64,000 nucleotides of DNA from contig JAQXQE010000006.1 of the NCBI GenBank assembly GCA_029101005.1, positions 1 through 64,000 on the forward strand, in the 5' to 3' direction. The translations under genes were made by a program, and so were the position numbers. Positions within the stretch are counted from its first letter, which is position 1. Each line of letters starts with the position of its first letter. The notes beneath the pieces were generated by a model. It made no database searches. It worked only from the letters and a program-made list of their open reading frames with translations, and was not told where the DNA came from. The stretch comes from Bacillota bacterium (GTDB lineage Bacteria > Bacillota > Clostridia > Peptostreptococcales > Anaerovoracaceae). Below, piece by piece: positions 1 to 64,000 of the stretch.

Positions 1-66
1 ACCTCCTGTTACTTTTGATAGTGATGCGGTCGCCAAACCGTCACTATTGTAACAGAGGTTTTTTAA
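1..66 (+). terminator. Rho-independent terminator
   Basis: A long stem pairs the first 12 bases with GTAACAGAGGT (one bulged C). An inner helix pairs TAGTGA..CGGT with ACCG.TCACTA. TTTTTT follows directly. It would end a plus-strand transcript that enters from the left of the window. Confidence 0.7.
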
Positions 67-98
67 TTCTCGAACATTTACTAAAGTTTTATTTACTC

Positions 99-119
99 AC
101 CCCTGGTAGAACCAGGGGT
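99..119. repeat. Perfect 9-bp hairpin, function unknown
   Basis: ACCCCTGGT and ACCAGGGGT form a perfect inverted repeat around a 3-base loop, with no T-run on either side. It lies between two terminators, beside an imperfect TTTAAG/TAGCTAAA stretch. It could be an end remnant of an IS200/IS605-type element, which carry such subterminal hairpins, or just an RNA hairpin. No transposase is nearby. Confidence 0.3.
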
Positions 120-147
120 TTAAGTCTAGCTAAAGCGCCAAAGAAAT

Positions 148-174
148 AAGTCTGCGTTCTATGAACGCAGACTT
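148..174 (-). terminator. Terminator of the giant repeat-protein gene
   Basis: A perfect 12-bp stem (AAGTCTGCGTTC/GAACGCAGACTT) has a 3-base loop and lies 20 bases after the stop of the 194-6424 gene. ATTTCTTT follows on the minus strand and GTTTTA on the plus strand, so it may work both ways. Confidence 0.7.
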
Positions 175-193
175 GTTTTATCTTGTAATAATA

Positions 194-3100
194 TTAATCT
201 TCGATTCTCCAGCGCAGATCTCCAACCTCGCTTACTCTATAGCAGGACTTGTCGTAAGACAGAACTGCCTTAGTTACATATGTTCCTGGCTGTGAGTTGC
301 TGTTGTTGATATATGTCGCTGATACCTCTGCTGGCAGATTGATGAGGCTTACAGTCTTGGCATTGCCATCGTATGCGAATGGTGCTGTGTAATCCCAGCG
401 AACATCTGACATATCGATTGTCGCTTTCTCAATTCTCCATCTGAGAGTTCTCTCTTCCGGCTGTGAGTAATTGCCATCGATAGGAACCCTGAAGCTTACT
501 CTTGCGATGTAAGTTCCTACATCTACAGCTGTGTTGCCCTCATACGACGCGATGCTTACGCCTTCAGGAAGTCCTGATACGCTTACTCGCTTCTCCTTGC
601 CATCGTAGCTGAAGACATTCTCATAATCCCATACGAGTTCACTCATATCAGGCTCAGCCTTCTTAATCTCCCACTTGCAGCTGATAGGATCCGGAACATT
701 GTAGTTGTTGATATCCTGTGGAGTTACGAATACTGTTGCTGTGTATACTCCTGCATCAACTGCTGTATTACCGTCGTAGCTTACGTCCATTCCATCTGGG
801 AGTCCGTAGATTCTTGGCTCATCATCACTGCCGTTGTTCATCAGAAGTCCGATGAGTCCACCCCTCTTCTCGATGTTCATCAGAGCGACTGAGTGCTCCC
901 CTCCATTGTAAGTGAATGGTGCATTGTAATTCCATCTAATCTTACTGAGATCTACATCAGCCTTATTGATGGTCCATGTGCAGCTTCCAAATGATGGTCT
1001 GTTGTAGTTCTGCTCATCATACTCGAAGCATACAGTAGCAATATATGTACCAGCATTTGCCTGAGCATTGTTCTCATATACGGCTTTAACTCCCTGTGGA
1101 AGTCCGATAAGCTCAACTGACTTCATCATACCGTCATATGTATATGCGTCGTGGTAGTTCCAGCACACTGCACTCATGTCGTAATCAGCCTTGCCGATTG
1201 TCCACTCGCAGCCATCAGCTGATGGTGCATTGTAGTTCTTTCTGTCATACTTGAAGCTTACACTTGCGCTGTATGTACCAGCATTTGTCGCTGAATGATC
1301 CTTGTACATTGGTGTAAGTCCTTCTGGCAGACCAGTGAGAGATATTGTCTTGGCTCTACCGTCGTATACGTAGCTATCTGCGACATTCCAAGCGATTCTG
1401 CTCATATCATAATCAGCTTTGTCGATTCTCCACTCAATTGGCTCGATTACTGGAGTGTTGTAGTTAGCAGAATCATCCATTGTGATGAAGGCCTCAGCAG
1501 TATATGTACCAGCGCTCTTCGCCTGGTTGCCTGCATAGCTTACAGTCATTCCCTGTGGAATACCTGTCAGCGCAACACTCTTCTGCAGTCCATCGTATAC
1601 GAAACTATCAGCATAGTTCCAGCTGATGCTCGATACATTTGGATCAGCCTTGAGAATTGTCCATCTGCAGTCTGCTACTGTTGGAGTCTCGTAGTTCTCT
1701 GTGTCAACGAGGAGCTTAGCTGAAGCATTGTAGTCTCCAGCTGCCACTGCAGCGTTGCCGCTGTATGAAGCGCTTACACCATCAGGCAGATTGATGAGCT
1801 CGATTGACTTCTCTCTACCGTCGTACGTCTTAGCTTCTGAGTAGTTCCAGCTTACTCCACTCATATCGTAAGTGTCTCTTGCGATATTCCATCTGCACTT
1901 CTCGACATATGGAACATTGAAATTCTTCGCATCATCGACACTAAAGCAAGCCTCCGCAACATAGTTACCTGCTTTTACCTCTGAATTGCCTGTATATGTC
2001 GCGCTCACACCTGCAGGCAGATTGAGAAGTTCGATGCTCTTAGGAGTTCCATCGTATGTGAAACTTCCCTCTCTGTAATCCCAGCATACGCGTGACATAT
2101 CGTGGTCAGCCTTAAGGATTCTCCACTTGCAGCTGCTGATAACAGGGCTGTTGAAGTTGTCGCCGTCCTTAGCCGTGAGCTTAACTCTAGCCTCATAGGT
2201 TCCAGCACCTGTAGCCACATTTCCGAAGTAACTCGCCTCAACGCCCTCAGGCAGATTAACAAGCTGAACACGCTTTGCCGAACCATCGTATACGAAAGGC
2301 TCAACATATGACCAGTGAACCTCACTCATATCGAACTCAGCCTTGTCGATGTTCCACTCGATGCTGTCAATCTTAGGAGTTACGAAGTTCCAGTCATCCT
2401 CAAGCTTAAATACAGCACTAGCCTCATACTTACCTGCACCAAGCGCCCTGTTGCCAGTGTAGATTGGCTTAACACCCTTAGGAAGACCAAGGAGCTCTAC
2501 GCCCTGCTCGTTTCCATCGTATACGATATTATTTCTGTAATCCCAGTGAGCACCACTCATATCAAACTCAGCAGGTCTGATCTCCCACTGAAGAGTTCTG
2601 CTCTCAGGAATAACATAATTCTGGTGATTATTAACTCCGAATGTCGCCTTCGCCTCGTACTGCCCAGCATCAGCAGCAACATTCTGCTCATAGTCAGCCC
2701 ACACGCCCTCAGGCAGGTTGTAGAGCTTAACTGTGTGCGCACTTCCGTCATATGTGAAGACATCATCATATGACCAGCGCACGTTGTCCATATCGAAGCT
2801 CGCCTTGTCGATCATCCAAGTGAGCTTCATAGGCTCAGGCTGCTTATAGTTGACAGTATCTTCCAGTGTAAAATACGCTGTCGCTTCGTATATGCCCGCG
2901 TCTACGGCTCTATTCATCGAGTAACGTACAGATACGTCGTAGCTGTATCCAGTAAGCTCAACCGACTTGACATTGCCATCGTATGTGAATGGCTTGCTGT
3001 AGTTCCAGCTCAGGTTACTGAAGTCATAATTGCCCTTCTCAATTGACCAAGGATAATCCTCGATAACAGGTCTGTAGTAATTGTGCTCATCGTAGTTCAG

Positions 3101-6100
3101 CTTAACTGAAGCAACATAATCACCAACCTTCACAGCCTGGTTACCCGAGTACTCAGCATGAATACTTGATGGCAGACCCTCGATCACGATTGTCTTAGTC
3201 TCTCCGTTATATGCCAGTCCCTCAGGAGCTACCCAGCGTACCTCGCTGAGATCATATGCCGCCTTCTCAATTGACCAGCTTGTTCCACCGAAGCTTGGAA
3301 CATTGTAGTTCTCTGGATCCTTAACATCGAGAACAACCTTGGCAGCATATCTGCCAACCTCACTTGCGCTGTTTCCGATGTATGTTGTAATGATACCCTC
3401 AGGAAGATTCTCAAGAACAACTTCCTTGAGTGTTCCATCATATACAAGAGAATTCTTATAGTTCCAGCACACATTGCTGAGATCGTAATCAGCCTTCTCA
3501 ACAGTCCATGTGCACTTTGGGCAATCAGGAATCACATAGCAATCCTCATCGTGGATGAGTCTAGCTGTAGCAGTATAGGTTCCAGCATTAGTTCTCTCAT
3601 TATCAGTGTACTCAACACTGAAGCCCTCTGGGACATTGATAAGGGATACTCTCTTGACTCTTCCGTCATAAGTAAATGCTCCACTGTAATCCCATGCAAT
3701 TCTGTCCATCGAGAAGTTAGCCTTCTCTACATACCACTTGCAATCTCTGATCTGAGGGAGATTGTAATTCTCTGGCTCTGTCAGGATGAGCTCAGCAGTT
3801 GCTACGAACTCACCAGGCTTAACACTGCGATTGCCCTTGTACTCTGCTCTGAGTATCTCAGGAAGTCCAACGAGAGCTACGCTCTTCTCACTTCCGTCAT
3901 ATACAGAGTCAGTCATTGAAGCCCAATATACTCCACTTACATCTACATCAGCCTTAAGAATCTCCCACTTACATGGCTCAACCTTAGGCTTGTTGTAGTT
4001 AACATCATCGTAGACGAAGTCCGCCTCAGCAACATATGAACCTGCATTCATCGCGCTGTTGCCACTGTATTCAGCTCTCACTCCTCTTGGAAGATTAAGA
4101 AGCTCAATACGTCTTCCGATTCCGCTATATACGAAAGGCTTATTGTAATCCCAGCATACAGCACTCATATCGTAATCAGCCTTATCGATGTGCCACTTGA
4201 GAGAGATTGAATCCTCTCCCTTTATAACATAGTTAACCTCATCGACAACAGCGAACTCGGCTCTCGCCTCATATGTTCCAGCCTCTGTTGCAGAGTTACC
4301 GTAGTATCTTACGTTGACTTCCTTAGGAACATTCTCAAGTTTTACAGTCTTAAGCGTGCCATCATATGAGATACCCTCATCATAGGACCACTTGAGTTCT
4401 GATGGCTTAATAACAGCCCTGCTGATGCTCCACTGAACGCTCATGCTTCCAGGCTGTCTGTAATTATTAGCATCATCAACATCGAAGAATGCTGTAGCAG
4501 TGTAGATTCCGCAATCTACTGCAGAATTACCTACATAGCGCACCTTAACACCCTCTGGAACTCCTTCGAGTTCAACAGTCTTGGCACTTCCATCATATGT
4601 GAACTCTCGCTCCTTCCATCTGACATCGCTCATATCGACATCAGTCTTGGATATCTCCCACTTGCATGGCATAACTGGTGCTGGTGCATTGTAATTCAGG
4701 TGATCATAATCGAGTTCAACAGTTGCATAATACACGCCACTGTCAGTAGCTACGTTATTTCTATATACAGGTGTGATTCTTGGAATAAGGCCCTCGAGTG
4801 CTACGAACTTCTGAGTTCCGTCATACTCGAATGCACCCTCGTAATTCCATCTCACATTAGGCATGTGATAATCAGCCTTAGTGATTCTCCACACGAAATC
4901 CTCAACTGCCGGTGGACAGTTGTAATTTCGTGCGTCGTACTCCCAACGAGCCGACGCAATATATTCACCCGCATCTACAGCTGAATTGCCGTCATATATA
5001 GCCCTGAGACCCTCAGGGATACCTACGAGGTGTACAGACTTGGTTTTACCATCATAAGTAGTAAGCTCGATATCCTTCCAGCGCACCTCGCTGATGTCGA
5101 AGTCCGCCTTGCGAATAATTATTCTGATAGGCTCTGTTACATCGAATCCATATGAATTTGACGCCTTGTATCTCACATAGCAGCCGTTGCCAGATGCTGG
5201 AAGAACGAGATTAGGATTGAACGGTGTCCACTGCTCAACTCCATCTGGGCTGATTTCAACCGAAAGCGACACAGCATCGCCACCATTTCTGTTAACCTGC
5301 GGCGGTCTGAGACTGAGTCTCTCACCGTAAGTAATAGGAGGAATCTGCTCAACTAGACCCATGAAGTATGGAGCACCTGCGTATACTGAATGTGAGAGCT
5401 CACCGCTCGTTCTAACAAGGCTTGTGCCAGCATTATGCTCGATTACAGCTGTCTCTTCCTTATCCATCTCAGACTCCTCTTCCTCTGCTACTTCTTCTAT
5501 CTCTTCATCTTCATCGACTTCTGGCTCCGCGAGCGCCGTAAAGTCGATCATCTCTTCTGGTTCATCTCCGAAAACCTCAGGCACCTGAGGTGTTACTTCT
5601 CCGTAAGCTTCCTCCGCTATCGCGTCTTCAAACACTTCCTGCGCAGGTTCATCCTCCACTACCGGCGCTGGTTCTGATACCGGCTCTGAATTCCTTGAGA
5701 AGAAGGAGAAGAATGATGATTTCTTAGGCTGTGCAGCCTTCTGTCTCTCCTGCTCTGCGAGTTCAGCAGCCTTAGCTCTCTCAGCCTCAGCCTTTCTAAC
5801 AATCTCTCTATATGCCTGCTCAGCAACTGTTCCGTCGAACATCTCATCTGCAATCTCAACATTCTTCATATCGATTACTTCCGGAGTAAGTGAATCGAGA
5901 CGACCGCAGTACTGGAACATATGTCCAGTGTTAAGAACATTTGAAGTATTCCAAGCCTCAAGGCTGAGTCTCTTAAGTCTCTCGCAACCACAGAACATCC
6001 AACTCATGTCGAGAACTTCAGATACATCAAAACCAGACAGATCAAGATGCTCAATTGAATCACAGTTCATGAACATCGAACGCATTGTAACTGTCTTTGC

Positions 6101-6424
6101 CGTATTGAATGATGCCATATCGATATCCTTGAGAAGCTCACAGCCCTCGAATACCGAATTCATACTGACAACACCCTCTGTATTGAGTTTGTTGAGATTA
6201 CCTCTCTTGAGGTTGACACATCCTGCAAAGAGATAATCTATCGCTGCACCTGGAACGAAAGTAACAGGCTCATCAACTGACACAGTTGTGATGTTCTCTC
6301 TGTACTCAGCCCATGGAACCTCATCTGCAGACGATATACTTGTCGCAATACCGCCCTCAATTGCCAGATGACCCCATGCATACAGTTCCCAGTTGCAGGT
6401 TCCCCACTTGCCATTTATCTTCAT
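194..6424 (-). CDS. Giant protein with BspA-like LRR and 21 MBG-type Ig-like repeats
   Basis: A 2076-residue protein. Residues 5-45 match the WGTC.W..PW segment that precedes BspA-type repeats. Residues about 60-195 are DUF285/BspA-like leucine-rich repeats (SMFMNCDSIEHLDLSGFD). Residues 200-335 are charged and acidic, with a Lys/Phe patch at 234-248. An Ig-like segment follows (345-437), then 21 repeats of about 78 residues run to the end. Each repeat has the pattern DMS.V.W.Y...F.YDG..K.V.L..LP.GV...Y.GN.A..AG.Y.A...F.....NY..P.....W.I.KA, the style of the MBG domain. Such proteins are usually surface adhesins, but no signal peptide, LPXTG motif or membrane segment is visible. The start is secure: GGAGGAG lies 6 bases before ATG. 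Adhesion or scaffolding is inferred from family. Confidence 0.85.
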   Translation of the reverse strand: MKINGKWGTCNWELYAWGHLAIEGGIATSISSADEVPWAEYRENITTVSVDEPVTFVPGAAIDYLFAGCVNLKRGNLNKLNTEGVVSMNSVFEGCELLKDIDMASFNTAKTVTMRSMFMNCDSIEHLDLSGFDVSEVLDMSWMFCGCERLKRLSLEAWNTSNVLNTGHMFQYCGRLDSLTPEVIDMKNVEIADEMFDGTVAEQAYREIVRKAEAERAKAAELAEQERQKAAQPKKSSFFSFFSRNSEPVSEPAPVVEDEPAQEVFEDAIAEEAYGEVTPQVPEVFGDEPEEMIDFTALAEPEVDEDEEIEEVAEEEESEMDKEETAVIEHNAGTSLVRTSGELSHSVYAGAPYFMGLVEQIPPITYGERLSLRPPQVNRNGGDAVSLSVEISPDGVEQWTPFNPNLVLPASGNGCYVRYKASNSYGFDVTEPIRIIIRKADFDISEVRWKDIELTTYDGKTKSVHLVGIPEGLRAIYDGNSAVDAGEYIASARWEYDARNYNCPPAVEDFVWRITKADYHMPNVRWNYEGAFEYDGTQKFVALEGLIPRITPVYRNNVATDSGVYYATVELDYDHLNYNAPAPVMPCKWEISKTDVDMSDVRWKEREFTYDGSAKTVELEGVPEGVKVRYVGNSAVDCGIYTATAFFDVDDANNYRQPGSMSVQWSISRAVIKPSELKWSYDEGISYDGTLKTVKLENVPKEVNVRYYGNSATEAGTYEARAEFAVVDEVNYVIKGEDSISLKWHIDKADYDMSAVCWDYNKPFVYSGIGRRIELLNLPRGVRAEYSGNSAMNAGSYVAEADFVYDDVNYNKPKVEPCKWEILKADVDVSGVYWASMTDSVYDGSEKSVALVGLPEILRAEYKGNRSVKPGEFVATAELILTEPENYNLPQIRDCKWYVEKANFSMDRIAWDYSGAFTYDGRVKRVSLINVPEGFSVEYTDNERTNAGTYTATARLIHDEDCYVIPDCPKCTWTVEKADYDLSNVCWNYKNSLVYDGTLKEVVLENLPEGIITTYIGNSASEVGRYAAKVVLDVKDPENYNVPSFGGTSWSIEKAAYDLSEVRWVAPEGLAYNGETKTIVIEGLPSSIHAEYSGNQAVKVGDYVASVKLNYDEHNYYRPVIEDYPWSIEKGNYDFSNLSWNYSKPFTYDGNVKSVELTGYSYDVSVRYSMNRAVDAGIYEATAYFTLEDTVNYKQPEPMKLTWMIDKASFDMDNVRWSYDDVFTYDGSAHTVKLYNLPEGVWADYEQNVAADAGQYEAKATFGVNNHQNYVIPESRTLQWEIRPAEFDMSGAHWDYRNNIVYDGNEQGVELLGLPKGVKPIYTGNRALGAGKYEASAVFKLEDDWNFVTPKIDSIEWNIDKAEFDMSEVHWSYVEPFVYDGSAKRVQLVNLPEGVEASYFGNVATGAGTYEARVKLTAKDGDNFNSPVISSCKWRILKADHDMSRVCWDYREGSFTYDGTPKSIELLNLPAGVSATYTGNSEVKAGNYVAEACFSVDDAKNFNVPYVEKCRWNIARDTYDMSGVSWNYSEAKTYDGREKSIELINLPDGVSASYSGNAAVAAGDYNASAKLLVDTENYETPTVADCRWTILKADPNVSSISWNYADSFVYDGLQKSVALTGIPQGMTVSYAGNQAKSAGTYTAEAFITMDDSANYNTPVIEPIEWRIDKADYDMSRIAWNVADSYVYDGRAKTISLTGLPEGLTPMYKDHSATNAGTYSASVSFKYDRKNYNAPSADGCEWTIGKADYDMSAVCWNYHDAYTYDGMMKSVELIGLPQGVKAVYENNAQANAGTYIATVCFEYDEQNYNRPSFGSCTWTINKADVDLSKIRWNYNAPFTYNGGEHSVALMNIEKRGGLIGLLMNNGSDDEPRIYGLPDGMDVSYDGNTAVDAGVYTATVFVTPQDINNYNVPDPISCKWEIKKAEPDMSELVWDYENVFSYDGKEKRVSVSGLPEGVSIASYEGNTAVDVGTYIARVSFRVPIDGNYSQPEERTLRWRIEKATIDMSDVRWDYTAPFAYDGNAKTVSLINLPAEVSATYINNSNSQPGTYVTKAVLSYDKSCYRVSEVGDLRWRIED

Positions 6425-6536
6425 ATATCTCCTCCATGATAGATATAAGTAATTGCATAGTCATACATAGTTATATTATCACATTATCGCTGTCGATACA
6501 CGAAAGCCGAGATAATTCATCAAATTATTATACGTA

Positions 6537-6570
6537 AAGAGGGTTACCAGCCTAAACTGATAACCCTCTT
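6537..6570 (-). terminator. Probable ppdK terminator
   Basis: AAGAGGGTTA pairs with TAACCCTCTT around a 14-base loop, just beyond the ppdK stop. The minus-strand tail is only moderately T-rich. Confidence 0.55.
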
Positions 6571-6592
6571 GTATTATTGATATTATCGCAAC

Positions 6593-6608
6593 GTAAAGTC
6601 TACTTTAC
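6593..6608. promoter_or_regulatory. GTAAAG-N4-CTTTAC palindrome at ppdK 3' end
   Basis: GTAAAG TCTA CTTTAC is a perfect 6-bp dyad overlapping the ppdK stop codon. Arms and 4-base spacing match the three palindromes at 27329-27948. It may be an operator, an RNA hairpin or a small dispersed repeat. Confidence 0.35.
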
Positions 6609-9223
6609 TTCTGCTCGATTGCTGCCTGTGCAGCAGCGAGTCTTGCGATTGGAACTCTGAATGGTGAGCATGAAACGTAGTTCAGACCAACAGCATTGCA
6701 GAAGTGGATTGATGCTGGCTCTCCGCCGTGCTCTCCACAGATTCCGAGCTTGATATTTGGTCTTGTCTTTCTTCCATCCTCAACAGCCATCTTAACGAGC
6801 TTGCCGATTCCTGTCTGATCGAGTGACTGGAATGGATCAACCTCAAGGATACCCTTGTTTACGTACTCCTTGATGATGTTTCCTGTGTCGTCTCTTGAGA
6901 ATCCGAAGCCCATCTGTGTGAGGTCATTAGTTCCGAATGAGAAGAACTCAGCATCCTTAGCAATTGCATCAGCTGTGAGTGCTGCTCTTGGAATCTCGAT
7001 CATTGTACCTACCAGGTACTTGAGCTCCTCACCTGCCTCCTCGAAGCACTTAGCAGCTGTCTCGTCGATAACCTTCTTAACAGCCTTCAGCTCGTTGTCG
7101 ATTCCAACCAGTGGAACCATGATCTCTGGAACGATGTCGAGACCTGTCTCCTTCTTAACCTCGAGTGCAGCTGTGATGATAGCTCTTGTCTGCATCTCAG
7201 CAATCTCTGGGTATGTAACAGCAAGTCTGCAACCTCTGTGTCCGAGCATTGGGTTGAACTCGTGGAGCTCGATTGTCTTGTTAACAACCTTCTCGTATGG
7301 GATGTTGAACTGCTCTGAAAGCTGTCTCATATCCTCCTCTGTCTTAGGAAGGAACTCATGGAGAGGTGGATCAAGAAGTCTGATAGTAACTGGTCTCTCA
7401 CCCATTACCTTATAGATTCCCTTGAAGTCTTCCTTCTGGTATGGAAGGAGTCCCTCGAGTGCCTCTCTTCTCTCAGCCTCTGTATCAGCAAGGATCATTC
7501 TTCTGATCTTTGGAATTCTCTCCTCTTCGAAGAACATATGCTCTGTTCTGCAGAGACCAATTCCCTCAGCACCGAAGTCAACAGCCTGCTGAGCGTCTCT
7601 TGGATTGTCTGCATTTGTTCTTACCTTAAGTGTTCTGATCTCGTCAGCCCAGCTCATTACTGTTCCGAAGTCACCTGAGAGCTCTGGAGCCATTGTCTTG
7701 ATAGCCTCGAGGTATACATTACCGTCTGAACCGTTGAGTGAGATCTGCTGTCCCTCTGTGTACTTATTGCCAGCGATTATCAGAGTCTTGTTAGCCTCGT
7801 CAACAGTGATATCCTTACATCCAGCTACGCAGCACTTACCCATACCTCTAGCTACTACAGCAGCGTGAGAAGTCATTCCGCCTCTAGCTGTGAGGATACC
7901 CTCAGCAGCGATCATTCCAGCGAGATCCTCTGGTGATGTCTCCTCTCTTACAAGGATAACCTTGTGACCTGCCTCAACTGCTGCTGCAGCCTCCTCTGCT
8001 GAGAAGTAGATCTCTCCTGTTGCTGCTCCTGGTGAAGCTGGGAGACCCTTTGCAACTGATGTAGCCTTTGAGAGCTCATCTGCATCGAATGTTGGGTGGA
8101 GCAACTGATTAATCTGATCAGGCTCGATTCTCATGAGAGCAGTCTTCTTATCGATGAGACCCTCGTTAACGAGGTCTACTGCAACCTTTACTGCTGCAGC
8201 AGCTGTTCTCTTACCATTTCTTGTCTGGAGCATGAAGAGCTTGTTGTCCTCAACTGTGAACTCCATATCCTGCATATCCTTATAGTGATTCTCAAGAATC
8301 TCAGCAACATTCTCAAACTGAGCATATACCTCCGGGAATGCGTCCTTCATCTCTGAGATAGGCTGTCCAGTTCTGATACCAGCTACTACGTCCTCTCCCT
8401 GAGCATTTACGAGGAACTCACCGAAAATAGCATTCTCTCCTGTAGCAGGGTTTCTTGTGAATGCAACACCTGTACCTGAAGTGTCACCAGTGTTACCGAA
8501 TACCATTGACTGTACGTTAACAGCTGTTCCAAGTGATGCTGAGATGTTATTCAGCTTTCTGTAGAGGATAGCTCTCTCGTTGTTCCATGAACGGAATACA
8601 GCAGCGATAGCCTCGAGAAGCTGATCCTTAGGCTCCTGTGGGAACTCTCTTCCGAGCTCAGCCTTAACAAGTGCCTTGTAGCCTGTGATGATCTCCTTCA
8701 GATCCTCTGTAGAAAGGTCTACGTCGAACTCAGCGCCAACCTTCTTCTTCTGAGCATTGAAGACCTCATCGAACTTAGCCTTAGGAATCTCCATTACTAC
8801 ATCACCGAACATCTGAATGAATCTTCTGTAACTGTCGTATGCGAATCTCTCATTGCCAGTCTTCTTCGCGAGTCCATCTACAGAAACATCGTTAAGACCA
8901 AGGTTCAGAATTGTGTCCATCATACCAGGCATTGATACAGGAGCTCCTGATCTTACTGATACGAGCAGTGGGTTGTCCAGGCTTCCGAACTTCTTACCCA
9001 TTACCTCCTCGAGCTCAGCAAGGTGCTCGAATGCCTCATCAATAATCTCATCGCTGAGCTGGTTGCCGTCCTCGATGTACTTCTTACATGCATCTGTGCT
9101 GATTGTGAATCCGAATGGAACAGGAAGTCCAATCTTAGTCATCTCTGCAAGGTTTGCACCCTTACCACCGAGAAGGTTTCTCATGTCCTTTGAACCTTCG
9201 TTGAAAGAATATACGTATTTCAT
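6605..9223 (-). CDS. ppdK: Pyruvate, phosphate dikinase
   Basis: Interconverts pyruvate, ATP and phosphate with phosphoenolpyruvate, AMP and pyrophosphate, a central step of carbon metabolism in many anaerobes. The ATP-grasp domain is at the N-terminus (GGKGANLAEM; VSVRSGAPVSMPGMMDTILN). The swivelling phosphohistidine domain has GGMTSHAAVVARGMGKCCVAG, and the PEP-binding barrel ends with CGEHGGEPAS. About 872 residues is normal for the family. I start at the second ATG (9223): AAGGAG sits 9 bases before it and directly abuts the first ATG at 9232. It follows glyQS closely, as in other Clostridia, and is probably co-transcribed. Confidence 0.97.
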   Translation of the reverse strand: MKYVYSFNEGSKDMRNLLGGKGANLAEMTKIGLPVPFGFTISTDACKKYIEDGNQLSDEIIDEAFEHLAELEEVMGKKFGSLDNPLLVSVRSGAPVSMPGMMDTILNLGLNDVSVDGLAKKTGNERFAYDSYRRFIQMFGDVVMEIPKAKFDEVFNAQKKKVGAEFDVDLSTEDLKEIITGYKALVKAELGREFPQEPKDQLLEAIAAVFRSWNNERAILYRKLNNISASLGTAVNVQSMVFGNTGDTSGTGVAFTRNPATGENAIFGEFLVNAQGEDVVAGIRTGQPISEMKDAFPEVYAQFENVAEILENHYKDMQDMEFTVEDNKLFMLQTRNGKRTAAAAVKVAVDLVNEGLIDKKTALMRIEPDQINQLLHPTFDADELSKATSVAKGLPASPGAATGEIYFSAEEAAAAVEAGHKVILVREETSPEDLAGMIAAEGILTARGGMTSHAAVVARGMGKCCVAGCKDITVDEANKTLIIAGNKYTEGQQISLNGSDGNVYLEAIKTMAPELSGDFGTVMSWADEIRTLKVRTNADNPRDAQQAVDFGAEGIGLCRTEHMFFEEERIPKIRRMILADTEAERREALEGLLPYQKEDFKGIYKVMGERPVTIRLLDPPLHEFLPKTEEDMRQLSEQFNIPYEKVVNKTIELHEFNPMLGHRGCRLAVTYPEIAEMQTRAIITAALEVKKETGLDIVPEIMVPLVGIDNELKAVKKVIDETAAKCFEEAGEELKYLVGTMIEIPRAALTADAIAKDAEFFSFGTNDLTQMGFGFSRDDTGNIIKEYVNKGILEVDPFQSLDQTGIGKLVKMAVEDGRKTRPNIKLGICGEHGGEPASIHFCNAVGLNYVSCSPFRVPIARLAAAQAAIEQK

Positions 9224-9244
9224 TTCGATCATCTCCTTAGTGAA

Positions 9245-10666
9245 TTAGAAAACAAGTTTCTCTTCAATATATGCTCTAACCTCTGACAGTGGGAGTCTTA
9301 CCTGCTCCATTGTATCTCTGTCACGGATAGTCACCGACTGTGTCTCTTCTGTCTCGAAGTCTACGCAAATGCTGAATGGTGTTCCAATCTCATCCTCTCT
9401 TCTGTATCTCTTACCGATTGAGCCGGCAGCATCGTAGTCCACCATAAAGTACTTTGAGAGCTCCTCGTAGATTGGAAGAGCAACATCCTCGAGTTTCTTT
9501 GAGAGAGGAAGAATTGCCACCTTGTAAGGTGCGAGTGCAGGATGGAGTCTCAGAACTGTTCTTACATCCTCCTTGCCGTTACCATCTGTGAGAACCTCCT
9601 CATCATATGCATCTGTAAGGATGGCGAGGAGCAGACGCTCAACACCAACAGAAGGCTCGATTACGTATGGTACATATCTCTCATTAGTCTCTGGGTCGAG
9701 GTATGTGAGATCCTGCTTTGAGTGGTTCTGGTGTGCAGAAAGATCGAAGTCTGTTCTTGATGCAATACCCCAGAGCTCACCCCATCCGAATGGGAACTGG
9801 AACTCGATATCTGTTGTAGCATTACTGTAGTGTGAGAGTTCCTCAGGATCGTGATCTCTGAGTCTTATGCTATCCTCCTTAATGCCGATGGCCTTAAGGA
9901 AGTTTGCACAGTAGTCCTTCCAGTATGCGAACCAGTCAAGCTCTGTTCCTGGCTTGCAGAAGAACTCAAGCTCCATCTGCTCGAACTCTCTTGTTCTGAA
10001 GATGAAGTTACCAGGTGTGATCTCATTACGGAATGACTTACCAACCTGTGCGATTCCGAATGGAACCTTCTTTCTTGATGTTCTCTGTACACTCTTGAAG
10101 TTTACGAAGATACCCTGTGCTGTCTCAGGACGAAGATAGATCTCTGCTGCAGAGTCCTCTGTAACACCCTGGAAAGTCTTGAACATCAGATTGAACTTTC
10201 TGATGCTTGTGTAATCTGTCTTGCCACACTCTGGGCATGGAATTGCATTCTCAGCGATGTAAGCCTCGAGCTTTGCGTTGTCCCAGCCATCACACTGAAT
10301 CTCCTCACCCTTAGCCTTTACAAAGTTCTCGATGAGCTGGTCAGCTCTGAATCTTGACTTGCAGCTCTTGCAGTCGATGAGAGGATCTGAGAATCCTCCA
10401 ACGTGACCTGATGCAACCCATGTCTCTGGGTTCATAAGGATGGCGGCGTCAAGTCCTACATTGTATCTTGATTCCTGTACAAACTTGCGTCTCCACGCCT
10501 TCTTGATATTGTCCTTAAGTTCTACTCCAAGAGGACCATAATCCCATGTGTTAGCAAGACCACCGTAGATCTCTGAACCAGGGAAAATGTAACCTCTGTT
10601 CTTGGCAAGAGCGGTCAGCTTATCCATTGTTGCTACGCGCTCTCCGCAGTTATTTGCCTTAGCCAT
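9245..10666 (-). CDS. glyQS: Glycyl-tRNA synthetase, single-chain type
   Basis: Charges tRNA-Gly. The 473-residue length and class II motifs identify the alpha2 form rather than the two-subunit bacterial form: [21 protein letters not shown] (motif 2 region) and [10 protein letters not shown] (motif 3). A CPECG pair belongs to the zinc-binding insertion. AGGAG lies 5 bases before the ATG. It lies between a DUF4342-like gene and ppdK; the hairpin at 10730-10770 may separate it from the upstream gene. I see no T-box in the short leader. Confidence 0.96.
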
Positions 10667-10729
10667 AACTTCTCCTGTTTGTTCTTTCTCTAATCTTCAA
10701 TATTGCAATAACGTATTATTATTCAAAAT

Positions 10730-10770
10730 GCAACGAGACAGCACCTTTCGGTGCCGTCGCCTAACGTTGC
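10730..10770 (-). terminator. Branched hairpin, probable terminator
   Basis: GCAACG pairs with CGTTGC, enclosing an inner GCACC/GGTGC hairpin. ATTTTG follows on the minus strand. It lies after the stop of the DUF4342-like gene and before glyQS. The weak T-tract makes partial read-through likely. Confidence 0.5.
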
Positions 10771-10790
10771 AGAATTCTGAACTTAATCAA

Positions 10791-11576
10791 TTACTCTTCT
10801 GTGCCCTCAGCCTCTTCGATGTCTTCTACATCGATATTGATGTGCTCACCGAACTGGATCTCCTTGTCCTCGTCCTCAGCAACCTCAGCATCCTTCTTGA
10901 AGAGCTTCTCTGCCTGAGCCTTAAGATCGTCTGTCTTGAGGTTCTCAAGCTTCTCCTTGAGATTGAGCTCATCGAACTTCTCCTTAGCGATGTTTGAAAG
11001 CTCAATTCCCTTATCTACGAACTCTGATACTTTCTCAGTGCTCTTAGCTCTAGCACTTTCAATCTTATCTGAGTTCTTATAAACCCACTCTGATACCTTA
11101 TCAGCTGGACCGCCCTCAGCAGTGAACTCGTCAACTGCCTTCTTGCTTGCATACTTAGCCTTGTCATAGATACCAACAACCTTGCCGTTTATGTCTACAA
11201 CCTCGCCCTTGTCGTTAACAAACTCGATTACACAACCGAGACCAACCGCTGCGATAGCACCGATGATTGCTCCCCATGGAACAAGCACTGCGCCAACAAC
11301 TCCAGCTGTGAGTGGCAAGTTGAGAACTGTCTCCTCAGCCTTTCTGATGATGATTCTTGCCATATTTCCCTTAGCAACCATCTCCTTAACCATCTCAACG
11401 AGCTTGCTGTCCTTGATGCCAGATGCATCGTCGAAATCGCTGTTGATTGACTCCTCAATTGCAATGATAGCATCTACAACGCTTCCATCAGCCGCCTCGA
11501 GAGCAGCCTTTGCCTCAGCATATGTAGATCCTGTTCTATCCTTAACCAGTTCGATCTTCTCCAGAGTAATTTCCAT
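10791..11576 (-). CDS. DUF4342-like protein with N-terminal UBA-like domain
   Basis: A 261-residue protein of unknown function. Residues 1-43 resemble a UBA/TS-N three-helix domain (EKIELVKDRTGSTYAEAKAALE). A central glycine-rich hydrophobic stretch (LPLTAGVVGAVLVPWGAIIGAIAAVGLG) looks like a membrane-inserting hairpin, the usual DUF4342 arrangement. The C-terminal 110 residues are highly charged and predicted helical, ending in an acidic tail. The RBS GGAGGTG precedes the ATG. It sits directly downstream of recO, in the era-recO-glyQS neighbourhood. Confidence 0.7.
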   Translation of the reverse strand: MEITLEKIELVKDRTGSTYAEAKAALEAADGSVVDAIIAIEESINSDFDDASGIKDSKLVEMVKEMVAKGNMARIIIRKAEETVLNLPLTAGVVGAVLVPWGAIIGAIAAVGLGCVIEFVNDKGEVVDINGKVVGIYDKAKYASKKAVDEFTAEGGPADKVSEWVYKNSDKIESARAKSTEKVSEFVDKGIELSNIAKEKFDELNLKEKLENLKTDDLKAQAEKLFKKDAEVAEDEDKEIQFGEHINIDVEDIEEAEGTEE

Positions 11577-11592
11577 ATAACACCTCCGTACA

Positions 11593-12363
11593 TTATATAG
11601 TCATATCTTCCTCAAGCACATTGACCCCAAGATAGTAGTCAATGTAACGGGAAACAATAACACCCAATTCTTCTGAAACTTTCGGCTTTAGAACAATTCG
11701 TTCAAACTGCGATATTGGCTTATCAAGGAAATATCGCACAACATTTACTATATCAAATGAGGGCTCTGCAATCAACGATTCACCGTTCTTTTTCTCCTGT
11801 TCAACACAATCTCTACATATTATGCCGCCCGCAGGAATAGAGAAAAAAACAGGCTTTGGTGCGCGCTCTTCCACCATCTTGTCGAGGGGCTTGCCGCAGT
11901 CCGAACAGCAGTCAAGCTCCGGCATCACACCTTGCATTCGAAGAGCCTTGATTACGAAAGCGTACAGCAGGGTCTTATAGTTCGACTCCGCGCGAGTGAG
12001 AGACTCGAGGAACTCAATCGACATATCGAAGAGCTTAGGTCTGGCCTCGCCCTCCTCAAGAACTGCATCAAGATACTCGATGAATCTCGAAGCAACCATA
12101 AAGCGGTCCAGATCCTCTCCTATCGAGTAAAAACTTCTTACAGCTTGTGCACTGTTGATATTGAATGAATCCCTGCCCTTGTAGATATCATATTCAGCAT
12201 GAGTAAAAGGGCGAAGAGCCAGTGCGGCTTTGCTCTTGCCCTTCTCGTTAATCGAAGTTCCAGCTGTAATCTTGCCATACTTCTTGGTGAAGAGCACAAG
12301 CAGCCTTCTGTTCCCTGTTATTTTGCGTTGTTTGAGTACTATGCCTTCAGTAGTGACTAACAT
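11593..12363 (-). CDS. recO: DNA repair protein RecO
   Basis: RecO loads RecA onto SSB-coated single-stranded DNA and anneals complementary strands in the RecFOR pathway. The N-terminal OB fold (VTTEGIVLKQRKITGNRRLLVLFT) and the four-cysteine zinc knuckle (CCSDCG...ICRDC) are visible. At 256 residues it is of normal size. Its ATG overlaps the era stop (TAATG), so the two are translationally coupled. Confidence 0.95.
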   Translation of the reverse strand: MLVTTEGIVLKQRKITGNRRLLVLFTKKYGKITAGTSINEKGKSKAALALRPFTHAEYDIYKGRDSFNINSAQAVRSFYSIGEDLDRFMVASRFIEYLDAVLEEGEARPKLFDMSIEFLESLTRAESNYKTLLYAFVIKALRMQGVMPELDCCSDCGKPLDKMVEERAPKPVFFSIPAGGIICRDCVEQEKKNGESLIAEPSFDIVNVVRYFLDKPISQFERIVLKPKVSEELGVIVSRYIDYYLGVNVLEEDMTI

Positions 12364-13262
12364 TACTCGTCCTTATATCCGAAATTGCGGATGCTGCGCT
12401 CAGAATCTCTCCAGTTCTCCTTGACCTTGACAAAGAGCGAAAGGAAAACCTTAGTTCCAAGCAATGCCTCAATATCGAGTCTAGCAGCTTTACCAACTCC
12501 CTTGAGTTTCTTACCTTCCTTACCGATAATGATGCCCTTATGAGACTTCTTCTCGCAGTAGATTACAGCACTGATATTTGTGAGATTCTTGCCCTCCTCG
12601 AAGGACTCAATCTCGACGAATATTCCATGAGGTACCTCCTCCTGAAGATAGTTCAGAAGCTTCTCTCTGATAATCTCGCTTACAACGAATCTCTCTGGAT
12701 GGTCAGTAGCCATATACTCAGGATAGTACATAGGACCTTCTATCATATACTCAGAGAGTTTATCCACAAGTTTGTCTACATTATCACCCTTGAGAGCTGA
12801 TGTACCGTAGATATCATCGAAGATGCCCATAGCATCATACTCATTGTAGAGCTTGAGATACTGCTCAGGGCCAATCATATCCATCTTGTTGATCGCAAGG
12901 AGCTTTGGTGTATCTACGTCCTTAATCATATCAACGAGCATTCTGTCTCCAGGACCGAAATCCTTAGTGCCATCTACGAGAAGAAGAATAACGTCTACGC
13001 CCTTGAATGTATTGAGTGCAGTCTCGTTGATAGCGCTTCCAAGCTTATTCTTAGGCTTGTGAATTCCCGGTGTATCAAGGAAGATCATCTGCATGCCCTC
13101 TCCACCATTAGCTTCGAGATCTGTATAGATTCCTGTAATTCTGTTTCTTGTTGTCTGTGGTTTGCTGGATGTGATTGATATCTTCTCACCCAGAATATTG
13201 TTCATAATTGTGGATTTACCAACGTTCGGTCTTCCGATGATTCCGACAAATCCTGATTTCAT
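12363..13262 (-). CDS. era: GTPase Era
   Basis: Essential GTPase that binds the 3' end of 16S rRNA and checks small-subunit assembly. GTPase motifs are complete: GRPNVGKST (G1), DTPGI (G3), NKMD (G4). The C-terminal KH domain is present (IIGKEGKKLKGVGKAARLDIE). The 299-residue length is typical. It lies in the phoH-ybeY-era-recO operon. Confidence 0.98.
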   Translation of the reverse strand: MKSGFVGIIGRPNVGKSTIMNNILGEKISITSSKPQTTRNRITGIYTDLEANGGEGMQMIFLDTPGIHKPKNKLGSAINETALNTFKGVDVILLLVDGTKDFGPGDRMLVDMIKDVDTPKLLAINKMDMIGPEQYLKLYNEYDAMGIFDDIYGTSALKGDNVDKLVDKLSEYMIEGPMYYPEYMATDHPERFVVSEIIREKLLNYLQEEVPHGIFVEIESFEEGKNLTNISAVIYCEKKSHKGIIIGKEGKKLKGVGKAARLDIEALLGTKVFLSLFVKVKENWRDSERSIRNFGYKDE

Positions 13263-13284
13263 ATTTCTGATTACCTGCCTGTCC

Positions 13285-13833
13285 TTATTGTCTTGCGAGT
13301 CCGATGGCCGTCATTACAGCCTCTTCTCTTGCGCGCATCTCCGCCTTCTCATCCTCTTCCATGTGGTCGTATCCGAGAAGATGGAAAATGCTGTGTACCG
13401 TTAGGTACACCAGTTCTCTCTCCACTCCGGTGCCGTATTCTTCTGCCTGCTCGCACGCTCTGTCGTAGCATAGCACTACATCGCCGAGCATCGGATTGAA
13501 TACAGTACCTTCCTCGAGTGCATCCTCAATCTCATATGCAAGATCCTCGATGCTCTCATGCTGAGGGAACGAAAGCACATCTGTCGTCTTATCTATGCCT
13601 CTGAATTCCGCATTGATTGAGCGAATCTCTTCAGCATCAACTACTGTGATGCTGAGTTCAACAGGGAATTCCGCAGCAAGACAACTCTCACAATACTCTA
13701 CGTCAGAGAGCCTTGCTTCTATATCAGATGCAATATCCAGCTCGCTTGCAAGGGCAAGCTGTGCCGCCTTCTCTACGTATGACTTGATGCTGTCATTGAG
13801 GCGAGCGTCTTCATCACTGTATATAAATATCAT
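13285..13833 (-). CDS. ybeY: Endoribonuclease YbeY
   Basis: Single-strand-specific, zinc-dependent RNase for 16S rRNA 3'-end maturation and ribosome quality control. The metal site HSIFHLLGYDHMEEDE (H-x3-H-x5-H) is intact, preceded by the conserved TDVLSFP. The N-terminus (about residues 1-40) is somewhat longer than usual. It starts two bases after the phoH stop, so coupling is likely. Confidence 0.96.
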   Translation of the reverse strand: MIFIYSDEDARLNDSIKSYVEKAAQLALASELDIASDIEARLSDVEYCESCLAAEFPVELSITVVDAEEIRSINAEFRGIDKTTDVLSFPQHESIEDLAYEIEDALEEGTVFNPMLGDVVLCYDRACEQAEEYGTGVERELVYLTVHSIFHLLGYDHMEEDEKAEMRAREEAVMTAIGLARQ

Positions 13834-13835
13834 AT

Positions 13836-14837
13836 CTATCGCTTATTAGTCCTTCTGTTATGCTGTTCTTCACTAGCGGGATGCTTGCTGTCCCAGTCGT
13901 TGTATGCTTTGATGATTCTCTTAACAAGTTCATGTCTTACGACATCGACATCGCTGAAGTAACTGAATTCTACACCTTCAACATTCTTGAGAACCTTCTC
14001 GGCCTGCTTAAGTCCAGAAATAGTTCCACTTGGAAGGTCAATCTGAGTGATATCACCTGTTACAACAACCTTTGAATTGAAGCCCATACGCGTGAGGAAC
14101 ATCTTCATCTGCTCTCTAGTCGTATTCTGAGCCTCATCGAGAATGATGAAGGCATTATCGAGTGTTCGTCCTCTCATATATGCTAGAGGGACAACCTCAA
14201 CTGCGCCTTTCTCTTTGAGCTTAGCTGCAGCTTCCTGACCGAGAACATCAAAGAGTGCATCATAGAGTGGTCTGAGATATGGATCTACCTTCTCCTGCAT
14301 ATCCCCAGGAAGGAATCCAAGCCTTTCGCCAGCTTCAACAGCCGGACGAGTGAGGACAATCCTCTCGATCTCACGGTTCTTGTATGCATTAACAGCCATC
14401 GCACAAGCGAGGTAGGTTTTACCCGTACCAGCAGGACCGATACCGAAGACCATATCGGACTTGCGGATCTTATCGACGTACTCCTTCTGGTTAGCAGTCT
14501 TTGGTCTCAGCGGTCTGCCTAGATGCGTATAACAAATTATGTCCTTTGATGTCGACTTCTCATCATATTCGAGGCCCTCACACTCCATATCGATGATGTA
14601 GTTGAGTCTCTGTCTGTCGAGTTCAGGCTCGAGTCTGATTGCTTCGATGAGTCGGTTGATTATTCTTGCTGCAAGCTCTGGCTTCTCGCCTCTTATGAGG
14701 AGAGTGTCATCTCTCATAATGATTGATGTGCCGCTTGTCTGCTCAATAACTCTGATATTTGCATCGAGATTGCCGAATAGACTGGTGCTCTCAATGTCAT
14801 CAGGAATGCCAATTCTTATAACATCTGTATCCAGCAT
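13836..14837 (-). CDS. phoH: PhoH family ATPase
   Basis: RNA-associated P-loop ATPase. Walker A GPAGTGKT lies near residue 135, and Walker B IILDEAQNTT follows. An N-terminal KH-like segment precedes the ATPase domain. The 333-residue length matches the PhoH-like (YbeZ) form usually paired with ybeY. A moderate RBS, AAAGGA, lies 11 bases before ATG. Confidence 0.95.
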   Translation of the reverse strand: MLDTDVIRIGIPDDIESTSLFGNLDANIRVIEQTSGTSIIMRDDTLLIRGEKPELAARIINRLIEAIRLEPELDRQRLNYIIDMECEGLEYDEKSTSKDIICYTHLGRPLRPKTANQKEYVDKIRKSDMVFGIGPAGTGKTYLACAMAVNAYKNREIERIVLTRPAVEAGERLGFLPGDMQEKVDPYLRPLYDALFDVLGQEAAAKLKEKGAVEVVPLAYMRGRTLDNAFIILDEAQNTTREQMKMFLTRMGFNSKVVVTGDITQIDLPSGTISGLKQAEKVLKNVEGVEFSYFSDVDVVRHELVKRIIKAYNDWDSKHPASEEQHNRRTNKR

Positions 14838-14864
14838 TAACAGATTAGTCCTTTCGATACTTTA

Positions 14865-15326
14865 TTACTCGTCCTTACCGCTGAGGTAGTCCTTAACAGC
14901 CTTGTTGACAACGCTGCCGTCCGCTTTGCCCTTGAGCTCCTTCATAGCCTCTTTCATCATAACGCCCATGCTCTTCATGCTGCGCTCAAGACCGCTCTTC
15001 TCAGCGATATTCTTAACGGCTTCCATTACAGCCTCTGCTGACATCTCCTCTGGGAGGTAAGCCTTGAGAATCTCAATCTCCTTGTTGTATGCCTCTGCGA
15101 GGTCATCTCTTCCAGCCTTTGCGAAGTCAGCAAGAGCGTCTGTACGCATCTTAACCTGCTTCTTGATGATTGATACAACCTGGTTGTCATCCTCGATTGT
15201 CTCTCTAGTATCAACCTCGTGCTGCTTGATAGCTGCTCTTACGAGGTTAACAGTATTCTTCTTAACCTGATCACCAGCCTTCATCGCTGCCTTGTAATCT
15301 TCCATAAGCTGTTCTTTGAGTCCCAT
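14865..15326 (-). CDS. yqeY: GatB/YqeY domain protein
   Basis: A 153-residue all-helical protein of the GatB tail/YqeY family, which is thought to act on tRNA or amidotransferase-like RNA contacts without a proven reaction. The family signature is present (LKEQLMEDYKAAMKAGDQVKKNTVNLVRAAIKQ cut short here; IEILKAYLPEEMS; KGKADGSVVNKAVK). A strong RBS (AGGAGG) precedes ATG. Position after rpsU is conserved in Firmicutes. Confidence 0.93.
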   Translation of the reverse strand: MGLKEQLMEDYKAAMKAGDQVKKNTVNLVRAAIKQHEVDTRETIEDDNQVVSIIKKQVKMRTDALADFAKAGRDDLAEAYNKEIEILKAYLPEEMSAEAVMEAVKNIAEKSGLERSMKSMGVMMKEAMKELKGKADGSVVNKAVKDYLSGKDE

Positions 15327-15396
15327 AGTTAAACCTCCTTAGAAATATCTTAAATATATGTTCGTTCTATTATACCAAAAAAAGTCAAAAAATGCG

Positions 15397-15423
15397 AAAT
15401 GCGAATCTTAACGATTCGCATTT
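15397..15423 (-). terminator. rpsU terminator
   Basis: AAATGCGAATC and GATTCGCATTT form a perfect 11-bp stem with a 5-base loop just past the rpsU stop, followed by T-runs on the minus strand. It partly separates rpsU from yqeY. Confidence 0.75.
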
Positions 15424-15437
15424 GTTATTAACCGCAC

Positions 15438-15617
15438 TTAGAACTTTCTAGCCTTCTTTCTAGCAGCCTCTGACTTCTTCTTACGCTTTACGCTTGGCTT
15501 CTCGTAATGCTCTCTCTTTCTGAGCTCAGCCATTACTCCGTCACGTGCGCAAGATCTCTTAAATCTCTTAAGAGCGCTCTCAAGGCTTTCGTTCTCTCTA
15601 ACGACTACCTGTGCCAT
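15438..15617 (-). CDS. rpsU: 30S ribosomal protein S21
   Basis: A 59-residue basic protein beginning [19 protein letters not shown] and ending ARKKARKF, the standard S21 sequence. Its cysteine motif [23 protein letters not shown] is shortened here to the key residues C23 and [10 protein letters not shown]21 joins the 30S platform near the anti-Shine-Dalgarno region. The RBS GGAGGTGAG precedes the ATG. It is driven by the promoter at 15682-15711 and followed by its own terminator. Confidence 0.97.
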
Positions 15618-15681
15618 ATTCCTATCTCACCTCCGTCCGTGTATTAATAGCAATGGAACAGATTCGTCCATATCGTCCGCA

Positions 15682-15711
15682 ATTATATCATCTATACTAT
15701 GCACAATGCAA
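15682..15711 (-). promoter_or_regulatory. Sigma-A promoter of rpsU
   Basis: On the minus strand, TTGCAT and a perfect TATAAT are separated by 18 bases, about 65 bases upstream of the rpsU start. Confidence 0.6.
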
Positions 15712-15718
15712 GATATTA

Positions 15719-17236
15719 TTAGAAAAGATTCTCTATGATGTCGCCAGCCATCATTCTTCGCTTAGCGTCTTCATCCTGTGCGAACTTCTCCGCTGCTCTT
15801 CCGTGAGCAAGTGTTCCATAGAGCAGACTCGCATTGAGTGTGTTACCCTGAGCAATGAGTGATGCAATTGCACCTGCCTGAACATCTCCTGAACCTGCCG
15901 TTGCAAGACCTGAATTACCTACTGTATCGATGTAGAGTTCCTGTTTCTTGCCACTGATAAGAGAGATAACTGATGTATCTGCCTTAACAACCATACTTAC
16001 GCCGAACTTCTCTGAAAACTTTGATGTGAATCCGATTCTGTTCTTCTCGATGATTCTCTTGTCCTCATCACAGAGCTTAGCCATCTCACCTATGTGAGGT
16101 GTGATTACGCACTCGCATTTCCTTCTTCTGAATGACTTCAGGTTCTTAGCAATGATGTTGAGTGCACCTGCATCAAATACAGCTGGCGTGGTACCTGCAA
16201 GAATCTGCTTGATAATGAGTCTGCCAGATGCATCTTCCTTCATTCCAGGCCCAACAAGTACTACATCGAGCTTCTTCATGAATTCGTCAAGAGCTCCCAC
16301 TACATCGTCGCTCTTATACGGAACAACGATAGCTTCAGGAATTGATACATTGAAGAAACCTGTGTACTTGCTTGGGCAGAATACCTTAACAATTCCACAT
16401 CCCGTTCTGTATGCTGCCTTTGCTGCGAGCATGCTCGCTCCAAGCATTCCATTGCTGCTTACAACAATTCCAACGCATCCATATGTACCCTTATGAGACT
16501 TCTCTCTTCTAGGAATAAGCGCCTGCTTTCTTGTTGACTCGAAGAATTTGTCATCGCAGATTGTAAGCTTATCAGCAACCTGCTTATATCCATTCTCCAT
16601 AAGACCAATATCTACAAGTTTAATCTCTCCGCAGAACTCTCTTCCGTCGCCGAAGAACATTCCTGTCTTGTGGTTACCGAATGTTACAGTGAGATCCGCC
16701 TTGAACGCCGCCTCCATGATCTTACCGCTTGTTGCATTAAGACCTGATGGAATATCAATTGCAATCTTATATCCATTCTTCGAGTTCAGATACTCGATGA
16801 ACTTCACATAATTGTATCCGAGTCTCTTGTTGAGGCCGATTCCGAAGATTCCATCAACGATGCAGTCATAGTCAGCCTGAAGAACAGCTGTATCTATCTG
16901 CCCTCTGAGTCCGCTGATAGGCTTGTCAGGATATGCCTTTGCAAAAATCTTCACCTGACGAGCGAATTCCTCGGATGCCTTCTCGAGACTACCGATGAAA
17001 TACAGATTAACGCTGTAGCCGAGATGAATCAGCCATCTAGCAACGCAAACAGCATCACCGCCGTTATTGCCCGCACCGCAGATTACGAGGAATCTAGACT
17101 TCTTGTCCGGGAAACGCGCTGTGATCTCATCCACTACACCCTTTGCAGCATTCTCCATAAGAACGGGACTTGGGATGCCCGCCTCTATCGTATAACGATC
17201 CATGAACTGCATATCTTTAGCTGTTAATGCATACAT
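15719..17236 (-). CDS. nnr: Bifunctional NAD(P)H-hydrate epimerase / dehydratase
   Basis: Repairs damaged NAD(P)HX. The N-terminal YjeF epimerase domain (residues about 1-205; GAGNNGGDAVCVARWL) equilibrates R and S forms. The C-terminal ribokinase-like domain (GPGMKEDASGR, FDAGALNIIA, GSGDVQAGAIASLI) is the ADP-dependent S-NAD(P)HX dehydratase. I start at ATG 17236, not the in-frame GTG at 17248, because AAGGAG abuts the GTG but lies about 11 bases before the ATG. The promoter is at 17284-17312. Confidence 0.95.
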   Translation of the reverse strand: MYALTAKDMQFMDRYTIEAGIPSPVLMENAAKGVVDEITARFPDKKSRFLVICGAGNNGGDAVCVARWLIHLGYSVNLYFIGSLEKASEEFARQVKIFAKAYPDKPISGLRGQIDTAVLQADYDCIVDGIFGIGLNKRLGYNYVKFIEYLNSKNGYKIAIDIPSGLNATSGKIMEAAFKADLTVTFGNHKTGMFFGDGREFCGEIKLVDIGLMENGYKQVADKLTICDDKFFESTRKQALIPRREKSHKGTYGCVGIVVSSNGMLGASMLAAKAAYRTGCGIVKVFCPSKYTGFFNVSIPEAIVVPYKSDDVVGALDEFMKKLDVVLVGPGMKEDASGRLIIKQILAGTTPAVFDAGALNIIAKNLKSFRRRKCECVITPHIGEMAKLCDEDKRIIEKNRIGFTSKFSEKFGVSMVVKADTSVISLISGKKQELYIDTVGNSGLATAGSGDVQAGAIASLIAQGNTLNASLLYGTLAHGRAAEKFAQDEDAKRRMMAGDIIENLF

Positions 17237-17283
17237 AATCTGTATCACTCCTTCTGTGAGTCAGTATCTACATAGATATTCAA

Positions 17284-17312
17284 ATTATACAAGAAATTCC
17301 GCATACAATCAA
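17284..17312 (-). promoter_or_regulatory. Sigma-A promoter of nnr
   Basis: TTGATT, a 17-base spacer and a perfect TATAAT on the minus strand, about 45 bases before the nnr start. Confidence 0.65.
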
Positions 17313-17336
17313 AAGGAAGCTTTTAAGATTTACAAT

Positions 17337-17365
17337 TTTACAAAAGCGATACCATAGGCTATTAT
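17337..17365 (+). promoter_or_regulatory. Sigma-A promoter of the amidase gene
   Basis: TTTACA, a 17-base spacer and TATTAT on the plus strand; the start codon is 26 bases downstream. Confidence 0.6.
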
Positions 17366-17391
17366 CTATAACATAGAAGGGGAATAGATAT

Positions 17392-18126
17392 ATGTATTTA
17401 AGTGATGCTGAGATTAGAGCAATTCTTATCAAAGAGAAGAAGAGAAAGAGAAGACGCAAGAGAATCATACGAAGAATCACTGCACTTGTAGTACTCATAC
17501 TTGCACTGATTCTTGCCATAGGCCTGATTGCCAACAGAGATGCCTTCCACTCTCCTTTCGTAGGTAGAGGTGTAATCTTCCTCGATGCTGGTCACGGCGG
17601 AGGAGATCCAGGTTCACAGGCTATGAAGCACGTCGAGAAGGATGATACGCTCAAACTCACCCTTGCAGTTAAGAAAGAGCTCGAAGATCTCGGCTTCAAG
17701 GTTTATCTGTCAAGAGATGATGATTCAGATATCGACAGAGCCGCTCGCGGAGAGATGGCCAATGAGAAGAATGCAAAGCTTATGATCTCCTTCCACAGAA
17801 ACAAGTCGCCTAACGGTGATGGTGAAGGAGTCGAGGTGTGGATTCCATCATCTAACAGCAAAGAGTGCCAGACTCTTGGACAGAACATACTAGATGCACT
17901 TGTTGCTCAGGGCTTCTATGGTCGAGGTGTGCATCCAGGAACTCTTACTGATCCTAACGAGGACTACTACGAGAATTCGACACCAACAATGCCAAGCTGC
18001 ATTGCAGAGGTCGGCTTTGTCAACTGGAAGAAGGACAATCAGCTCTTCGATGACAATCTCGAAGAGAACGCGAAGGCTCTCGCCAAAGCGATAGAAGCGA
18101 GCTTCGTCGCAATCTATGGAGAATAG
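17392..18126 (+). CDS. N-acetylmuramoyl-L-alanine amidase (Amidase_3)
   Basis: Zinc amidase that cleaves the bond between muramic acid and the stem peptide of peptidoglycan. A lysine/arginine-rich cytoplasmic start (residues 10-26) precedes one membrane segment (about 27-45), so it is probably membrane-anchored outside. Zinc ligands and the catalytic Glu are visible: FLDAGHGGGDPG, EKDDTLKL, SFHRNK and the late CIAEVGFVNW. There is no SPOR or cell-wall-binding module. It stands alone between its own promoter and terminator, in the opposite direction to its neighbours. Confidence 0.93.
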   Translation: MYLSDAEIRAILIKEKKRKRRRKRIIRRITALVVLILALILAIGLIANRDAFHSPFVGRGVIFLDAGHGGGDPGSQAMKHVEKDDTLKLTLAVKKELEDLGFKVYLSRDDDSDIDRAARGEMANEKNAKLMISFHRNKSPNGDGEGVEVWIPSSNSKECQTLGQNILDALVAQGFYGRGVHPGTLTDPNEDYYENSTPTMPSCIAEVGFVNWKKDNQLFDDNLEENAKALAKAIEASFVAIYGE

Positions 18127-18130
18127 ACAG

Positions 18131-18162
18131 AACTCAGGTTCTTAAGAACCTGAGTTTTTTTT
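18131..18162 (+). terminator. Amidase gene terminator
   Basis: AACTCAGGTTC and GAACCTGAGTT make an 11-bp stem with a 3-4-base loop, followed by eight Ts, directly after the stop codon. Confidence 0.85.
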
Positions 18163-18169
18163 GCTCGTA

Positions 18170-18616
18170 TTATTTGAAACTTAGATACTTCTCGGCGATT
18201 GACGCAGCTGTTCGACATGCCGCAACGCATGGTCTACTCTGATAATATTCTTCAGTTCTGACCGCAGGCTCAGCGAGATCTTCGCCCTTGGCAAGTCCGA
18301 GCATCTCACGACAGATGATGCTCCTATGCTCAACTTCGAAGTCTGCCGCCATTTTCTGTATAAGCGCGTAGAGAGCCTTCTTGGACTCTGCATCTGTCGG
18401 GTCACCGTATCCATCTGAATATCCAGCGAGCATTGTCATACCACTCACAGCACCGCATACCTCGCGAAGCTTGCCGAAGCCAGCTCCGAACGGACTCGCA
18501 AGCTTAGCCGCCTCCTCAACTTCCATTCCAAGTATATCTGCGAAAGCCGCGAACACTGACTGTCCGCAGTTATAACCCATACGGAACAGTTCTTCCGCTC
18601 TATCTGCTCTACTCAT
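18170..18616 (-). CDS. C_GCAxxG_C_C family redox protein
   Basis: A 148-residue protein of the C_GCAxxG_C_C family, named for spaced cysteines thought to bind a metal or redox centre. Visible motifs are YNCGQSVFAAF, GFGKLREVCGAVSGM and SIICREMLG, plus C-terminal RPCVAACRTAA. The substrate is unknown. AGGAGG precedes the ATG. It lies 14 bases after the CCA-adding enzyme gene and is probably co-transcribed with it. Confidence 0.85.
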   Translation of the reverse strand: MSRADRAEELFRMGYNCGQSVFAAFADILGMEVEEAAKLASPFGAGFGKLREVCGAVSGMTMLAGYSDGYGDPTDAESKKALYALIQKMAADFEVEHRSIICREMLGLAKGEDLAEPAVRTEEYYQSRPCVAACRTAASIAEKYLSFK

Positions 18617-18630
18617 AATTAATGCCTCCT

Positions 18631-19974
18631 CTAATTATTCCTATTCTTTCGATATAGTTGTCTCGCAAAGCCAAGCGTCTGCTTAAGCGCTGATTCTTTC
18701 TCAACGCCCGCAAGTCGCAGCTTATGCGCGTGTGCCAGTATCTCCGAGAAAAGCCTATCCGGCTCAAGTCCCGCCTCAATCAGATCTTCACCTCTAACAT
18801 ATGGCTTCTCCATCAGTTCCTTGAAGCTTTGAAGTCTTGATTCAAGAAACTCTCTATTACACCTACGAGAATCGCTCATCGCCATATACATCAGATCATC
18901 TGCGCACACTGCCTCATCATACATGCGATTCGTCGTCTTCATAGATGCTCCGACGTCCGCAGTGGTATTCGGTTTCATATGCCGCGGAATCATCTGCAAC
19001 ACATACCGGATAACAGCCTTCTCACCCACGAGTCGCTTGAGCAATACCTCTGCAACTTCAAGTCTGTGTTCGTGATTATAGAAGTGAATATCACCATCGA
19101 TTATCTCCTGAGTCAACAACTTACCGAGATCGTGCGTAAGCACCAGTAGCATGAACGAATACGCATCGCTGACTTCCGTCCTATAAGTCGCCGCTCTATC
19201 TATGCTCTCCATAGTGTGAACCCACACATCGCCTTCTGGATGGAACTTAGGATTCTGCTCCAGTCCTATCAAAGACTTCAATTCTGGGAACCAGAAGTCC
19301 AGCTGATCCATTGCCCTCATCGATTCAAAGAAGATTGACGGCTTGCCTGACTTGAGAAGTGCTCTTTTCAACTCCTGCTCGACTCGTTCCCTGCTGAGCG
19401 AACTGATATCTACACCCCTGCATATCTCAGCAGTAGTCTCACATATCTCGAAGCCAAGAACAGCTGCAAATCTTGCAGCCCTGAGAACCCTCAGCGGATC
19501 TTCCGCGAAATGATCTACGTCCACATGTCTTATGACACCCTTCTCGAGATCAGACTGCCCTCCGAAGTGATCTATTATCTCACCACTGAGTACATCCTGC
19601 ATCAGAGCGTTAATTGTAAAATCTCTTCGCCTTGCGGCTTCGAGTGTTCCTATGTTGGGACAGCACTCAATCTCGAAGTCTCTATGTCCACATCCTACAG
19701 CAGATTCTCGCCTAGGTAGCGCAATGTCGATATTCGTACCTGCAAGCGAATAGACTCCGAACGACTTGCCGAAACTAAGTGGCACTCCTATTCCTTCAAG
19801 AATCGAATAAAGAGCATCTGCTTCTAGTCCATGCACTTCAATATCTATATCCTTATTATCTCTTCCAAGAAGCCCATCACGAACAAATCCGCCGACAAAG
19901 AACGCCCTTCCACCAGCGTCTCTGACCGCAAGCCCAAGCCTATTCACAATTTCAATATCACTGATTCTGTTCAA
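18631..19974 (-). CDS. cca: CCA-adding tRNA nucleotidyltransferase with HD domain
   Basis: Adds or repairs the CCA end of tRNAs. The nucleotidyltransferase core has VGGFVRDGLLG and the catalytic DID of NKDIDIEVHG, then RRDFTINAL and the RAARFAAVLGFEI region. An HD phosphohydrolase-like domain follows (HTMESIDRAA, LTHDLGKLL, NHEHRLEVAE). I prefer the TTG start at 19974: a perfect AGGAGG lies 6 bases before it, within codons 3-4 of the ATG-started frame (ATG at 19992, poor RBS). The six tRNAs in this window already encode CCA, so repair or processing is the likely main role. A poly(A) polymerase is less likely. Confidence 0.88.
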   Translation of the reverse strand: MNRISDIEIVNRLGLAVRDAGGRAFFVGGFVRDGLLGRDNKDIDIEVHGLEADALYSILEGIGVPLSFGKSFGVYSLAGTNIDIALPRRESAVGCGHRDFEIECCPNIGTLEAARRRDFTINALMQDVLSGEIIDHFGGQSDLEKGVIRHVDVDHFAEDPLRVLRAARFAAVLGFEICETTAEICRGVDISSLSRERVEQELKRALLKSGKPSIFFESMRAMDQLDFWFPELKSLIGLEQNPKFHPEGDVWVHTMESIDRAATYRTEVSDAYSFMLLVLTHDLGKLLTQEIIDGDIHFYNHEHRLEVAEVLLKRLVGEKAVIRYVLQMIPRHMKPNTTADVGASMKTTNRMYDEAVCADDLMYMAMSDSRRCNREFLESRLQSFKELMEKPYVRGEDLIEAGLEPDRLFSEILAHAHKLRLAGVEKESALKQTLGFARQLYRKNRNN

Positions 19975-20032
19975 AGTGAACCTCCTGTACATTGTAATTA
20001 TATCCCCTAGTTGCAGATTTTGCCAATGATAA

Positions 20033-20053
20033 AAGGGAGCTGTTCGCTCCCTT
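20033..20053 (-). terminator. Terminator of the PyrK-like gene
   Basis: AAGGGAGC and GCTCCCTT form an 8-bp stem with a 5-base loop, followed by TTTTATC on the minus strand, 19 bases after the stop codon. Confidence 0.7.
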
Positions 20054-20071
20054 CCACAAGTCGTTCATATA

Positions 20072-20728
20072 CTATTCGAAGACTGCTCTGTCGAACACAG
20101 GACCCTCTCCATCGAAGAATTCGATGGATGCAAACTGGCCTTCTTCACATCTAGCAGCTGTCCACTCCAGAACTGCATCTGATGCGCATGCACACACATA
20201 CTTAGCATCATGAATAGCATTGTAGATGTGCCCCTTATTAGCATTGCTTCCATCGAGAGTGAATATCTCAAGCTCTGTCGCTAGGTTAAGGAAAGGCTTC
20301 AGAAGGAACATGTCCTCCTTGCTCTCATAACAGAGAACAACCTTGCAGTCCTTACCCAGCATAAAGAGTCTTCTAAGGATTCCAAGAATTGGAGGTATTC
20401 CCATTCCCTCACCTGCGATTATACAGTCATCAGGAATAGCATCTATATCGAAGCCGTTACCAATACCGAGATCAGCCTCAAAGCAATCACCAACCTTGAG
20501 TTCGCTGAGCTCCTCACCGACAGCATCATCCGCTCTGAAGATTAGAATATATCTATCACTGTCGAACTCAGATACAGACACGAGCTTAGTGCCGTTGCCC
20601 GCTGCGGAGAAGATTCTTGCGAACTGGCCCGGAGCAGTGAATTCGCTACCCTGACCGTCAACAACGAATCTGTAGACATCCTTGTTGAGCTGAGTCTTCT
20701 CAATAATCTTATTCGGTTTACTTTCCAT
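20072..20728 (-). CDS. PyrK-like flavoprotein lacking the Fe-S cysteine cluster
   Basis: A 218-residue protein with the layout of ferredoxin-NADP reductase-type electron-transfer subunits such as PyrK. A beta-barrel segment (residues 1-95, with LVSVSEFD where PyrK has an RP.S flavin motif) is followed by an NAD-binding segment (AGEGMGIPPILGILRRL). PyrK normally ends in a four-cysteine [2Fe-2S] site. Here that region reads RCEEGQFASIEFFDGEGPVF, keeping the GPVFDR tail but only one Cys. No pyrD gene is adjacent. It may be an NAD(P)H-binding flavoprotein without the cluster; the partner is unknown. Confidence 0.7.
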   Translation of the reverse strand: MESKPNKIIEKTQLNKDVYRFVVDGQGSEFTAPGQFARIFSAAGNGTKLVSVSEFDSDRYILIFRADDAVGEELSELKVGDCFEADLGIGNGFDIDAIPDDCIIAGEGMGIPPILGILRRLFMLGKDCKVVLCYESKEDMFLLKPFLNLATELEIFTLDGSNANKGHIYNAIHDAKYVCACASDAVLEWTAARCEEGQFASIEFFDGEGPVFDRAVFE

Positions 20729-20751
20729 TACATACCTTCTCTTTCAACAAA

Positions 20752-20777
20752 GAAGAGTTATCATACGATAACTCTTC
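20752..20777 (-). terminator. Hairpin after the RDD gene
   Basis: GAAGAGTTATC and GATAACTCTTC form an 11-bp stem with a 4-base loop; TTTGTTG follows on the minus strand. It separates the RDD gene from the PyrK-like gene. Confidence 0.6.
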
Positions 20778-20859
20778 GGCTTCATTATAACACGCAAAAT
20801 GCGATTTATGTGTGCATATGTTGAAAGAATTATCATCAAAATGAATGAGTATTCAAATA

Positions 20860-21519
20860 CTATTCTGTAATATTATCCATTTCATCTATAAGTTTATCGA
20901 CATCTGCCTCTGTTACATCTGCAGGCATATCAACCACTTGCTCTACAACGGGTTCAGCTACTGGTTCAGCTACTGGCTCTACAACAGGCTCAGCTGTTGG
21001 CTTTGCTGCCTCTGCACGAACGGTAACAGTCTGCTTCTCTACTGGCTTGCAGTCTACTACATATGTATCGAGAATCTTATCGTGCCATCCTCTGTTTCTC
21101 TTGTCGATGAGAATCCAGATGTATCCAAGCATGAATACGCTTGAACTAGCAGTCTTTACAAAGAACTCTCTGAACATCATCCACCAGAATCCAAGCGGCT
21201 TACCATTCTTACTGCTTACAACCTTCATACCAAGAATTGCCTTGCCGATTGACTGACCCTTTGCATAGAATACAATCTCTACGATGAGATAAGCGAACAT
21301 CAGCATTAGAAAAACTATGAGCCCAATGCCTACACCAGCTGCCGCACCATAGTGATGATCATAGTAATAATAATCATCGTAGTAGTAATCACTAACACTT
21401 GCTATTGCAAGTACGATAACCATCACAATCCACAGGATCATCGGAATTGCAGAATCAATCAGTGCAGCTGCGAATCTTCTTCCTCTTGATGAGAGTTTAA
21501 GTGTCTTCTTCTCCGCCAT
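20860..21519 (-). CDS. RDD family membrane protein
   Basis: A 219-residue protein with the RDD fold: RRFAAALIDSAIP at the first membrane segment, a second segment near residues 65-92, and QSIGKAILGMKVV before a last hydrophobic stretch. A Tyr/Asp/His-rich loop (SDYYYDDYYYYDHH) lies between the first two. The C-terminal 60 residues form a soluble tail with Val-Glu-Pro-Val-Ala repeats and an acidic end. RDD proteins are small membrane proteins of mostly unknown role, some of them sodium/proton exchangers. AGGAGG precedes the ATG. Confidence 0.85.
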   Translation of the reverse strand: MAEKKTLKLSSRGRRFAAALIDSAIPMILWIVMVIVLAIASVSDYYYDDYYYYDHHYGAAAGVGIGLIVFLMLMFAYLIVEIVFYAKGQSIGKAILGMKVVSSKNGKPLGFWWMMFREFFVKTASSSVFMLGYIWILIDKRNRGWHDKILDTYVVDCKPVEKQTVTVRAEAAKPTAEPVVEPVAEPVAEPVVEQVVDMPADVTEADVDKLIDEMDNITE

Positions 21520-21559
21520 ATTACCCTCCTGTTATTTCTTATCCAGTTCTATATCAAAA

Positions 21560-21582
21560 CCGTCCGACATGACGTCGGACGG
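21560..21582 (-). terminator. Cold-shock gene terminator
   Basis: CCGTCCGAC and GTCGGACGG form a 9-bp GC-rich stem with a 5-base loop, followed by TTTTG on the minus strand. Confidence 0.75.
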
Positions 21583-21617
21583 TGTCGTACAAATGTCAAC
21601 AGCAGTATACTGCCAGA

Positions 21618-21833
21618 TTATTCAACCACCTGTACATTAGCAGCTCTCAGCTTGTCAGGGTTCTTCGGATCATCCTCAATCTCAAATGTTACCTTCTGTC
21701 CCTCTTTGAGAGTTCTGAATCCTTCAATCTGAATTGCCGAGAAATGAACAAAGATGTCCTTGCCATTCTCACAGTTCTCAATGAAGCCGTAGCCCTTATC
21801 ATTGCTGAACCACTTTACTATGCCATTAACCAT
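21618..21833 (-). CDS. cspA: Cold-shock protein
   Basis: A 71-residue OB-fold RNA chaperone with both RNA-binding motifs: KGYGFIEN (RNP1) and DIFVHFSAI (RNP2). The start [14 protein letters not shown] is typical. It melts RNA secondary structure. AGGAGGG precedes the ATG. About 130 bases of leader lie upstream, as is common for csp genes, but I could not assign a specific thermosensor fold. Confidence 0.97.
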
Positions 21834-21965
21834 AGCAGTCCCTCCTGATTATATACTTTTGCACCGTCTGCGTGCTAATCACCAAGTTCAGTATATCACC
21901 AAAATGGTATACTGTAATGCTTGATTTTCCATACACAATCAGGAATTATGTATATTATCTATTGT

Positions 21966-22391
21966 TTAGTGCTCGTCCTCGTGTGGCTCGAATCCAACAA
22001 GGCACTCTGGCATCTCTCTGCCTGTCTTTGTGAAGTAGTCAACGAATGCCGCCTTGATAGCATCCTCCGCGAGTACTGAGCAGTGGATCTTTCTTGCTGG
22101 AAGTCCATCAAGAGCCTCAACTACAGCCTTGTTTGTGAGCTCAAGAGCCTCATCGATAGTCTTGCCCTTGATGAGCTCTGTAGCCATTGAGCTTGTTGCG
22201 ATAGCTGAACCGCAACCGAATGTCTTGAACTTAACATCTACGAGAACATCATTCTCAATCTTGAGGTACATTCTCATAATATCTCCACACTGTGGGTTAC
22301 CTACCTCGCCGATTCCGTCAGCGTTCTCGATTACTCCAACGTTTCTTGGATTCTCAAAATGATCCATTACCTTATCTGTATATAATGACAT
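21966..22391 (-). CDS. iscU: Fe-S cluster scaffold IscU
   Basis: Scaffold on which [2Fe-2S] clusters are assembled from sulfur delivered by IscS. The three ligand cysteines are present: NPQCGDIMRMY, TFGCGSAIATSS and KIHCSVLAEDAI. At 141 residues it is the NifU-N/IscU form common in Clostridia. It follows iscS by 33 bases and is surely co-transcribed. Confidence 0.96.
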   Translation of the reverse strand: MSLYTDKVMDHFENPRNVGVIENADGIGEVGNPQCGDIMRMYLKIENDVLVDVKFKTFGCGSAIATSSMATELIKGKTIDEALELTNKAVVEALDGLPARKIHCSVLAEDAIKAAFVDYFTKTGREMPECLVGFEPHEDEH

Positions 22392-22424
22392 TAATAATCT
22401 CCTTTCGTATGTCCGAATATCGAA

Positions 22425-23615
22425 TTAGATGCAGTGCTGTCTTACACCGCTCTCAAGCTCATCCCAGAATGGTGAGAGCTTTCTGTAGTGCTCTACTACC
22501 TCGTGTACGCACTTGATGATGTAATCAACTTCTTCCTCTGTATTCTCCTCATTGAGGCTGAATCTTAAGCTTCCATGAGCTGCCTCAACAGGAACGCCCA
22601 TTCCAAGCAGAACGTGGCTTGGGTCGAGTGACTCGCTTGTACATGCTGATCCTGATGAGCAGCAGATACCTCTGAGATCGAGTGAGAGTAGAAGTGACTC
22701 ACCCTCAACTCCCTCGAATGAGTAGTTAACATTTCCAGGAAGTCTCTTATATCTGTCACCGTTAAGCTTTGAGTGTGGGATGTCAGCGAGTCCCTCAATC
22801 AGTCTGTCTCTGAGTGCTGTAACCATAGCTGTGTTCTCCTCAAGGTGATCACAACCCTCCTTGAGCGCAGCAGCGAATGCAGCATTACCAGGAACATTGA
22901 TTGTGCCGGCTCTCTTGCCTCTCTCCTGTGCTCCACCCTCGATAACATTAACGAGCTTGATTCCGTTTCTTGCATAGAGAACGCCTACACCCTTAGGACC
23001 GTGGAACTTGTGTCCTGACATTGAAAGCATATCGATGTTCATAGCCTGTACATCGATTGGAAGGTGTGCAGCAGCCTGAACAGCATCTGTGTGGAAGAGA
23101 ACTTTCTTCTCCTTGCAGATAGCGCCGATCTCAGGAATTGGCTGAATTGCGCCCATCTCGTTGTTAGCGAACATGATTGATACGAGAGCAGTATCCTCTC
23201 TGATAGCATCCTCAACTTTCTTAACATCTACGATTCCGTTAGCTTCCGGAGCGAGATATGTTACTTCAAATCCCTCACCCTCGAGCTTTCTCATTGTATG
23301 AAGAATAGCGTGGTGCTCGATATTGAGTGTGATAAGGTGTTTCTTGCCCTTCTCCTTCTGTCCTCTTGCTGCGCTGAGCAGAGCCTGGTTATCAGCCTCA
23401 CTTCCACCTGAAGTGAAGTAGATCTCATTTGGCTTAGCCGCGTTGATGCACTCAGCTACGATTGCTCTTGCCTCATCGAGCTTCTCCTGTGTTCTCTGTC
23501 CATCTGTGTGCAGGCTGTTAGGATTTCCATTGAAATTCTTAAGACAGTCAAGCATTGTGTTCATTGCGGTCTCACTCATGTATGTAGTTGCCGCATTGTC
23601 AGCGTATACTCTCAT
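22425..23615 (-). CDS. iscS: Cysteine desulfurase
   Basis: PLP enzyme that takes sulfur from cysteine for Fe-S and thio-cofactor synthesis. The PLP lysine lies in SMSGHKFHGPKGVG and the catalytic cysteine loop is CCSSGSACTSES. The length of 396 and the start MRVYADNAATT are typical of the NifS/IscS group. The RBS GGAGG precedes ATG. The dyad at 23686-23706 lies about 75 bases upstream and probably controls it through the adjacent Rrf2 regulator. Confidence 0.97.
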   Translation of the reverse strand: MRVYADNAATTYMSETAMNTMLDCLKNFNGNPNSLHTDGQRTQEKLDEARAIVAECINAAKPNEIYFTSGGSEADNQALLSAARGQKEKGKKHLITLNIEHHAILHTMRKLEGEGFEVTYLAPEANGIVDVKKVEDAIREDTALVSIMFANNEMGAIQPIPEIGAICKEKKVLFHTDAVQAAAHLPIDVQAMNIDMLSMSGHKFHGPKGVGVLYARNGIKLVNVIEGGAQERGKRAGTINVPGNAAFAAALKEGCDHLEENTAMVTALRDRLIEGLADIPHSKLNGDRYKRLPGNVNYSFEGVEGESLLLSLDLRGICCSSGSACTSESLDPSHVLLGMGVPVEAAHGSLRFSLNEENTEEEVDYIIKCVHEVVEHYRKLSPFWDELESGVRQHCI

Positions 23616-23685
23616 CTTCGTCCTCCAAATATATTTCTACCCAATAATGGTATTATTTGTCATTTCAATAAACTTATCACTTATT

Positions 23686-23706
23686 TCCTACTCAGTCAAT
23701 AGGAAT
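23686..23706 (-). promoter_or_regulatory. Candidate Rrf2 operator upstream of iscS
   Basis: TTCCTA-N9-TAGGAA, three bases past the rrf2 stop. On the minus strand the spacer contains TTGACT, a plausible -35 for iscS. The same TCCTA-N9-TAGGA layout occurs at 25554-25572 before the MATE-rrf2 operon, with the shared core ATTCCTATTG. Confidence 0.55.
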
Positions 23707-23708
23707 TG

Positions 23709-24158
23709 TCAGTTGCTACACTCTGAGCACCAGTCTCCAAGCATCTTCTTTCGGTCACCCTTCATAATATCCTCGAGTGTAACCTTCGAAAGATACTGCT
23801 CAATTGCTCTGTCAAGCCCAACCCAGAGCGGAAGTGTCATACAGCTTGCCGCCTTATCGCAGTTGATGTCATTGTTCTTGATGCATTCAACTGGAGCGAG
23901 ACTACCCTCTGTCAGAGACAGAAGTTCACTCATAAGTATTTCCTTAGTCTCACGTGCAAGGCGGTATCCACCATTCTTGCCTCTGAGACTCTGAAGCATC
24001 TTACCCTTGTTGAGAATAGAGACAATGCTCTCGAGATATTTCATAGAGAGATTCTCCCTCTCCGCAATATCAGCCAAAGAAACGTAGCCGTCTCCTTGGT
24101 TCTGTGCGAGATCAATAAGCACAATGAGGGCATATCTACCCTTGCTTGATACCATCAT
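23709..24158 (-). CDS. Rrf2/IscR-type transcriptional regulator
   Basis: A 149-residue regulator starting MMVSSKGRYALIVLIDLA, the classic Rrf2 winged-helix N-terminus, with a recognition region SLADIAERENLSMKYLESIV and wing RGKNGGYRLAR. Three cysteines (ECIKNNDINCDKAASC, C-x7-C-x5-C) fit a cluster-binding site as in IscR. I start at ATG 24158, preceded by AAAGGAG; a longer frame upstream runs through the MATE 3' end and has no RBS. It overlaps the MATE gene by 23 bases and precedes iscS-iscU, so it likely represses Fe-S or cysteine genes. Confidence 0.92.
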   Translation of the reverse strand: MMVSSKGRYALIVLIDLAQNQGDGYVSLADIAERENLSMKYLESIVSILNKGKMLQSLRGKNGGYRLARETKEILMSELLSLTEGSLAPVECIKNNDINCDKAASCMTLPLWVGLDRAIEQYLSKVTLEDIMKGDRKKMLGDWCSECSN

Positions 24159-25509
24159 TTTGCTTGCTCTCCTTTCTGATTCTAAAAGCGAAAAGTCCAG
24201 CGACTGAAGCACCCTTAAGTATTCCAGATATGGTGATTGCCCACCACACACCACTAACGCCAGGTATCACCTTGATTAAAGCAAATGCCAGCGGTATTCT
24301 TATGAGATTGAAAACAATGCTCGCTGTCGACGGAATTACAGTTCTTCCAATTCCGTTATAGCAACCCGAACCAACTGCCTCGAGGCAGATGAATACCTGC
24401 GAATAGATCATAATGTGCAGATAGTTCGCTCCCTCAGCAATTGCGTATTCATCCCTGAAGAATATGCCCATAAGCGGCTCGGCAAAGAAGAAGAACAGCA
24501 GACCAGCTGCACTTCCTAGTATCACCATATAGATGACACCAATCTTGAAGCCCTTATGTATCCTCTCCTGATTACCTGCTCCGTAGTTCTGAGCAGTGTA
24601 TGTATTCATCGCTGACATGAAGCCACTCGCAGTACTGAAGCACAGCGATTCAATCTGCGCCGCAGCCCTCTGAATTCCGTATATCGTATCACCGAAGCTC
24701 GTAACAATTCTTCCGATAACCATATATACCAACGAGAAGAGAATTGTCTGCAGCGCTGGCGGAATTCCTAGCCTAATCATCTTTCGTATCTCATACCAGT
24801 TGAAGACCTTAACATTAGGATCCTCAATCCTGCCGAATATGTAACCATCCTTAACGATATCGACGAGGAAGATTACACTGACAATAGCGACCGCTATTGT
24901 ACTCGCAACGCCCGCACCATATACACCTAGCTTCGGCGCTCCAATCCATCCGAAGATTAGAATCGGATCGAGAATGACATTAATCAGCAGTCCGATACTA
25001 TTATATGTGAAAGGCGTTCTGCTGTCACCAATCGCCGTATATACACTCGATATTATGTAGTTGAAACCGTGGAAGAGAACACTGATTCCCGTAATCAGCA
25101 AATAATCGCAGGCCGCCTGATTGATATTCTCGTCGCTCACGCCGAATACACCGACCATCTCTCTTCTTGCCACAAGTACCAGTATTAGGTAAAAGAGCAT
25201 TGTTATGCTCATCATTACTATAGCTGCTCTCGAGATAGCTCTCGCCTCGTCGAGTTTACCCTCTCCGATCTTCTGACCAACTGTAATCTGCGCTCCAGTC
25301 TGAGTAATCATCGCCATTCCCTGACTCAGGAACAGCCACATTCCTGCAGTCGCAACTGAGGTAACAGCACCCGCTCCAAGGCTGCCTACCCAGATAGTGT
25401 CAATCAGATTGTAGGCTATATTCATTATGTTAGACGCAACCAGCGGAATAGACAGCTTGATAAGAGCACTGCCTATATTGCCGCTTAACATATCTACTCT
25501 TCTCGACAT
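24136..25509 (-). CDS. MATE family efflux transporter
   Basis: A 457-residue, 12-helix multidrug/toxin extrusion protein, two MatE halves, starting MSRRVDMLSGNIGSALIKLSIP (cut to the family start pattern). It would couple Na+ or H+ entry to drug or metabolite export. GAGG lies 8 bases before the ATG. It is transcribed with the rrf2 gene it overlaps and is divergent from cysE, so its expression may follow Fe-S or cysteine status. Substrate unknown. Confidence 0.93.
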   Translation of the reverse strand: MSRRVDMLSGNIGSALIKLSIPLVASNIMNIAYNLIDTIWVGSLGAGAVTSVATAGMWLFLSQGMAMITQTGAQITVGQKIGEGKLDEARAISRAAIVMMSITMLFYLILVLVARREMVGVFGVSDENINQAACDYLLITGISVLFHGFNYIISSVYTAIGDSRTPFTYNSIGLLINVILDPILIFGWIGAPKLGVYGAGVASTIAVAIVSVIFLVDIVKDGYIFGRIEDPNVKVFNWYEIRKMIRLGIPPALQTILFSLVYMVIGRIVTSFGDTIYGIQRAAAQIESLCFSTASGFMSAMNTYTAQNYGAGNQERIHKGFKIGVIYMVILGSAAGLLFFFFAEPLMGIFFRDEYAIAEGANYLHIMIYSQVFICLEAVGSGCYNGIGRTVIPSTASIVFNLIRIPLAFALIKVIPGVSGVWWAITISGILKGASVAGLFAFRIRKESKQNDGIKQG

Positions 25510-25553
25510 ACAAATTACCTCATTCTATACTTCCATACACACTTACAAAAAAA

Positions 25554-25572
25554 TCCTATCAAAACAATAGGA
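25554..25572. promoter_or_regulatory. Candidate Rrf2 operator between MATE-rrf2 and cysE
   Basis: TCCTA-N9-TAGGA in the divergent intergenic region. Reading towards MATE, the core ATTCCTATTG is the same as in the iscS site, as expected for autoregulation. Confidence 0.55.
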
Positions 25573-25574
25573 AT

Positions 25575-25595
25575 ATGTCAAATCTCTATTGACAT
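25575..25595. promoter_or_regulatory. Second dyad upstream of cysE
   Basis: ATGTCAA-N7-TTGACAT, a perfect 7-bp inverted repeat just upstream of the TATAAT at 25600-25605. It could be an operator for cysE; the regulator is unknown. Confidence 0.4.
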
Positions 25596-25623
25596 AAGCT
25601 ATAATGAGGATTAATATCGTCTT

Positions 25624-25652
25624 GTAATTCCCACCAAACATATAGGAATTAC
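25624..25652 (+). promoter_or_regulatory. Hairpin/dyad just before the cysE RBS
   Basis: GTAATTCC-N13-GGAATTAC, a perfect 8-bp inverted repeat ending two bases before AGGAGG. It may be a protein operator (the half-site resembles CymR-type TAATTCC) or a 5' UTR hairpin that modulates translation. Confidence 0.45.
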
Positions 25653-25667
25653 ACAGGAGGAATGTTC

Positions 25668-26333
25668 ATGGGTTTACTTAAAGACATCAACGAAGAGTAC
25701 GAGGTAGTTAAACTTCGCGACCCTTCAATTCACTCAAAGTGGGAAGTTATGCTCTACCCTTACTTCAAGGCGAAGAGAGCATATAAGAAGGCTCATAAGC
25801 ACTATCTTGCCGGACACTTCTTCAGAGCAAGACTGATTTCGCAGAGAGCTTCCCAGAAGACTGGTATTGAGATTCACCCAGGTGCAACAATCGGCAAGAA
25901 CTTCTTTATCGATCACGGCACTGGTGTCGTAATCGGTGAGACAGCTGAGATTGGAGATAATGTAATGCTCTACCACGGAGTAACACTCGGTGGTACAGGT
26001 AAAGATACAGGTAAGCGACACCCTACCGTAGGCAATAATGTAACCATCGGTGCTCAGACAACAGTTCTCGGACCTATCACAATAGGCGATAATGTTGTCA
26101 TCGGAGCGGAGAGTGTAGTTCGCCGCGATGTTGAACCTAATACAACAGTAGTCGGCTCATCTATGAGAATCGTCAAGAGAAGATTTGAGGATGGAAGCGA
26201 AGCTACCTATAACAGAGACGGAAGTATCCGAAGAATTACAGATGCAGATGGCAATATTGTCGAGCAAGGCAAGGATTGCGGCAACTGCTGTATGGCTGAG
26301 AAATGCGGACCATCATCCGCAGTTACTAGATAG
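25668..26333 (+). CDS. cysE: Serine O-acetyltransferase
   Basis: Makes O-acetylserine from serine and acetyl-CoA, the first step of cysteine synthesis. Left-handed beta-helix hexapeptides follow a helical N-terminus: [26 protein letters not shown] with the catalytic Asp-His of FIDHG, then [18 protein letters not shown]. The C-terminal extension has three cysteines ([11 protein letters not shown]). I start at ATG 25668, 7 bases after AGGAGG; the upstream ATG (25662) is only 1 base away. It diverges from MATE-rrf2. Confidence 0.96.
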
Positions 26334-26370
26334 AATAACCCCCTTACAATCAGTAAACTTTCTATGTAGA

Positions 26371-26397
26371 AACGACTGCCCATCGGGCAGTCGTTTT
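26371..26397. terminator. Bidirectional terminator, cysE / yitT
   Basis: AACGACTGCCC and GGGCAGTCGTT, an 11-bp stem with a 3-base loop, lie between converging genes. TTTTACC follows on plus and TTTC on minus. Confidence 0.8.
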
Positions 26398-26417
26398 ACC
26401 TTGCAATAATAATCCTT

Positions 26418-27311
26418 CTACAGAGAGAAATTCTTGTTGAAGTTGCCGTACACCTTCGATCCCTCGTTGACTGTAACAAAGGCGTTCGGATCGATTCTGC
26501 GTACAATCTCGAGAAGCTTCGACATCTCGTACTTAGAGAGCATTACGCATAGCACATATGTCGTCTCATTAGTGTAGGCACCCTCACCTTCCCAGCGTGT
26601 TACACCACGACCGAGTTCTGTCATGATTGCATCGGAGATGCCCTCCTTCTTGGTGAAGATCATCGCCTGCATATTAATGTTCTGAATGTGCACTCTATCT
26701 ATGGATAGACCGATGACAGTCGCATAGATGAATGAGTAGATTACTACCTCGATATTGAACATGAAGAGGCAGACAGCGTATATACAGAGATTGATTGCGA
26801 TATTGACCTTGCCCACACTGAAGTTCGGATGCGTCTTAGACAAGCCCATTCCGATGATGTCCTGTCCACCTCCAGAACTACCAGCTCTCATAACCAAACC
26901 AGCACCGACTCCCGCAACAACACCTCCAACTAGACATGCCGCTAGATAATTATCGAATAGGGGTTCTTTGGCTACTGGAACTGCAGACATCGCGAATGAT
27001 GCGAGAGCAATCGAGATAATCGATGTAAGGCAGAACTCTTTGCCGAGCACTTTATAAGCATAGAAGAAGAGCGGAACGTTAATCAGAAAGTATATAATAC
27101 CCAGATAATCCACTCCTGGAATCTCAGGGATACCTAATACATTAATCATCACTGTTCTGATGAGCTGCGAGATACCAGTGAAACCACCGTTATACAGATT
27201 CATCGGCGTGATAATCTGATTGACTCCCACCGCAAATATTATGTTACCCGCAACAATCAGGAAGGCCTGTGTTGCAAATTTCTTCTTATCAAGATTCTTT
27301 AACTTATTCAT
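26418..27311 (-). CDS. YitT family membrane protein
   Basis: A 297-residue protein with five or six membrane segments in the first 190 residues (the YitT region; VGVNQIITPMNLYNGGFTGISQLI and GLVMRAGSSGGGQDIIGM) and a C-terminal soluble DUF2179 domain (VTRWEGEGAYTNE, VLCVMLSKYE). The family is widespread in Firmicutes with no firmly assigned substrate. A weak RBS (GAGGGA) precedes the ATG, and two palindromes lie directly upstream. Confidence 0.9.
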   Translation of the reverse strand: MNKLKNLDKKKFATQAFLIVAGNIIFAVGVNQIITPMNLYNGGFTGISQLIRTVMINVLGIPEIPGVDYLGIIYFLINVPLFFYAYKVLGKEFCLTSIISIALASFAMSAVPVAKEPLFDNYLAACLVGGVVAGVGAGLVMRAGSSGGGQDIIGMGLSKTHPNFSVGKVNIAINLCIYAVCLFMFNIEVVIYSFIYATVIGLSIDRVHIQNINMQAMIFTKKEGISDAIMTELGRGVTRWEGEGAYTNETTYVLCVMLSKYEMSKLLEIVRRIDPNAFVTVNEGSKVYGNFNKNFSL

Positions 27312-27328
27312 CTTATCCCTCTTATTTA

Positions 27329-27346
27329 TGTAAAGTATGCTTTACA
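27329..27346. promoter_or_regulatory. TGTAAAG-N4-CTTTACA palindrome, copy 1
   Basis: Perfect 7-bp inverted repeat (spacer TATG), 18 bases upstream of the yitT start. Same layout as three other copies in the window. Operator, RNA hairpin or small repeat. Confidence 0.5.
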
Positions 27347-27363
27347 TCGATCACGCGCGCATA

Positions 27364-27381
27364 CGTAAAGCACGCTTTACA
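27364..27381. promoter_or_regulatory. CGTAAAG-N4-CTTTACA palindrome, copy 2
   Basis: Inverted repeat (spacer CACG), 35 bases from copy 1 centre to centre, between the GNAT stop and yitT. Confidence 0.5.
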
Positions 27382-27386
27382 TATGA

Positions 27387-27914
27387 TTAAAGTTTCTTCT
27401 CGAGAAGTACGAGTCCAACGCCCTCAATTCCATTGAACACAGTTGGCACTATTCCAGCCTCTCTGTATCCTAGGCTACTGTAGAGCTTGCGGGCTACTGC
27501 ATTTCTCTCATTGGTGTCCATTCTGAGAACCTTGCATCCGAGCTCCCTAGCGAGTTCCTCATAATACGCTACAAAACCACGTCCGATTCCCCCCTTTGCG
27601 CATGCAGGATCTACAACCAGTGTGTGAAGAACGAATACCTCATCATCATCTGCCTCATACTCCCAGTCTGCTCCATAATACACATCAACCTGAGTCTTGT
27701 TCAGTATTGCCGAAGCTGGAATGGCTCCATCCACTTCGCAGACGAACATCTCCCCGCGCTCAATAGCCACTTCTGCTGTTGACCTAGTCGGATATACACC
27801 TCTCTCCCATCCAACGATAAGCTTACCAGACTCCTCAGCATCATGAATATGATCGTAGATCAGTCCAATTGCATCAAAGTCAGCCATAGTGGCCTTACGA
27901 TATACTTTCTCCAT
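27387..27914 (-). CDS. GNAT family N-acetyltransferase
   Basis: A 175-residue acetyl-CoA-dependent acyltransferase fold: an N-terminal MEKVYRKATMADFDAI strand-helix, a central LHTLVVDPACAKGGIGRGFVAYY (the acetyl-CoA pyrophosphate loop GGIGRG) and NERNAVARKLYSSLGYREAG near the end. The acceptor cannot be told from sequence. AGGAG lies before ATG. It sits in the same-strand run HAD-nitroreductase-GNAT-yitT. Confidence 0.88.
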   Translation of the reverse strand: MEKVYRKATMADFDAIGLIYDHIHDAEESGKLIVGWERGVYPTRSTAEVAIERGEMFVCEVDGAIPASAILNKTQVDVYYGADWEYEADDDEVFVLHTLVVDPACAKGGIGRGFVAYYEELARELGCKVLRMDTNERNAVARKLYSSLGYREAGIVPTVFNGIEGVGLVLLEKKL

Positions 27915-27930
27915 ATTACACTCCTATCTA

Positions 27931-27948
27931 TGTAAAGTTCTCTTTACG
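27931..27948. promoter_or_regulatory. TGTAAAG-N4-CTTTACG palindrome, copy 3
   Basis: Inverted repeat (spacer TTCT) ending at the nitroreductase stop codon and upstream of the GNAT gene; same arms and spacing as copies 1, 2 and the 6593 site. Confidence 0.5.
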
Positions 27949-28479
27949 TTAAAACTTCTCACAGTGAAGCATCTCTTTGCGCAGCTCTTCTACACTGCGT
28001 GCAGGCTTCTCTTCTGCCGGCATTCCGAGTGCCAGCATAGCTTCAAGTCTGTAGCCATCAGGAATTCCCAGTAGATCCTTAACAACATCCTCTGCTGTTC
28101 TACCCTCTTCCTTTGATGGTCTAAGTCTGCCCTGCACCCAGCAGCTTCCTACTCCAAGTGAATCTGCCATAAGGTGCATCTGCGTCATTGCGATGCAACA
28201 GTCCTCAGTCCACACATCTGACTCATTCTCATTACCGATAACTACAATGCAAGCATCAGCTCCTGCGAGCATTCCAGGGCCAGCTGGTCTGCAATGCGAA
28301 AGTGCCTCAAGACTGGCTCTATCTCTAACCAGTATGAGCTCTACACTGTCTTTGCCTCTTCCTCTTGGAGCAGCCATACCAGCATTCATAATCAGTTCGA
28401 GCTTATCATCGCTGATTGACTCATCTGTGTACTTCCTAATGCTTCTTCGGTTGAGCATAATCTCTAGCAAATTATTCAT
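27949..28479 (-). CDS. Nitroreductase family protein
   Basis: A 176-residue FMN-dependent oxidoreductase of the small nitroreductase type: the start LEIMLNRRSIRKYTDESISDD carries the FMN-phosphate Arg-Arg-Ser-x-Arg motif, and GVGSCWVQGR lies in the dimer region. Members reduce nitro compounds, quinones or flavins with NAD(P)H; the natural substrate is not evident. It starts 13 bases after the HAD gene stop, so the two are likely co-transcribed. Confidence 0.9.
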   Translation of the reverse strand: MNNLLEIMLNRRSIRKYTDESISDDKLELIMNAGMAAPRGRGKDSVELILVRDRASLEALSHCRPAGPGMLAGADACIVVIGNENESDVWTEDCCIAMTQMHLMADSLGVGSCWVQGRLRPSKEEGRTAEDVVKDLLGIPDGYRLEAMLALGMPAEEKPARSVEELRKEMLHCEKF

Positions 28480-28492
28480 TCTCCTACCCTCT

Positions 28493-29203
28493 CTATACGA
28501 TATTCTTAATATATGCTTTTAGATCTTCGAAATCTCCATGTGGATACTGATTGATATCCTTGCCAGATCTGTTAAGGAGCTCCTCAGTGAGAAGGAAGAC
28601 CTTCATACCGAGTTCTGTTACAACCATATCCTCGTCTGTATTATTTCCAACCATCAGACACTCTTCTGGCTGAAGACCCTGCTTGTCGAGAATCTCCCTA
28701 TAGTAATCGAGTGATGGCTTAGCGTGCGATGAATTCTCATAGGTTGTGATTCTGTCGAACATTGAGTGATCACAACCCGACCAGGCAACTCTCTGCATTG
28801 TAGCAACAGCAGGGAATATAGGCTGAGTTGCAACTACCTGCTTGAGTCCCAGATTCCTTACCATTTCAACCGTCTCTGCTGCAGCTGGCTCTCTGCGGCA
28901 TGCCTCTCGCGTTGCCGCAAACTCGTTCTTGTAGTAATCCATAAAGGCCTGATTAATTTGATCGAACTTCTCGCCTTCGAAGTACTTGCGGAACACCTCG
29001 AGCATCACTTCTTCATTAGTCCTGCTTCCATCATTATCTAACATTGCCTGCATTCCCTCGCCCATGGCAGCTTTGACTTCAGCTCCAAATCCACTTTCTG
29101 CCATCTTCTTAGCAAGTGTCTCAAAGTATATCTGAACGAAGCTCTCGGTATTCATCGGAAGAAGAGTACCGTCGAGATCATATAGAACCGCTTTAATTGT
29201 CAT
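28493..29203 (-). CDS. HAD superfamily hydrolase
   Basis: A 236-residue haloacid-dehalogenase-type phosphatase. Motif I is LYDLDGTLLP, a helical cap follows, and motif IV is MVGNNTDEDMV near residue 180. A dehalogenase is less likely than a sugar- or nucleotide-phosphate phosphatase, but the substrate cannot be inferred. It is the first gene of the HAD-nitroreductase-GNAT-yitT run. Confidence 0.9.
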   Translation of the reverse strand: MTIKAVLYDLDGTLLPMNTESFVQIYFETLAKKMAESGFGAEVKAAMGEGMQAMLDNDGSRTNEEVMLEVFRKYFEGEKFDQINQAFMDYYKNEFAATREACRREPAAAETVEMVRNLGLKQVVATQPIFPAVATMQRVAWSGCDHSMFDRITTYENSSHAKPSLDYYREILDKQGLQPEECLMVGNNTDEDMVVTELGMKVFLLTEELLNRSGKDINQYPHGDFEDLKAYIKNIV

Positions 29204-29246
29204 AGTATCTCATATCCCCTTTGTTTTAACTACAAATCAAAAATAT

Positions 29247-29272
29247 CTCACTGTGCATTATAGCACAGTGAG
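29247..29272 (-). terminator. Terminator of the CoA-transferase gene
   Basis: CTCACTGTGC and GCACAGTGAG, a perfect 10-bp stem with a 6-base loop, followed by ATATTTTTG on the minus strand. Confidence 0.8.
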
Positions 29273-29281
29273 AGTCTGATT

Positions 29282-30508
29282 TTACATTACAGCTTTGCTA
29301 TCGCGCATTGCCTTGATTGCTTCTTCGCTATATCCGAGCTCTGCGAGTACTGCATCGGTGTCGCATCCAAGTGCGCCGGTCTTACTTACTCTTCTGTGTC
29401 CGTAGTCTGAGTAATCTATCGGAGCTGAAGGCATATATGTTGTTACGCCCTCCTCGTACTCAACTTCGTGGAACCACTCATTGGCAACAGCCTGCGGATC
29501 AGTGTGCAGATCCTTGAAGTGTCCGTTAACTTCGTTCGCGATATCTCTCGCGTCGAAGATCTCTTTCCACTCTGCAGAAGTTCTCTCGCGAAAAGCGAGT
29601 TCAACTTTTCTCGTAACGGCCTCGATCTTGTCGGAAGCTCTCATCTTAGGCAGTGTCTCGAGATCTGGATCTTCTACAAGCTCTGGCATATTGAATACTC
29701 TTGCATGGAAGTGTCTGTTCTTATCATATTCTCTGTCAAACACGCCAATCCACTCTCCGTCTGCGCATCTGTAGAATTCTGCAAACGGGTTCCAAGGTTT
29801 GAGCCGGTTAATGGGATACTCGACTCCGTACTGTGGCTGTGAATTCAGAGCTGCAGTCGAACTGCACCAGATGGCAGTCTTGAGGAGTGAGGTTGATATG
29901 AATGTACCCTCTCCGCTGTTATTTCTAGCATAGATGGCCATCAGAATTCCATTGAGGAATGAGCTTGATGATACGATGTCTCCGAAACCGAATGACATGC
30001 TTGGCGGAACTGATCCTCTCGCGAGCACCTCGGTGAGAGCTCCTGAACGTGTCCAGAATGCTGTCTGGTCGAAGCAAGGCTTATTAGCCTCATCGCCATC
30101 AATTCCAAGACCGGAGAAGTGTGCATATATCAACTCAGGGAATCGGTCTTTGATACTGTCATAATTGATTCCCATCTTCACGAGAGACTTCATTCTGACA
30201 TTTGTGATGAATACATCAGCATCCTCGAGAAGCTTGAGGAATGCTTCCATACCCTCTTCTGTCTTTAGATTCAGTGCGACGAATCGCTTACCAGTATTGA
30301 GCTGGTCAAAGAGAGGATTGTTGCCCTCATCGATAGGAAGAGAGTGGCTTAAGCCTATTGTTCTGGCAGAATCTCCATATGGCGGAGATTCGATCTTGAT
30401 TACTTCGGCACCGAACTCTGCAAGTATTCTACCAGTGATTGGAGCAGCAACTACTGTAGCGAGTTCAATAACCTTAAGTCCTTTCATCGGCAGTTCTGTT
30501 TTGTACAT
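29282..30508 (-). CDS. CaiB/BaiF (family III) CoA-transferase, FldA/HadA-like
   Basis: Moves CoA between carboxylic acids. The 408-residue frame follows the family from LKVIELATVVAAPITGR to the C-terminal LAELGYSEEAIKAM. The catalytic aspartate is Asp177 in the GFGD motif. The segment YPINRLKPWNPF resembles, as I recall them, FldA (phenyllactate) and HadA (2-hydroxyisocaproate) transferases of reductive amino-acid fermentation. I start at ATG 30508, preceded by AAGGGAG, rather than a TTG at 30547. A terminator separates it from the PrdA-like gene upstream. No HadBC/FldBC two-subunit dehydratase or activator is in the window, so its substrate is open. Confidence 0.88.
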   Translation of the reverse strand: MYKTELPMKGLKVIELATVVAAPITGRILAEFGAEVIKIESPPYGDSARTIGLSHSLPIDEGNNPLFDQLNTGKRFVALNLKTEEGMEAFLKLLEDADVFITNVRMKSLVKMGINYDSIKDRFPELIYAHFSGLGIDGDEANKPCFDQTAFWTRSGALTEVLARGSVPPSMSFGFGDIVSSSSFLNGILMAIYARNNSGEGTFISTSLLKTAIWCSSTAALNSQPQYGVEYPINRLKPWNPFAEFYRCADGEWIGVFDREYDKNRHFHARVFNMPELVEDPDLETLPKMRASDKIEAVTRKVELAFRERTSAEWKEIFDARDIANEVNGHFKDLHTDPQAVANEWFHEVEYEEGVTTYMPSAPIDYSDYGHRRVSKTGALGCDTDAVLAELGYSEEAIKAMRDSKAVM

Positions 30509-30628
30509 ATTTCCAACTCCCTTTCGCTTTTTTGTATATTTTACCAACTAATTGGATTATACATATAGATTGTTCTTATTTCAATACAAGTGATTTGTTT
30601 TTCTTTGTATTTATTTCTGCGAAAAAAA

Positions 30629-30656
30629 AGAACCTCGGAGCGGACCCCGAGATTCT
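30629..30656 (-). terminator. Terminator of the PrdA-like gene
   Basis: AGAACCTCGG pairs with CCGAGATTCT (one G-U) around an 8-base loop; eight Ts follow on the minus strand. Confidence 0.8.
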
Positions 30657-30681
30657 TTGAACAATCTGTATCATTCTATGC

Positions 30682-31095
30682 TTATACTGGGAACTCGATT
30701 GCGATGTCCTTACCCTCAGCGATGTAGAGCTTAACAACTCCACCACTTACAGTAACAGTAGTTCCTGCAGGAACAGCCGGAATAGCTGGTGCAGCCTCTA
30801 CAGCCTCAGCCTCAACCTCCTCAGCAGCATCGTCGCCTAAAGCATCCTGGATGTTTGCTACGATGTCAGCCTTGAGTGGTGTGAGTGAGTCACATGTCTT
30901 TGTGAGTGTAGCTCCGATGCACTGACCGATTGTGAGAGCTCCATCAACATTCAGAAGGCCTGTATCGATGAGGTCTGGGAAAATTGCTGGATCCTCGAGG
31001 TTGTGCTCGCTGATTACGATGCCCTCCTCTGCTCTGCAGCAAAGTACGGCAGGATCATTCTTATGTTCGAGTGCGTATTCAAGATCGATTGACAT
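30682..31095 (-). CDS. Free-standing homologue of the PrdA (D-proline reductase) N-terminal domain
   Basis: A 137-residue protein. Residues 1-75 (PAVLCCRAEEG at 15-25, NLEDPAIFPDL, LTIGQ..GA.LTKTCDSLTPL) and residues 113-137 (V.G..VKLYIAEGKDIAIEFP) closely match my recollection of the PrdA proprotein N-terminus; an Ala/Pro/Glu linker joins them. The rest of PrdA, including the cysteine that is cleaved to form the pyruvoyl group, is absent. Cysteines are at 19, 20, 59 and 68. TTAGGAGG precedes the ATG. It follows the double-cubane-type gene by 132 bases. PrdD/PrdE-like accessory proteins are an alternative label. Function unknown. Confidence 0.65.
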   Translation of the reverse strand: MSIDLEYALEHKNDPAVLCCRAEEGIVISEHNLEDPAIFPDLIDTGLLNVDGALTIGQCIGATLTKTCDSLTPLKADIVANIQDALGDDAAEEVEAEAVEAAPAIPAVPAGTTVTVSGGVVKLYIAEGKDIAIEFPV

Positions 31096-31227
31096 TGTTC
31101 TAATCCTCCTAATAAATGAATCAAATAACCTCTATGATTATAATAAAGCTGTCGCCGTATATTAAATCGTTTAGACAAATATAAGATACACTTATAATAA
31201 GGATATTCTATTATCTTCTGGTGAAAA

Positions 31228-32379
31228 CTAGAGCATCTCAATGAATGCAGCAATTCTTGTGTTGAGCTGTGCGATATCAGCCTCTGAGTAATCAGTCTCA
31301 ACTGCGAAGTATGGAGTGTTCTTCTCCTCCTTGCAGAAACGCTCGATAGCCTTGTGCTCAACATTGTATGTGTGGCAAGCCTGGAGAGTCATCTCGAGAA
31401 CTCCGTCAGCCTTATACTCATCGATCATACTTCCGAGGAGCTCAAATCTGTTCTTGTTATTCATCATTACTGAGCAACCGATATTGAGGTATCTCTCTGT
31501 GAGTGCCTCCCAGATATCATCTGCATTCTCATCTACGAGGTTCTCGTACTGCTTAGCACCTGAGCAGTTCTCGAAGCCTACTACTACTCCACCGTTGTCT
31601 TCAACAGCACGGATAACCTTCTCTGTGATTCCTCCGATTGGGCATCCTGTGATGATGATTCTTGGCTTCTTCTCGAGCATCTTACCCTCAGCATACTCAG
31701 CCACGATCTTTGCAGCTACACTGTTCACTTCATCTGCAATAGCAGTTCTGTCGAACTTGAATCCACTTCCGTAGAAGATCTTGAAGAGCTCTCCTCCGTA
31801 TACAGGAGCTGGATCGTGCTTCATAACTGATGCGAGGTTCTTCTTAGCAAGTCTGATCTCGTTCTCGAGCTTGATAGCCTCAAGAAGCTTCTCATCCGTA
31901 ATCTCTACTCCGAACTTCTCCTCGATGTATGCCTTAAGTCTCAGAAGCTCTGACTTATAGAGCTGAAGACCAGCAGCTGTCTGTGAGTTAGGAAGATCAA
32001 GCACGAACACATCCTTGAACTGTCCCATATACTCGTACATCTTCTTCTTACCATCACATGTTGTCTCTCCAACTACGAGGTCACTGAAGTAGAAGAATGG
32101 GCACTTGTCTGTCTTAGCGAATCCGTAGCTTGACTTGATCAGTGGACAGAGGTTAGCTGGAAGATCCTTCTCAGCCTCTGCAATTGTCTCTCCTGAGGTT
32201 GAGCAGAGACCTACTGATGCCGCACCTGCAGCAAGTGCGATCTCTGTTGGGAAATATGTGCAGTATACTCCGATTACCGGAATACCCTTATCCTTAATAT
32301 CCTTAACAGCAACGAAAGAATTTCTTCTCGCTTCACCAAACTCCTCGAATACTGCTGGAAGATCCTTAATAATTTCCAT
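31228..32379 (-). CDS. Double-cubane-cluster-type protein, HgdB/YjiM-like
   Basis: A 383-residue member of the 2-hydroxyacyl-CoA dehydratase D / benzoyl-CoA reductase family. Conserved runs are GIPVIGVYCTYFPTEIALAAG, LCPLIKSSYGFAKTDKCPFF, GETTCDGKKKMYEYM and ITGCPIGG. Candidate cluster ligands are Cys40, 59, 78, 93 and 108. It resembles the single-subunit E. coli YjiM type, related to double-cubane [8Fe-9S] proteins, more than a HadB/HadC pair. Those proteins need an ATP-driven reductase partner (YjiL/HgdC-like), which is not next to it here. The reaction is unknown. Confidence 0.85.
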   Translation of the reverse strand: MEIIKDLPAVFEEFGEARRNSFVAVKDIKDKGIPVIGVYCTYFPTEIALAAGAASVGLCSTSGETIAEAEKDLPANLCPLIKSSYGFAKTDKCPFFYFSDLVVGETTCDGKKKMYEYMGQFKDVFVLDLPNSQTAAGLQLYKSELLRLKAYIEEKFGVEITDEKLLEAIKLENEIRLAKKNLASVMKHDPAPVYGGELFKIFYGSGFKFDRTAIADEVNSVAAKIVAEYAEGKMLEKKPRIIITGCPIGGITEKVIRAVEDNGGVVVGFENCSGAKQYENLVDENADDIWEALTERYLNIGCSVMMNNKNRFELLGSMIDEYKADGVLEMTLQACHTYNVEHKAIERFCKEEKNTPYFAVETDYSEADIAQLNTRIAAFIEML

Positions 32380-32410
32380 TTAATATCTCCTTTACTTAAT
32401 TTACATAATA

Positions 32411-32440
32411 AAACCGTATGGATTATACCCCACACGGTTT
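32411..32440 (-). terminator. Terminator of the glycan operon
   Basis: AAACCGTATGG pairs with CCACACGGTTT (one G-U) around an 8-base loop; TTATT follows on the minus strand, 25 bases after the last operon gene. Confidence 0.7.
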
Positions 32441-32465
32441 ATCATCTTCAAATTGATAATTGCAT

Positions 32466-33596
32466 CTATCTATTGTAAATATCAATAAGCTGCTTTGTAA
32501 CAGCTTCCTCTGAGAAGTGTTCGTTAGCGTACGCTGCAATCTCCTCAGAACAGAATTCTTCGCGCTTCTCGAATACTTCCTTGAGGGCATCATCAAGTCC
32601 ATTCTCATCTGATGCTGCATATTTGACGCCAAGTCCATCTTCGAACCAGACTTTCGCAACAGCCGCCGCATCTGTACACACAACAGGGATGCCACTTGCC
32701 CATGCCTCTATTACTGGCACTCCGAAGGTCTCGAATCTGCTACAGCACACAAGACAGTCTGCCTTAGCAACAAGCCTAGCTGTCTCTTCCCTGCTCTTAC
32801 GTCCAACGAGCTTAACCTGATCCTGTATTCCAAGCTGCTCAATCAACTTTACTAGTGATTCGCGCTCCTTACCATCACCGACGATTGTGAGACTTACACT
32901 CGCATCACCGCCGAATACCCTCGCGAAAGACTCAATGAGCTTGTCGAATTGTTTTACAGCTTCGATACGTCCAACTGCGATGAAGCGATAACCCTTATGC
33001 GCTTCTTCAACCGGTGCGAAAAGTGGGCTCGCTATGTTCGGCACGACCTCGGTCTTTCGATCAGATTCCGCAAGCTCGAGCGCCGCCTTAGCAAGAGGCT
33101 TGCCGACACTTATATATGTATCAGCAACTTCCATGTATTTCTTGTGCTGTGCAAGCTCATACGCATCGAGTCTCTTATTGAGAACTTTTGTCCAGTGCTC
33201 AGTCAAGACGATTCGCACACCCTTTGCTTTGTAGGCTTCGAGCACATTCGCCATCAGCATCATTGCCGGATAGTGAAGGTGAATTACATCAGGCAGACCA
33301 CACTTCGCCTCAACAAGCGATAGGAAGCCCATCCATGCCTTATCTCTTGCAGCGCCACAATACATACCCCTGAGTCTAGGAAGGAAGCGCTTCGAGAAAG
33401 AGCAAACCTTAAGCCCGTTCTCTTCGTGGAACTCATAGGAACCATTGGTCTGTTTCTTAAACGGATGAAGAACGGCTGAGATGTATGTCACATCCTGACC
33501 AGCTGAAGCAAGCATCTGTGCTTGCTCAAACTCGAAGTTTCCCATCATTCCGTTTGACTTGCTCGGATATGCTCTTCCGATAACCCATATTCTCAT
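32466..33596 (-). CDS. Glycosyltransferase family 4
   Basis: A 376-residue GT-B glycosyltransferase that would add a sugar from a nucleotide donor to a lipid-linked acceptor in the cytoplasm. The C-terminal donor domain shows VGRIEAVKQFDKLIESF and EAWASGIPVVCTDAA; the N-terminus starts MRIWVIGRAYPS. Donor and acceptor cannot be assigned. It is the last gene of the operon, starting within 4 bases of the epimerase stop, with its RBS inside the epimerase 3' end. It is the only GT in the operon, which suggests a short glycan. Confidence 0.92.
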   Translation of the reverse strand: MRIWVIGRAYPSKSNGMMGNFEFEQAQMLASAGQDVTYISAVLHPFKKQTNGSYEFHEENGLKVCSFSKRFLPRLRGMYCGAARDKAWMGFLSLVEAKCGLPDVIHLHYPAMMLMANVLEAYKAKGVRIVLTEHWTKVLNKRLDAYELAQHKKYMEVADTYISVGKPLAKAALELAESDRKTEVVPNIASPLFAPVEEAHKGYRFIAVGRIEAVKQFDKLIESFARVFGGDASVSLTIVGDGKERESLVKLIEQLGIQDQVKLVGRKSREETARLVAKADCLVCCSRFETFGVPVIEAWASGIPVVCTDAAAVAKVWFEDGLGVKYAASDENGLDDALKEVFEKREEFCSEEIAAYANEHFSEEAVTKQLIDIYNR

Positions 33597-33599
33597 ATT

Positions 33600-34487
33600 C
33601 TATGCCTCCATCTGCTCGAGAATTGCGATTACGCTGGACTTGATATCCATCTCAGGTCTGAAGCCAGTATCAGCCTCGAGCAAGTTGTAATCAACCGATG
33701 TGTTGCCAACAGCATCATCATCGTTATATGTCACCTCAGGGAAATCCTTGCCTCTCTCAGCAAAAACCTCCTGAATTGCCTCAATCATCTCCTTGAGAGT
33801 GTAGCCCTTGCCTATTCCTGTGTTATAGACAGGCTTCCAGTTCTTTGCGTCGAGCTTGATAAGTCCGACGATTGATGATACTGCATCCTCAATATCGAGA
33901 AATCCAAAGATCTGTCTATTCAGATTCACAGAGATTGGCTCCATATCGAGAGCACGTCTTACGAATCTGTTGACAATCCTCTGATTGAAAGCAGGTCCAA
34001 TCAGACTGGCCATTCTTACGTTGGTATATGCCATATTGCATGAAGCACATACAGACTCAATCATAAGCTCAGTCGAATACTTGCCGACAGCATAAGGAGT
34101 ATCAAGACTGAGTGCGTCACTCTCCTTCGCAGCAGCCTCTCTCTTTCCGTCATATACGCTCTGAGATGAGATATTGATAACAGCTCTTGCACCGCAAGCT
34201 CTGCATGCATCGAAGAGTCTACTAATATACAACAGACCATCAGCAACTGCCGAACCTGTCGAATTGCGTGGATATGCGCAGTTAACTACTACGCTACCCT
34301 CAAGAAGCTCAGTAGCGAACTCCCCAAACACAGCATCCTTATGATAATACATCACACCATCTCTCAGCTCACCTGCAATATCTGCACTTGACGATAGTGC
34401 TATGAGTTCGATACCTGTGTCGTTTCTTAATCGCTTAATAAGTGCACTTCCAAGGAATCCTGAAGCGCCCGTAACAACTATTCTCAT
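33600..34487 (-). CDS. NAD-dependent epimerase/dehydratase
   Basis: A 295-residue extended SDR. The NAD-binding GASGFLGSALIKRL is at the start, and the catalytic Tyr-x3-Lys is YAVGK. It likely epimerises, dehydrates or reduces a nucleotide- or lipid-linked sugar for the operon product. It is not the large membrane-bound PglF dehydratase, so the 4,6-dehydration expected before the operon's aminotransferase must be done by this enzyme or elsewhere. GGAGG lies 5 bases before ATG. Confidence 0.9.
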   Translation of the reverse strand: MRIVVTGASGFLGSALIKRLRNDTGIELIALSSSADIAGELRDGVMYYHKDAVFGEFATELLEGSVVVNCAYPRNSTGSAVADGLLYISRLFDACRACGARAVINISSQSVYDGKREAAAKESDALSLDTPYAVGKYSTELMIESVCASCNMAYTNVRMASLIGPAFNQRIVNRFVRRALDMEPISVNLNRQIFGFLDIEDAVSSIVGLIKLDAKNWKPVYNTGIGKGYTLKEMIEAIQEVFAERGKDFPEVTYNDDDAVGNTSVDYNLLEADTGFRPEMDIKSSVIAILEQMEA

Positions 34488-34499
34488 ATCTTCCTCCGC

Positions 34500-35798
34500 C
34501 TATGCATATATGCAGTCAGCATAATCAGACTCTTCGATACCAGGAAGCTGAAGTTCCTTGCCCTCTGTCGAGATAATCCTGATTGTGCTGTTGATGTCTG
34601 CAATAAGCTGCTTCATCTCATCGATGCTACCCGCCTTACCGAGTACTCTTACAGTAATCTGAGCAAGGAGACCTTTCATCTTCTCAGTAATCTCATCACC
34701 CGCAGGATGAGCCACATAGACATCGATAACCTGTGGCATTGCACGAACCTCTTCGATTCCGCGAAGTTCAGCAATCTTGCCAGGCTTAGAGAGCATGGAT
34801 ACGTTGAAAGAATAACCGCCACCAAGGTACGGATCAATCTTCGATGCGAGATCAGGCTCGCCGTAATCTCCGCTTACAGCAAATCTAATCAGCATATCGA
34901 GCGGATCGAATCCGCAACTCTCCTTGATATTCTTATACTCAAGCGAACCTGTAAGTCTGTAGCCGATGTCGTATACGTATGGTACATCGTTCTCGATCTT
35001 GCACTGCATGAAGAGCATTCCGTTCTCAATTCCGATTGAGCGGAACATCTCCTTCATCCTAGGAGCTGTCTCCTCAAGGAACTTAGGAAGAAGCGCCGCT
35101 GGATAAGTGTATCCAACAGGAAGTGGAATAACTCCACCCTGATTCTCTTTGACGTGTCTGTTGCCCATCAGCATCACATGATACTCGCCCTTATCAAAGA
35201 TCCAGAAGATAGTCGCCTCTGCTCCATCCATATACTTCTCAACAAGTACAGTCTTAGTCTGCGAAGCACCCTTGGCGAATTCAACAGCCTCCGCGAGTTC
35301 AGCCGAATCGTGGCAGATTGTGATTCCTCTTGCGCCACTTGAATCGCTAGGCTTAACGAGCACTGGGAATTCCACAGACTCGCATGAAGCCTCAATATCG
35401 TCAACATTAATTTGATACTCAGGAATTGTCGGAACATCGAAATCTCTCATAAGAGCCTTATATCTGCTCTTGTCTATGAGAACCTCAAACTGCTCCCTTG
35501 TTCCGTAAGCAGGAAGATTGCATCTCTCGCACATCTCCGCATAGTACGGAAGGACTGAGTCTGTGAAGCCCGTGATAACTCCATCGAAATTATTCTCTTT
35601 GATGAGCTTCTCCATTACATCGATGTCACTGGTGCTCTCGAAATACGCCTCATCTGCCATCTGCTTCGCCGGACTTCTGTCGAGCTCATACCAGTCAGTA
35701 ACACCAACTGTGATGCCCATATCCTGAGCATGCTTAACTATCTCACAGGAGATTCTCTGTCCTCCGAGAATAAGTAAACGCTTACCCTTGAGATTCAT
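34500..35798 (-). CDS. ATP-grasp domain ligase
   Basis: A 432-residue ATP-grasp protein with a Rossmann-like N-terminus (MNLKGKRLLILGGQRISC) and an ATP-grasp core (FPVLVKPSDSSGARGITICHDSAEL, VEKYMDGAEATIFWIFD, MFMQCKIENDVPYVYDIGYRLTG cut). It would join a carboxylate to an amine through an acyl-phosphate, for example to decorate a sugar with an amino acid. I start at ATG 35798 with GGAG 7 bases upstream; an in-frame longer start (35843) lies inside the preceding gene. Substrates unknown. Confidence 0.9.
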   Translation of the reverse strand: MNLKGKRLLILGGQRISCEIVKHAQDMGITVGVTDWYELDRSPAKQMADEAYFESTSDIDVMEKLIKENNFDGVITGFTDSVLPYYAEMCERCNLPAYGTREQFEVLIDKSRYKALMRDFDVPTIPEYQINVDDIEASCESVEFPVLVKPSDSSGARGITICHDSAELAEAVEFAKGASQTKTVLVEKYMDGAEATIFWIFDKGEYHVMLMGNRHVKENQGGVIPLPVGYTYPAALLPKFLEETAPRMKEMFRSIGIENGMLFMQCKIENDVPYVYDIGYRLTGSLEYKNIKESCGFDPLDMLIRFAVSGDYGEPDLASKIDPYLGGGYSFNVSMLSKPGKIAELRGIEEVRAMPQVIDVYVAHPAGDEITEKMKGLLAQITVRVLGKAGSIDEMKQLIADINSTIRIISTEGKELQLPGIEESDYADCIYA

Positions 35799-35812
35799 AT
35801 CTTCTCTCCAAT

Positions 35813-37549
35813 CTATCTGTTCTGATACCACTGCTTGATGCAAGCAACAATGGCATCCATATCACCCTCGCTATATCTCTGATCGCAGACAAGTGAGAGC
35901 TCGTTCTTTCTGACACCTGCATTTGCGCCCATAACCTCAGGCCAGTGCACAGGACAGTACATTCCGGCCTCGATGAGAGCCTTACGCAGTGAGTTTCTGT
36001 CCTCTTCCGCAAGGAACACAGGCAGGAAAAGCGGTGTGCCTTTCTCGAGGTTCATCTCTGGGAGCTCAAGTACTTCGCTGTTGAGCTCTTCCAGTCCCTC
36101 GCAGAGTCTGCGCGCATTGTCTCTTCTCTGCTTCTTGACAGCCTCGATGTCTGTTCCCTCAATAATTCCATATGAAGTGCTGTCAATCTCGAGCAGTCTG
36201 TCAACGTGAATCAGATCATTATCGAACTTGGACTGTGTTGCAAGGAAGTTCTCCTTGTCGCTGATCTCGCCCTTGAGATAAGCGTACTTCTCCTTCATTC
36301 CGCTGATCTTGTCCTCTACAGCATTGTCACTGCACTGATCAGGCTTAACTGCAAGCTTGCCGGACTTCTTTGCTACCCAGCCACCCGCTGGAACAGCGAA
36401 CCATTTTCTAAGGCTGGCAACGAGATAATCACTCTCAGCACAAGCAGGCTCATCGGCAAGAAGTGAATGTGTGATGTCCTCGATTACGATTGCACCAGCT
36501 GCATGTGCCTTGCTGATAGCCTCTGCAGCCGCATCAGTTCCGAGTCCGAAGTAATCCATAACGAGCACAGCATCACCTGCACCAAGAGCAGGAAGCTCAT
36601 ATTTGAATCTTCCGTCCTTGCGAGATACTTCGTAGAACTTTACCTTAACTCCGTTATCAATGAATGACTGCATCATTGATACACAGCAGTATGAAGGCAT
36701 ATAGATGCAGTTCATTGAACCATTGCTTAGAATATCTCTTACAGCCATCTCAATAGCGGCTCTACCTGAGAATGTAAATGCAGAATCCTCTGCAGCTGGA
36801 AGCCAGTTGACCCCCTTACCTGTAGCCTCAGGCATATTGTCATCGAGCCAGAAGAAGCTTCCGATTTCTGAATAAGTCATTCCGTTCATTTTGTCTGTCA
36901 CTCTTCCCTCTTCCTTGAGCACTGTATAAGGACCAAAATCCTTAACCTTGTGTGTACCTCTAACTGTGATATCTGCAGACTTCAGAACCTTGAAGAAGGT
37001 ATTGATGATAATCTTGCAGTCATTGATGAATGTGATATTGTCCACATATTCGATATCGTACTCGAAGCGCTTATCCCAGCTGAGATTGTTTCTTCCATTC
37101 ACCTGAGCAAGGCCTGTGAGACCAGGTCTTACAGACTGTCTTCTTCTCTGCTCATCTGAGTAGTGAGGCAGATAGTACATCGAAAGCGGACGAGGACCAA
37201 CAATACTCATATCTCCAACGATGATATTCCAGAGCTCAAGCAGCTCATCGATACTGCTCTTTCGCAGGAACTTGCCGAACTTTGTAAGTCTCTTGCTGTC
37301 CGGGAGGAGCATACCGTTCTCGTCAGTCTCATTAGTCATACTGCGATACTTGTACAGATAGAAAATCTTCTCATCCTTACCAGGACGTGCTTGCTTGAAT
37401 ACTACAGGGCTTCCAAGCTTGAATCTTGCAATAATCGCTACGATTGCAAGCAGCGGGCTGAGTATGATGAATGCAAATCCCGCAAGAATGATATCCAGAG
37501 CTCGCTTAACAAAAAGCTCATATATACCGCGTCTTCTCTTAGTTTCCAT
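35813..37549 (-). CDS. Fusion: phosphoglycosyl transferase + DegT-type PLP enzyme
   Basis: A 578-residue two-domain protein. Residues 1-205 are a monotopic PglC-type phosphoglycosyl transferase: a reentrant hydrophobic helix (18-42), KYRSMTNETDENG, the catalytic Asp101-Glu102, VGDMSIVGPRPL and RPGLTGLAQVNGR. It would move a phospho-sugar to undecaprenyl phosphate. Residues about 225-578 have the DegT/DnrJ/EryC1 aminotransferase fold: SGRAAIEMAVRDIL, MDYFG, IEDITHSL and the putative PLP lysine Lys382 in ASLRKWF. PglC and PglE are normally separate proteins. A second, full-length DegT enzyme is encoded two kilobases upstream in the same operon. Confidence 0.88.
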   Translation of the reverse strand: METKRRRGIYELFVKRALDIILAGFAFIILSPLLAIVAIIARFKLGSPVVFKQARPGKDEKIFYLYKYRSMTNETDENGMLLPDSKRLTKFGKFLRKSSIDELLELWNIIVGDMSIVGPRPLSMYYLPHYSDEQRRRQSVRPGLTGLAQVNGRNNLSWDKRFEYDIEYVDNITFINDCKIIINTFFKVLKSADITVRGTHKVKDFGPYTVLKEEGRVTDKMNGMTYSEIGSFFWLDDNMPEATGKGVNWLPAAEDSAFTFSGRAAIEMAVRDILSNGSMNCIYMPSYCCVSMMQSFIDNGVKVKFYEVSRKDGRFKYELPALGAGDAVLVMDYFGLGTDAAAEAISKAHAAGAIVIEDITHSLLADEPACAESDYLVASLRKWFAVPAGGWVAKKSGKLAVKPDQCSDNAVEDKISGMKEKYAYLKGEISDKENFLATQSKFDNDLIHVDRLLEIDSTSYGIIEGTDIEAVKKQRRDNARRLCEGLEELNSEVLELPEMNLEKGTPLFLPVFLAEEDRNSLRKALIEAGMYCPVHWPEVMGANAGVRKNELSLVCDQRYSEGDMDAIVACIKQWYQNR

Positions 37550-37566
37550 TGATTGCTCCCTTATAG

Positions 37567-38139
37567 CTATTTGTCTTCTCTTGTCTTATTGAAGTCAGCC
37601 CATGCGAGCTCAGCTTCCATCTCTGTGATTCTCTGGTTGTGCTCTACGATTGGATAATTGTATCCGCCTGTTGTAGGATCAAACTTCATCTTCTCTACGA
37701 AGTCATCGAAGCTTCCAATCTTTCTTGCTGGAGAACCAACATATACACCATTCGACTCGAGGTCCTTTGTCACGATTGAGTTAGCACCGATAATGATATT
37801 TGAGCCAATCTTAACGTTGCTCATGATAGTGCAGTTATATCCGATGTATACATTGTCCATTACCTCAATGCATCCTACCTTCTCAGGGAAGAATCCCATA
37901 TCCATTCCGTTGAGGATTGCATATGACGCATCATGTGTAACGAATCTTACACCTGCTGCTACCATGATATTGTTGTGCAGCTTGATCAGCTCAGGATAGA
38001 GCGGAATAAGTCTTGGCTGGAATCTAACATTCTCACCAACCTCTGCAAAAATCTTCTTATCTCTGAGGTAGTTACCTCTTCTTCTTGAACCTCTCTGCAT
38101 TGCCAGACCTACAGTCTGAAGCATTCTCTTCTTCTCCAT
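37567..38139 (-). CDS. Hexapeptide-repeat acyltransferase
   Basis: A 190-residue left-handed beta-helix acyltransferase. Hexapeptides run from about residue 85 to 165 (GYNCTIMSNVKIGSNIIIGANSIVTKDLESNGVYVGSPARKIG, abbreviated to its ends: YNCTIMSNVKIG and SPARKIG). It would O- or N-acylate a sugar with an acyl-CoA donor. GGAAGGA precedes the ATG. It sits between the FemAB-like gene and the fusion gene, so it is likely a glycan-modifying enzyme of this operon. Confidence 0.88.
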   Translation of the reverse strand: MEKKRMLQTVGLAMQRGSRRRGNYLRDKKIFAEVGENVRFQPRLIPLYPELIKLHNNIMVAAGVRFVTHDASYAILNGMDMGFFPEKVGCIEVMDNVYIGYNCTIMSNVKIGSNIIIGANSIVTKDLESNGVYVGSPARKIGSFDDFVEKMKFDPTTGGYNYPIVEHNQRITEMEAELAWADFNKTREDK

Positions 38140-38166
38140 ATTATTATCCTTCCGTTTATCCTTAAG

Positions 38167-39147
38167 CTACTGTCTGTACGCAGGGAAGAAATCCGAATCC
38201 TTGTCGACTCCCTTTATCTCGCACAGTCTGTCATACACTTCCTTATTCCATATCTTTCTTCCAAGATAGAAGTCAAAGTCAGTATTCTGTCCGAACTTCT
38301 TCTTGAAAAGATACAAGCTGTTGTCCTCAGCTCTCGACGTTCCGCCACCGTAGTGTACGAAGTGCATTCCGTGTTCCTTCGCCCACTCTGCTGTTGCATA
38401 CTTTGTCACATAGGCAGGTGACATACTCAGATACTCAGAAAGAGTACCGGAAAGATGACACTGCACGATGTCGCCGCAGGCGAAGTATAGACCTGCCGCA
38501 ATAAGCTTGTCCTCAAAGAGGACTTTTACATAGATAACATACTTGCCGAGAGTATCCAGTATCTGCTGGAAATACTCATCGCCGAAGTAGTAATAGTCTG
38601 AAGCACTGTCTCGATCCATTGTTGAGTAGTACACAGTCTTGAACTCATCTATCTCGCTCGGATTCTCGATTACCTCATAAGTCACACCTGCCTTGAGAGC
38701 TTTCTTGATGTACTTCTTGGTGCTCTTGCTGAACTCCTCACTGATCTCGTAATCTCTGACATTTGTTCCAACAGTCTTTCTGTCCCATGTAGGATTGTAA
38801 ATGCTCTCGAAGTCTGCTGCATTGTTCAGTATCGGATGGAATCTGACAAACTCACTGACTACATTATTGTCCTTGCAGAACTTCTCCATCTCAAGTCTGA
38901 AGCTGTCTACCAGAGCCGCCTTATCGCCTGTCAGCGATGTGATTATAGGTCCGCCGTAACCATATGGTGTTATGAGATCGTAATACTTCTCGTCTGTATC
39001 AATTGGAATCTCTCTCAGCATCATATATGAAATTGCAGAGCCATGTTCATTGTCCACACTTACCGACACAGCTTTCGCATTCTCTATCTTCTCATAGAGC
39101 TTCGGATAACTCTCATCGAAATAGAAATCCGGAATATTCTGATACAT
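38167..39147 (-). CDS. FemAB/GNAT-like aminoacyl- or acyltransferase
   Basis: A 326-residue protein with tandem GNAT-type folds of the FemABX/peptidoglycan-bridge class: KFCKDNNVVSEFVRFHPILNN, KSTKKYIKKALKAGVTYEV and the C-terminal LIAAGLYFACGDIVQCHLSGT, HYGGGTS, LYLFKKKFG. The class moves aminoacyl groups from aminoacyl-tRNA, or acyl groups from CoA, to cell-surface precursors. I start at ATG 39147 with AGGAG 9 bases upstream; the longer frame overlaps the DegT gene. With the ATP-grasp protein it suggests amino-acid decoration of the glycan. Confidence 0.83.
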   Translation of the reverse strand: MYQNIPDFYFDESYPKLYEKIENAKAVSVSVDNEHGSAISYMMLREIPIDTDEKYYDLITPYGYGGPIITSLTGDKAALVDSFRLEMEKFCKDNNVVSEFVRFHPILNNAADFESIYNPTWDRKTVGTNVRDYEISEEFSKSTKKYIKKALKAGVTYEVIENPSEIDEFKTVYYSTMDRDSASDYYYFGDEYFQQILDTLGKYVIYVKVLFEDKLIAAGLYFACGDIVQCHLSGTLSEYLSMSPAYVTKYATAEWAKEHGMHFVHYGGGTSRAEDNSLYLFKKKFGQNTDFDFYLGRKIWNKEVYDRLCEIKGVDKDSDFFPAYRQ

Positions 39148-39169
39148 TGTCAAATCTCCTGTTGTTATT

Positions 39170-40408
39170 CTACTCAAAGCACGCTCTGATTACTTCGATA
39201 ATCTTGTCCTGCTGCTCTGCTGTAAGCTTGTTGTCACTTGGCAGGCAGAGTCCTCTATGGAAAATATCCTCTCCCGCTCTTACGCTTCCGTCCTTAGCCA
39301 CGAATGGGTTCATTCTGAAGATAGGCTGCATGTGCATTGGCTTCCAGATTGGTCTTCCCTCTGCATTGATTGAAGCGATTACGTCGAGAATCTCTTGTGG
39401 ACATGACTTACCCTCCTCTGGAATGTAAGCAACATCCTGGTCGCTTCTTACCTGCTTGCACATTGCATCTTCGTCGATGATCATACAGCTCAACCAGTAG
39501 TTAGGTTCGCAGTCAGCTGGGATAGGATTCATCTTAACAGGAAGTCCCTTGAGGCCCTCCTCATATCTCTCATAGATTGCCTTCTTCTGTGCGATGTGCT
39601 CTCCGAGGTGCGGGAACTGTCCTCTAACTACTCCTGCAATTACATTGCTCATTCTGTAGTTATATCCAACCTCCTCGTGCTGATACCATGAAGCACTCTC
39701 TCTTGACTGTGTGCTCCACTTCTTTACCTTCTCATAGTCAGCCTGGCAGTTTGTCAGGAACATTCCTCCGGAACTTCCTGTGATAATCTTGTTACCGTTG
39801 AAGCTGATGCAGCCGTAGTCTCCAAAGATACCTGTCTGCACACCCTTATATGTTGTTCCAAGAGATTCAGCAGCGTCCTCTACAATCAGTGCACCGTGCT
39901 TATCAGCAATTGCCTTGATCTCATCGATCTTAGCAGGTGTTCCATAGAGGTGAGCTACTACGATGAGCTTAACCTCTGGATAGATTTCAAAAGCCTTCTC
40001 AAGAGCCTCTGGGCACATATTCCATGTGTCATACTCTGAGTCTACGAATACTGGGATACCACCCTCGTATACTACAGGATTAACTGTAGCTGAGAATGTC
40101 ATATCTGAGCAGAATACGAGTTTGCCTTCGAGTGCACCCTTGCCAGCAGCTGGCTTGCCGTAAAGCTTCTCTCCAGCGAGCTTCATTGCGAGGTGAAGTG
40201 CAGCTGTTCCACTTGCAAGACCTACTGAATACTTGCAGCCGACGAGCTCACAGGCAGTCTTCTCAACCTCATTGATATTAGCTCCAAGAGTTGACATCCA
40301 GTTAGTGTCATATGCCTCCTGCATGTACTTAAGCTCCTCGCCGTGCATTGTTGGTGAGCTGAGGTAGAGTTTCTTATCAAATGCTTTAATATCAGTTCCC
40401 TTAAACAT
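39170..40408 (-). CDS. DegT/DnrJ/EryC1 sugar aminotransferase
   Basis: A 412-residue PLP enzyme that would aminate a keto-sugar nucleotide (PglE-like, UDP-4-keto to UDP-4-amino sugar). Landmarks are LSSPTMHGEELKYMQEA at the N-terminus, GLASGTAALHLAMK, LYGTPAKIDEI, EDAAESLGTTY and the PLP lysine in SFNGNKIITGSSGG. Length and motifs are complete, unlike the DegT half of the 35813-37549 fusion. AAAGGAG precedes ATG. It is the second gene of the operon. Confidence 0.93.
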   Translation of the reverse strand: MFKGTDIKAFDKKLYLSSPTMHGEELKYMQEAYDTNWMSTLGANINEVEKTACELVGCKYSVGLASGTAALHLAMKLAGEKLYGKPAAGKGALEGKLVFCSDMTFSATVNPVVYEGGIPVFVDSEYDTWNMCPEALEKAFEIYPEVKLIVVAHLYGTPAKIDEIKAIADKHGALIVEDAAESLGTTYKGVQTGIFGDYGCISFNGNKIITGSSGGMFLTNCQADYEKVKKWSTQSRESASWYQHEEVGYNYRMSNVIAGVVRGQFPHLGEHIAQKKAIYERYEEGLKGLPVKMNPIPADCEPNYWLSCMIIDEDAMCKQVRSDQDVAYIPEEGKSCPQEILDVIASINAEGRPIWKPMHMQPIFRMNPFVAKDGSVRAGEDIFHRGLCLPSDNKLTAEQQDKIIEVIRACFE

Positions 40409-40449
40409 AATCTTCTCCTTTGCTGTCTGTCTATCTATCCATTAACGCT

Positions 40450-41076
40450 TTATCTTACTGTTCCACTGACATCGATATGTGTCCAGTTATTCACCTTTGA
40501 ATCTCTTCCGAGAACTACGCCCGCAGATATAATGCAACCGCTTCCGATACTGCTTCCAGAGCTGACTATGGCTCTTGCGCAGATTACGGTTCCGACTCCA
40601 ATACTTGCGCTCTGCGATACCTCTGCTGATGGGTGAACAAGCTTAGGTATTGAATAGCCGAGTTCTGCAAGTCTTGCGAACCAGCGCTGTCTCGTATCCT
40701 TGTCTCCAACAGCAACTATCGCTGCCGAGTATTCAGATCTCAGTTTGCCTATATCTTCCCATCGGCCCACTGTATTCTCTACTGCCGGATTGTCATCAAG
40801 ATAATCGATTCTATCAAACATATTGAGTTCACTCGCTATCTCATTAACCTCTCGTCCGTGGCTTCCCGCACCGAGTATGAGAAGATTGATTCCCTTCGGC
40901 TCGAAATTCTCCATACGCAAAGCATCCAGAGCTTCTTCCCTTCTCGCCTTCGCTTCATCATATGTCTTGCCGTAGCAGGATGCATAGATGGCGCGGCCGG
41001 AATCGTCTCTGGATCTGATATATCTGGCTTCGTATCTGCCGTCTTTTCTCTGTCTAATATTATCCCCTGTTCTCAT
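40450..41076 (-). CDS. Fusion: integrase-type arm DNA-binding domain + truncated PglD/NeuD-like protein
   Basis: A 208-residue chimera. Residues 3-52 (NIRQRKDGRYEARYI, YGKTYDEAKARREEAL) match the AP2-like N-terminal arm-binding domain of Tn916-type tyrosine integrases. Residues 62-130 form the PglD/NeuD nucleotide-binding fold (LLILGAGSHGREVNEIA, DYLDDNPAV). Residues 148-203 are beta-helix repeats (HPSAEVSQSASIG). The expected catalytic His-Asp is Arg191-Asp192 here, and about 55 C-terminal residues of normal PglD are missing. No integrase catalytic domain follows. It is the first operon gene, 35 bases after the transcription start. I infer a DNA-binding sugar-nucleotide sensor; a damaged acetyltransferase is the alternative. 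Confidence 0.8.
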   Translation of the reverse strand: MRTGDNIRQRKDGRYEARYIRSRDDSGRAIYASCYGKTYDEAKARREEALDALRMENFEPKGINLLILGAGSHGREVNEIASELNMFDRIDYLDDNPAVENTVGRWEDIGKLRSEYSAAIVAVGDKDTRQRWFARLAELGYSIPKLVHPSAEVSQSASIGVGTVICARAIVSSGSSIGSGCIISAGVVLGRDSKVNNWTHIDVSGTVR

Positions 41077-41117
41077 GCCTTTACCTTTGCATTTGAATAG
41101 CGTTTATTTATGGTCTA

Positions 41118-41146
41118 ATAATAGTCAAAATTGTGGTAAATTTCAA
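41118..41146 (-). promoter_or_regulatory. Sigma-A promoter of the glycan operon
   Basis: TTGAAA, a 17-base spacer and TATTAT on the minus strand, 42 bases upstream of the first operon gene. Confidence 0.7.
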
Positions 41147-41169
41147 GTAATATGAAGATAAATACACAA

Positions 41170-41193
41170 AACGACCACTATTCAGTGGTCGTT
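41170..41193 (-). terminator. Terminator of the second MATE gene
   Basis: AACGACCACT and AGTGGTCGTT, a 10-bp stem with a 4-base loop followed by TTGTGT on the minus strand, 10 bases after the MATE stop. It isolates the glycan operon promoter. Confidence 0.75.
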
Positions 41194-41203
41194 ATTATGG
41201 TAA

Positions 41204-42592
41204 TTAGGCAATGTTCTCGAATTTCTTCTTCGTCTTGTGCTTGCGGAAGAAATAATATGGAATGAGGATAGCTAGTGCCAGTATCCAAGTCACGTAGTAT
41301 GACTGAATCAAGCAGCTATGTGTCATGTAGATTGGCATAATCCAGATCAGCCATGGAATTCTCTGAATCAGCAGGAATCCAACGCTGATAGCAGTTGGAA
41401 TCTTTACATCACCGAGGCCCCTCAGTGCTCCCATGATTATCTCCATAATGATACTCAGCATGTACCAAGGCATGAAGTTTCGGATGATATACACACCAAG
41501 ATTAATTACCTCGGCATCAGTCACAAAGAGCCCCATAATAGGAGCTGCGAATATATAACAGATAACTATGACAATTGCATACACGGTACAGCCCTGAAGC
41601 ATAGATGCTCTCGCACAGCCGAACGTTCTCTTAATCTGTCGAGCTCCGTAATTCTGACCGCAGAAGGTCGTAACAGTTGTTGCAAAGGCCGCACTTACCG
41701 ACCAGAGAATCGTGTCTACCTTGAAGTAAGTCGCCCAGGCCGCAATTGCATTGGTATCGAAGTGGTTGATAACAATCTGCACCATGATGTTGGTGACGCA
41801 GTATACCACAGATTCCGCAGCAGCTGGTATTCCGATGCTGAGCTGGCTCTTGAGAACACGCATACTGAAAAGCTTCTTGATTCTGCAGAAGCTGAGCTTC
41901 ATAGTTACGCCGTCAATCTCGTAAGGCTTCCTTACCGCTATGATTACGAGTAAAGCGCTCAGAAGCTGTGAGATAACTGTCGCAATAGCAGCTCCCATAA
42001 CTTCCATAGGAATGACAATTACGAACAGAATATCGAGCACAATATTAAGTATGCAGCTGAACGCAAGATATATAATCGGTCTTCTTGAATCGCCCACAGC
42101 TCGAAGCGCTGCAGATCCAGCATTATAGAAGATCGGTCCAGCAAAGCCAGCATAGTATACATAGAGATATTCCTTCGAGTACTGCATGAGTTCCTTAGGA
42201 GTATCGAGAAGATTAAGAGACCAAGTGACACTTAGTTCTCCTACGAAGGTCATCACTACTGCACATATGACAGCAAGTCCCATCATAGTGTGAAGAGATA
42301 CGTCGAGTCCCTTCTCATCCCCTGCTCCGCATCTCTGAGCAGAAAGAACCGCAGCGCCAGCAAATATCGTGGTAAAGAAAAAGACTACAAAATAGGTGAT
42401 CATTCCGACAGATCCACCTACTGTAGCCAGCGCCAGTTTGCCTACGAACCTGCCGAGAATAACTGCATCTACCATCGTATATACCTGCTGCACAATTGTT
42501 CCGATTACCAGCGGCATAAAGAAACGGAAGATGGATAAACCAATAGGTCCGTTCGTTATCATATTGTTCTTAACTTCGTTCTTCGTACTCAT
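41204..42592 (-). CDS. MATE family efflux transporter
   Basis: A 462-residue, 12-helix MATE transporter with start NGPIGLSIFRFFMPLVIGTIVQQVYTMVDAVILGRFVG (abbreviated: FMPLVIGTIVQQ and VDAVILGRFVG). It is a second, distinct MATE protein, differing throughout from the one at 24136-25509. It may export a drug, lipid or glycan precursor. Two base-pair landmarks, weak RBS (GAGACTG) and a terminator after the stop, make it look like a single-gene unit between the tRNA operon and the glycan operon. Confidence 0.92.
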   Translation of the reverse strand: MSTKNEVKNNMITNGPIGLSIFRFFMPLVIGTIVQQVYTMVDAVILGRFVGKLALATVGGSVGMITYFVVFFFTTIFAGAAVLSAQRCGAGDEKGLDVSLHTMMGLAVICAVVMTFVGELSVTWSLNLLDTPKELMQYSKEYLYVYYAGFAGPIFYNAGSAALRAVGDSRRPIIYLAFSCILNIVLDILFVIVIPMEVMGAAIATVISQLLSALLVIIAVRKPYEIDGVTMKLSFCRIKKLFSMRVLKSQLSIGIPAAAESVVYCVTNIMVQIVINHFDTNAIAAWATYFKVDTILWSVSAAFATTVTTFCGQNYGARQIKRTFGCARASMLQGCTVYAIVIVICYIFAAPIMGLFVTDAEVINLGVYIIRNFMPWYMLSIIMEIIMGALRGLGDVKIPTAISVGFLLIQRIPWLIWIMPIYMTHSCLIQSYYVTWILALAILIPYYFFRKHKTKKKFENIA

Positions 42593-42632
42593 TGCGACAC
42601 AGTCTCTTTCTCACAATAGACTATATACAAAA

Positions 42633-42656
42633 AACTCGGAACCGAAGTTCCGAGTT
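42633..42656 (-). terminator. Terminator of the tRNA operon
   Basis: AACTCGGAAC and GTTCCGAGTT, a 10-bp stem with a CGAA-type tetraloop, followed by six Ts on the minus strand, directly after tRNA-Cys. Confidence 0.85.
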
Positions 42657-42658
42657 AA

Positions 42659-42733
42659 TGGAGGTGACACCCGGATTTGAACCGGGGAATAATGGTTTTG
42701 CAGACCATGGCCTTACCGCTTGGCTATGTCACC
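42659..42733 (-). tRNA. tRNA-Cys (GCA)
   Basis: Full cloverleaf on the minus strand with anticodon loop CTGCAAA and GGTTCAAATCC T-loop. The 3' CCA is encoded. It is the last tRNA of the six-gene operon. Confidence 0.95.
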
Positions 42734-42764
42734 ATATAACGCTGATCGAGTCAGCGTCATAACT

Positions 42765-42839
42765 TGGCTAGGGTAGCAGGATTCGAACCTGCGAATGACG
42801 GAATCAGAATCCGTTGCCTTACCGCTTGGCGATACCCCA
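42765..42839 (-). tRNA. tRNA-Gln (CTG)
   Basis: Starts TGGGGTATCGCCAAGCGG as usual for glutamine tRNA. Anticodon stem ACGGA/TCCGT with loop TTCTGAT, anticodon CTG. CCA encoded. Confidence 0.93.
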
Positions 42840-42864
42840 TCAGCGAGTTATTATTAAAAATTAC

Positions 42865-42940
42865 TGGGGTGGGTAGTGGGATTCGAACCCACGTATACAG
42901 GAGCCACAACCCTGGGTCTTAACCACTTGACGATACCCAC
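42865..42940 (-). tRNA. tRNA-His (GTG)
   Basis: Anticodon loop TTGTGGC in a CAGGG/TCCTG stem. The base before position 1 would supply the G-1 (position 42941). CCA encoded. Confidence 0.94.
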
Positions 42941-42955
42941 CATATTGATAAAAAA

Positions 42956-43032
42956 TGGCGACCGGGAACGGGCTCGAACCGTCGACCTCCAGCGTGACAG
43001 GCTGGCATTCTAACCAACTGAACTACCCGGCC
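42956..43032 (-). tRNA. tRNA-Asp (GTC)
   Basis: Acceptor GGCCGGG pairs near the 3' end; anticodon loop TGTCACG gives GTC. CCA encoded. Confidence 0.94.
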
Positions 43033-43037
43033 ATATA

Positions 43038-43113
43038 TGGTGGGCGCAATAGGGCTCGAACCTATGACCCCCTGCTTGTAAGGCAGGTGCTCTCCCAGCT
43101 GAGCTATGCGCCC
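43038..43113 (-). tRNA. tRNA-Val (TAC)
   Basis: Acceptor GGGCGCA/TGCGCCC; anticodon loop TTACAAG gives TAC. CCA encoded. Confidence 0.95.
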
Positions 43114-43123
43114 TTAAAAAACT

Positions 43124-43200
43124 TGGTAGCGGCGACTGGACTTGAACCAGTGACCTTCCGGGTATGAACCGGACGCTCTAGCCAACTAAGCTACGCCGCC
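43124..43200 (-). tRNA. tRNA-Met (CAT), elongator type
   Basis: Acceptor GGCGGCG, anticodon loop TTCATAC. It lacks the initiator-type GGG/CCC anticodon stem. A CAT anticodon could also mark tRNA-Ile2, which cannot be excluded by eye. CCA encoded. First of the six. Confidence 0.88.
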
Positions 43201-43233
43201 ACATCATTTGTGCAACATTTTTGCCGCTTGATT

Positions 43234-43262
43234 ATAATAACAAACGATTAACCTCTTGTCAA
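43234..43262 (-). promoter_or_regulatory. Promoter of the tRNA operon
   Basis: Perfect TTGACA, a 17-base spacer and TATTAT on the minus strand, 34 bases before tRNA-Met. Very strong consensus, as expected for a stable-RNA promoter. Confidence 0.85.
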
Positions 43263-43361
43263 CAATAATTCCAAAATTATTTTGAGAAAAAATCGTTTAC
43301 CGAACATTATCGACCAATAGTATGGTATACTTGCCAAGGAGAATACTATAAGGAGGTCAAG

Positions 43362-44111
43362 ATGCAATCACCTGGGCCAGTAGCATTCACTGTCTTCGGC
43401 ATTGATATCATGTGGTACGGTGTTCTCATCACTTCAGCTATGGTGCTGGCGACCTATATGTCATACCGCAGAGCGCCGATGTATTCAATAGTACCAGACA
43501 GTGTTCTTGATATTATTCTGTGGACTTTGCCGATAGGAGTTCTCGGAGCACGAGCATACTATGTGCTCTTCAACATGAAGTTCTATCACAGCTTCGCACA
43601 GATAATCAATATCAGAAACGGCGGTCTCGCCATCCACGGCGGACTCATAGCCGGACTTATTACAATATATGTACTATCACGAAAGAAGAAGATCAACACA
43701 CTCGACTTCCTCGATCTGGTAGTCCCTACTGTCGCACTTGCACAGTCAATCGGACGCTGGGGCAATTTCTTCAACAGCGAAGCACACGGTATCGAGACAA
43801 ATCTCCCTTGGGCAATCATCGTCAATGGACAACACGTCCACCCTACTTTTCTCTACGAATCACTCTGGTGCCTTATGCTATTCTTCCTGCTTACATATAT
43901 AGGCAAGAAGCGCGTGTTCAAGGGACAGATAGTATGCCTCTATGGTATGCTCTACTCACTTGAGAGATTCTTCGTGGAATGGCTACGAACAGACAGCCTT
44001 ATGATTGGACCGTTCAAGCAGGCTCAGGTGCTGAGTCTCTGCGTGATTATCGGATGTGCTGTACTGTATAGATATTTAAGCAAGACAAACAATATCAGTA
44101 ATGAGAGGTAA
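43362..44111 (+). CDS. lgt: Prolipoprotein diacylglyceryl transferase
   Basis: Transfers diacylglyceryl from phosphatidylglycerol to the lipobox cysteine of prolipoproteins in the membrane. Residues 131-143 (GRWGNFFNSEAHG) are the Lgt signature, and IHGGLIAG (91-98) is the conserved His region. Seven membrane segments are evident over 249 residues. AAGGAGG precedes the ATG and a TATACT -10 lies at about 43325. It is followed by ychF after 3 bases. Confidence 0.97.
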   Translation: MQSPGPVAFTVFGIDIMWYGVLITSAMVLATYMSYRRAPMYSIVPDSVLDIILWTLPIGVLGARAYYVLFNMKFYHSFAQIINIRNGGLAIHGGLIAGLITIYVLSRKKKINTLDFLDLVVPTVALAQSIGRWGNFFNSEAHGIETNLPWAIIVNGQHVHPTFLYESLWCLMLFFLLTYIGKKRVFKGQIVCLYGMLYSLERFFVEWLRTDSLMIGPFKQAQVLSLCVIIGCAVLYRYLSKTNNISNER

Positions 44112-44114
44112 TAT

Positions 44115-45206
44115 ATGAAATTAGGAATAGTTGGACTTCCAAATGTAGGTAAGAGCACACTTTTCAACGCAATCACTAAGGCTGGCGCAGAGGCTGCTAA
44201 CTACCCTTTCTGCACAATCGAGCCTAATGTTGGCGTTGTAACAGTACCAGATGAGCGTGTTACAACACTCTCAAATGTCTACAAGTCAAAGAAAACAATC
44301 TACACAACAATCGAGTTCTGCGATATTGCAGGCCTTGTCAAAGGCGCATCAAAGGGCGAGGGTCTCGGCAACAAGTTCCTCGGCCATATCCGCGAGGTTG
44401 AGGCTATCGTTCACGTCGTAAGATGTTTCGACGACGGCAACGTAGTTCACGTAGACGGCAAGGTTGATCCAGTATCAGATATCGAGACTATCAACACTGA
44501 GCTCATCATCTCAGATATGGAGATTCTCGACAGAAGAATCCAGAAGACACAGAAGGTTCTCAAGGCTGACAAGAGCGCACAGAAGGAACTCGACCTCCTC
44601 CAGAAAGTGCACGACTTCATCGGTGAGGGACAGTCAGCAAGAGTAATGGATCTCGACGAGGATGAGGCTGAGTTCGTTAAGAGCCTCGATCTTCTCTCAT
44701 ACAAGCCTGTAATCTACGCAGCAAACGTTTCTGAGGACGAGATTGCCGGCGACGATAACGATTACGTAAAGGCAGTAAGAGAGTACGCTGCTAACGAGAA
44801 GTCAGAGGTAGTTGTAATCTGCGCTAAGATTGAGTCAGAGCTCTCAGAACTCGAGGATGAGGAGCGCGATATGTTCCTCGAGGATCTCGGCATAACAGAG
44901 TCGGGTCTTGAGAAGCTGATCAAGTCATCATATGCCCTTCTCAATCTCATCTCATTCATCACAACTGGTGAGGACGAGACAAGAGCATGGACTATCAAGA
45001 GAGGAACACTCGCACCACAGGCTGCTGGTAGAATCCACTCAGACTTCGAGAAGGGATTCATCAGAGCAGAGACAATCGCATACGATAAGCTTATGGAGTG
45101 CGACGGCAAGCTTTCTGCTGCTAAGGAGAAAGGCTGGCTCAGATCAGAGGGCAAAGATTATGAAGTTAAGGACGGCGACATCTGCCACTTCCTCTTCAAT
45201 GTATAG
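44115..45206 (+). CDS. ychF: Ribosome-binding ATPase YchF
   Basis: Conserved Obg-family P-loop protein that prefers ATP and binds the ribosome; in bacteria it affects stress responses. Visible: [18 protein letters not shown] (G1), [17 protein letters not shown] (G3/Obg switch), a coiled-coil insertion (about 130-200) and the C-terminal TGS domain ([19 protein letters not shown]). The 363-residue length is standard. It is co-transcribed with lgt and ends at the terminator 45332-45361. Confidence 0.97.
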
Positions 45207-45331
45207 TTAAGCCAAGCAAATCATTAATTATGAATATAACAATTTTGCTTGCTATATTCTGTAGACTTGGTATAATGGGATAAGAAGTTACGAGAGTAAT
45301 TTCTATAATCTCTAGTCCCAATACCCTTTTT

Positions 45332-45361
45332 GAAATCGACTGCTCCCCTGCAGTCGATTTC
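45332..45361 (+). terminator. Terminator of lgt-ychF
   Basis: GAAATCGACTGC and GCAGTCGATTTC, a 12-bp stem with a 6-base C-rich loop, followed by GTTTTAT. The next gene starts 40 bases further on. Confidence 0.8.
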
Positions 45362-45401
45362 GTTTTATAGGAAATTATGTAATTCATACGAGGAATCTGA
45401 T

Positions 45402-46454
45402 ATGAGAACTTTCACAAGAGATTACAGAATACCGCATATTGAAGCGATTGATTACAATCGCTACTTCGGTGGCCTCAAGCCGTGTGTCTTCGACATCGAG
45501 ACGACTGGATTGTCGAGAGCCAACAGCAAGGTGATACTTTGTGCTATGCTCTCACCTGTTCAGGGCGGAGTCAGAGTAACTCAGTACCTCGCAGAGAACC
45601 ACTACGAAGAGCGATTGGTAATAGCCGCTACGCTTCAGTACCTGAAGGATGAGGCAATTGACTACATCATCAGCTTCAACGGTGCGAGCTTTGATATACC
45701 ATTCTTCAATAGCAGAGCTGAGTCTCTCGGCTTCGAAGAAGGCATCAGAATGTATGACTTCGATCTCTACAGCTTCCTTCGCAAGCACAGCAATCTGCCG
45801 GGAAGAATTGAATCTCTCAGCCAGAAGAGCGTCGAGAGATTCTTCGCTATGGCTGGAGCGAGAAGAGATACAATCTCGGGTGCAGAGAGCGTCAAACTTT
45901 ACAACGAATATGCCGTTAACGGTAATCCAATCAACGAGAAACTGATTCTGACTCACAATAGAGAAGATGTAGCACAGCTTCACACTCTCATGCTCAAGAC
46001 CGTATCAGATAGACTTCCAGACATTCTCAGATGCAACAGTTTCGATGAAGCTATGGCCTGCTTCGGCTACCCTATCAGAATTGCTGACTCTCGTCCTGAA
46101 TTCACAATAAGAACGACTCTCGACTGCAAGAGAGCGAGACTCTGCATAAATGGAGATCAGCTCTGTGAGCCTATCAACTTGGAGATATATCCAGATGATT
46201 CGACCAGCTACAGAGCAAGCTTCGCGAGCAGGACAAGAAGCCTGAGCGTAGAGCTTCCTCTCGAGGCATACGGAGATGGTTTTTACATTAATATAAAAGC
46301 CCTCGGGCTCGATACCGAGCTCCGAGAGCATGATGCTTATGTGAATGGCTTCTTCATTCTGCGCAACGATGGTCTCAGCGACTGGGCTGCCATCAATAAG
46401 CTCGTAGCTACACTTGTGCGGAAGCTGTATTGCGAGACCTTAGAACACGAATAG
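45402..46454 (+). CDS. YprB-like RNase H-fold exonuclease
   Basis: A 350-residue protein whose N-terminal two-thirds form a DEDD-type 3'-5' exonuclease fold: Asp31 and Glu33 in VFDIETTGLS, IISFNGASFDIPFF, and EDVAQLHTLML near residue 200. This is the ribonuclease-H-like YprB domain. The C-terminal 120 residues have no obvious domain. The substrate (RNA or DNA) is unproven. I start at ATG 45402 with GAGG upstream; an earlier in-frame ATG at 45330 lies in the terminator. Its 3' end overlaps the methyltransferase gene by 15 bases, tail to tail. Confidence 0.83.
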   Translation: MRTFTRDYRIPHIEAIDYNRYFGGLKPCVFDIETTGLSRANSKVILCAMLSPVQGGVRVTQYLAENHYEERLVIAATLQYLKDEAIDYIISFNGASFDIPFFNSRAESLGFEEGIRMYDFDLYSFLRKHSNLPGRIESLSQKSVERFFAMAGARRDTISGAESVKLYNEYAVNGNPINEKLILTHNREDVAQLHTLMLKTVSDRLPDILRCNSFDEAMACFGYPIRIADSRPEFTIRTTLDCKRARLCINGDQLCEPINLEIYPDDSTSYRASFASRTRSLSVELPLEAYGDGFYINIKALGLDTELREHDAYVNGFFILRNDGLSDWAAINKLVATLVRKLYCETLEHE

Positions 46455-47729
46455 GTATGATTTGCCGAACACATCGACTGCTGTCAGCGCGATATTGCCG
46501 CGTGAGATGCACTTGATGTTGTCGAAGCCGTCAGTGATGATGCTTTCGGCATTGAAGTTCCCATCATAATTTGGATCAATCATGATGTAATCGATGAGCT
46601 GCTCTGCATTTTGCTCTGCAATCTGCAGTACCAGCTCTCTTTCTTTGAGCTGAATATGGCCGATATCAGGGTCGGGAATGAATGAATCGATTGCAAGTCT
46701 GTAGAGTGATTTACCGCTCTCAAGCTCATCCCTATGGTCAACTCGACATACGAATCTGCCCTGCTCTGCTTCGTTCTCAGATAGCTTAATCTCTTCAAAG
46801 ACTGCATCTGCTGCACTTAGACGCTTGCGTGCCATTGCAACAGCGAGACCCTCGAGATCGCAACCTATCCAGCGTCTTCCGAGCTTATTAGCCGCTTCAA
46901 GATATGATCCCGAACCGCAGAAGAAGTCCGCGCATAGGTCGCCTTCCTTGGTTGATGCTTCGATAATTCTCTGCATCAGTTCCAGAGGCTTCTGCGTCGC
47001 ATAACCTGTTCTTTCCTTTGAAGTTCTGCCGACCATATCGATTGACCAGACATCCTTCATATTGACAAGAGTATACCAACCGAACTCGTCGCGATACTCC
47101 TCAACACCTTTGAATCTATAAGGCTTCAGTCCTCTGTTATATGATTTCTCCTGAGGCACGTTAAGATAGTACTTCGATGTCTTGCTGTACACGAGAATCG
47201 AGTCATGCTTTCTAGAGAAGTGCTTCTTACCAGATCCACCGGATTTATACTTCCAGATAATCTCGTTGATGAAGTTCTTCTCACCCATTATCTCATCGAG
47301 CACAAGCTTGATGTAATGCGATGAATGCCAGTCGAGATGAACCCACATGAGTCCGTCATCAGCGAGGAGTTCCTTCATAAGGAGTAGTCTCAACGTCATA
47401 TTCTCGATGTAGAATTCAAGATTCCTGTCGAACGTGTCATCATATGCCAGGTGGTGAATCTTGTGCGACTTGTTATCTGCATCCTTGATACTGATTGTCG
47501 CGTTGTACTTGGCTTTTGTGAAGAATGGCGGATCAATATATATCGACTTGAGCTTGCCCTCATATCCCGATGCGAGCAGTCTGAGCATGAATTCTGAATT
47601 ATCTCCGTTTGCGAGAAGACAGTCCTCTTCTGTGACAACTTCTGCAACAGAGTTAATCATCGACATTCGCTCCTCATACAGTCTGTATCCGTTCTCTAAA
47701 CCTCTGCTGATATCCTGAATAATACTCAT
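46440..47729 (-). CDS. Solitary DNA (adenine-N6/cytosine-N4) methyltransferase
   Basis: A 429-residue SAM-dependent methyltransferase. Motif IV DPPF (residues 66-69, IYIDPPFFTKAKYN) precedes motif I FCGSGS (270-275), the beta-class order of type III Mod-like enzymes. GYATQKPLELMQRII is the usual pre-motif I segment. GAGG lies before ATG. No restriction endonuclease or specificity gene is adjacent, so it may act in epigenetic regulation or as a leftover of a restriction system. The recognition site is unknown. Confidence 0.88.
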   Translation of the reverse strand: MSIIQDISRGLENGYRLYEERMSMINSVAEVVTEEDCLLANGDNSEFMLRLLASGYEGKLKSIYIDPPFFTKAKYNATISIKDADNKSHKIHHLAYDDTFDRNLEFYIENMTLRLLLMKELLADDGLMWVHLDWHSSHYIKLVLDEIMGEKNFINEIIWKYKSGGSGKKHFSRKHDSILVYSKTSKYYLNVPQEKSYNRGLKPYRFKGVEEYRDEFGWYTLVNMKDVWSIDMVGRTSKERTGYATQKPLELMQRIIEASTKEGDLCADFFCGSGSYLEAANKLGRRWIGCDLEGLAVAMARKRLSAADAVFEEIKLSENEAEQGRFVCRVDHRDELESGKSLYRLAIDSFIPDPDIGHIQLKERELVLQIAEQNAEQLIDYIMIDPNYDGNFNAESIITDGFDNIKCISRGNIALTAVDVFGKSYLFVF

Positions 47730-47751
47730 ATATTATAATTCCTCTTGCAAA

Positions 47752-47778
47752 GAATCCCGAGCATAATGCCCGGGATTC
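47752..47778 (-). terminator. Terminator of the P-loop gene
   Basis: GAATCCCG and CGGGATTC with an inner GCAT/ATGC pairing; TTTGC follows on the minus strand. Confidence 0.65.
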
Positions 47779-47804
47779 AACAATATTAAATATATATGAT
47801 TCTG

Positions 47805-48227
47805 TTAGTTGAGTACCTCAACGCCCTCGAAGTCAACGTTTGTGAGAGCCTCGAGCTCTGCACTGATGCTCATAACAAAATCGATGCCATAGTCGTTGGA
47901 AATCTCCTTGATCTTGCGCACGAAGCTTGGGATGTGCTCAACCTCGATGTCAGCGTGCTTAAGAACGCCATCGAGGAAGAATGTCTCGATATCGCTGTTT
48001 GATGCGAGAATTCCGAAAATGAATCCGATGTACTCATCCTCATTTGTTACGTGAACAAAGTCCTCCATGCAGATAACTCTGATGTTGTAGTTCAGGTCAT
48101 ATGTGAGTCTTGTGTTCTTGTTGATGAAAATGATATTACCCTTTGAGTTCTCTACTGCCTCGTTAGCGAGGTCGATCATCTTCTTGGTCTTTCCAGATCC
48201 TTTATTTCCAACTAATACTTTCACCAT
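47805..48227 (-). CDS. Small P-loop NTPase of unknown function
   Basis: A 140-residue protein starting MVKVLVGNKGSGKTKKM, with Walker A GNKGSGKT (residues 6-13). IETFFLDGVL (about 85) is a candidate Walker B. It is as small as a RecA-like core can be, with no added domain. AAGGAGG precedes ATG 48227; a longer upstream frame lacks an RBS. I do not recognise a function. It has its own promoter (48258-48286), perhaps a second one farther up, and a terminator. Confidence 0.78.
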   Translation of the reverse strand: MVKVLVGNKGSGKTKKMIDLANEAVENSKGNIIFINKNTRLTYDLNYNIRVICMEDFVHVTNEDEYIGFIFGILASNSDIETFFLDGVLKHADIEVEHIPSFVRKIKEISNDYGIDFVMSISAELEALTNVDFEGVEVLN

Positions 48228-48257
48228 GACAGTATCCTCCTTAATTAACTTTTCCTC

Positions 48258-48286
48258 ATTATACACCCCACGGATAATTCATTCAA
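48258..48286 (-). promoter_or_regulatory. Sigma-A promoter of the P-loop gene
   Basis: TTGAAT, a 17-base spacer and perfect TATAAT on the minus strand, about 30 bases before the start. Confidence 0.7.
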
Positions 48287-48344
48287 GCGTTATAGGAATT
48301 AAAGCCCAAAGTACGAAATAATATCCACTAGAGTGTAGGTCTTA

Positions 48345-48372
48345 ATTATAGTATATCCCAGCAAATGTGCAA
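48345..48372 (-). promoter_or_regulatory. Possible second promoter of the P-loop gene
   Basis: TTGCAC, a 16-base spacer and TATAAT on the minus strand, about 110 bases before the start and after the glyA terminator. Confidence 0.4.
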
Positions 48373-48403
48373 GGGCTGAGATTGGAATCGCCGAAATAAC
48401 GCA

Positions 48404-48430
48404 GGCGCTGACGACACAGCCGTCAGCGCC
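48404..48430 (-). terminator. glyA terminator
   Basis: GGCGCTGACG and CGTCAGCGCC, a 10-bp GC-rich stem with a 7-base loop. The minus-strand tail TGCGTTATTTC is weakly T-rich. Confidence 0.6.
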
Positions 48431-48461
48431 CGTATTTCTTGTTATTAGAGTCTTTAAGAGA

Positions 48462-49721
48462 CTACTTAGCCTCTGCTGCCTTCTGAGCGTCAAGCTCCTT
48501 GCAAACAGCGTCGATTCTGTGAGCAACCTCGATGAAGTCCTCCTCCTTGAATCCTCTTGTTGTCATAGGAGCAGTTCCGATTCTTACTCCTGATGTCTGC
48601 ATTGGAGATCTCTTCTCGTTAGGAACGCAGTTCTTGTTGAGTGTGATTCCAACTGCATCGCAAGCGTTCTGCAGATCCTTACCTGTGAACTCTCTGTCTG
48701 AGAGGTCGAGCAGGAATACGTGGTTGTCTGTTCCGCCTGTTACTACATTGTATCCCATCTTTACGAACTCATCAGCGAATGCCTTGCAGTTCTTTCTAAC
48801 CTGAGCCTGGTACTCCTTGAACTCTGGCTTGAGAGCCTCCTCAGCACATACAGCCTTAGCAGCGATTACATGCTCGAGTGGACCACCCTGTGCATATGGG
48901 AATACAGCGCTGTCAACCTTCTTAGCAAGCTCAGGCTTAGCGAAGATCATTCCACCTCTTGGTCCTCTGAGTGTCTTGTGAGTTGTTGTTGTGATGATAT
49001 CAGCATATCCGAAAGGTGTTGGGTGCTCGCCAGCAGCAACGAGTCCTGCGATGTGAGCCATATCTACCATGAAGTATGCTCCAACTTCCTTAGCAACCTC
49101 TGCGAATGCAGCGAAGTCGATTGTTCTTGAATATGCACTAGCACCTGTGAGGATCAGCTTAGGCTGAAGCTCCTTAGCCTTTGCCTTGAGGTCCTCCATA
49201 TCGATGAATCCGTTATCGTCAACGTCATAGAAATGAACATCATAAAGCTTGCCGCTGAAGTTAACAGCTGAACCGTGTGTGAGGTGTCCACCGTTATCAA
49301 GGTTGAGTCCGAGAATTGTGTCACCTGGCTCAAGGATAGCCTTGTAAGCAGCGAAGTTAGCCTGTGATCCTGAGTGTGGCTGTACGTTTACATGGTAGTC
49401 AGTCTTGAAAACCTCTCTCCACTTGTCACAGCAGTACTCCTCAAGCTGGTCAACAAACTCTGTTCCGCCGTAGTATCTACCCTTGTTTCCTGAAGTTCTT
49501 TGATATGGATATCCCTCAGCGTACTTCCATACAAGGCAGCTTCCGCCTGCAGCCATAACAGCCTCTGAGCAGTAGTTCTCTGAAGCGATGAGCTCAACAT
49601 TGTTCTTCTGACGGTTGTACTCCTTCTCGATAAGGTCTGCAACTGTTGGAGAAACCTTAGCTACCTCAGCAATGATATACTGATTATAAGTGCTGTTATC
49701 ATTTCCATTCTTGTCAAACAT
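48462..49721 (-). CDS. glyA: Serine hydroxymethyltransferase
   Basis: Interconverts serine and glycine with tetrahydrofolate, the main source of one-carbon units. The PLP lysine is in TTTTHKTLRGPRGG; VNVQPHSGSQAN and LVAAGEHPTPF are conserved. I start at ATG 49721 with GAAAGGA upstream; a GTG at 49739 overlaps the folC stop and has no RBS. It follows folC, which makes the polyglutamated folate it uses. Confidence 0.97.
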   Translation of the reverse strand: MFDKNGNDNSTYNQYIIAEVAKVSPTVADLIEKEYNRQKNNVELIASENYCSEAVMAAGGSCLVWKYAEGYPYQRTSGNKGRYYGGTEFVDQLEEYCCDKWREVFKTDYHVNVQPHSGSQANFAAYKAILEPGDTILGLNLDNGGHLTHGSAVNFSGKLYDVHFYDVDDNGFIDMEDLKAKAKELQPKLILTGASAYSRTIDFAAFAEVAKEVGAYFMVDMAHIAGLVAAGEHPTPFGYADIITTTTHKTLRGPRGGMIFAKPELAKKVDSAVFPYAQGGPLEHVIAAKAVCAEEALKPEFKEYQAQVRKNCKAFADEFVKMGYNVVTGGTDNHVFLLDLSDREFTGKDLQNACDAVGITLNKNCVPNEKRSPMQTSGVRIGTAPMTTRGFKEEDFIEVAHRIDAVCKELDAQKAAEAK

Positions 49722-49738
49722 CGGTCGTTTTCCTTTCA

Positions 49739-51040
49739 CTATAAAGAGATATATTTTGTTTTGATTTCGCCAATCAAATATATTGAACCGAGGACCAGCA
49801 CATTATCATACTTCGCCAGTCTCTCAGTATCAAACAGTGTTGACGTGTCTTCAGAAGCCTCACATTTGCATCCCCTAGCCTCAAACAGATCCCCGAGCGT
49901 ATGAGCAGGAAGTGCCCTATCGCTATCTGGTTGAAGCATAAGAAAATCTGCATTGCCGAAAGCTTCTGCAAGCATCGATACCATAGTATCACATTCTTTG
50001 TCTTTTAGACACCCAAAAACTAATAAAAGTTTGTTATCGTCAACATTTCTTCCGATAGTCTTTCTATATGCATCGATTGCGGCCGCGATTCCAGACGGGT
50101 TGTGCGCTCCATCAATTACAATGCAAGGCTCGCTGTACTGCAGGAATTCGAAGCGTCCCGGGTTAATCACATGAAGAAGTCCAGCCCTTACCGCTTCCTC
50201 GCTGATATCTATCACTGACATTACAGCAGAAAGCGCAGTCATTGCATTCCTTATCTGATGCTCTCCTATCATTCTGATTGCGAGGTCCTCATAGTTTCGT
50301 CCGTTGACTACTGCATTGAATCTCACAACTATGCCACCGAGTGCCTCACACGCAGGATCAACAACCTCGTATGACATCTCCGCAACGTCGAGAATTGGCG
50401 CATGCATCTCTTCTGCTTTTCTATGAATAACATCTCGAATCTCCGCCTCTGGCGACTGTGTCACAATCGGCACGCCACGCTTGATGATGCACGCCTTGTC
50501 CTCCGCAATCTTCACAACAGTATCGCCGAGTACGTCCGTGTGATCTAATCCAACCTGCGTAATCACGGTAGCGACAGGATGCGCTATAGTGTTGGTGACA
50601 TCGATTCTTCCGCCTATGCCAACCTCCATAATGACATAGTCAGGTCTTCTCTCGTTAAAATAGAGATATGCTACAGCCGTAAGTATCTCGAAAAGCGCCA
50701 GGTTTCCGTGCCCCTCGGAGTTAAGCTGTTCATTGTATGAGAGCACCATATCTGCATAGCGCTCAAGATCCTCATCGGAAATCATCTCGTCAGAATATCT
50801 GAATCTCTCGTTGTACTTCTCCACATGTGGTGATGTGAACATTCCCACAGAGAAGCCCTCAGCCTCTAATAATGACTTAATAAAGAACGAGACGGAACCC
50901 TTACCATTGGTTCCGCCCACGTGAAAAATTCTCAGATCTTCCTCCGGATTTCCGAGAAGTTCCAGCAGGCGCTCCATGCGCTGAAGGCCTGCCGGTCCCT
51001 TATTTCTAGTTGTCTCGTAAATTCGATCAAAAATATCCAT
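49739..51040 (-). CDS. folC: Folylpolyglutamate synthase / dihydrofolate synthase
   Basis: Adds glutamates to folates (and glutamate to dihydropteroate). The Mur-ligase-like P-loop GGTNGKGSVSFFIKSLL is near residue 43, with MFTSPHVEKYNERF, VMEVGIGGRIDVTNT and DGAHNPSGIAAAI following. The 433-residue length is standard. It starts 3 bases after valS, with a poor RBS, so it probably relies on translational coupling. valS-folC is a common Firmicute gene pair. Confidence 0.96.
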   Translation of the reverse strand: MDIFDRIYETTRNKGPAGLQRMERLLELLGNPEEDLRIFHVGGTNGKGSVSFFIKSLLEAEGFSVGMFTSPHVEKYNERFRYSDEMISDEDLERYADMVLSYNEQLNSEGHGNLALFEILTAVAYLYFNERRPDYVIMEVGIGGRIDVTNTIAHPVATVITQVGLDHTDVLGDTVVKIAEDKACIIKRGVPIVTQSPEAEIRDVIHRKAEEMHAPILDVAEMSYEVVDPACEALGGIVVRFNAVVNGRNYEDLAIRMIGEHQIRNAMTALSAVMSVIDISEEAVRAGLLHVINPGRFEFLQYSEPCIVIDGAHNPSGIAAAIDAYRKTIGRNVDDNKLLLVFGCLKDKECDTMVSMLAEAFGNADFLMLQPDSDRALPAHTLGDLFEARGCKCEASEDTSTLFDTERLAKYDNVLVLGSIYLIGEIKTKYISL

Positions 51041-51042
51041 TG

Positions 51043-53715
51043 TTACTTTGTAAGTGCCTCAAGTCTTGCAACTACTGTTGCGAGCATCTCCTTGTACTTC
51101 TCGCCCTTAGCCTTCTCCTGCTCAACGAGCTCAGCTGGAGCCTTTGCTACGAATCCCTGGTTAGCAAGCTTCTTCTCAACTCTCTGTACCTCTGACTCGA
51201 GCTTAGCCTTCTCCTTTGTAAGTCTCTCAATCTCAGCATCCTTGTCAACCAGCTCATCGAGTGGAACAAGAATCTCAGCACCGTTGATAACAGCTGACAT
51301 TACGTCCCTAGGAGCGTCAGCGCTGCTAGCCTCGATCTTGATGCTTACAACATTAGCAATGTTCTTTACATACTCCTCAACTGCAGCTACTGAATCAGCG
51401 ATTGAATCAGTTCTGATGATGAGGTTGAGCTTTCTGCTTGGAGCAGCCTCTGCCTCAGCTCTGATGTTTCTTACAGCCTTGATGATATCCATTGCGATCT
51501 CAATTCTTGCAACAGCATCAGCATAGTCCATAGTCTCATCGTACTCAGGCCATGACTCCTTGATGAGAAGTCCATCTGGGTTCTCATCTGTTACAGGCTC
51601 TGCTGGGAGGAAGCTCCAGATTTCCTCTGTGATGAATGGCATGAATGGGTGGAGGAGCTTGCAGAGATCCTTCAGTGACTTCTGAAGAACGTATCTTGCA
51701 GTCTTCTTATCCTCTTCATCATCGCCCCAGAGTCTCTTCTTGATAAGCTCGATGTACCAGTCACAGAATACATCCCAGATGAGCTCATATACCTTCTGTC
51801 CAGCAAGTCCGAGCTCGAACTTGTCGAGAGCCTCAGTTACGTACTTAACTCCGTCGTTGATTGTAGCAAGAATCCACTTATCCTCGTCCTTCAGATTAGC
51901 TGTAGCAGCATCTGCCATTGGAAGGAACTCATCGTCCTCTCCAACAAGGTTCATGATAGTGAATCTTGAAGCATTCCAGAGCTTGTTAGCGAAGTTTCTT
52001 GTCGCCTCAAGTCTGCTCTGGATAAAACGCATATCGTTACCAGGTGTGATACCTGTAGCAAGCATGAATCTCAGCGCATCAGCACCGTAATCCTTGATGA
52101 TCTCAAGTGGATCGATACCGTTTCCGAGTGACTTTGACATCTTTCTTCCCTGCTCATCTCTTACGAGTCCGTGCAGGAATACGTGCTTGAATGGAATCTC
52201 GCCCATTGTCTCGCATGATGAGAATACCATTCTGATTACCCAGAAGAAGAGGATATCGTATCCTGTTACCATTACTGAGTTAGGATAGAAATAGTCGAGT
52301 TCAGGTGTCTTCTCAGGCCAGCCAAGTGTTGAGAATGGCCAGAGTGCTGAACTGAACCATGTATCGAGAACGTCCTCATCCTGTGTGAGATGTGTGCATC
52401 CACACTTAGGACACTTCTCTGGCATCTCGTGACCTACTACAATCTCGCCGCACTCATCGCAGTAGTAAGCTGGAATTCTGTGTCCCCACCAGAGCTGTCT
52501 TGAGATACACCAATCACGGATATCATAGAGCCAGTTCAGATAGATCTTCTCGAATCTTGCTGGAACGTGAATCATCTCGCCTGATGTAGCAGCCTCGATA
52601 GCAGGCTTAGCGAGCTCCTTCATAGCTACGAACCACTGCTCAGAAACCATTGGCTCGATTACAGTGTGACATCTGTAGCATGTACCTGCAGGAATTGTAA
52701 TATTGTCAATCTTTACAAGGTATCCAGCCTCATCGAGATCCTTAACCCATGCCTTACGACACTCATAACGATCCATACCAGCGTACTTGCCTGCATTCTC
52801 GTTCATGTGAGCAGTCTCATCGATACATACGAGGTGTGGCAGATCGTGTCTCTGTCCAACTTCGAAGTCGTTAGGGTCGTGTGATGGAGTAATCTTTACA
52901 GCTCCTGTACCCTTCTCTGGATCAGCATGCTCATCAGTGATTACTGGAATCTCTCTTCCAACCAGCGGAATAACTACATTCTTGCCTACGAGGTGAGCGT
53001 ATCTCTCGTCACCCTCAGCAACAGCGATAGCTGTATCACCGAACATTGTCTCAGGACGTGATGTTGCGATTGTGATACCTTCTGAACCATCAGCTGCTGG
53101 ATACTTGAAGTACCAGTAGTGACCGTCGAAATCCTCGTGATCAACCTCAGCGTCAGACAGAGTTGTCTGGCAGCTTGGGCACCAGTTAACGATTCTGTTA
53201 CCCTTGTAGATCAGTCCCTTATTATAGAGATTGATGAAGAACTCGTTAACAGCCTTGTTGCAGCCCTCATCCATGGTAAAACGCTCTCTTCTCCAGTCGC
53301 AGGAGTCTCCAAGCTTACGGCACTGCTTTGTGATGCGTCCACCGTACTCTTCCTTCCACGCCCATGCGTGCTCGAGGAATTCCTCACGAGTCATATCGTG
53401 CTTGTCACGACCTGTCTCCTTTTTGATTTTCTCTACTACCTTAACCTCAGTAGCGATACTCGCATGGTCTGAACCTGGAAGCCAGAGTGCACTGTAGCCC
53501 TGCATTCTCTTCCATCTGATCAGTACATCCTGAAGAGTCTGGTCAAGTGCATGTCCCATGTGAAGCTGTCCTGTAATATTTGGAGGTGGCATTACGATTG
53601 TGTAAGGTTTCTTGTTCTCATCAACCTCAGCATTGAATGCTCCCTTTGATTCCCACATCTCATATATACGATCCTCAAACCCCTGCGGATCGTATGTCTT
53701 CGCAAGATTTCTCAT
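51043..53715 (-). CDS. valS: Valyl-tRNA synthetase
   Basis: Charges tRNA-Val (class I). HIGH motif variant: PPPNITGQLHMGHAL; KMSKS motif: GRKMSKSLGNGIDP. The CP1 editing domain has GTGAVKITPSHDPNDFEVG. A zinc-binding cysteine set is present (YYCDECGEIVVGHEMPEKCPKCGC split). The C-terminal coiled coil (KDAEIERLTKEKAKLESEV) is typical. I start at ATG 53715 with AAAGGAGG upstream; the longer frame to 53760 lacks an RBS. 890 residues. No T-box was seen. Confidence 0.98.
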   Translation of the reverse strand: MRNLAKTYDPQGFEDRIYEMWESKGAFNAEVDENKKPYTIVMPPPNITGQLHMGHALDQTLQDVLIRWKRMQGYSALWLPGSDHASIATEVKVVEKIKKETGRDKHDMTREEFLEHAWAWKEEYGGRITKQCRKLGDSCDWRRERFTMDEGCNKAVNEFFINLYNKGLIYKGNRIVNWCPSCQTTLSDAEVDHEDFDGHYWYFKYPAADGSEGITIATSRPETMFGDTAIAVAEGDERYAHLVGKNVVIPLVGREIPVITDEHADPEKGTGAVKITPSHDPNDFEVGQRHDLPHLVCIDETAHMNENAGKYAGMDRYECRKAWVKDLDEAGYLVKIDNITIPAGTCYRCHTVIEPMVSEQWFVAMKELAKPAIEAATSGEMIHVPARFEKIYLNWLYDIRDWCISRQLWWGHRIPAYYCDECGEIVVGHEMPEKCPKCGCTHLTQDEDVLDTWFSSALWPFSTLGWPEKTPELDYFYPNSVMVTGYDILFFWVIRMVFSSCETMGEIPFKHVFLHGLVRDEQGRKMSKSLGNGIDPLEIIKDYGADALRFMLATGITPGNDMRFIQSRLEATRNFANKLWNASRFTIMNLVGEDDEFLPMADAATANLKDEDKWILATINDGVKYVTEALDKFELGLAGQKVYELIWDVFCDWYIELIKKRLWGDDEEDKKTARYVLQKSLKDLCKLLHPFMPFITEEIWSFLPAEPVTDENPDGLLIKESWPEYDETMDYADAVARIEIAMDIIKAVRNIRAEAEAAPSRKLNLIIRTDSIADSVAAVEEYVKNIANVVSIKIEASSADAPRDVMSAVINGAEILVPLDELVDKDAEIERLTKEKAKLESEVQRVEKKLANQGFVAKAPAELVEQEKAKGEKYKEMLATVVARLEALTK

Positions 53716-53728
53716 CTCTATTCCTCCT

Positions 53729-54430
53729 TTAGAAATCCGAATAATCATTACCGTCATCAATCACTTCGTGTCTGATGCGGGCCATTCTCTCATCTATCTT
53801 TGCAAGCTGCGTAGCGCAGTCTTTAAGGTCTTCCTTAATCTCATCACTGAGCTGTCCTTTATTCTTGTATCTGAGTTCATGCTCAAGTGAGGCCCATGTA
53901 TCCATAGCGATGCTTCTGAACTGAATCTCGACAGGAACCAGCACACTTCTGTTAACCAGGAAGACCGGAATTGCGACGACTACGTGAAGACTTCTGTAGC
54001 CAGTATCTTTAGGCTTCTTGCAGTAGTCCTTGATCTTGATAAGTTCAATATCGGACTGCTCGAGAAGCAGATTCAGTACCGTGTACAGATCCTCTACGTA
54101 GTTGCAGATGACTCGTATGCCCGCGATGTCCAGGATCTCTGCACGGACCTGATCAAGATTATTGATTGGATCTTCGATTCCGTAGCGCTCTGCCTTATCG
54201 ATAATGCTCTCGAGAGACTTAAGTCTCTTCTTAACATGATGAATAGGCATGTAAGAATGCTTCTTATCAAAGTCATCAGAAAGCACGTCAAGCTTGGTAT
54301 TAAGCTCCTTCAGAGCCGAGTTGTACAGCAGGCTGATATCGTCTATAGCCGACTGAAGTTCCTCGTCTGTGCCCTTATATTCTGGTCTCTTTGCCCTAAT
54401 TACCTCTGCGCTGTAATATCTGAAAGCCAT
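53729..54430 (-). CDS. relQ: Small alarmone synthetase (RelQ-like GTP pyrophosphokinase)
   Basis: A 233-residue RelA/SpoT synthetase-only protein that would make (p)ppGpp from ATP and GDP/GTP. Conserved: IHHVKKRLKSLESI, DIAGIRVICNYVEDLY, YKSLH-type loop GYRSLHVVV and VEIQFRSIAMDTWASLEHELRYK. There is no HD hydrolase, TGS or ACT domain, so another enzyme must degrade its product. GAGG precedes the ATG. It lies just upstream of valS, possibly linking starvation signalling to aminoacylation by co-expression. Confidence 0.94.
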   Translation of the reverse strand: MAFRYYSAEVIRAKRPEYKGTDEELQSAIDDISLLYNSALKELNTKLDVLSDDFDKKHSYMPIHHVKKRLKSLESIIDKAERYGIEDPINNLDQVRAEILDIAGIRVICNYVEDLYTVLNLLLEQSDIELIKIKDYCKKPKDTGYRSLHVVVAIPVFLVNRSVLVPVEIQFRSIAMDTWASLEHELRYKNKGQLSDEIKEDLKDCATQLAKIDERMARIRHEVIDDGNDYSDF

Positions 54431-54506
54431 ATATTCACCTCAGCGATTAATATTTGCAATAAACTATTTAATTATAGCACAACAAAGCTCTCAATTCTCG
54501 TTGTTT

Positions 54507-55775
54507 CTACTTTTCGAGAGCTGATTTTGCCAGTTTGTCAGCGAGTTCGTTGTACTTATTGCCCGCATGTGCCTTGACCTTCACGAAGCGGATTCTGATG
54601 CTCTTACGAGCCTCTGCGATGTAGGCCTTATAAGCCTGAGTCATCTCGAGATTCGCCTTCCAAAGGTCATCTCCCCACTTGCCTACTCCCTCGTAGTCGT
54701 GGTATACAGTCACTGCTTCAATGCCCTGGCTGATGCAGTAGTCGATTGCGAGTCTAGCTCCCATTATCTCCCCCGCAACATTTCTAAGCTGAGACTGATC
54801 TCCGTCAGAATATGCCTGTGAGAGCTCAACTACATCATCTCCATCGATGACAACTGCACCGCCTGAATATCTTCCGCTGGCTACATCGTAGCTACCGTCG
54901 ACATATGCCTTAATGCCGGCATCCGCACCCGCTAAAGACAGCTGCTCTCCCTGAGCAGTTCCGATTCCAAGATATGCCTGCGCATCATCAAGACTTGCAA
55001 AGCTCTTATACTCAGCTCCGCCGAAACCATCGACCATGCTCTTGCATTCATCCCATGTCTCATAGATGCCTATCTCTCGGCCGCGTCTCACCGCATAGTA
55101 TTTCTTCTTTGCCATCTCAGCCTCCTCGAATTTCCTGAGAAAAGTTCTTCGGTGTATCGGAGTCATTCCGAGTTCCCTCAGACCCTCGTAATGCGCAGCT
55201 GTACCGTAGCCCTTGTTGCTTGCGAAGTCGTAACCCGGATAGAGTTCGTCCATCTCGGTCATATAATTGTCTCTTGCAACCTTTGCAACAATCGAAGCTG
55301 CTGCGATTGAGAGACTCTTCTCATCACCCTTGATGATTGACTCCTGTCTGATATCAGTGTCGAGCTTGACTGCGTCGATGAGAATGCAGTCGATGCACTC
55401 ACCTTCTGGGAGCTTGGCATTAGCAGCATCAATCGCCTTGAGCATAGCTGCTTTGGTAGCGTTGAGAATGTTCATCTCGTCAATCTCCTGATTGTCTGAG
55501 ATTCCGATGCCATATGCTACAGCTTTCTCTCTGATTATCTCATCGAGTTCATCCCTCTTCTTAGCTGACATTTTCTTCGAATCATTGACTCCGAGTACAT
55601 CCCAGTCTGCAGGCAGAATAACTGCCGCAGCGTACACTGGACCTGCAAGTGGGCCTCTGCCAACCTCATCAATTCCAGCTATATATCTCGCTCCGCTCGC
55701 TCTTAGTTCGTCCTCGTGTGCACGCATCTCAGCGAGCTTGATTCTCTGCTGTTCCAGTCTTTCCTGCTTAGTCAT
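54507..55775 (-). CDS. rnhB: RNase HII - RNase HI fusion
   Basis: A 422-residue protein with two RNases H in one chain. Residues 30-215 are RNase HII with Asp36-Glu37 (GIDEVGRGPLAGP), Asp134 and Asp151. Residues 223-272 are a Cauli_VI viroplasmin-like RNA-DNA-binding module (KKYYAVRRGREIGIY). Residues 287-422 are RNase HI with Asp293, Glu336, Asp360 and Asp413 (YVDGSYD, GEIMGA, YHDYEG, LADKLA). Both catalytic sets look complete. HII removes single ribonucleotides, HI longer RNA-DNA hybrids. These are normally two separate proteins. It follows rbgA, as rnhB often does in Firmicutes. Confidence 0.9.
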   Translation of the reverse strand: MTKQERLEQQRIKLAEMRAHEDELRASGARYIAGIDEVGRGPLAGPVYAAAVILPADWDVLGVNDSKKMSAKKRDELDEIIREKAVAYGIGISDNQEIDEMNILNATKAAMLKAIDAANAKLPEGECIDCILIDAVKLDTDIRQESIIKGDEKSLSIAAASIVAKVARDNYMTEMDELYPGYDFASNKGYGTAAHYEGLRELGMTPIHRRTFLRKFEEAEMAKKKYYAVRRGREIGIYETWDECKSMVDGFGGAEYKSFASLDDAQAYLGIGTAQGEQLSLAGADAGIKAYVDGSYDVASGRYSGGAVVIDGDDVVELSQAYSDGDQSQLRNVAGEIMGARLAIDYCISQGIEAVTVYHDYEGVGKWGDDLWKANLEMTQAYKAYIAEARKSIRIRFVKVKAHAGNKYNELADKLAKSALEK

Positions 55776-55780
55776 AATTC

Positions 55781-56632
55781 CTATGCCTGCTCTGAGAGCT
55801 TCTCAAGTGTAATTCTTCCGAGCTTGCCGCCTCTGAACTCATCGAGTACGATACGACCAGTTCTTTCGTAATCTATTCTCTTGCCCGCCATGAGGAAACC
55901 TCTCTTCATAGCAATGGCATCCATATTATCTATAGTCTCCTCACAGATCTCATCGAGCTTGTATCTCTCCATAAGGTTCTCAGGATAATCTTTCTCGAGA
56001 ACCTTGATGAGCTCGTAAGCAAGATCCTGCACACCTAGGATATCATCCTTGATGCTTCCGCAGAATGCGAGGCAGAGACCTACGCTTCTGTCCTCGAACT
56101 TAGGCCAGAGGATACCAGGTGTGTCGAGAAGCTGCATGCCGTTGCTGAGCGTGATCCACTGCTTACCGGTTGTAACTCCTGGTCTATCTCCTGTTCTTGT
56201 GCTCTTCTTACCTGTAAGTCTGTTGATGAGTGATGACTTGCCGACATTAGGCACACCGACAATCATAAGTCTGAGAGGACGCTTGAAACTCTTGACCTTG
56301 TTTCTCTCCTCTTCTTCTGCTTCAAGAGCCTTAAGAAGCTGCTTGATATTCTCTCCTGACTGAAGGTTCAGCGCCAGAGTTCTGTGTCCCTGCTTCTCGA
56401 AATGATCTCTCCAGCGAGCTGTCTCTGCAGCATCAGCCAGGTCGGACTTACCGAGAACGATGATTCTTCTCTTGTCTCCGATGATCTCATCGATTACAGG
56501 ATTTCTGCTTGATACAGGAATTCTGCTGTCGATGATCTCGATTACGACATCTACAGCCTTGAGGTTGTCCTGTATTAGCTCCCTGGTTTTCTTCATATGG
56601 CCGGGATACCAGTTGATGTTCTGTAAAGCCAT
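55781..56632 (-). CDS. rbgA: Ribosome biogenesis GTPase YlqF
   Basis: GTPase for late 50S assembly. The motif order is circularly permuted, which identifies the family: G4 (LGKSDLAD) comes before G1 (GVPNVGKSSLINRL) and G3 (DTPGILWP). The start MALQNINWYPGHMKKTREL is typical. I start at ATG 56632 with AGGAGG about 4 bases upstream; the earlier TTG/ATG-type extension to 56680 is unsupported. Its position between rplS and rnhB is conserved in Firmicutes. Confidence 0.96.
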   Translation of the reverse strand: MALQNINWYPGHMKKTRELIQDNLKAVDVVIEIIDSRIPVSSRNPVIDEIIGDKRRIIVLGKSDLADAAETARWRDHFEKQGHRTLALNLQSGENIKQLLKALEAEEEERNKVKSFKRPLRLMIVGVPNVGKSSLINRLTGKKSTRTGDRPGVTTGKQWITLSNGMQLLDTPGILWPKFEDRSVGLCLAFCGSIKDDILGVQDLAYELIKVLEKDYPENLMERYKLDEICEETIDNMDAIAMKRGFLMAGKRIDYERTGRIVLDEFRGGKLGRITLEKLSEQA

Positions 56633-56661
56633 TACTCCTCCTTGTTTGCAATAAAGAAAAA

Positions 56662-56694
56662 ATGCATACCATCCGCGCACGCTTCAGGTATGCA
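56662..56694 (-). terminator. rplS terminator
   Basis: ATGCATACC and GGTATGCAT, a 9-bp stem with a 15-base loop, followed by TTTTTC on the minus strand. It lies between rplS and rbgA. Confidence 0.7.
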
Positions 56695-56713
56695 TCTCTT
56701 GGTCTTTGTAAGA

Positions 56714-57052
56714 TTAAGCCTGCTTAATTCTTGCAGCCTTACCAGTTCTGGAACGCATGTAGTTGAGCTTAGCTCTTCTAACCTTGCCCTTTCTAACCAG
56801 CTCGATCTTCTCAATTCTTGGTGAGTGGAGTGGGAAAGTCTTCTCTACTCCGATTCCGTTTGAAAGCTTTCTTACTGTGAAAGTCTCGTTAACGCCACCG
56901 TGCTGCATCTTCAGCACATAACCCTCGAATACCTGAATTCTCTCTCTCTGGCCCTCGACGATCTTGACGTGAACTCTGAGTGTATCTCCAACATTGAACT
57001 GTGGAATATCATCTCTCTTGTACTCAGCTGTGATCTGATCTAAAATGTTCAT
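56714..57052 (-). CDS. rplS: 50S ribosomal protein L19
   Basis: A 112-residue protein with standard L19 features: [29 protein letters not shown] and [25 protein letters not shown], here abbreviated to NVGDTLRV and [20 protein letters not shown]. It sits at the subunit interface. A strong promoter and a structured leader lie upstream; AGGAGAGGAGG precedes the ATG region. Confidence 0.98.
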
Positions 57053-57105
57053 TCTTCGTTATTCCTCCTCTCCTCAAAGACGTTCTTGGTTCCTTTATGT
57101 CACTC

Positions 57106-57126
57106 TTCCGCATATCCCCAGCGGAA
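57106..57126 (-). ncRNA. Possible L19-type leader hairpin
   Basis: Within the 85-base rplS 5' UTR, TTCCGC and GCGGAA enclose a 9-base loop, with a further GGTTCC/GGAACC possibility beside it. Ribosomal-protein leaders for L19 are known in Firmicutes; whether this fits that family model was not tested. Confidence 0.4.
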
Positions 57127-57145
57127 CGCCCGTAATAACGAAAAG

Positions 57146-57174
57146 AGTATACCAAAGTGCCGCAGGCTTGTCAA
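57146..57174 (-). promoter_or_regulatory. Strong sigma-A promoter of rplS
   Basis: Perfect TTGACA, a 17-base spacer and TATACT on the minus strand, 94 bases before the rplS start. Confidence 0.85.
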
Positions 57175-57181
57175 AGGTTTT

Positions 57182-58069
57182 TTACGCTCTTGGATGAGTT
57201 TTTTGGAAAACTTCTCGAACATGTATATCAGTCACTGCAAGGTATGCAAGACCCACGCTCATATCGTCAAATCCCATCAGCTCCTGCAGTGTCTTTAGGT
57301 CTCCCCCATTCTGCAGGATGTGGACCGCGAAGCTGTCTCTCAGAACCTGAGGTGTCATTCTATCGGCTATGCCAATCTCATCTCCATACTCCTTGAGTAT
57401 CTTCCACACTCCCTGTCTAGTGAGGCAGGAACCCCTCTGATTAGTGAAGAGGTAGTCACCGGGTTCCGGCCTTCCGCCCTTCATAGTCGGATAAGCCCCC
57501 TCGATATATCTCTCAAGCGCTTCCTGAAGATATCTTCCAATCGGCACGATTCTGCTCTCTGAATTGGACTCCCTGATAGTCGCGAATCTCATCCTTAGAT
57601 TGATATCCTCGAATCTCACTCTCACAAGCTCCGTAACTCTGCAGCCAGTGCCATAGAGAAACTCAAGCATAGCCCTGTCCCTGAGACCCTTAACCGACTC
57701 GTCAGGAAGTGACAGAAGCTTCTCCACCTCCGAAACTGTGAGGTGTTCAATCTGACGCTTATCCGTCTTCGCCGCTCTTATCTTGCTAAAAGGATTACTC
57801 TCTCTTCGCCCTTTCATTATCAGGTAGTCGTAGTATGTTCTTATAGCGGAAATCTTGCGGTTGATCGTCGCCTTCGACTTGTTGCTGCTGTTCAGTTCAA
57901 GCATATAGGCAACTGCATCCGTATCCGCACAGTCCTCAATCGCCCTTCCGTTCCTCGAAGCAAGGAAACTCTCAAGTGCCTTGAGATCTCTGCTATATGC
58001 TATAAGCGTATTCTCCGCTTTATTCTTATCATTCTTAAGATATTCAATAAACTCTTTCATACCATGCAT
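57182..58069 (-). CDS. XerC/XerD-like tyrosine recombinase, catalytically degenerate
   Basis: A 295-residue protein with a SAM-like arm (residues 1-90) and a tyrosine recombinase domain. Length and layout fit XerC/XerD, but most catalytic residues differ. The first Arg is kept (GTGCRVTELVRV). The hairpin Lys appears lost (ESNSESRIVPIG). The His-x-x-Arg box is PQVLRDSFA, with Gln for His but the Arg retained. The LGH box is MGFDD, so the His/Trp is Phe. The Tyr is kept in LAYLAV. I infer altered or lost cleavage activity. The start is uncertain among ATGs at 58069 and 58060. Confidence 0.8.
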   Translation of the reverse strand: MHGMKEFIEYLKNDKNKAENTLIAYSRDLKALESFLASRNGRAIEDCADTDAVAYMLELNSSNKSKATINRKISAIRTYYDYLIMKGRRESNPFSKIRAAKTDKRQIEHLTVSEVEKLLSLPDESVKGLRDRAMLEFLYGTGCRVTELVRVRFEDINLRMRFATIRESNSESRIVPIGRYLQEALERYIEGAYPTMKGGRPEPGDYLFTNQRGSCLTRQGVWKILKEYGDEIGIADRMTPQVLRDSFAVHILQNGGDLKTLQELMGFDDMSVGLAYLAVTDIHVREVFQKTHPRA

Positions 58070-58161
58070 CCCCAAACTCTTATTTCGCCTTTACAGATAA
58101 TATTATTCTATCGCATTTGCTCTCAAAATTAAAGAGAGTTTCGGATGCATATGAGGTTCAT

Positions 58162-58491
58162 CTATACAAGCATAAGATTAACAGCGAGTTCATATATAAA
58201 GCGCTGTTTCCACCTCTTCCATGTATTATCATGAGCTGGTCCGAAGTTCTTTCTGTTAATTATTCCGTCCAATATGCCCTCTCTATACTCTTCCGGCACG
58301 AAGCTGAGTGCAGCCTGTATTGCTTCCAAGCGTTCTCTTGCGGCAGCCACCGTCGGCATAAGAGCAGGGTCTGCCCCGCTGTTGACGATTCTCACAAGAC
58401 GATTCACATCTCTCACCATCCAGAGGCACTGATTATACACCGCCCTTGGAAGCACATAATTCTCTTTGGCCCTTATCTGATATTCGCGCAT
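58162..58491 (-). CDS. Small protein, ArpU/RinA-like sigma-fold regulator (tentative)
   Basis: A 109-residue protein whose C-terminal half (PEEYREGILDGIINRKNFGP...NTWKRWKQRFIYELA) resembles the sigma-70 region-4-like fold of phage ArpU/RinA activators and related chromosomal proteins. The N-terminal half is helical (LWMVRDVNRLVRIV). No phage genes are nearby. Its RBS AAAGGAG lies in one arm of a stem-loop (58498-58530), so translation may be controlled by RNA structure. Confidence 0.6.
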   Translation of the reverse strand: MREYQIRAKENYVLPRAVYNQCLWMVRDVNRLVRIVNSGADPALMPTVAAARERLEAIQAALSFVPEEYREGILDGIINRKNFGPAHDNTWKRWKQRFIYELAVNLMLV

Positions 58492-58497
58492 AATATA

Positions 58498-58530
58498 AGA
58501 CTCCTTTCATCTTTAGAATGATAGGAGTCT
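58498..58530 (-). promoter_or_regulatory. Hairpin that would mask the RBS of 58162-58491
   Basis: AGACTCCT and AGGAGTCT form an 8-bp stem around a 17-base loop on the minus-strand RNA, and the 3' arm contains the AAAGGAG ribosome-binding site. It could act as a translational switch or simply be chance. Confidence 0.45.
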
Positions 58531-58572
58531 CGCATTACAAATTCAATTACCGAAATCTCGCCAAATTGCGCA

Positions 58573-59271
58573 CTATGCCGCAGATTTTCTGCGTTTTCTT
58601 ATCTTAATCACGAAGAAAGCGATAGCTGCGATAAGAATCGCAACGCCTATGGCCTGTATTCTCTCAGCCCATACAGCCGCCGCAACACCGAAGATTGGAA
58701 GAATCTGGCAGATGATGCTGATTGCAGTCACGCCACCAACAGCAACGAGAGCGCGCTGAGGTGAGAGCAGCTCACGAAGAGGGATGTCTGGGAAGGCGTA
58801 CTTGAGTCCAGCAGCCAAGACACCGACGGCAAGCAAAGCCAGGAATACCCATCGCAGCAGCATTGCCAGCAGAGGCGAAGCCACTCCAGCGAGCAGGAAC
58901 TCGATCAGTTTGAGAATTCCAAGACCAGCAAAATAGATAGGAGCCATTAGCACACTACCAATTGTTACGCGCTTCTTCTGTCTCTCCTCATCCTGATCGT
59001 TGATCTCATCGCCCGGCATATCCATATCGAAGTCCGCGATGTCCTGAACTATTGCAGTTCTGGCAGTGATATCCTCGTATGAAGGCGGCATATCTGCCGC
59101 AGCAGCCGCACCAATAGTCGCAACAGCAAGTGAAGCAGCTGCAATCTTCTTGGCTTTCGACTTATCGTTCTTATTCAGTTCTGTTTTGTTGTTATTGTTC
59201 TTGTCCATATCATAAATATAAGGCTTATCAGCTCCATATTCAAGCCAATTATATTGCCCGAAGATATTCAT
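58573..59271 (-). CDS. Multi-pass membrane protein of unknown function
   Basis: A 232-residue protein. A Lys/Asn-rich start is followed by an Ala-rich hydrophobic segment (residues 43-59, IAAASLAVATIGAAAAA) that looks like a signal peptide if translation begins at Met22 (59208). An acidic stretch follows (DFDMDMPGDEINDQDEERQKKR), then four membrane segments between 105 and 225. The tail is basic (KIRKRRKSAA). No family recognised. Neither start has a clear RBS; a TTGAAT-N17-TATATT just before Met22 hints at a leaderless start. Confidence 0.65.
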   Translation of the reverse strand: MNIFGQYNWLEYGADKPYIYDMDKNNNNKTELNKNDKSKAKKIAAASLAVATIGAAAAADMPPSYEDITARTAIVQDIADFDMDMPGDEINDQDEERQKKRVTIGSVLMAPIYFAGLGILKLIEFLLAGVASPLLAMLLRWVFLALLAVGVLAAGLKYAFPDIPLRELLSPQRALVAVGGVTAISIICQILPIFGVAAAVWAERIQAIGVAILIAAIAFFVIKIRKRRKSAA

Positions 59272-59273
59272 AA

Positions 59274-60257
59274 ATTCTCACACTCACAGGATGGTTTGGT
59301 TATTCAATCTGCGGCAAGCTCGCCAGCTTCTACGCACTCTCCGTGCTCCTCGGCGTAGGATCAGCCTTCACAAGTGGAGTCGTAACCAACGCCCTAGTCA
59401 ACAACTGGTTCCACGAGCGAAAAGGCTTCGCCATGGGCTTTGTAACGACAGGTTCCGGCGTTGGCTCGGCCATATTCAATCCTGTCGGAAGTGCCCTCAC
59501 GGTAGCCTACGGCTTCCAGTTCTCGATGCGAATTCTCGGACTTATGGCACTTCTCTGTATGCTGCCTATCGCCATACTATTCAAGTACGAGCCTTCAGAG
59601 ATGGGACTTCAGCCATACGGCAAGAGCAATGCGACGGACAACTCATCCGAGACACAAATCGATATATCAGAAGAGAACTGCATGCTCAAGGAGACAGCAC
59701 TGCGCGATGCGAGATTCTGGATACTTAGCATCATCCTCTTCTTCTTCGCATTCGGTGCTATTGGAATATACTCACAGATGGCACCTTATCTGACAGGTCT
59801 CGGTTATTCCGCAGTTCAAGCAGGAAGCATTATCAGCATCATAAGCATCTCGATGGCAAGTGCGAAGATTCTCTTCGGTTGGCTCAATGACAAGCTCGGT
59901 AGCTTCCGCAACTACATCACAATACTGTCGCTCGGAACAATCGGCATCTTCCTGCTGCTCTTCATCAATAAGCCAGGATTTATGCTACCAGCCGCAATCC
60001 TCTTCGGAGTTGCCTTTGCCACAACTAATGTCATGGCACCAATCATTACAGTTAGCGTTGCAGGAAGCAGAGACTTCACCAATATCTTCGGAATGCTTTC
60101 TGTAGCAATGAATCTCGGAGCAATGGTTGCAGGTCCTTTCTCAGGACTGATATTCGATATCACTGGTTCATATCGCGGAGTATTCATAATGTACGGATGC
60201 AGCTATGCAGTCGCACTTATTCTCGGAGCGATGCTCCTGCGTAAGCACCGCAAATAA
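59274..60257 (+). pseudogene. 5'-truncated MFS transporter (OFA-like)
   Basis: The frame has complete MFS homology from about the third or fourth membrane helix onward, but the first roughly 90-100 residues are missing. Homologous sequence (GWFGYSICGKLASFYALSVLLGVG...) continues upstream of the first GTG (59343) to a stop at 59271 and has no start codon with an RBS. The stop coincides with the start of the divergent 58573-59271 gene, so a deletion probably removed the 5' end. Later motifs (TNALVNNWFHERKGFAMG) are intact. It resembles oxalate/formate antiporter-type proteins. Confidence 0.8.
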
Positions 60258-60266
60258 ACACAAGCA

Positions 60267-60292
60267 AAAAGTCGCGCAGAAGCGCGACTTTT
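60267..60292. terminator. Bidirectional terminator, MFS remnant / dapL
   Basis: AAAAGTCGCGC and GCGCGACTTTT, an 11-bp stem with a 4-base loop, between converging genes, with T-runs on both sides. Confidence 0.8.
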
Positions 60293-60295
60293 ATT

Positions 60296-61444
60296 CTATC
60301 TTGATAAATACTCACACACTACCGCAGCATGCATACGCATCGCTGTCACGAGTGCCTCATCGCTTGGAAGGAACTCTGGCGAGTGAAGCGGCTTAGTGCA
60401 ACCTGCACCGATGTGGTAGAAGGATCCGACACTCTCGTCGATGAAGTAGCCGAAGTCCTCTGTTGTCATCAGCGGCTCGTCGATGATAACGAGAGCGCTC
60501 TTGTCGAACTCCATGAGTGCGGCTGCTTCTGCTACTGCAGTCTCATTCTTGGAATTGACGATTCCCATATAACTCTCTCTGAAGCTGATCTCTGCGCTTG
60601 TTCCATATGTCTCGCAGGCATCAGTGATAGTTTTCCTAACAAGCTTGCGAAGATATGCACGATTCTCTGCACCAAGAGATCTGATGATGCCAGAGAACTC
60701 TGCCTTATCAGCAATGATATTGCGTGCAGTTCCAGAATGAAGCATTCCAGTTGAGATTACGCACTTATCCTCCTGTGTTGTAGGAATTGCCTTGAGGTCT
60801 ACTACTGCCTTAGCTGCAGTGGCAAGAGCATCTGCACCCTTCTCTGGTGATGCGCCATGCGCACTCACACCCTTGATTGTCACATCGAACATATCGGCTG
60901 CTGCGTAGAATTTGCCGTAGCGAACGCCTACCTTGCCAGCTTCGATATCTGGTGCAACATGAGCTCCGAAAACAGCGTCAACGCCTTTCATAACTCCCTT
61001 AGCGATAAGTCTTCTTGCTCCGCCGTCACCTTCCTCATCAGGCTGGAAGATAAGCACGCATCTGCCGCATAGATTCTCCTTCTGCGATACGAGAAGCTTA
61101 GCCGCTCCAAGAAGTGATGCTGTATGAACATCGTGGCCACAGGCATGCATTACTCCCTCGTTCTGTGATGCGTAATCAACCCCAGTTAGCTCGCAGACAG
61201 GAAGAGCATCCATATCAGCTCTTAAAGCGACAGTCTTACCAGGCTTTGCAAAATCAATGATTCCGATTACAGCAGTATCGAGTACTCTTGATGTAGGAAT
61301 TCCAAGTCCATTGAGATACTCCTCAACAAGAGCAGCAGTTGCATATTCCTGATTGCCCATCTCAGGATTGCTGTGAATTCTTCTTCTGAGTTCCACTACC
61401 TCATCGATAATGTCCTGTGAAATTATATTGAATCTAAATAACAC
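60296..61444 (-). CDS. dapL: M20D family deacylase, probable N-acetyldiaminopimelate deacetylase
   Basis: A 382-residue zinc amidohydrolase of the hippurate-hydrolase/M20D group with RRRIHSNPEMG, MHACGHDVHTASLLGAA (metal site), FQPDEEGDGGARRLI and a dimerisation domain. General members act on N-acyl amino acids. Its place in a cluster with dapH-like, lysA and an aminotransferase makes N-acetyl-LL-DAP deacetylase likely. It starts with GTG 61444; AGGAGG lies 5 bases before it. Confidence 0.85.
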   Translation of the reverse strand: MLFRFNIISQDIIDEVVELRRRIHSNPEMGNQEYATAALVEEYLNGLGIPTSRVLDTAVIGIIDFAKPGKTVALRADMDALPVCELTGVDYASQNEGVMHACGHDVHTASLLGAAKLLVSQKENLCGRCVLIFQPDEEGDGGARRLIAKGVMKGVDAVFGAHVAPDIEAGKVGVRYGKFYAAADMFDVTIKGVSAHGASPEKGADALATAAKAVVDLKAIPTTQEDKCVISTGMLHSGTARNIIADKAEFSGIIRSLGAENRAYLRKLVRKTITDACETYGTSAEISFRESYMGIVNSKNETAVAEAAALMEFDKSALVIIDEPLMTTEDFGYFIDESVGSFYHIGAGCTKPLHSPEFLPSDEALVTAMRMHAAVVCEYLSR

Positions 61445-61471
61445 GTGTACCTCCTTCGAGCCCTCTCCGAG

Positions 61472-62608
61472 CTACAGTGTCGAGATGAATCGCTCGAGTC
61501 TATCGAGACCCTCCTTGAGTTCTTCATCTGAATAGCAGTATGTAAGTCTTATATAACCCTCTGTTCCGAAGCAGCTACCTGGTGTGCAGGCAAGTCCGCC
61601 CTCTGTAATCATTCTAGTACAGAATTCAGCAGATGGAATACCGAATTTCTCAATTGAAGGGAAAGCATAGAATCCACCTTCTGGAATCTGCACTTCGAGA
61701 CCCATGGCCTCAAGTCTTCCGAGAACGTATTCTCTTCTCTTTCTGTATGTTGCAAGCATTGGCTCAGGGCTGTATGCCAGAGCCTCAATGCAGGCTTTCT
61801 GGAATGGTGCTGGTGTTGACACCACATTGTACTGGTGCACAAGCTCCACTCTCTCCTTAATCTCAGCAGGGAGCATGAGATATCCCATTCTCCAGCCAGT
61901 CATAGCATACGGCTTCGAGAAGCTCTGCACAACCATAATCTGATCTCGCAGGTCTCTGTAGTCAGCGAGTGTTGCATAATCATCTGTGTATATCAGCTGT
62001 CTGTACACATCATCGCAAATTGCGAAGATTGCCTTGCCCTTGATTGCATTGTGAATAGCATCAAGGCTCTCGCGATTGTAGATGCACCCTGTTGGATTGT
62101 TAGGTGTGTTGATTACGATGGCCTTAGTCTTATTGCTGATAAGTGAATTGAGTTTGTCAGCGTTAATCTGGAAGCCGTCCTCTGATGTGTCCATAAGAAC
62201 AGGCACACCTCTGCAGAGCTTGACCTGCTCCTCATAGAGCATAAATGCAGGAGTTGGAATGATAACCTCATCTCCTGGATTAATCATGCTGAAGAAGGCA
62301 ATCCAAAGAGCCTCAGTCGCTCCTGCAGTCACGATAATCTCATCAGCACTGTAATCGAGCCCATTGACCTCTCTCTCGTACTTCGAGATGGCTTCTCTAA
62401 GATCAGCAGTACCATTATTCGCAATGTAATGTGTGTCACCTGCATTCATTGATACAGCCGCTGCCTCAATCACCTGTGATGGTGTATCGAAGTCAGGCTC
62501 GCCGAGTGTCAGCGCCACACAGCCCGGAGTTGCCTTTGCAAGTGCTGAGAACTGTCTTATTGCGCTTCTCTTACTCTCATATACAGCTGTATTGAGTGAA
62601 TTAATCAT
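61472..62608 (-). CDS. patA: Class I PLP aminotransferase, probable N-acetyl-DAP aminotransferase
   Basis: A 378-residue fold-type I aminotransferase. VALTLGEPDFDTPSQVIEAA, NTPNNPTGCIYN and the PLP lysine in SFSKPYAMTGWRMGYL identify the AspC/PatA group. It overlaps the lysA stop (TAATG), so it is coupled with lysA. By context it likely transfers the amino group in N-acetyl-2-amino-6-oxopimelate. An aspartate or aromatic aminotransferase is an alternative. Confidence 0.85.
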   Translation of the reverse strand: MINSLNTAVYESKRSAIRQFSALAKATPGCVALTLGEPDFDTPSQVIEAAAVSMNAGDTHYIANNGTADLREAISKYEREVNGLDYSADEIIVTAGATEALWIAFFSMINPGDEVIIPTPAFMLYEEQVKLCRGVPVLMDTSEDGFQINADKLNSLISNKTKAIVINTPNNPTGCIYNRESLDAIHNAIKGKAIFAICDDVYRQLIYTDDYATLADYRDLRDQIMVVQSFSKPYAMTGWRMGYLMLPAEIKERVELVHQYNVVSTPAPFQKACIEALAYSPEPMLATYRKRREYVLGRLEAMGLEVQIPEGGFYAFPSIEKFGIPSAEFCTRMITEGGLACTPGSCFGTEGYIRLTYCYSDEELKEGLDRLERFISTL

Positions 62609-63876
62609 TATCTGTTTCTAGCCTCCATGAATTCCGCATCGCAGTCGAGTGTTGCGAAATAATCATTCATTGTCTGTGCTCTTCTGATCATCTTAAGCTC
62701 TCCATTCTCACAGAGCATGAACTCTGCTGGTCTGAGCTTAGCATTATAAGTATATCCCATCGAATGTCCGTGAGCACCTGCGTCGTGAATTGCAATGTAG
62801 TCACCGAGCTCCACTGCAGGAAGTTCTCTGTCCACTGCGAACTTGTCGTTGTTCTCGCAAAGTGAACCTACCACATCGAAGATGCCAGCTGCAGGCTCGT
62901 TCTCCTTGCCGAGAACGGTGATATGATGGTATGAACCGTATATTGCAGGTCTCATAAGACATGAAGCTGTAGCATCTACTCCGATATACTCCTTGTAGAT
63001 ATGCTTCTTTCCGATTACCTCTGTAACGAGATAGCCGTAAGGACCTGTGATATATCTTCCCATCTCTGTGTAGATATCGAGCTCGATGCCGTTAGCCTTG
63101 AGGATTCTGTCATAAGCCTCGTGAACGCCCTCGCCGATTGCAGCGATATCAACTGGCTTCTCCTTAGGTCTGTAAGGAATTCCAACACCACCAGCAAGGT
63201 CGATGAAATCGAGCGTGATGCCGAGTTCATCTCTTATCTTGATTGTCAGTGCAAAAAGTTCCTCTGCAAGCATCGGATAGTAGTCGTTGCTGAGACAGCA
63301 GCTCGCGAGCATAGCGTGTACGCCGAAACGCTTTGCGCCTTTCTCTTTCAGCTGTCTGAGCGCCTCGAAGAGCTGGTCTTCTGGCATACCGAACTTCGAG
63401 TCATAGAGATTGCCTATGAACTCGTTAGTAGTTCCCCACTCACCTGGATTATATCTGCAGCATACTGCCTCTGGAATATAGCCTACAGCCTTCTCAAGCT
63501 GCTCTACCTGAGTCAGGTCATCGATGTTGATGATGGCACCAGCCTCTACTGCAACTCTATACTCATCGAGTGAAGTCTCATTAGATGAGAATACGATATG
63601 GTTTCCCTCGATTCCAGAACAGCCTGCCATAACGATCTCAGGGATAGAAGCGCAGTCAGCGCCACAGCCCAGCGACTTAAGCAGTCTGAGTATAGAAGGA
63701 TTCGGGAAGGCTTTTACCGCGAAATGCTCTCTGAAACCTGGATTCCAGGCGAAAGCCTTCTTAACTCCCTCTACGCAGGCTCTGATACCCGCTTCATCAT
63801 AAACATAGAAAGGCGTAGGATAATCCTCCGCCCATCTCTTCACATCATTTAAATTGAATGGTGTATTCTTCTGCAT
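62608..63876 (-). CDS. lysA: Diaminopimelate decarboxylase
   Basis: A 422-residue fold-type III PLP enzyme converting meso-DAP to lysine. The PLP lysine is in REHFAVKAFPNPS, the glycine-rich phosphate site LAGGVGIPY is conserved, and EMGRYITGPYGYL and the DAG loop HDAGAHGHSMGY follow. The usual CESGD segment appears as CENNDKF. AGGAG lies 6 bases before ATG and overlaps the dapH stop. It is the second gene of the DAP cluster as seen in this window. Confidence 0.9.
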   Translation of the reverse strand: MQKNTPFNLNDVKRWAEDYPTPFYVYDEAGIRACVEGVKKAFAWNPGFREHFAVKAFPNPSILRLLKSLGCGADCASIPEIVMAGCSGIEGNHIVFSSNETSLDEYRVAVEAGAIINIDDLTQVEQLEKAVGYIPEAVCCRYNPGEWGTTNEFIGNLYDSKFGMPEDQLFEALRQLKEKGAKRFGVHAMLASCCLSNDYYPMLAEELFALTIKIRDELGITLDFIDLAGGVGIPYRPKEKPVDIAAIGEGVHEAYDRILKANGIELDIYTEMGRYITGPYGYLVTEVIGKKHIYKEYIGVDATASCLMRPAIYGSYHHITVLGKENEPAAGIFDVVGSLCENNDKFAVDRELPAVELGDYIAIHDAGAHGHSMGYTYNAKLRPAEFMLCENGELKMIRRAQTMNDYFATLDCDAEFMEARNR

Positions 63877-63885
63877 CTTTGTCTC

Positions 63886-64000
63886 CTAAAGGGTTCTGAG
63901 GTCAGCCTCAAGCGCTGTCTTGAGTGTTGTCTTCTCGTCCTTCATCTTAATCAGCTTTGCAGGGCATCCTGCAACAACACCGTTATCTGGTACATCGCTT
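63886..64000 (-). CDS. dapH: C-terminal end of a DapH-type tetrahydrodipicolinate N-acetyltransferase (partial)
   Basis: Only the last 37 codons are in the window (frame runs off the right edge). They read SDVPDNGVVAGCPAKLIKMKDE, shortened here, then a charged end and TAG. D-V-P-x-N-G-V-V-A-G-x-P-A-K is the terminal coil of hexapeptide acyltransferases. With lysA, patA and dapL downstream, tetrahydrodipicolinate N-acetyltransferase is the best reading. A generic sugar acetyltransferase cannot be excluded from so short a piece. Confidence 0.7.
   Translation of the reverse strand, partial: SDVPDNGVVAGCPAKLIKMKDEKTTLKTALEADLRTL

Follow-up and report, generated by a model that had tools for sequence, protein, structure and literature searches.

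An integrase arm fused to a truncated PglD/NeuD protein as a candidate sugar-sensing regulator in Bacillota

In the window, which is the whole 64,000-nucleotide stretch of Bacillota DNA analysed here, we found a gene that joins an integrase-type arm domain to a truncated PglD/NeuD acetyltransferase without its catalytic histidine. Judging from the gene, its relatives and their upstream DNA, the fusion is probably a self-regulating, nucleotide-sugar-sensing one-component transcription factor, domesticated from an integrase and controlling the operon behind its own promoter. A sugar-responsive gene switch is probable because the relatives share the protein and many of them have a matching DNA address at the promoter. 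The paired TGACCA(C) half-sites upstream of the fusion genes are new here, and no report of an arm-PglD fusion was found in the mainly open-access journal literature searched.

The fusion protein and its relatives

The gene (40450..41076, minus strand, ATG at 41076) encodes 208 aa and was delimited by its open reading frame and by orthologues. On the same strand, homology and model place an integrase arm or AP2-type DNA-binding domain at residues 1-56 (40909..41076), profile and alignment place a PglD_N nucleotide-sugar domain with G69, G71, D94, D95 and R129 kept at residues 64-136 (40669..40887), and profile, model and alignment place a truncated left-handed beta-helix at residues 145-208 (40453..40644). 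By alignment, the codon of Arg191 (40504..40506, minus strand) stands where the catalytic His is expected. Pfam and NCBIfam gave PglD_N and a truncated NeuD match. The AlphaFold2 model, built from an alignment of 17 members (mean pLDDT 89.4), has arm strands at residues 7-9, 15-23 and 29-36 and a helix at 39-56, giving a beta-beta-beta-alpha arm, followed by a PglD-like alpha/beta domain and short beta-helix coils. The profiles, the homology and the structure prediction thus uphold the architecture of the preliminary description, an arm followed by a PglD/NeuD-like Rossmann fold and a short beta-helix. It had also seen no recombinase behind the arm and, unlike in Tn916-type integrases, the catalytic domain is indeed absent by Pfam.

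The arm is strongly homologous to integrase N-termini by tblastn, and the signature RxDGRxEARY is common to both. For the proposed Pfam arm profile the outcome was divided: the homology to integrases stood, but the profile matches remained below threshold, with the arm alone scoring 14.9 and 17.4 bits against curated values of 27 and 33.3 for Integrase_DNA and AP2. Searches against Pfam and PDB sequences gave only sub-threshold or chance matches, and Foldseek gave no match at E < 0.001 for the 56-residue arm. The arm model aligns with the Tn916 integrase arm (PDB 1bb8) and with AP2/ERF domains (1gcc) as a compatible beta-beta-beta-alpha fold at modest Z, and unrelated chains do likewise; dsRNA-binding domains are also among its structural neighbours.

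The remaining part resembles the PglD/NeuD/PerB N-acetyltransferases (TIGR03570; PDB 4m99 and 4ea7 are the best Foldseek matches), which have the same Rossmann-like nucleotide-sugar domain and left-handed beta-helix, but the fusion lacks the catalytic His and the C-terminal coils and carries the added arm. TIGR03570 matched the window protein with 112.1 bits (curated 160.8) over profile positions 1-147 of 202. The Arg-Asp seen in place of the catalytic His-Asp is the commonest form of a loss found in every member: the catalytic column of 17 distinct members reads R in 11, S in 2 and K, Y, E and N in one each, and His in none. Ordinary NeuD controls had His-Asp in 16/16 rows (14 distinct genes, as two row pairs are the same gene; the rows came from 37 loci by taking plus-strand frames of 150-270 aa only, and the losses were unrelated to the residues). 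The early stop of the beta-helix was also confirmed, with 2-38 residues beyond the active-site strand in the members against 61-71 in ordinary NeuD. Without a catalytic His or the final coils, the fusion protein cannot, by its sequence, be an ordinary acetyltransferase. The PglD_N domain is present in all 17 members, in which G69, G71, D94, D95 and R129 are invariant, and H73 is found in 16. Between L121 and L122, dN/dS was 0.044 overall, 0.169 in the arm and 0.024 in the dead-enzyme part (most other pairs tested were saturated). This points to purifying selection, so that the dead enzyme is maintained and not decaying, at least in this pair.

A contig scan covering 84,980 species, for which two short peptide patterns served as seeds, gave 444 confirmed loci, of which we examined the best 80; the same collection scanned with the window protein alone as single query gave no match. 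Of these 80, 17 were full fusions (L114-L130) and 58 carried the arm alone; L131 and L132 retain a recombinase remnant, L133 and L135 are broken fusions, and L134 is the remaining locus. The fusion is therefore present beyond this strain, a point that the preliminary description had proposed to check in related genomes: the 17 further loci among the best 80 of 444 are all from Bacillota and encode 16 distinct proteins, 35-57% identical. L128 encodes the same protein as L127 and has a short upstream region, and was kept out of the 17-member alignment and the motif counts; L114 and L115 are contigs also met in genomes G230 and G010. In L134, positions 9001-9737 hold an ordinary NeuD gene; directly behind this gene, close to where the contig ends, the matches point to a possible arm segment.

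The records of fusion carriers are labelled Mogibacterium, Lachnospiraceae, Hungatella, Eubacterium, Ruminococcus, Oscillospiraceae, Oscillibacter and Erysipelotrichia, and Kineothrix sp. MSJ-39 (L129) is the sole one of the 17 without a MAG label. Arm carriers made up 2/47 genomes in the window's genus. The fusion was detected in 3/349 genomes of the family, with a fourth genome (G095) carrying the arm alone, solely in the window's own genome in a class sample of 391, and in 1/236, 1/240 and 2/239 genomes of order samples around three relatives, centres counted. With few carriers per sample, yet many labelled groups, the fusion is rare but widely spread. Matches in viral contigs (5 loci) and phage records (4) were confined to the arm, and among the plasmid matches listed none covered 80% of the query at one place.

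In a tree of PglD domains, made without L002 (by sight DapD-like, not NeuD), the 17 aligned fusions together with L131, L132 and L133 formed one clade (support 0.993), separate from 18 other proteins. Twelve fusions, the window's among them, branched together (support 0.974), and the others joined L131-L133 at 0.615. L131 (8185-9564) and L132 (6048-7406) each encode, in a single frame, an arm, a degenerate tyrosine recombinase and a pseudo-PglD; Pfam Phage_integrase was detected in L132 at 1.6e-7 and weakly in L131 at 0.049. Compared with 15 integrases, both miss the core-binding domain, and at the presumed Arg I they read GIS or GLS, where most integrases have GLR or GMR; the presumed His residues of HxxR and of the GH motif are lost, and a Tyr remains at its usual place. 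Considering these two possible intermediates, it is likely that an integrase gave rise to an arm with a dead recombinase and a pseudo-PglD, from which the recombinase was lost.

Half-sites upstream of the fusion genes

For the upstream DNA, 300 bp before the gene was taken in each of 19 loci (the window, L114-L127 and L129-L132; 5.7 kb in total). These regions contained 58 GACCA/TGGTC half-sites, a density of 10.2 per kb; over the rest of the same loci the density was 1.3 per kb. Pairs of GACCA at inverted spacings of 13-14 or 23-25 or direct spacings of 9-11, all chosen after the sequences were seen, numbered 17 in 14/19 upstream regions (5.7 kb) against 2 in 341 kb elsewhere. No such pair was detected upstream of the 58 arm-only loci, mostly of integrase length, or upstream of 222 other ORFs. 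Five of the 19 loci (L115, L124, L125, L127 and L132) have no pair upstream. The two pairs outside the upstream regions are both close to the 3' ends of fusion genes (L124 near 9587, L131 near 9468).

In 15 whole genomes we counted 7 occurrences of TGACCA-N4-TGACCA, 5 of which directly precede the fusion by their coordinates, against 0 for the reversed control. The loose form GACCA-N8-20-TGGTC gave fewer matches than its reversed control in 12 of these genomes, so that only tight spacings are informative. Among unguided tests, the 6-mer test gave TGACCA in 16/19 loci, a weak result as the best word equalled that in 18/200 shuffles, and the 7-mer test gave ATGACCA in 13/19 loci, which was equalled in 1/200 shuffles. 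When repeats were sought without reference to any motif, 13/20 fusion upstreams had one, against 74/234 controls; in 7 of the 20 the repeated word was TGACCA, and no control word was repeated in more than 3 loci. L126, L129 and L130 have GACCAAA instead of GACCAC, and their arms begin with GVYKR or LVYER instead of NIR, a correspondence that would fit the arm as the reader of the sites. L125 and L127 have an arm of the same type as L126 and L130, yet no pair.

The promoter predicted in the window is TTGAAA-17-TATTAT (41118..41146, minus strand; -35 at 41146, -10 ending at 41118). Upstream of the -35 lies the palindrome GACCACTGAATAGTGGTC (41173..41190, minus strand), which scores also as a terminator-like hairpin of the preceding gene, and a GACCA half-site (41111..41115, minus strand) lies 2 bp past the -10; there is no direct repeat at this locus. 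Over the loci, the sites are arranged either as a palindrome before the -35 or as 10-bp direct repeats, the latter upstream of the promoter in L126, L129 and L130. In ten loci the distances from the upstream TGGTC to the predicted -35 were 22, 31, 31, 31, 32, 40, 41, 42, 52 and 53 bp, advancing by roughly one turn of the helix (Rayleigh R 0.89, p about 1e-5; L114, with uncertain promoter, and L124, with the site inside the promoter, are omitted, and the L123 promoter and all sites used were picked by eye). When the test was cut to six loci, one per close group and with L114 added, p was 0.0014. The first downstream site was only weakly phased (p 0.026).

The sites seem to go with the arm and not with the truncated PglD in the few cases at hand. 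L135, a broken fusion outside the rule-finding set (Longibaculum muris DSM 29487, near 9001), still has a 10-bp direct repeat upstream; L133, also broken and outside that set, has no pair upstream and gives no help. Neither GACCA nor TGGTC occurs in the 400 bp upstream of three arm-less truncated PglD genes, two from Ruminococcus albus plasmids and one from Subdoligranulum variabile. On the two Ruminococcus albus 7 plasmids (L229 4759-5483, L230 3248-4010), related small proteins of about 80 aa are encoded, one on each, and on both plasmids the arm-less truncated PglD and then a sugar transferase come next. In G095, again outside the rule-finding set, a stand-alone arm protein of about 55 aa (contig 7, L065, about 23571-23792) is encoded just before a GalE-like gene, with the palindrome ACCAC-N17-GTGGT upstream and GACCA absent.

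Proposed switch and other explanations

As in a one-component factor, a DNA-binding domain and a small-molecule domain are joined in the protein, by homology and model, and a specific operator at the promoter was predicted by computation in 14/19 upstream regions. The preliminary description had proposed the regulatory role as an inference, and the helically phased TGACCA(C) sites flanking the promoter speak for it at the level of sequence. A self-regulating, sugar-sensing factor is the simplest account, because a DNA-reading domain, a kept sugar site and a lost active site occur together with a phased operator found almost only there. In this switch the arm would bind the TGACCA(C) half-sites, which is the well-supported step: in one branch a palindrome upstream of the -35 together with single or 10-bp-spaced direct sites past the -10, in the other branch direct repeats upstream of the promoter. 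PglD/NeuD enzymes are trimers, and the truncated beta-helix may still oligomerize, so that several arms would bind groups of sites jointly, by looping or by holding RNA polymerase. The kept motifs suggest that PglD_N binds a nucleotide-activated sugar of the pathway; its occupancy would alter DNA binding, and the sugar supply would set the expression of the operon. Repression is likelier than activation, because the sites overlap the start region.

It is unlikely, but worth weighing, that the sites serve another regulator or act as terminators, the fusion being a non-regulatory accessory of glycan assembly with the arm as scaffold. The palindromes do come after upstream genes, some with T-runs, and an arm-less truncated PglD also heads glycan operons in Ruminococcus albus, so that the PglD part may function independently. 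However, the half-site recurs past the -10, where a terminator is unneeded, the sites are phased with the -35 and accompany the arm in the few cases compared, and GACCA pairs are almost absent elsewhere. Binding of the arm to leader RNA, leading to attenuation or antitermination, is quite improbable: the fold has dsRNA-binding domains as neighbours and several loci have direct repeats within the leader that is predicted to be transcribed, but the upstream palindrome is outside the predicted transcript and in phase with the -35, and the arm is homologous to integrase arms that bind DNA.

An architectural accessory that helps a partner recombinase to invert or excise the promoter, with att-like arms as the sites, would suit the integrase ancestry, the degenerate recombinase of two relatives and the related sites flanking the promoter; it is very doubtful, since the remnants lack the presumed Arg I, the HxxR His and the following His, and the arm-only loci have no such pairs upstream. 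It is hardly credible that the protein acts as an acetyltransferase through an unusual active site. The protein belongs to the NeuD family by profile and its gene adjoins a DegT aminotransferase gene, as the PglD gene adjoins PglE, but the catalytic His is absent in 17/17 members and the last coils are missing.

If the self-regulating factor is the correct reading, a glycan-operon switch in Bacillota would have a named sensor and a named DNA address. UpxY and LoaP control polysaccharide operons as NusG-like antiterminators, UpxY from the operon head; a regulator is tied to a glycan operon there as here, but the domains are unrelated. The redox-sensing repressor Rex, which has a winged-helix head and senses NADH, is alike in principle, with a DNA-binding head and a Rossmann-type sensor (weak Foldseek match, E 0.003), but the head of the window protein is beta-beta-beta-alpha in the model instead of a winged helix, and we claim no membership in Rex. 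The ALOG regulators of plants are likewise reported to derive from the DNA-binding domain of a tyrosine recombinase (PMC3537659), but they are plant proteins with another recombinase domain and are not known to have an enzyme-derived sensor. The fusion would then be a bacterial counterpart of plant regulators that derive from the DNA-binding domains of mobile elements, and L131 and L132 would be possible evolutionary intermediates. We might speculate, at about even chances, on a class of bacterial factors made from two dead enzymes, in which an integrase was cut, via a dead-recombinase intermediate, to an AP2-type reader, and a pseudo-acetyltransferase reads nucleotide-sugar levels, looping its own promoter.

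Genes behind the fusion

In the window the fusion gene is followed on the minus strand by genes for a DegT/DnrJ/EryC1 aminotransferase (39170..40408), a FemAB/GNAT-like protein (38167..39177), a hexapeptide acetyltransferase-like protein (37567..38139), a bacterial sugar transferase with C-terminal extension (35813..37549; Pfam Bac_transf only, E 1e-5), an ATP-grasp protein (34500..35843) and an NAD-dependent epimerase/dehydratase (33600..34487). The position of the fusion as first gene of a glycan operon, given in the preliminary description, holds. The long C-terminal half of the sugar transferase (35813-37549) resembles a PLP aminotransferase by eye.

DegT aminotransferases were detected downstream by Pfam in the window, L114, L123, L124, L126, L130 and L132, and sugar transferases by eye in several loci. 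L116, L118 and L119 precede a BCCT transporter and L120 a periplasmic-binding-protein ABC transporter; L121, and L122 alike, is followed by an intact NeuD and then, by eye, peptide transporters; L117, L125 and L127 have by eye no operon. As some members precede transporters or no operon, the downstream genes are often, not always, glycan genes. An intact NeuD is present in 4/19 loci (L120, L121, L122 and L124). In L115, an 81-aa protein (6778-7023) is encoded between the fusion and a by-eye UDP-sugar dehydrogenase with a broken-looking frame.
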